Shown one piece after another: positions 1 through 19,752 of a DNA stretch of 19,752 nucleotides. Origin of the DNA: Willaertia magna. Its lineage: Eukaryota > Heterolobosea > Eutetramitea > Acrasida > Naegleriidae. The position numbers were made by a program, and so were the translations under genes. How positions within the stretch are numbered: position 1 is the first letter of the stretch; each line of letters starts with the position of its first letter. The notes beneath the pieces are model-generated. The model was given only the letters and a program-made list of their open reading frames with translations. It was not told where the DNA came from and did not search any database. The DNA lies in contig CADWAF010000516.1 of the NCBI GenBank assembly GCA_902984215.1, positions 1 to 19,752 of the forward strand. The letters are read 5' to 3'.

Positions 1-2
1 AG

Positions 3-254
3 GTTGAAAAGAAATGTATTAAGAGAAAATACACCAAGAAATGTATTAAGAAATCAGCAGGTTATAAGATTTGTGCTAAATATCAATTCACTGGTGGAAA
101 GAAAGAATGTGTTAAATATGCAGAAAGAACTGTCTGTGCAGAAAAGAAAAAGATTTGTTCACCATTTGAAATTGAAAAGAGACAACATAAAAAACCAAAG
201 AGTTATAAACCAAAAAATTATAAGAAAAAGACTTCAGTTTACAAGAAGAAATAA
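3..254 (+). CDS. C-terminal end of a Cys/Lys-rich protein (5' partial)
   Basis: An open frame enters from the left edge and ends at TAA 252-254, giving 83 residues with no start codon in view. I prefer it over the overlapping ATG frame at 4-285 because its composition is ordered. Six cysteines recur every 7-12 residues (positions 5, 14, 24, 36, 45, 52), each flanked by Lys/Ile/Val, followed by a Lys/Tyr/Pro-rich tail without Cys. The other frame reads only Arg/Asn/Lys/Val noise. Even Cys spacing would suit a disulphide-rich secreted or surface protein, but no signal peptide can be checked because the 5' end is missing. The family is not recognised. The next gene starts 115 bp downstream on the same strand. 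Confidence 0.55.
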   Translation, partial: VEKKCIKRKYTKKCIKKSAGYKICAKYQFTGGKKECVKYAERTVCAEKKKICSPFEIEKRQHKKPKSYKPKNYKKKTSVYKKK

Positions 255-369
255 TTTTGCAAAATCCACGTTTATTGTGAAATAGTGTTTTAATAACATT
301 GTAATAATATTGGAAAATAAAAAGTGCGCTTAAAATATACCCAACTCAAATTGTTTAATTATTAAAAAA

Positions 370-2322
370 ATGGGAACACGTGATGACAGCAACCAAAAGA
401 AACTTTTCACATCTATAGACGTGGCAGGTCCACAAGCAAAAAGTTATTTGAAAATGGAGGAATTAGTAACAGCAAACGCTCATCATCGCTATGAACTCTA
501 TGAATATTTTTCATTTGAAGAACTATCAAAACACTCCTTTAAAACATACATTGATCTTATCCATAGATTTATAATTTTTTTATTATTGGAAAGTAAACCA
601 TTATTTACAGTCAAACCATCAGAAAATGATCATTTAGAAAGAATTTTAAAAGATTATTCAATTAATAAACCTTTACAATATTTAAAAGAAGAAAATGAAA
701 ATATTGATTATTTTTTTATTGACACAAATTATTCGTCTCTTTTTGACGTTTACAATAATGAAATTACTTTACAAAAAGAGGAAAAGAAAAGAATTATTGA
801 CTATAATAATCAAATGGAAGAAGACAGTGACGATCTGGAAGAACTTGACAATGAAGAAGAGCAGGAACAAGAATTAGAAGAAAAAGAGAATTTTAAAAAG
901 AAAAAAAAGATAATTGAATATGTTCCTCCTTTTATCTCAAATTATTTTTTAAATATTACAAGAAAATATATCCCAGTATCTAAATTAGGAAAAGAAATTT
1001 ACAATGAAATTCACTTTAAATCATTTGAAGATATGTATTATAATATTAATAGATTAATTTTTGATGATCAATTACTATCTAATTTTATTACAACTTATTT
1101 TAATTTTGAAAATCAAATAATTGAAAATACAAATTTAGATAAAAATTATTTATTAGAAATTATTTGTCGTGGATTTTGTGTGATTGGTGAAATTATTGTC
1201 ATTGTGATTGGTGAAATTATTGTCATTGAAATGTTATCGAAAATACAAGAAGCAAGTTCTTTTAGTGAGTTGAATAATGAATTTATATTTTTTAAACGAA
1301 TTAAAGAAAGTGCTTCTTTGGATATGTATTGTTTTTCTTTATTATTCACAAATGATTTTACAATTATTCAATCTTGTAAAGATTTAACTACATTTATTGA
1401 AAATGATAATATTGATAATGATATTAAACAAATTGAAAAGAATTATTTATTTAAAAAATTACCAATTGATATTCATTCTATTATTTTAAGATTTATTGAT
1501 AATTATAAAGATTTATTGGATTTAAGAATTATTTGTAAACATTGGAATAATTTAATTGTAAATAATAATGATATCTGGAAGTATCAATGTTATAATACTT
1601 TAATACAAAATTCATTGTTTACGTTGTGTAATACGCAATCATTACCTTTTAAAGAATTTGAAAAACGATTTAATGTCGACCAATCATTCACTCTTTTCTT
1701 TACAAAAATTAAACCGTTACTAAATTTTGAACGTTTTAAAAAGGATAGTGATGAAAGTAATGTAGGCAATTTTCCAGAAACTAACTATTCAACATGTATT
1801 TATATTAATCCAAATAATTTCTCTGTCAGTAAAGGATCTACTAAAACTGTCAACAATAATAATCAATTTCAACCTGATTTACCTCCTGCAATGTCAATGA
1901 AAGAAGATGAAAGGTGTTTAGTGCAATTAAATTGTAAAGAATTAAGTAGATTTTTTAGTGGATCTTATTTACCTAAAACTGGAATGATTTATATTTTTCA
2001 AGAAAATTGGATTGAAAACAAAATTAGAGTTGAATACACAGAATACGAATTTGATTATGACAAAAGTAACACAATAGAAATAGTTTACGCTTTGAAAGAA
2101 AACAATTTGGAAAACCCTCAAATAGAAAGTGGAGTAGCTATGCTTAATAATGGTGGAGAAGATATCTTGTCGATGAAATTAATTTATGAAACAATTACAA
2201 TATCAAAACAAGATTCATTGCAGATGAATTTTAATAAGGCACACATAACTAATATCTTGGAAAGAACACATAAAAAGAAAAAGAAGAAACCATACCGTGG
2301 AAAATTAATTGAAATTAATTAA
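370..2322 (+). CDS. F-box protein with possible DUF1963/YwqG-like C-terminal region
   Basis: A single exon of 650 codons; the ATG follows an A-run. Residues about 362-408 form an F-box: LPIDI at 364-368, then a leucine-spaced helix, ICKHW at 388-392 and a distal Trp near 404. F-boxes bind Skp1 and make a protein the substrate adaptor of an SCF ubiquitin ligase, so that role is inferred. The F-box is central rather than N-terminal. The first 360 residues hold a very acidic stretch (about 140-170) followed by a Lys run. The region about 505-600 (LVQLNCKEL, then LPKTGMIYIF) resembles the core of DUF1963/YwqG proteins by eye; this is tentative. The chain ends in a Lys-rich segment that could be a nuclear localisation signal. 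A perfect 24-bp tandem duplication lies at codons 271-286. The convergent gene's stop is 18 bp away. Confidence 0.8.
   Translation: MGTRDDSNQKKLFTSIDVAGPQAKSYLKMEELVTANAHHRYELYEYFSFEELSKHSFKTYIDLIHRFIIFLLLESKPLFTVKPSENDHLERILKDYSINKPLQYLKEENENIDYFFIDTNYSSLFDVYNNEITLQKEEKKRIIDYNNQMEEDSDDLEELDNEEEQEQELEEKENFKKKKKIIEYVPPFISNYFLNITRKYIPVSKLGKEIYNEIHFKSFEDMYYNINRLIFDDQLLSNFITTYFNFENQIIENTNLDKNYLLEIICRGFCVIGEIIVIVIGEIIVIEMLSKIQEASSFSELNNEFIFFKRIKESASLDMYCFSLLFTNDFTIIQSCKDLTTFIENDNIDNDIKQIEKNYLFKKLPIDIHSIILRFIDNYKDLLDLRIICKHWNNLIVNNNDIWKYQCYNTLIQNSLFTLCNTQSLPFKEFEKRFNVDQSFTLFFTKIKPLLNFERFKKDSDESNVGNFPETNYSTCIYINPNNFSVSKGSTKTVNNNNQFQPDLPPAMSMKEDERCLVQLNCKELSRFFSGSYLPKTGMIYIFQENWIENKIRVEYTEYEFDYDKSNTIEIVYALKENNLENPQIESGVAMLNNGGEDILSMKLIYETITISKQDSLQMNFNKAHITNILERTHKKKKKKPYRGKLIEIN
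1180..1227 (+). repeat. Perfect 24-bp tandem duplication inside the F-box gene
   Basis: Two identical 24-bp units (1180-1203 and 1204-1227) lie head to tail and in frame, each adding the eight residues VIGEIIVI. There is no mismatch between the copies, so the duplication is recent or homogenised. It lengthens a hydrophobic beta-type segment about 80 residues before the F-box. Confidence 0.95.
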
Positions 2323-2340
2323 TTTGGTGAATTTTCCCAT

Positions 2341-5205
2341 TTAGTGAAAGTAGTGATTATAATCAAGAAGATGAGGATGGTAATTTATCCATTCCAATGC
2401 CAACTCTCTATCATTTGTAAAGGCAAAATGTTCACTCCTACCTGCAACTGGTTTACTTTTTTGAATGAACACAGTTGTTTCAATTTCATTTCCTTCATCA
2501 TCTTCTACCATTTCAACACAACCAGGTATTGCCTTTTGTATTTTTCTTTCTTTTTCTTCTTTACTTAAATAAATTAAATCAGTGTAAGAATCATAGTCCT
2601 CAACATTATTTTCTTCAAACATGTAGTGTAAGGCAACGGTAGATGAATTACTATCTGTTGAATATCCATCACTTATATAATCTTCATCTTCTTCATCATT
2701 GATTGACTGTAAAGAAGGATAATCATTCTTTTTTGTTACTTCTTCTTCTTCTTCAAAACAATTAAAACAAATAGTTTCGTTAGTCAAATGAATTATTAAA
2801 GTTTTTATCCATTCGTTCGTTTGATATAAATGATAAACACTTTCTACAGCTTTTTCAAATAAATTAATTAAATTTGATTTCCAAAAAATATATTCCAATA
2901 AACTTTTAACACAAACATTACTTTTATAAATAATAATCTTTTTAGTCAACTGAGTGGAAACCAATTTTATATCTTCATTTTGTAAATAATCTCTTCCATA
3001 AAAGTCAGCTATTTCATTGGCAATTGAAAAAAGAAATTGACTGGCAAATTGTTCCATTCCTTCTTGCAATAAATTTAATACCATTGGTGTCATTGGTACT
3101 TCGTTGCGAAAATAATTTCCAACTTCTCCAACCAATCTACGAAATGGTAATTTGGATATTAACAAAGATTCTCTTTTCACAATATTTGATTTAAAGAGTA
3201 ATTGTTCTTCTTCATTTGTCAATTTCAGTTTCTTTTCAACTGGTTCTTTGTCGTTAATATTTGTGGAAGAAATATTATTTTCTATTTCCTCACTAAACTT
3301 TCTCTTTCCAATATTAACACTACTTAATTTATAAGAACCTTCCAAAGGCATATATTCTTTGTTTTCTACAGTCTCAAAAGGTTGTAAAAGAGTTTGGATT
3401 TTACAATATTCATTAAAATTATTTTCAGCTTGCAAGTTGACAGAAATGGTAGAATTAACATTTTCCAATAAAGCTATACTATCATTCAATATCTTTTCTT
3501 CTGTTTTATCATTGTCACTATTCATAATAGTATGAATAGAAATCATTTCTTCTTCATCATCATCATCTGATTGATGTGTATAATAATGTGTTTCAAGTGG
3601 TTCAATATTATGATCAAAATCATAATAATCTGAATAACGTGATCTTTCTAAAGTAAAATTAGAATGCATTTCAATAACTGTATTTTTATCTCCATAACAT
3701 AACCATGAATTCTTTTCATTTCTTTTTCTTTCAATTATTTTCTTCATGTCTTCACTTTCTTTCTCGTCTAAATCAATAATATATTCCTCTTCCTTTTTTT
3801 CTTTTTCAAAATCAATTACTTCTTCTAATGTTTTATTATTCTCATTTTCCTCATTACATTCTTGCTCATTTTTTAGTTTGTTGTCTTCTTTTTCCAATAA
3901 AACACTACTTTCAACTCTCTTTTTATCTTTTAATTTTAGTGTTTTACTATTCTTTAAATGTAAGTCAACTATTTCTTCTCCAACTATATCTTTAAATAAA
4001 TTAATTAAATTATCATAATTTAATAAGATAGATAATTCAATAGGTGATACTAAATGATACATTGAGCGTGAGAATGGATTAGCACCATATTCTAATAATA
4101 ATAATTTAATTAAATCTTCATTTCTTTGCTTAACTGCATAATGTAAAATTGTCAAACCAATATTATCTGTTAAATTACACATCGTAAAACATGAAATAAT
4201 TCCTGTTTCTTTTAAAATTAATTTGTTTTGTGCTAAATTTAATAATTCATCAATTTGTTTTAATTTATTATCTGGATTTAAACAAAATTGTAATAATTCT
4301 TTGTTTCCTTTCCAACAAGCTAAATGTTGTAATAAAAATGATTTACAAAATGTTGGTTTTAAATGTTTATAATTTTTACCAACAAAGCTAATATCTTCTT
4401 TAAAGTCAACTAAATGAATAAATAATCCAGTTTTAAATAATTCTTTTACAATAAAAGATGCAATATTATCAGTTAAATTATTATTAATTTTAACATTTGA
4501 CAAGTTATCAATTATATTTAATAATAAATCTCTAGGGAATATTGAATAAATTGGGTCAATAATTCTCCAATAAGAAATAATCGAATTATTATAGTTATTT
4601 CTATTATACTTTTCTTCTTCTTCTTCTTTATGAATAGATTGTAAAAAATTCAAGATATTTAAATTAAATAACTTTTCAATAGTAATTTCATTTTGATTTC
4701 TTGTATATTCATTATCATTTAATAATTGTAAAGTTGGTTCTAATAATTTGTAAAATAAATAATGAAAACATGATATCATATTTTTAGGTGTGACAAATTC
4801 CAATACATTTTGACTTAATGATATTTTTAATAAAAATCTTAATAATTTATTATTGTAATCCTCTTGTTTTGAAAATAAATCAATCCATTTTATTACTAAT
4901 TGTTGAAATACTATTTCATTATCATCCATTATTAAATTATTTTTGTTTAAATTTAATTTTGAATTTAAATTTACATTTCTAATTGTATCATTACTTATTT
5001 TTAAATATTTATAGAACCATTGATGTAAATTACAATTATTTGACAGCTGTAATTCAATTAAAATGTTCCAAAATCTATCTTGTTCTGTAAATTCATAAAA
5101 ATGTTTATTTAAATAACGAATGGAATAAATAGTTTTGTGTAAATCGGAGGTGTCAAACAGATAGGATAAAATTATTTCTAAATTTTCAAATGGTATTTGT
5201 TGCAT
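2341..5205 (-). CDS. F-box / ankyrin / histone-H3-like fold fusion protein
   Basis: One uninterrupted exon of 954 residues; ATG at 5203-5205 after an A-run. Residues 1-50 look like an F-box (IPFENLEIILSYLF, then a distal FW near 45). Residues about 289-405 carry ankyrin-like repeats (LLQHLACWKGNKELLQFCL; LTILHYAVKQRNEDLIKLLL; YGANP). About 430-500 is a Glu/Lys-rich linker. Basic patches near 645-670 (KRK; KKLKL) could be a nuclear signal. Residues about 680-756 match the histone H3 fold: LLISKLPFRRLVGEV, then F699, LQE at 713-715, E718, LF at 725-726, N730, R738 and DI at 745-746, in H3 order and spacing. The last 120 residues are acidic with interspersed Tyr. No family with this whole architecture is known to me. 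Inferred: a nuclear SCF-type adaptor that could pair with H4 or an H3 chaperone. Confidence 0.85.
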   Translation of the reverse strand: MQQIPFENLEIILSYLFDTSDLHKTIYSIRYLNKHFYEFTEQDRFWNILIELQLSNNCNLHQWFYKYLKISNDTIRNVNLNSKLNLNKNNLIMDDNEIVFQQLVIKWIDLFSKQEDYNNKLLRFLLKISLSQNVLEFVTPKNMISCFHYLFYKLLEPTLQLLNDNEYTRNQNEITIEKLFNLNILNFLQSIHKEEEEEKYNRNNYNNSIISYWRIIDPIYSIFPRDLLLNIIDNLSNVKINNNLTDNIASFIVKELFKTGLFIHLVDFKEDISFVGKNYKHLKPTFCKSFLLQHLACWKGNKELLQFCLNPDNKLKQIDELLNLAQNKLILKETGIISCFTMCNLTDNIGLTILHYAVKQRNEDLIKLLLLEYGANPFSRSMYHLVSPIELSILLNYDNLINLFKDIVGEEIVDLHLKNSKTLKLKDKKRVESSVLLEKEDNKLKNEQECNEENENNKTLEEVIDFEKEKKEEEYIIDLDEKESEDMKKIIERKRNEKNSWLCYGDKNTVIEMHSNFTLERSRYSDYYDFDHNIEPLETHYYTHQSDDDDEEEMISIHTIMNSDNDKTEEKILNDSIALLENVNSTISVNLQAENNFNEYCKIQTLLQPFETVENKEYMPLEGSYKLSSVNIGKRKFSEEIENNISSTNINDKEPVEKKLKLTNEEEQLLFKSNIVKRESLLISKLPFRRLVGEVGNYFRNEVPMTPMVLNLLQEGMEQFASQFLFSIANEIADFYGRDYLQNEDIKLVSTQLTKKIIIYKSNVCVKSLLEYIFWKSNLINLFEKAVESVYHLYQTNEWIKTLIIHLTNETICFNCFEEEEEVTKKNDYPSLQSINDEEDEDYISDGYSTDSNSSTVALHYMFEENNVEDYDSYTDLIYLSKEEKERKIQKAIPGCVEMVEDDEGNEIETTVFIQKSKPVAGRSEHFAFTNDRELALEWINYHPHLLDYNHYFH
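2938..3168 (-). other. Histone-H3-like fold domain (residues about 680-756 of the F-box/ankyrin protein)
   Basis: Aligned from memory with canonical H3 residues 59-126, this segment is collinear with a single one-residue insertion in the middle of helix 2 and shows roughly two dozen identities in about 67 positions. The PF-x-R-L-V-x-E-[IV] block is the classic H3 signature; only the basic residue after RLV is replaced, by Gly. Helix 2 keeps LQE..E and LF, and the loop 2 / helix 3 region keeps R...DI-L. The H3 N-terminal tail is absent, since the fold sits inside a larger protein. Loop 1 shows no CENP-A-style insertion. Confidence 0.8.
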
Positions 5206-5628
5206 TTTTTTTAAATTGTTAATACATCACTAGCATTTTGAACGGTATTTTTTCCCTTGTCAACCTTTACTGATTTTTACAACCAAATTTTATTTTATTT
5301 TAAATTCACTTTTTTCCGGTTCATTGCTATATAATTTGTTCTTCTTTAATCATTTTTTTTTCCCAAACATTTATCTTCATTGAAATCTTCACATTTTCTA
5401 AATCCACATTTCTTATTGCCACTTGAACTACGTTAGTAGTATAAAATTTCATTAGTTTCAACATTGGGATACATGAATTTATTTTTATGTACAATTTGAT
5501 TAAAATTTAAATAACTATTAAATTTTAAGGTTGATTCAAATATCTGTCTCTTGTTAGAACTAAACAATTATTGGGGAGTATTTCTTAGGTTAGCATGTCC
5601 TTAAAGTTTTTGCTTTAAAGAAAAACAT
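5206..5628 (-). promoter_or_regulatory. 423-bp spacer: promoter of the F-box/ankyrin/H3-like gene
   Basis: This spacer separates two minus-strand genes and must hold the promoter and 5' UTR of the gene starting at 5205. It is AT-rich with T-runs. I see no tRNA and no clear core element. The middle part contains the coding-like minus-strand frame listed separately at 5346-5567. Confidence 0.5.
5346..5567 (-). pseudogene. Possible gene relic: coding-like frame broken by one TAA
   Basis: On the minus strand one frame stays open for 44 codons (5567 to 5436), meets a TAA at 5433-5435, continues for 28 codons (5432 to 5349) and stops at TAA 5346-5348. The residues look coding: first a mixed segment (FMYPNVETNEILYY), then a Gly/Cys-bearing segment (GNKKCGFRKCEDFNEDKC). 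No splice pair of the size used elsewhere in the window removes the stop. It may be a decayed exon, a duplicated fragment, or chance in AT-rich DNA. The family is not recognised. Confidence 0.3.
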
Positions 5629-6117
5629 TTAATAAGTGGAGGGAACCATAACGAAATCGAATTTTAAGGTTGACCTCAGTACAGCAGAATCAGTAACTTG
5701 AATATCTTTCCTTGAAGAAATAAGATTAGTTACCATATTTCCTAGCTTAGTTCCATAGAGCAATTCCATAATTAACCTCTCCTTTTCATACAGAGCTTTA
5801 GACATAGACATAAGGAAGGCTATAACACAAACTGTTACAATAGCAATTAACAAAAAACAAATTATCCAGATTGCTGCCAGAACTGATGATAGGGAAGGAA
5901 ATAAAGGGCTGTTATGAGTATTTAATGTCCAAAATATCGTAAATACCAATGAGCTTAAAAGACAGGCTATTAAAAACATAACATATCCAAAAACTATTCC
6001 TCGTTTTTTAATAGAAGGATGTAATAGTTTTTTCTTTTTTAAGGCTATATTGTCAACTGAGTCTGTCATATTAGCATTGTTATTAGTATTATTCGGAATT
6101 GTTGTTGCGTCTTGCAT
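5629..6117 (-). CDS. Unknown two-helix membrane protein
   Basis: A 162-residue single-exon frame; ATG at 6115-6117. Residues 1-25 are polar and Asn/Thr-rich, followed by a basic patch (KKKK at 27-30, KKR at 37-39). Two strongly hydrophobic segments follow, about 41-63 and 78-103, joined by a short loop with Asn and Pro. The C-terminal 58 residues are soluble, first charged and probably helical (KALYEKERLIMELLYG), then ending in a beta-like stretch. The basic patch before helix 1 suggests that both termini are cytosolic, forming a hairpin in the membrane. I do not recognise the family. It is divergent from the pyridoxal kinase gene, across a 404-bp spacer. Confidence 0.7.
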   Translation of the reverse strand: MQDATTIPNNTNNNANMTDSVDNIALKKKKLLHPSIKKRGIVFGYVMFLIACLLSSLVFTIFWTLNTHNSPLFPSLSSVLAAIWIICFLLIAIVTVCVIAFLMSMSKALYEKERLIMELLYGTKLGNMVTNLISSRKDIQVTDSAVLRSTLKFDFVMVPSTY

Positions 6118-6521
6118 TATCCTACTAGTGTAAATAAAATCTTCTGTTTCACACTACAGCTTGTTGCTGGGAGGTTTTGTTGTAATTTTTTAAAGTTTTA
6201 TTAAAAACCTGTTTTTTTTATACTTAAAGCCTTGATTCAATGTTTGTTCTTCTCTATCCTAAATTGGCAGTACTGAAAAATGGAAAGAAATACTGGGGAA
6301 GAAAGAAAAATGATGGTTAAGATTGTTGTAAATCAGGCAGCAATTGGGAGGTAATGAGAAAATGGAGTAAGACGTATATCTCTACCCTTCCATTCATGGA
6401 ATTAACATTTTCATCTGCCAATGCATTAGTATTTGATTGATTTTATGAAAATGCTATCTTCCTCAACTAGAATCGAAAGGATGATCTCGGGAAACTCAAA
6501 GATAATAAGAATAAAAAAAAT
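6118..6521. promoter_or_regulatory. 404-bp divergent promoter region
   Basis: This spacer serves the membrane-protein gene on its left (-) and the pyridoxal kinase gene on its right (+). It is less AT-rich than the coding DNA around it. A 15-codon ORF starts with two ATGs at 6310 and ends at 6354, in the orientation of the kinase; it could be an upstream ORF. The kinase frame is open back to a TAG about 40-50 bp before its ATG but offers no earlier ATG. No RNA gene or repeat is seen. Confidence 0.45.
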
Positions 6522-7475
6522 ATGAGCTCTCCGATGAATGAAGAAACACTTCATGGTAAAGTTTTGAGTATTCAAAGTCACGTCGTCCATGGATATGTAG
6601 GAAATAGAGCAGCAGTATTTCCTCTACAAGTACTTGGATTTGAAGTCGATTTTATAAATTCTGTTCAATTTTCAAATCATACGGGTTATCCAAAAGGTGT
6701 CAAAGGACAAACACTTACAGGAGAAGAATTAAAACAATTATATTTAGGATTAGAGGCCAACCAATTAGATATAGGTTATTCTCATTTACTTACAGGATAT
6801 ATCGGAAATGAAAGTTTCTTACAAAATGTTCTATTTATCTATGAACAATTAAAAGAAAAAAATCCAAACCTAGTCTATGGTATGTAATTGTTAAGAATTA
6901 ATTAAATTGAGATTATTTGAATAACAATAATATTAGTTTGTGATCCTGTTTTAGGAGATGAAGGAAAATTATATGTTCCAGATAAATTAATTCAAATATA
7001 TAGAGAAAAAGTACTTTCTATTGCAACAATTATAACACCAAATCAATTTGAAGCTGAAACATTAAGTGGTAAATTAATTAAAACAGAACAAGATGCTTTA
7101 GATGTAATTGAAATCTTTCACAGCGCACCATTTAACATTCCAATCGTTGTTCTGACAAGTGTAGATTTTAAAGAACAAGGAAATAATGAATTAATTTTAT
7201 ATGCAAGTAACAAATTTTCAAACAAAAAGTATAAATTACCATTTAGAAAATTGGAAGGTAGTTTTACGGGTACAGGAGATGTAGTTAGTGCTTTGACATT
7301 AGCTTTCCATTCAATTTATGGAGATGAACAATTTGATAAATCTTTAGAAAGAACAATTGCATGTATTCAAGCAATTCTTGAAAGAACTCCACCTGGTGAA
7401 GAATTAAGGTTAATTCAATCTAGATTTGTTTTACAAGATCCTCCAATTAAGTTCAAAGCAATTCAATTAGATTAA
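6522..7475 (+). CDS. PDXK: Pyridoxal kinase (2 exons)
   Basis: Exons 6522-6879 and 6937-7475 with a 57-bp intron (GTATGT...TATTAG) encode 298 residues, close to the roughly 310 of animal enzymes. The enzyme phosphorylates pyridoxal, pyridoxine or pyridoxamine with ATP in the cytosol to supply PLP. The N-terminal block ([20 protein letters not shown], then [10 protein letters not shown]) is characteristic of the family. The splice restores [13 protein letters not shown] exactly across the junction; reading through the intron gives an immediate stop. ITPNQFEAE lies in exon 2, and FTGTGD is the ribokinase-superfamily anion-hole motif with the catalytic Asp. The linker after VLGDEG is shorter than in animals. 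The ATG at 6522 follows an A-run; a second Met at residue 5 is an alternative start. The stop codon touches that of the convergent neighbour. Confidence 0.95.
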
Positions 7476-7916
7476 TTAATGTACATAGTAAATAACATTT
7501 TGGTTTAATTTATATAATTGTAATAATAATGGTTGACTAATAATCCAAATGCCAATACCTATTAATCCTCCAAAATATAAAGTTTTAAATTGTTTTTTAA
7601 AGGAAGAAAGAAATGTCATTATCCATTTATAAATATTTTTAAATTTTAAATTACTTTGTGTTGTTGGAGCTAATGTATTGTTGTTATTAATATTTGTTAA
7701 ATTATTATTTTCAACAATACTTGAAGACTCTTTCACATCGGAAATTAACATTACTATTAAATTAGATGAGCCTTTATAGATAAAGAACATTCCTACAGCT
7801 CCACAAATAAAAGAAATACTATAATCAATCATTGTTGCAAATAATTTTCCAACTAATTGTTCCAATAATGTATCTCTAATAATTTGATTCGTTTTAGCAT
7901 CAATCATTCGAACCAT
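7476..7916 (-). CDS. Unknown two-helix membrane protein
   Basis: A 146-residue single-exon frame; ATG at 7914-7916 after an A-run. Hydrophobic segments lie at about 32-58 (with a GAVG motif) and 113-135 (GGLIGIGIW). They flank an Asn/Thr/Ser-rich loop at about 60-90 and a basic stretch at 91-111. The N-terminal 30 residues are amphipathic and could be a peripheral helix. Glycine-rich helices of this kind are common in small mitochondrial membrane proteins, but I cannot assign a family. The stop (7476-7478) directly abuts the pyridoxal kinase stop, and the p24 gene ends 53 bp upstream on the same strand. Confidence 0.7.
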   Translation of the reverse strand: MVRMIDAKTNQIIRDTLLEQLVGKLFATMIDYSISFICGAVGMFFIYKGSSNLIVMLISDVKESSSIVENNNLTNINNNNTLAPTTQSNLKFKNIYKWIMTFLSSFKKQFKTLYFGGLIGIGIWIISQPLLLQLYKLNQNVIYYVH

Positions 7917-7969
7917 TTTTTTAATAAAAATAATTTATTTATGCTTTACAAAAAATATTACAAAATAAT

Positions 7970-8655
7970 TTAAATAAGTTTCTTCTTTTTAAAGAAAGTT
8001 CTTAAATTCATAATTTGCCAAACAGTAAGTACACTAATTAATAAAAATTTAACAGCTCCCATCCAAAATGTTCTTGTATAAGTACTATCTGTTGTTTGTC
8101 TAAATCTTTCTTCTCTAGTTTTAAAATAAGATTGTTCATCACCAATCATTCTAATTTGTTCCTTTAAATTTGATAATAAATCATTTAAACGTTCAATTCT
8201 ATCTTGTTTTTCAACTTGTTGGGATTCATGATGATCAAAATCTACTTCAACTTTAACGTCAAGATAAATTGCACGTAAATCACTTGGATAGAACGTAAAA
8301 CAGATTTTATATTCACCTGAAATATCTTCTTTAGCTTTTAAATGATAAGTTTGTTTAGTTGTTTGTGAAACATGTTCTTCTTTTAATGTATATCCAAATG
8401 GATCTGTAATTTTAATAGAAATAAATTCACCTGCACTTTGTCTAATATCTGGAGCTGTGAAATGTAAAGCAAGAGGAGTATTAGGACTATTTATTTTAAT
8501 TATTATTAATTATATTTTTAAACATACCTTAGATTTTCGGTAAAACAAAATGGATATTGTTTGGTCAGTAAAATATTGGTACATTCAATCCTAGATACAT
8601 TTGTAGTGAAAAATAGGAAAAGAAGAAGATAAACGGAAAGAAGATAAAATTTCAT
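7970..8655 (-). CDS. p24/TMED (emp24/GP25L) family cargo receptor (2 exons)
   Basis: Exons 8528-8655 and 7970-8486, with a 41-bp intron (8487-8527, GTATGT...ATAG), encode 214 residues, normal for the family. p24 proteins cycle between ER and Golgi, acting as cargo receptors and coat-binding components of COPI and COPII vesicles. The order is classic. A signal peptide (about 1-25) is followed by a GOLD domain with its two cysteines, C37 (PFCFTENL) and C105 (GEYKICF). A coiled coil (about 120-170) follows, then one membrane helix (about 183-203). The cytosolic tail ends FFKKKKLI, carrying the FF motif and a dilysine KKxx ER-retrieval signal. The ATG at 8653-8655 is chosen because the signal peptide starts there; the frame continues 41 codons upstream but would bury it. 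Confidence 0.93.
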
Positions 8656-8796
8656 TTTTTTTTTAATTTTTTTTTTCAGTATATTTTGTAATCCTGATTT
8701 TTTTATGTGTGTGGAAAGGTATTTTATGTGTTGATGGATATCTACAACAATTTCACATTTTATTTCTGTTAGCAGCAATAATAGTTATTTTGTTAA

Positions 8797-10158
8797 TTAA
8801 TTAATATTATGTATCCAATTCCAACATTCTTTAGCGATAGGTTCAACTCTCTTATCATAATCATTATCTATTATTGGTACTTCATCAAATGGAATTTTCT
8901 CCTTTTCATTCTCTTTTAAATATGGATCATTTTCTGGTTTAATAGTTCTTTTAAATTGAAATTTAATCATAAATCTATCTGTTAAATCATTTCTCATTCT
9001 TCTATGAACTAAATCATAATGTAAAATAGCAATAGATCCAGCACGACAAACTAAACTCATTTCTCTAAATTCTTCATTATTATCCATTGCCTTACGTACA
9101 CCTTTATCTTCCATATCAAATACAAATCTATCTGGAATATAATCATTACAATAATTTGTATAATGACTATTCTTACGTATTCCAGTTGGTCCCATTTCTA
9201 AAACTGTATCTTGTGCATAGTACATTGCCATAATATGATGTAATTGTAAAATATTATCACCTGTTATTAGTTTTTGATCTTTTACAATATTTATTAAAGT
9301 GTCAGGGTTATAAGGTACTGTTGGTCTAATATATCCATTAAATTCAAAGTTATCTTTATGCCAATGTTGGTCTTTTCTTCCTCTTTGTGATAAATGGAAA
9401 TGACTGGCAGGTAATTGTTTATAATTTGAACCTAATAGTTTTGTAACAATTATTTTAACAATTGGATCAGTAAATACAGTTTCTGAAATGATTGGCATTT
9501 GAGTTTTAATATGTTGTTGTGTACGTTGAGCTAATTGTAAAATTTCTGAATGAAAATCTTTTGTAATTGTTGTAATCATTTCAGGTGAAATAATTAAATA
9601 TCCATCAATTAAAAATTGTTTAATACATGAATCTAATTGATTTATATTTGTTAAAGTATTTGGTAAAGATTTCCATTTATATTTATCAAATGTTAAATCA
9701 ATTAATTTATCTATTAATTTAATTTGTTGATTACTACCATTATTAAATGGAACAAAAGCATCACCAATTTGATTTCCTTTTTCCCAAATGATGTGTCTGT
9801 CTAATTTAATTTTTTGAATTAAAAGTTTTGGAATTTTAGCGCGTTCAGTAAATGGAATAGTTTTAAATTTTTTATTTTCTTCTTCTTTTTGTTCCTCTAC
9901 TTCTTCATTAATTTGTGAACTCTCAAAGTTATTATTTTCATTTTCTAATTTGTTCTTGTCTTCTTTACTTTCTTTTTTATTTGACTTTATTTGAGAATTG
10001 TTATTTTCATCAAGATATTCAATTGTAATGTGAGGAATATATTGAGAAAGATTTGGATCATTTAAAATTAAAGAAATTACATCTGTACTTTTCTTCAAAC
10101 GGTTTAATTTTTGTTTGGTTGGTTGGATACGATCACTTCTCTTGACGTTTCTTTGCAT
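8797..10158 (-). CDS. PhyH-family Fe(II)/2-oxoglutarate dioxygenase
   Basis: A single exon of 453 residues; ATG at 10156-10158. The catalytic part (about 170-410) has the phytanoyl-CoA dioxygenase layout. It opens with FLIDGYLIIS. The iron ligands are HxD (H267, D269 in HWHKDN) and a distal His (H385 in AILHYDLVHRR). R395 lies ten residues later, where the family's 2-oxoglutarate-binding Arg sits. A conserved AGSIAILHYD strand precedes the distal His. The first 110 residues are Lys/Glu/Asn-rich low complexity and are not part of the fold. Members hydroxylate diverse substrates (fatty acyl-CoAs, small molecules, some proteins), so the substrate cannot be named. No peroxisomal SKL-type C-terminus is present (it ends in NIN), which argues against classical peroxisomal phytanoyl-CoA hydroxylase. 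Confidence 0.85.
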   Translation of the reverse strand: MQRNVKRSDRIQPTKQKLNRLKKSTDVISLILNDPNLSQYIPHITIEYLDENNNSQIKSNKKESKEDKNKLENENNNFESSQINEEVEEQKEEENKKFKTIPFTERAKIPKLLIQKIKLDRHIIWEKGNQIGDAFVPFNNGSNQQIKLIDKLIDLTFDKYKWKSLPNTLTNINQLDSCIKQFLIDGYLIISPEMITTITKDFHSEILQLAQRTQQHIKTQMPIISETVFTDPIVKIIVTKLLGSNYKQLPASHFHLSQRGRKDQHWHKDNFEFNGYIRPTVPYNPDTLINIVKDQKLITGDNILQLHHIMAMYYAQDTVLEMGPTGIRKNSHYTNYCNDYIPDRFVFDMEDKGVRKAMDNNEEFREMSLVCRAGSIAILHYDLVHRRMRNDLTDRFMIKFQFKRTIKPENDPYLKENEKEKIPFDEVPIIDNDYDKRVEPIAKECWNWIHNIN

Positions 10159-10275
10159 TTTGTTTTTTTGGTAATTTTTGAGTTGAAAATGAAAGTAAAA
10201 GGTGAAGTTGATGTTCTGTTAGGTTTACAATTATTACAAAAGAACAACAAATTATAATGATATAATAAATACTAT

Positions 10276-12156
10276 TTATTGCAATGGTGCAGTATTCTTT
10301 TCAAGATAAGCTAAAGCAAGAGCATCGCTTTGTAACAATGGAGACAATTTCTCTCTCACCTCTTGATTGTAAGCATTAATCCATTCAATTTCTTTTTTAC
10401 TTAATAAATTAGTGTCAATTAAAGAAGGTTGCATTGGACATAATGTAACATGTTCAAATCCAAGATATTGTTTATCATTAAACTTTTTCAATGTTTCAAC
10501 TGGTTTGACTATTAAAATATTTTCTATTCTAATACCAAAATTACCAGGTTCATAATATCCAGGTTCATCTGTAACAATCATACTTTCTTTTAATCCAAAG
10601 TCATTAACAACAATACTACGATAGGTTATTCCATGAGGTCCTTCATGAACAACTAATCCATGTCCAACACCGTGACCAGTACCATGGTTATAATCTAAAC
10701 CGTCTTGCCAAAGTGGAGTTCTAGCAATGGCATCTAATCTATAACCACTTGTTCCCTCTGGGAATACAAGAGTAGTTAAGGCAATATGTCCTTGTAAAAC
10801 ACGAGTGAAACAACGTTTTTGATACTCTGATGCTTCACCAAAATGTACTGTTCTTGTGACATCTGTAGTACCGTCTTTGTAGTGAGCTCCAGAATCAACC
10901 AAATACAAACTTGAAGTACCAACTGTTGCACTATTCTTTGGGTCTGGGCCATAATGAATGATTGCGCCATTTGAACCATAGCCACTAATAGTTTGGAATG
11001 AAAGTCCAATGAATAAATCATTTTCTTTTCTAAATTCTTCTAATTTCAAAGCAGCATCATATTCATTGATAGTGTTTCCTTCTTTAAGATGATTTTCTAA
11101 CCAAGCTAAATAACGAACCAAAGAAGCACCATCTCTAACATGGCAGTCTCTAAATCCTTGTTTTTCTGTGTCGTTCTTTACAGCTTTAATTATCTTTACA
11201 AAACTATTATCTCTTACAACTTTACACTTAATGTTTTCTAATACTGCATAGTTACATGTCTTTGGATCAATAAAACATTTCAATCCCTTATCCTTTTCAG
11301 TAAGTTGACATAATTCCTTACAAAAACTATCATAAGGTCTAATTAAAACACCATCCTTTTCTTCTAACTCTTTCTTTAATTCAACATTTTCAAATTTAGA
11401 TTCATCAACAAATAAATATGCATTATCTAATGTTACCAATAAATAACTAATAAAAAGGGTATTGAAGGCAATATCTGCACCTCTTAAATTCAATAACCAA
11501 GCAATTTCATCTAATGCTGTCAATACATAAAAACTACATTCTTTTGTCTTCATTTCACTTCTTACTTGTGTAAGTTTATCTTGAACATCTCTTCCAGTGA
11601 ACTCCTTATCTAATTTAAAAATTTTACCGTGTGGTGCTGATGGCCTATCTGTCCAAACTTGATCAACTAAGTTTTGTTGGATAGTTTTAACAGTTAAATC
11701 TAATTCTGGATTTGTTTTAATTGATTTTTCTAAATCTTCAAATCCTTGAACTGAATATAAGAATGGATCTACACCTACAACAGATCCTTTAGTCATATTC
11801 TATGAATTTCAAGGTTGACCTGACCTATTATAAAAAATCTTTTTACTTACGCCATTGGAAGTAATCCAAGATGTCAATGATGGATCTATTCCTTCTTTCA
11901 TTAATTTCCAGCATGAAGAATCTAATTGTTGTTCTGCTTGTAAAAAGTATCTACCATCAGTAAATAATAAAGCCTTATCTAAAGTTACAAAAGCAGTACC
12001 TGCAGATCCATTAAAACCCGAAATATATCCTCTTCTAGCTTGATCATCAGAAACATATTCCGATTGATGAGCATCAGCAGATGGAATTATATAAGCATGA
12101 ATAGAATGCTTTTGCATTAATTCACGCAAGTGGGTTAATTTCTTTAAAGCGTTCAT
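10276..12156 (-). CDS. XPNPEP1: Xaa-Pro aminopeptidase P, M24B metallopeptidase (2 exons)
   Basis: Exons 11851-12156 and 10276-11799, with a 51-bp intron (GTAAGT...CATAG), encode 609 residues (human XPNPEP1: 623). The enzyme removes an N-terminal residue ahead of proline using a dinuclear metal centre. All five ligands are present: D404 and D415 (LVDSGAHYKDGTTD), H478 (HGTGHGVGHG), E514 (DEPGYYEPG) and E528 (GIRIEN). H384 and H487 match the catalytic histidines. The N-terminal creatinase-like domains begin with HAYIIPSADAHQSEY and DGRYF. The first in-frame ATG is 12154-12156. The frame is open 35 codons further upstream without an ATG, so a longer isoform would need an upstream exon. The other possible 3' splice sites in the intron lead to stops. 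Confidence 0.95.
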
Positions 12157-12372
12157 TTTTTCTTGTCTTTGTAATCTCAACTTTGTTTTCCACAAGGACA
12201 ACCTGGCAAGTAGAAGATTAGAAGTTTTAGAAGACAACCTTATTGCTGATAATGGTCGCTCCTAGTAGACATAAAGTTTACAGTGTCTACAAGTTTCTTG
12301 TGAAATTAATTAATTTCTGAATCACTTCATCTAAGCTCATTGATTTTCTTTTTAAAATTTAACTTTAAAAAA

Positions 12373-12741
12373 ATGAATAAATTAATTGCAAGAAGAGTTA
12401 TTCCTGCTCTATTGAAGAAAAACAAAAATTTCCTACCAATTATCAATAACATTTGTGTCCGATCATTTTCTCAAACTCCTTTCAGAAGAGATGAAGAAGA
12501 AAAACATAACGCCGTAGAAATTCCAGTTAGACCATGGTATATTTCAACATGTAAGTGTTTTAATGGAATTTTAAAATTTTAAATTACATGTCAATAATAT
12601 TCAGTTGTCGATATTAAAAATTTATTTTACTATCCAGTATTAATGTTAGCTGTTTTCCTTACTGCAGGTTTTTTAATTAACGTTGAAGAAAAGAATTATC
12701 AAAAACAAAAAGCAAAAAAACAACAAACAAAAGAACAATAA
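12373..12741 (+). CDS. Small single-helix protein, probably mitochondrial inner membrane (2 exons)
   Basis: Exons 12373-12550 and 12605-12741, with a 54-bp intron (GTAAGT...TTCAG), encode 104 residues. The first 38 residues are rich in Lys/Arg with no acidic residue (IARRVIPALLKK) and include a VRSFSQ segment, which together look like a cleavable mitochondrial presequence. A soluble stretch (about 39-62) precedes one membrane helix (about 67-85, VLMLAVFLTAGFLI), then a short Lys/Gln-rich tail. This shape is typical of small supernumerary respiratory-complex or ATP-synthase subunits, but no family is recognised, so that is inference only. The ATG at 12373 follows an A-run. The gene is divergent from aminopeptidase P with about 216 bp between start codons. 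Confidence 0.75.
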
Positions 12742-12956
12742 ATAAATTATTCAATAATGGTGTAAATTAGAAAAGAGAAAAGGGAATAAGTAAAAAAAAG
12801 AAATTTTTAATCCTTTGTACTAAATTTTAAGTAGTAAACTCAAATAATTTTCAAAAATTAGTCTTTAAATAATGCATATAACTTTCTTCCAGTTCCTCTC
12901 TTCACATCATCCCCAACCAATTTAGTTCTATTTTAAAAAAAAATTGAAGTCATAAG

Positions 12957-13715
12957 ATGAGCGGTAAGATTACTATGAAACAGGCGATGGAAACGCTTTC
13001 TTCAATGTTTCCAGATTATCCACAAGAAACTCTTAAGTCCGTGTTATATGAAACTAATGGACATATGGAAAGAACTATTGAATGTTTATTGCAAATGGGT
13101 CCACCTCCTTCTTCTACAAATAACTATCAAACTTCATCTAATAACAACAACAATAGATCAGCTTCATCAACTACAACAAAAGGACCATCTGTACGACATA
13201 ATTTACCTGCCGACTTTTTAAGATATTCTGATTTATGTCCTCAAGATGAAGGAAATAGATCATCAAGTAATATGGAAGAAGATGAAAGATTAGCTTACCA
13301 ACTTCAAACTGGATTATATTTACAATCAAATCATGACAATTCACCAAGTTATCCTTCTGGTCCATTGACCTCTCAAACAACATTTAATAATCAACAACCA
13401 TACAACATGTATTCAACACCACCCCCAACAAGTAATCCAATACCTATGCGTACTACAAGTACTTCTTCTAGAATGGTTGGTATTGAAGGGCATGGAACGG
13501 GATCATCTTCTTCAAGAACAACAAGTGGGTCAACTAATAATAATCCTTCTGGAATTGATCAATTGAGTGATTTCGCAAAAAAGAAGTTTGGAGAATTTAA
13601 AAAAATGTTTGGAAATAAAAATACAAAAACAACAAATCAAGAAGAAGATGAAACGGTAATGAGATCTGGATTATTACGCGATTCTGATGACGAAGAAGAA
13701 AATAATAGATTGTAA
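12957..13715 (+). CDS. CUE-domain (ubiquitin-binding) protein
   Basis: A single exon of 252 residues. Residues about 5-47 form a CUE domain with its two diagnostic sites: MFP (17-19) and a di-leucine at the end of helix 3 (CLL, 43-45). CUE domains bind mono-ubiquitin, or ubiquitin-like surfaces, in trafficking and ERAD factors. The rest is mostly disordered Ser/Thr/Asn/Pro sequence. Two short conserved-looking pieces stand out: LPADFLRY at 83-90, and a charged helix near 104-115 (EEDERLAYQLQ), a pairing also seen in other small CUE proteins as I recall them. A Lys/Phe-rich helix (FAKKKFGEFKKMFG) and an acidic C-terminus (DSDDEEENN) follow. The specific role is unknown. Confidence 0.8.
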   Translation: MSGKITMKQAMETLSSMFPDYPQETLKSVLYETNGHMERTIECLLQMGPPPSSTNNYQTSSNNNNNRSASSTTTKGPSVRHNLPADFLRYSDLCPQDEGNRSSSNMEEDERLAYQLQTGLYLQSNHDNSPSYPSGPLTSQTTFNNQQPYNMYSTPPPTSNPIPMRTTSTSSRMVGIEGHGTGSSSSRTTSGSTNNNPSGIDQLSDFAKKKFGEFKKMFGNKNTKTTNQEEDETVMRSGLLRDSDDEEENNRL

Positions 13716-14026
13716 ATAGAATAAATTGTAAATTAATTAGATTATTGTAAGAAAATTTTAAGTATTATGTCATTCATACAAATTCGTTTTTTAAGATATT
13801 TATAACAAGGTAATTTTCACAAAAAGGTTTTAACAATCTTTAACAACTTTTTAGTGGTCGGTTTGAACCAAAATTATTGAGAAAAACTTTACAATTTTAA
13901 CTTTATGATACTGTGAAGCTTTACAGAAAAAAGTTTACCGTACAAAAAGCTTAAAAACAAACGCGTGCACTAACAACAAAGACTTACTTCTTTCCCTTGA
14001 GGAAATAAATATACATCATTCAAAAG
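13716..14026 (+). promoter_or_regulatory. 311-bp spacer: 3' UTR of the CUE gene and CDC14 promoter
   Basis: AT-rich spacer between two plus-strand genes. The left part should be the CUE gene's 3' UTR, the right part the CDC14 promoter and 5' UTR. The one conspicuous element is ACGCGT at 13961-13966, described separately. No tRNA or repeat is seen. Confidence 0.5.
13961..13966 (+). promoter_or_regulatory. ACGCGT (MCB-like) hexamer upstream of CDC14
   Basis: A GC-rich ACGCGT hexamer sits 61 bp before the CDC14 start codon in otherwise AT-rich DNA. ACGCGT is the MluI cell-cycle box bound by MBF in fungi. Relevance in this organism is inference; a single hexamer can arise by chance. Confidence 0.3.
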
Positions 14027-15916
14027 ATGTTTAGTGACTTGTTAAGGAATGATAATGAAAGCAATAATGCATCACCGCTTAGCCTCAAGCAGTGGACTAC
14101 ATTTTACCAAGAAAAAATGTCCGATCCCTTAAAGAATGCTGTATGTTTTATTCCTGACCGTCTTTATTGGATGTCGATGAGAAGAATGCCACTTTCCTTT
14201 GATACGGCTACTATTCATTATGTAACAGTAGATGATAAGTTTGTTTATGAACCTTTCTACAATGATTTTGGTCCCTTAAATCTCGGAAATACAATAGCCT
14301 TCTGTAGACTTATTGAGGGAAAGTTACAGGTAAGAAATTAATTATAGTTGTTAATTATTTCTTTAATTCCTCTTTTCTCTAAGTCTGTTTCTCTCAGTAA
14401 TAAGAAACTTGTCATTATTACTAGTTTTGATGGTGGTAAGAGAGCGAATGCTGCGTACCTTATTTGCGCTTTTATGATAATTGTATTAGGCTATGATCCA
14501 GAAGATGCTTTTAAACCATTTCTCAATATATATCCTCCATTTCATCCTTTCAGAGACGCATCTCAATGTAAGTCTCCCTTAATTGATCTTTGAATAATAA
14601 TAACAAATTTTATTAAGCCTTATCTACCTTTAATTTGACAGTATTAGATTGTTGTAAAGCTTTAAAGAAAGCTATTTCCTTAGGATTTTTACATTACAGT
14701 TTATTTAATACAGAAGATTATTTCCATTATGAAAAGGTGGAAAATGGTGATATGAATTGGATTGTCCCTGGAAAATTCCTTGCATTTTCGTCTCCAGCAA
14801 ACAGAAGGATAACTGGTGATGGTTTAGTACATTTTACACCTGAGGATTATTTACCATTATTTAAAAAGTGGAATATAACAGCTATTGTAAGATTAAACAA
14901 ACAATTATATGATAAAAAGAAATTTACTGCTAATGGAATAAGACACTTTGACATGTACTTTCCTGATGGCTCCATTCCATCTGATGAAATTGTAAAGAAA
15001 TTTTTGTCGATATGTGATACTGAAAAAGGTGCAATAGCCGTACATTGTAAAGCAGGCTTAGGTAGAACTGTAAGTATTATAATTTCACAAATTCTTAAAT
15101 AATAATTAAGGGTACACTCATAGGATTGAATCTAATGAGAAGGTACCGATTTACTGCAACTGAGGTAATTGCCTGGTTAAGAATATGTAGACCTGGAAGT
15201 GTCATTGGAATTCAACAACATTTCTTGGATGAAAAGGAATTTAAAATGTGGAAAGACGGAGAAGAGTTTACACCTGCAATTATTGACACAAATCCTCAGT
15301 TAATAATAGCACCAAGTAGTCCTGTACAAACTTCCCCATCTGTTACAATTTCGACAAAGCCTACCATTAACACTACTAAGGAAATAGAACAAAAACTGAC
15401 AGCACTGAAAATAGGAACCAATTTTGAAGAGGAAAAGAAGGAAATTATTTCAACCAAGCCAATCACAACAAATATTCCAGAATCCAATTTTAAAGATACA
15501 CCAATACTTCCAATCCAAGTTAAATGTAAGTATAAATATATTGAGTACTTAATTTAATTACCTTAAAAACAGATACTAAACGTCAAAACAGAGAGAACAA
15601 ATTTCCTTCTAATGATAAAAACAGACCAATATCAACTTCTGTAGTTTCACGTAAACCCGAGGGCAAGACCTCAGTTGACTCAAGAAGTTTAACTCCCCCA
15701 AGAAATCTCTATAAACAAAACCACTATGAATACAACACTGGATCGTCTTTGAATCTTGGATCTAAACCAAACCACCCCACCAAGAAAATGCAGCACTTAG
15801 AAGAATTAAATAATAAATATAATAATAATCCACGAGATAATTTCCTCCTTAAAGAAAACAAAATCATTTCACCAATTACCACAAAGAGACCTATAACCTC
15901 AAAACAACTTAAATAA
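14027..15916 (+). CDS. CDC14: CDC14 dual-specificity phosphatase (5 exons)
   Basis: Exons 14027-14329, 14384-14567, 14618-15069, 15111-15525 and 15573-15916 encode 565 residues (introns 54, 50, 41 and 47 bp). CDC14 dephosphorylates CDK-type pSer-Pro sites in mitosis and cytokinesis. The N-terminal non-catalytic domain ([27 protein letters not shown]) and the catalytic domain are both complete. The P-loop [10 protein letters not shown] has nucleophile C306 and is restored across intron 3, which splits GRT from GTLIG. The general acid D279 lies in the FPDGS loop. [11 protein letters not shown] is the family hallmark after the P-loop. Intron 2's acceptor at 14616-14617 is chosen because it restores [10 protein letters not shown]; the later AG at 14639-14640 would lose conserved residues. 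The last ~190 residues are basic, Ser/Thr/Pro-rich tail. The stop is 18 bp from the convergent PRPP synthetase stop. Confidence 0.95.
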
Positions 15917-15934
15917 AGTCAATAATTTGTTTAT

Positions 15935-16921
15935 TTAAAACAAACTAGAAACTGATTCTTCATTGTGAACTCTTCTAATTGCTTCTCCAATTAATTGACC
16001 AACACAAACTTGGTGAATTTTTGGATGCTCTTTTTCCTTAGATAATGGTACAGTATTTGTGACAATAACCTTTTCAATTGGACTTTCCTCAATTCTCTTA
16101 ACACCACTGCCATTTAATAAAGCATGGGTTGCTGCAGCAAAAATTCTCTTTGCACCATGTTCTTTAAGGAGTTGGGCACATAAAACTAAGGTACCTGCGG
16201 TATCTATCATATCATCAATAATAACACAGTTTTTACCTTCTACATTACCAACCAATTCCATAGTTGCAACCTTATTTGCTTCAACACGTTTCTTATTCAT
16301 AACAGCCATTGTTGCTGCAAGTCTTTTATCCTTTTCATTAAGTGCACTTCTAAAATTATCAGCACGTTCAGCACCACCAGCATCTGGTGACACAACAACT
16401 AAACCTTCATAAGAATCATTTAATAAATGTTCTTCTAAAATAATCTTTTGATAAAAGGATTGAACAATAACTGGTTTTGCATGAAGATTATCTACTGGAA
16501 TATTGAAAAATCCTTGAATTTGTCCGCAATGCAAATCAACAGATAAAACTCTATCTGCTCCTGCACTTTCCAATAATCTAGAAACAAGAGCTGCAGAAAT
16601 AGGAACTCTAGGCTTTGTTTTTCTATCTTGTCTTGCATATCCATAATATGGAATAACAGTTGTAATTCTATTAGCACTAGCACGTTTTAATGCATCAATA
16701 ATTAAACATAATTCCATAAAGTGATCATTAACAGGGGTACATGTTGATTGAATAATATAAACATCAGATCCTCTAACATTTTCCATGATTTGTACTCCAA
16801 TTTCACTATCCGCGAATTTATTAATCATAGTATCAGTTAATCCAACCCCAAGAAATTGAGCAACACGAGCAGCAAGTTCAGGATTAGAGGAACCTCCGAC
16901 AATCTTCAAGTTAAAGCCCAT
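15935..16921 (-). CDS. PRPS: Ribose-phosphate pyrophosphokinase (PRPP synthetase, class I)
   Basis: A single exon of 328 residues; ATG at 16919-16921 after an A-rich run. It makes PRPP from ribose-5-phosphate and ATP, feeding purine, pyrimidine, NAD and histidine synthesis. All key motifs are present: the ATP-binding flexible loop YARQDRK (95-101), DLHCGQIQGFF (129-139) and SPDAGG (178-183). The KR pair (199-200) and the PRPP loop IIDDMIDTAGT (234-244) follow. The C-terminus (AIRRVHNEESVSSLF) and the DMIDTAGT loop look more like bacterial-type class I enzymes than like the animal PRPS1 loop (DMADTCGT as I recall it). No targeting extension is visible, so it is probably cytosolic. An E2F-like site lies about 85 bp upstream. 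Confidence 0.96.
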   Translation of the reverse strand: MGFNLKIVGGSSNPELAARVAQFLGVGLTDTMINKFADSEIGVQIMENVRGSDVYIIQSTCTPVNDHFMELCLIIDALKRASANRITTVIPYYGYARQDRKTKPRVPISAALVSRLLESAGADRVLSVDLHCGQIQGFFNIPVDNLHAKPVIVQSFYQKIILEEHLLNDSYEGLVVVSPDAGGAERADNFRSALNEKDKRLAATMAVMNKKRVEANKVATMELVGNVEGKNCVIIDDMIDTAGTLVLCAQLLKEHGAKRIFAAATHALLNGSGVKRIEESPIEKVIVTNTVPLSKEKEHPKIHQVCVGQLIGEAIRRVHNEESVSSLF

Positions 16922-17003
16922 TTTTTCTTCGAACTGTTTTTTTTTTTAAAATTTTTTTAATTTGGCCATCCAAAGGCCAGTATCAAATTCAATACGCGAT
17001 TTA

Positions 17004-17011
17004 CCGCCAAA
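17004..17011 (-). promoter_or_regulatory. E2F-like site (TTTGGCGG) upstream of PRPP synthetase
   Basis: Reading toward the PRPP synthetase gene, TTTGGCGG lies within a T-run followed by TAAATCGCG, about 85 bp before the ATG. It fits the degenerate E2F consensus WTTSSCSS. E2F/DP controls nucleotide-synthesis genes in animals and plants; function here is inferred. Confidence 0.3.
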
Positions 17012-17078
17012 AAAAATAGGTCAGAAAACTTTCCTAATTTATTATTTACGGCCTCTTTTCCAAAACACAATTTATTAA

Positions 17079-18324
17079 TTATAATTTTGTTGATTTTCTT
17101 CTTCTTGCCTTTTCATTTGCAATTTCTTGTTGTTGTAACACTTTTCTCTTTTCAGATTCCTTAATTACAAAATCTGCAACTTCAGTAAATACATTTTTCG
17201 TTTCATTTTGATCAATTGCAGATAATGGATAAACTCTTAAATTATCTCTAGCATGATCTGTTGTAAATTGTAAATAATATTGTTTTAAAAATTCAATTAC
17301 TTCTTTATCATCTTTTTCATCTCCTTTAAATTCTTTAAAATATTGTTTAAAAGATTTATTTTTTAATTTTTGTTGTAAAATATCCTTTTTGTTTAAAATC
17401 ATTATTAAAGGTGTATTTAAAAACATTGGCTTATTAGAAATATCTCTTAAAACTTCAACTGTTTCTTGTACTCTCCATGTTTCATTTGATTCATAACATG
17501 TTAAATCAAATTCAGATAAAGAAACCATAAATACAATTGCATCAACATCTGAAAATAAATGTATCCACTTTTTACGTTCATTTCTTTGTCCACCAACATC
17601 TACTAATTTTAATTGTTGTCCACTATTTAATTCAAATGCCATTTCAATAATTCCTAATGTTTTAACTCTTGTATGTAAAATATCATCGATTGATGGAATA
17701 TAATCATTTTCACAAATTCTTTGAATATTTTTAAATAAACTATTTACAATCAATCATTAATCAATCATTAATTAACTAATTAACTTACTATTCAGCAGAA
17801 TCATATAATTGAAATTCTTCTCTATTTTGAAAAGCTTGTTGTATTCCTTCATCTTTCCAAACCATTTCAATCTTCTCTTTCCAGTCTTTTGGATTTTCTA
17901 ATAAATCATTTATTGTTAAACTTTCATTTACTAAAGTAGTAGCATATTCAATCGCTTTTTCATTACAAATTTTAATTTCTAAAGTTTGTGTTCCTAAAAT
18001 TAAATTTCTAATATTTTCTAATAGATTTTCATAAACGTCACTTTTCATTTCTTTTCTTGTTTCTTCACTTGCTATTCCTTTATTATACATTAATTGAATT
18101 TGTTTAAATAATGTTGATTTACCATTTTCACCTGGACCTAAAAGTAAAATTGTAATTGGTTTATTATTTTTATTATTATTTGTAAAGATATCACCTGCGG
18201 AGGTACTTGTTGTTGTTACTTGTGGTTGTTGAAATGTAGAGGAAGCTCTGGAACGTCTATTGTTGGAATTAGGTCCCATAAAATCTTCAGTGGTAGTAGT
18301 TGTACTTTTGATAACTTGTCCCAT
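17079..18324 (-). CDS. Divergent heterotrimeric G-protein alpha subunit (2 exons)
   Basis: Exons 17789-18324 and 17079-17739, with a 49-bp intron (GTAAGT...AATAG), encode 398 residues. The splice restores YDSAEYLFKNIQRI, as in other G-alpha proteins. G1 is GPGENGKST (63-71) instead of the usual GAGESGKST. G2 is intact (LHTRVKTLG: R203, T206). G3 is DVGGQR with Q230. G4 is LNKKD. G5 is weak (PLSAID in place of TCAT). A Ser/Thr/Asn-rich insert of about 23 residues lies before the P-loop. Gly2 could be myristoylated, but position 6 is Lys and no Cys is near. The C-terminus runs about 20 residues past the usual end and is basic and Gln/Lys/Arg-rich, so the normal receptor-contact tail is absent. 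Helical and Ras-like domains are otherwise complete. Confidence 0.93.
17751..17772 (+). repeat. 11-bp tandem duplication inside the G-alpha intron
   Basis: CAATCATTAAT occurs twice in a row (17751-17761 and 17762-17772), so 22 of the 49 intron bases are a duplication. The splice sites lie outside it. Confidence 0.9.
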
Positions 18325-18616
18325 TTGTATTATTTGTTGTTATTATTGGTTTGTTTATTTGATGGGTATTGAAAGGTTTAGTGAAGTGTTGTGTGTTTAG
18401 TGTGGTTCACACTTTGAAAATATTTTTTTTGAAAGATAAATTGTCGTCTTTCATGTTCTGTTTGTCTTCCATATAATCTCAAAAAGGAATGCCACACCAT
18501 TTAACTTGTTCTTGTCTTCCACAGCACACGGAGTGAGGGACCTCTCGGGAACCTGTAGTGCTGTAGATTTTTTGTTGGGACAGAAAAACGGCACACCGAC
18601 TCAGTTTAATAAAAAA
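18325..18616. promoter_or_regulatory. 292-bp divergent promoter region
   Basis: This spacer separates G-alpha (-) from the gene starting at 18617 (+). It is clearly richer in G and C than the flanking genes, most of all at 18515-18600, where the inverted repeat at 18521-18564 lies. No coding frame or tRNA is seen. Confidence 0.5.
18521..18564. repeat. GC-rich inverted repeat (7-bp arms, 30-bp loop)
   Basis: ACAGCAC (18521-18527) and GTGCTGT (18558-18564) are perfect inverted copies around a GC-rich 30-base loop. It could be a hairpin in a 5' leader, a paired binding site or a short structured RNA; nothing further can be shown from sequence alone. Confidence 0.4.
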
Positions 18617-19752
18617 ATGTCGCAACTCAAAGACTTGGTTGTTATTTTGCCTATTGAAATTAAATATTTAATAATTTCCTATTTTCCAATTCAATTTTTA
18701 ATTGGACTTATTCCCATAAAAGATGAAACAAAATTGGAAGAAATTAAATATTTATTAAACGAAAAAAGTTTACAAAATTTCATAAATAATTTTATAAAAA
18801 ATAGTTTAAATTTAATTAATAAAACTCTAATATTTCATGATTTAGATTTACATATTTTAAAATTAAATAAATTGGAACAGAATTTATTTTTAAATTTAGA
18901 AAATAATAATTTTAAAGAATTTAATTTAGCTGAATTTAAAAAATTAAAAATAATTTCAAAAGTTTTATTAAAAATAAATTATTTATTTTTTACAGAAACA
19001 ACTGATTATTATTTTTGTAAAAAATTACAAATAATTTTGGATAAATTAAATTGTAAAGAATTAGAAATTTGTTGGATTTTTAATAAACAAGAATTATTAA
19101 AAAATAATTTTTATAAATACCACAATTATTTTTATAGTTATTTATGTAATTTAATTATACAAAATGATAAATTTAGAAATGAAATTTTGCAAAATATTAA
19201 TTGTGATAATTTTAGAATTCATGGAATGTTATTTATAAAACAAGAAAATTTAAATTTTGATATTTTACAAATTGCAACAATTGATGATAATATTTTACCA
19301 AAAAGATTACAAAAAATTGATAATGATCTTTTACAAAATACTTTACAAAATACAACTTTACAACAAATTAATTTTACAGAACTAAAATTATTAAAATATT
19401 TTAAAAATATAAAAAAACAAAATAATCGCATAACTAATGAAATTTTATTTCAGCACTTTACAAAAGGAATAAATAAAAATATTTTATTTGAATATAATTT
19501 TAATCCAAAAAAAGATAATTTATTTAAAACAATAAAATTATGTCAATCTTATTCTTTACAATTACCTTTTAATTATTCACCAATTTGGTCTTGGATTTCA
19601 AATATTAAATTAATTATTAATCCATTTACAAATAATTATTATTTAAAGTGTTATCGTTCTTTGTTACAATTACTTTATTTATTATTTGGTTTTGAATTTT
19701 TATTTGTGTTATTTATTTCTTTTACTATTTATTTTGATAAACTTTCTTTTTT
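18617..19752 (+). CDS. Very AT-rich protein, possibly F-box-like (3' partial)
   Basis: From ATG 18617-18619 one frame stays open to the window edge: 378 codons with no stop, in DNA so AT-rich that stop codons crowd the other frames. The ATG sits in the same A-run context as neighbouring genes. The product is dominated by Leu, Asn, Lys, Ile and Phe. The start (LPIEIKYLIISYFPIQFLI, residues about 12-30) resembles the first helices of an F-box, but the later conserved Trp is not evident. Near the right edge (about 347-372) lies a strongly hydrophobic stretch (LLYLLFGFEFLFVLFI) that could be a membrane helix. The family is not recognised and the C-terminus lies outside the window. Confidence 0.65.
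   Translation, partial: MSQLKDLVVILPIEIKYLIISYFPIQFLIGLIPIKDETKLEEIKYLLNEKSLQNFINNFIKNSLNLINKTLIFHDLDLHILKLNKLEQNLFLNLENNNFKEFNLAEFKKLKIISKVLLKINYLFFTETTDYYFCKKLQIILDKLNCKELEICWIFNKQELLKNNFYKYHNYFYSYLCNLIIQNDKFRNEILQNINCDNFRIHGMLFIKQENLNFDILQIATIDDNILPKRLQKIDNDLLQNTLQNTTLQQINFTELKLLKYFKNIKKQNNRITNEILFQHFTKGINKNILFEYNFNPKKDNLFKTIKLCQSYSLQLPFNYSPIWSWISNIKLIINPFTNNYYLKCYRSLLQLLYLLFGFEFLFVLFISFTIYFDKLSF

Follow-up and report, generated by a model that had tools for sequence, protein, structure and literature searches.

Can a core histone become part of a ubiquitin-ligase receptor? One locus of Willaertia magna raises this question. The window analysed here is the whole stretch of 19,752 nucleotides, and a sequence-only reading had seen in it a histone-H3-like fold buried inside an F-box/ankyrin protein. 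We ask whether the parts of this protein are present, what the fold has conserved of H3, and what role such a composite might play.

The open frame, its order of parts and its relatives

The frame 5205..2341 (-) is free of stops over 954 codons. The sequence-only reading had called it one continuous exon. The continuous frame stands, and it is known as an open frame only. The coordinates given for the H3-like part were right, with 3168..2938 corresponding to residues 680-756. An F-box-like N-terminus (residues 2-52; 5050..5202 (-)) comes first. It is followed by ankyrin repeats (residues 294-380; 4066..4326 (-)) and by the H3-like histone fold. The H3-like stretch is present, although its extent is better stated as residues 675-749 (2959..3183 (-)). 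Profile matches and the alignment of paralogues support this order within one frame, as had been claimed. At the sequence level, the composite architecture is real.

The W. magna genome that we searched comprises 19.24 Mb in 894 contigs. The published genome is given as 36.5 Mb with 25% GC (PMC6892926), so the searched one is probably incomplete. Besides the window protein, it contains three other long members (L002, L003 and L004) and the partial L005. The latter is a near copy of L002 that starts near an apparent contig end and has the C-terminal part only, with its own C-terminus diverged. In addition, P0002, P0003, P0004 and P0005 are annotated as single proteins of this family. L004 is identical to P0003, L003 differs from P0002 in 3 of 1013 columns, and P0004 was not found in the searched assembly. 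The distinct members are therefore six: the window protein, L002, P0002, P0003, P0004 and P0005, in addition to the partial L005. All six share the order F-box, ankyrin, linker and H3 fold in the alignment.

Two joined genes were also considered. The sequence speaks against it, as all six members repeat the full arrangement and P0002-P0005 are annotated as single proteins.

The named relatives of the window protein are all Willaertia magna proteins. Searches with the whole protein and with the fold region gave no relative outside Willaertia, Naegleria included, a result that cannot show absence. The whole-protein searches scored the candidates sharing most words (7992 and 7988), and one of them missed P0005. 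The fold-region search recovered the query alone and no known Willaertia member. It thus does not establish an absence outside the genus. A viral origin was rejected, as no relative appeared among viral contigs with the two patterns used. The combination of these known modules appears to be new and, so far, is seen in Willaertia only.

The window holds other genes. A convergent neighbour at 370-2322 (+) encodes 650 amino acids, of which residues 362-407 match an F-box-like domain (Pfam E 7.1e-6). A relative of this neighbour (L041) has a stop shortly after the F-box. The region 10276-17753 carries ordinary genes: a Xaa-Pro aminopeptidase-like peptidase, a CUE-domain protein, a dual-specificity phosphatase-like frame, a ribose-phosphate pyrophosphokinase and a G-protein alpha.

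The F-box-like N-terminus and the ankyrin repeats

Pfam confirms the ankyrin repeats in the window protein (E 6.4e-7; 29.8 bits against a curated 21.1) and in L002, L003 and L004. The F-box proposed at the N-terminus lacks a curated Pfam match and is recovered by profile-profile comparison with the F-boxes of the genome. None of the four long members scanned (window protein, L002, L003 and L004) presents a Pfam F-box at the N-terminus, under HMMER filters that discard most matches above about E 0.1. A stray weak F-box match lies at residues 227-240 of L003. Against 27 W. magna F-boxes, the N-terminus scores 37.6 in hhalign (33.3 in a first run), and the permuted maximum is 19.2 in 200. Of eight segments compared with the F-box profile, residues 1-110 alone score (39.2). 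In the PDB, the N-terminal profile A5 found a single irrelevant match (E 0.53), which brings no support for an F-box. We use the label F-box-like because the curated models miss this region. It may bind Skp1.

The genome shows three Skp1 matches and seven cullin matches. F-box-like matches number at least 104 (150 of 201 candidates scored) in this probably incomplete genome, which makes a large F-box family. The SUMO-like family gives 14 matches, including the SUMO-like frame L060. Among them, at least two, L061 and L062, are ubiquitin fusions, apparently to ribosomal protein tails. Two tandem matches of this family on contig C193 may be polyubiquitin.

The segment at residues 675-749 derives from histone H3

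The claim of a buried H3-like fold proved well founded. Pfam, PDB and profile comparisons all point to H3, beyond chance. Searching the segment against histone profiles, a check suggested by the sequence-only reading, returned the Pfam Histone family (PF00125). The whole protein matches it with E 1.5e-5 and 25.7 bits, slightly below the curated 26.4. A 124-residue piece gives E 8.8e-7 and 29.7 bits, which exceeds this value. Among the paralogues, the scores are 25.0 bits for L002, 23.1 for L005 and 13.5 for L003, and L004 has no Pfam Histone match.

With phmmer, the top PDB structure for the piece is yeast H3 (E 7.5e-6), and the best 60 of 172 matches are all named H3. A family profile, for which the window protein was combined with four paralogous loci, has a best match of E 1.4e-8 in the PDB, where the best 60 of 186 matches are all H3. 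In hhalign, the six fold regions score 68.9 (E 3.4e-13) against the six W. magna H3s, and the maximum of 200 column permutations is 18.7. Taken singly against the H3 profile, five of the six members score 36.3-48.4. P0005 gives only 16.0 and by itself falls within the null range. Conversely, the fold profile scores 33.4-58.9 against single W. magna H3s. The canonical L007 is at the top (58.9), and the divergent L012 (45.5) and L013 (33.4) score less. Of 80-82 aligned positions, the members share 16-25 with canonical H3. The segment is of H3 ancestry. Canonical H3 gives the best match; the tree of folds and H3s separates no source among the variants, centromeric H3 included. The single-residue insertion noted in helix 2 is seen in five of the six members and is absent from L002.

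H4, H2A and NF-Y-like classes were rejected. The comparators, which were an H4, an H2A and two NF-Y-like proteins of W. magna, reach 8.1-11.0, as one sequence each against the six of the H3 profile. H3s taken one by one nevertheless give 33.4-58.9. We also rejected another histone fold in other parts of the protein. Five histone-fold profiles and one F-box profile were compared with eight segments, and H3 gave 67.6 at residues 660-760. The remaining 46 segment/profile cells peak at 17.2, below the permuted maxima.

Structure prediction places a helix 1 at residues 685-700 (3106..3153 (-)), a long helix 2 at 707-735 (3001..3087 (-)) and a helix 3 at 743-755 (2941..2979 (-)). All are of low confidence, and the models are too weak to confirm a mechanism. 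VIA-align gave rows for the fold that rank level with chains of BTG2, MCM and transporters, and we did not count them as support.

The genome also contains divergent H3 genes. L010 and L011 adjoin each other on contig C312. L012 and L013 are divergent H3s, one with a longer loop 1 and the other with a long N-terminal extension, and both are candidates for the W. magna centromeric H3.

Conserved and lost features of the fold

We compared the fold with H3 at core, DNA-contact and H3-H3' positions, taking these lists to be the usual residue classes in human numbering. Apolar amino acids occupy 21-25 of the 27 core positions in the six members; the genome's six true H3s have 21-26. At the same positions, identity to canonical H3 is 8-12 of 27 in the members and 13-27 in the true H3s. 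The 11 DNA-contact positions hold lysine or arginine at 2-4 sites in the members, compared with 6-8 in the true H3s. At the seven H3-H3' positions, the members share 0-3 residues with the canonical H3 L007, and the true H3s share 5-7.

Eleven residues within 675-749 are invariant in all six members. L681, K685, Q714, E718, F726 and N730 are both invariant and the same as the H3 residue. E718 corresponds to H3 E97, which pairs with H4 R78. The equivalent of K64 is kept in every member. On the other hand, no member keeps the equivalent of R83 or T118, and each has phenylalanine in place of H113. No modifiable N-terminal tail of the H3 type stands directly before the fold; the long linker (431-660) precedes it instead.

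The DNA-contact charges and the H3-H3' face are largely lost, and therefore the fold is not a normal nucleosomal H3. As read from these residues, it is H3-derived, yet it is not classed as a nucleosomal H3. This pattern of retention and loss is the one expected of an H3 half that still folds, possibly pairs, and does not build nucleosomes. The core-facing residues would fit pairing with H4.

Divergence within the family

Averaged over pairs of members, identity falls from 64% in the F-box part and 58% in the ankyrin part to 38% in the fold and 31% in the linker. Across the six members, gaps make up 2% of the fold and 26% of the linker. In an unrooted tree without outside H3s, the fold copies group together, separate from the six H3s of the genome (support 100/100). 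This is consistent with a single capture before duplication. L002 and L005 are identical at 1087 of 1128 bases, with nine synonymous and 22 changing codons. The pair shows no clear sign of constraint.

Motifs of the linker and the stretch after the fold

Two strings of the linker resemble SUMO-interaction motifs in the pattern scan. IIDL (residues 476-479; 3769..3780 (-)) lies in an acidic context and is found in five of the six members. MISI (554-557; 3535..3546 (-)) follows an acidic run and occurs in all six. A third such string appears in two of the six members as a bare pattern match, and the same pattern matches once inside the fold of P0004, a stray case. Two basic clusters, KRK (634-636) and KKLKL (658-662), could form a bipartite nuclear localisation signal (3220..3306 (-)). 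G633, K634, R635, K636 and K658 are invariant in the six members, and the second cluster is degraded in L002 and P0005. The linker may thus carry SUMO-binding and nuclear signals, and the protein might be located in the nucleus.

A helical stretch follows the fold (residues 750-820; 2746..2958 (-)). Its helices are predicted with low confidence, and E771, W775, K776, F783 and E810 are invariant in the six members.

Possible function of the H3-like fold

The members of this family would probably be nuclear SCF ubiquitin-ligase receptors in Willaertia magna. Most simply, the H3-like fold would have been captured once, 3' of the F-box and ankyrin repeats, and then co-duplicated with them. It retains the kind of apolar core that pairs with H4, with most DNA-contact and H3-H3' surfaces gone. 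The fold most likely pairs with H4, or with an H4-like protein, away from nucleosomes. The partner, or cargo bound to the partner, would be presented to Skp1-cullin for ubiquitylation. We tentatively favour a receptor of the SCF type in which the H3-like half binds H4, or a partner resembling it, outside nucleosomes and presents targets for ubiquitylation, and we give it somewhat less than an even chance. The H3 ancestry, the ankyrin repeats, the F-box-like N-terminus, the shared architecture and the change of surfaces were found by computation. Expression of the gene, its binding of Skp1 and SUMO, its nuclear site, its pairing with H4 and its target are what we infer from them. The sequence-only reading had proposed that an SCF ligase could recruit chaperones or variants of H3 through the fold, and such recruitment is conceivable on the same footing. 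A more specific version is decidedly unlikely. In it, the domesticated H3 half would detect histones of the H4 type that are free or foreign, perhaps solely in a SUMO-marked state, and the complex would be destroyed. Such a ubiquitin ligase would recognise histones because it is itself one half of a histone pair.

Other explanations differ in how much of the H3 character still matters. The fold could be a general module for protein contact or self-association, with H4 binding gone, that joins receptors or another substrate. Its histone origin would then be merely history. The low identity to canonical H3 (16-25 of 80-82), the helix 2 insertion in five of six members and the fast divergence of the members, whose core identity is 8-12 of 27, agree with this. 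However, the apolar pattern is kept, and the six residues from L681 to N730 listed above remain those of H3 in every member, so we regard it as rather unlikely. If the fold were instead decaying without a function of its own, as a passenger in an F-box family with fast turnover, one would not expect 2% of gaps against 26% in the linker across six diverged members, nor eleven invariant residues in 675-749. It is true that at least 104 F-box-like matches in a partial genome suggest rapid birth and death. Likewise, P0005 alone has nearly lost the H3 signal, and L002 and L005 differ without clear constraint. We consider decay quite unlikely.

The fold might also be an integrated decoy. Here, it would bait microbial or viral proteins that seize histones, and the intruder would then be marked for destruction. 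Known histone-modifying effectors use the H3 tail. This tail is absent here, and no viral relative of the protein was found with the two patterns used. What speaks for a decoy is that this phagotrophic amoeba has several receptor copies, which diverge from one another, and that the fold diverges faster than the F-box part; the rest is speculation, and we judge it very improbable. Finally, a resemblance to H3 by chance was rejected with the permuted profiles and with the five of six members scored singly. The whole-protein Pfam score slightly below the curated cut-off, L004 without a Histone match and P0005 within the null range when alone would suit it. Nevertheless, five members score 36-48 alone, the family reaches 68.9 where 200 permutations peak at 18.7, and the PDB gives E 1.4e-8. 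In the Pfam and PDB searches, no unrelated family was seen to match these columns better. The probability left to chance is almost negligible.

Returning to the SCF receptor that holds an H4-type partner, it suggests a histone reused to choose what gets destroyed. If true, it would show that the working part of a ubiquitin-ligase receptor was recruited from a core nucleosomal histone, and not just from a generic histone-fold protein. The family would also offer a natural experiment on the H3 surfaces that H4 pairing requires after release from the DNA and tetramer contacts. It might represent a new route to control histone supply.

Comparison with known systems

The sequence-only reading knew of no described F-box protein with an H3 fold, and no such fusion appeared among the open-licence papers listed in our literature searches. 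TAFs, NF-Y and CENP-T/W/S/X are non-nucleosomal histone-fold proteins that pair outside canonical nucleosomes. Some of their chains are among the weak VIA-align rows for the Willaertia fold. Unlike them, this fold is H3-like, and the two NF-Y-like proteins of W. magna score at background.

H3 and cenH3/CENP-A share with the fold the order of residues from the end of αN through helix 3 and the apolar core, and canonical H3 is the best match by sequence. In contrast, the Willaertia fold has no tail, has mostly lost the DNA-contact charges and the H3-H3' face, and is embedded in a protein of 954 residues.

ASB9-CUL5 is an ankyrin receptor reported to ubiquitylate histones (PMC12154916). It shares with the Willaertia protein, whose ligase role is putative, the plan of a cullin-ligase ankyrin receptor acting on histones. 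It differs in its SOCS box and CUL5, and the cited part of that source mentions no histone fold of its own.

The yeast F-box proteins Met30, Cdc4 and Rcy1 act on the H3 variant Cse4, and F-box proteins direct its destruction (PMC7032732). F-box control of an H3 variant in yeast is also known from another source (PMC5561092). Common to both systems are an F-box, F-box-like in Willaertia, at the N-terminus and a tie between an F-box protein and an H3-type histone. The passages cited for yeast mention no histone fold in the receptor, whereas the Willaertia receptor itself contains an H3-like fold.
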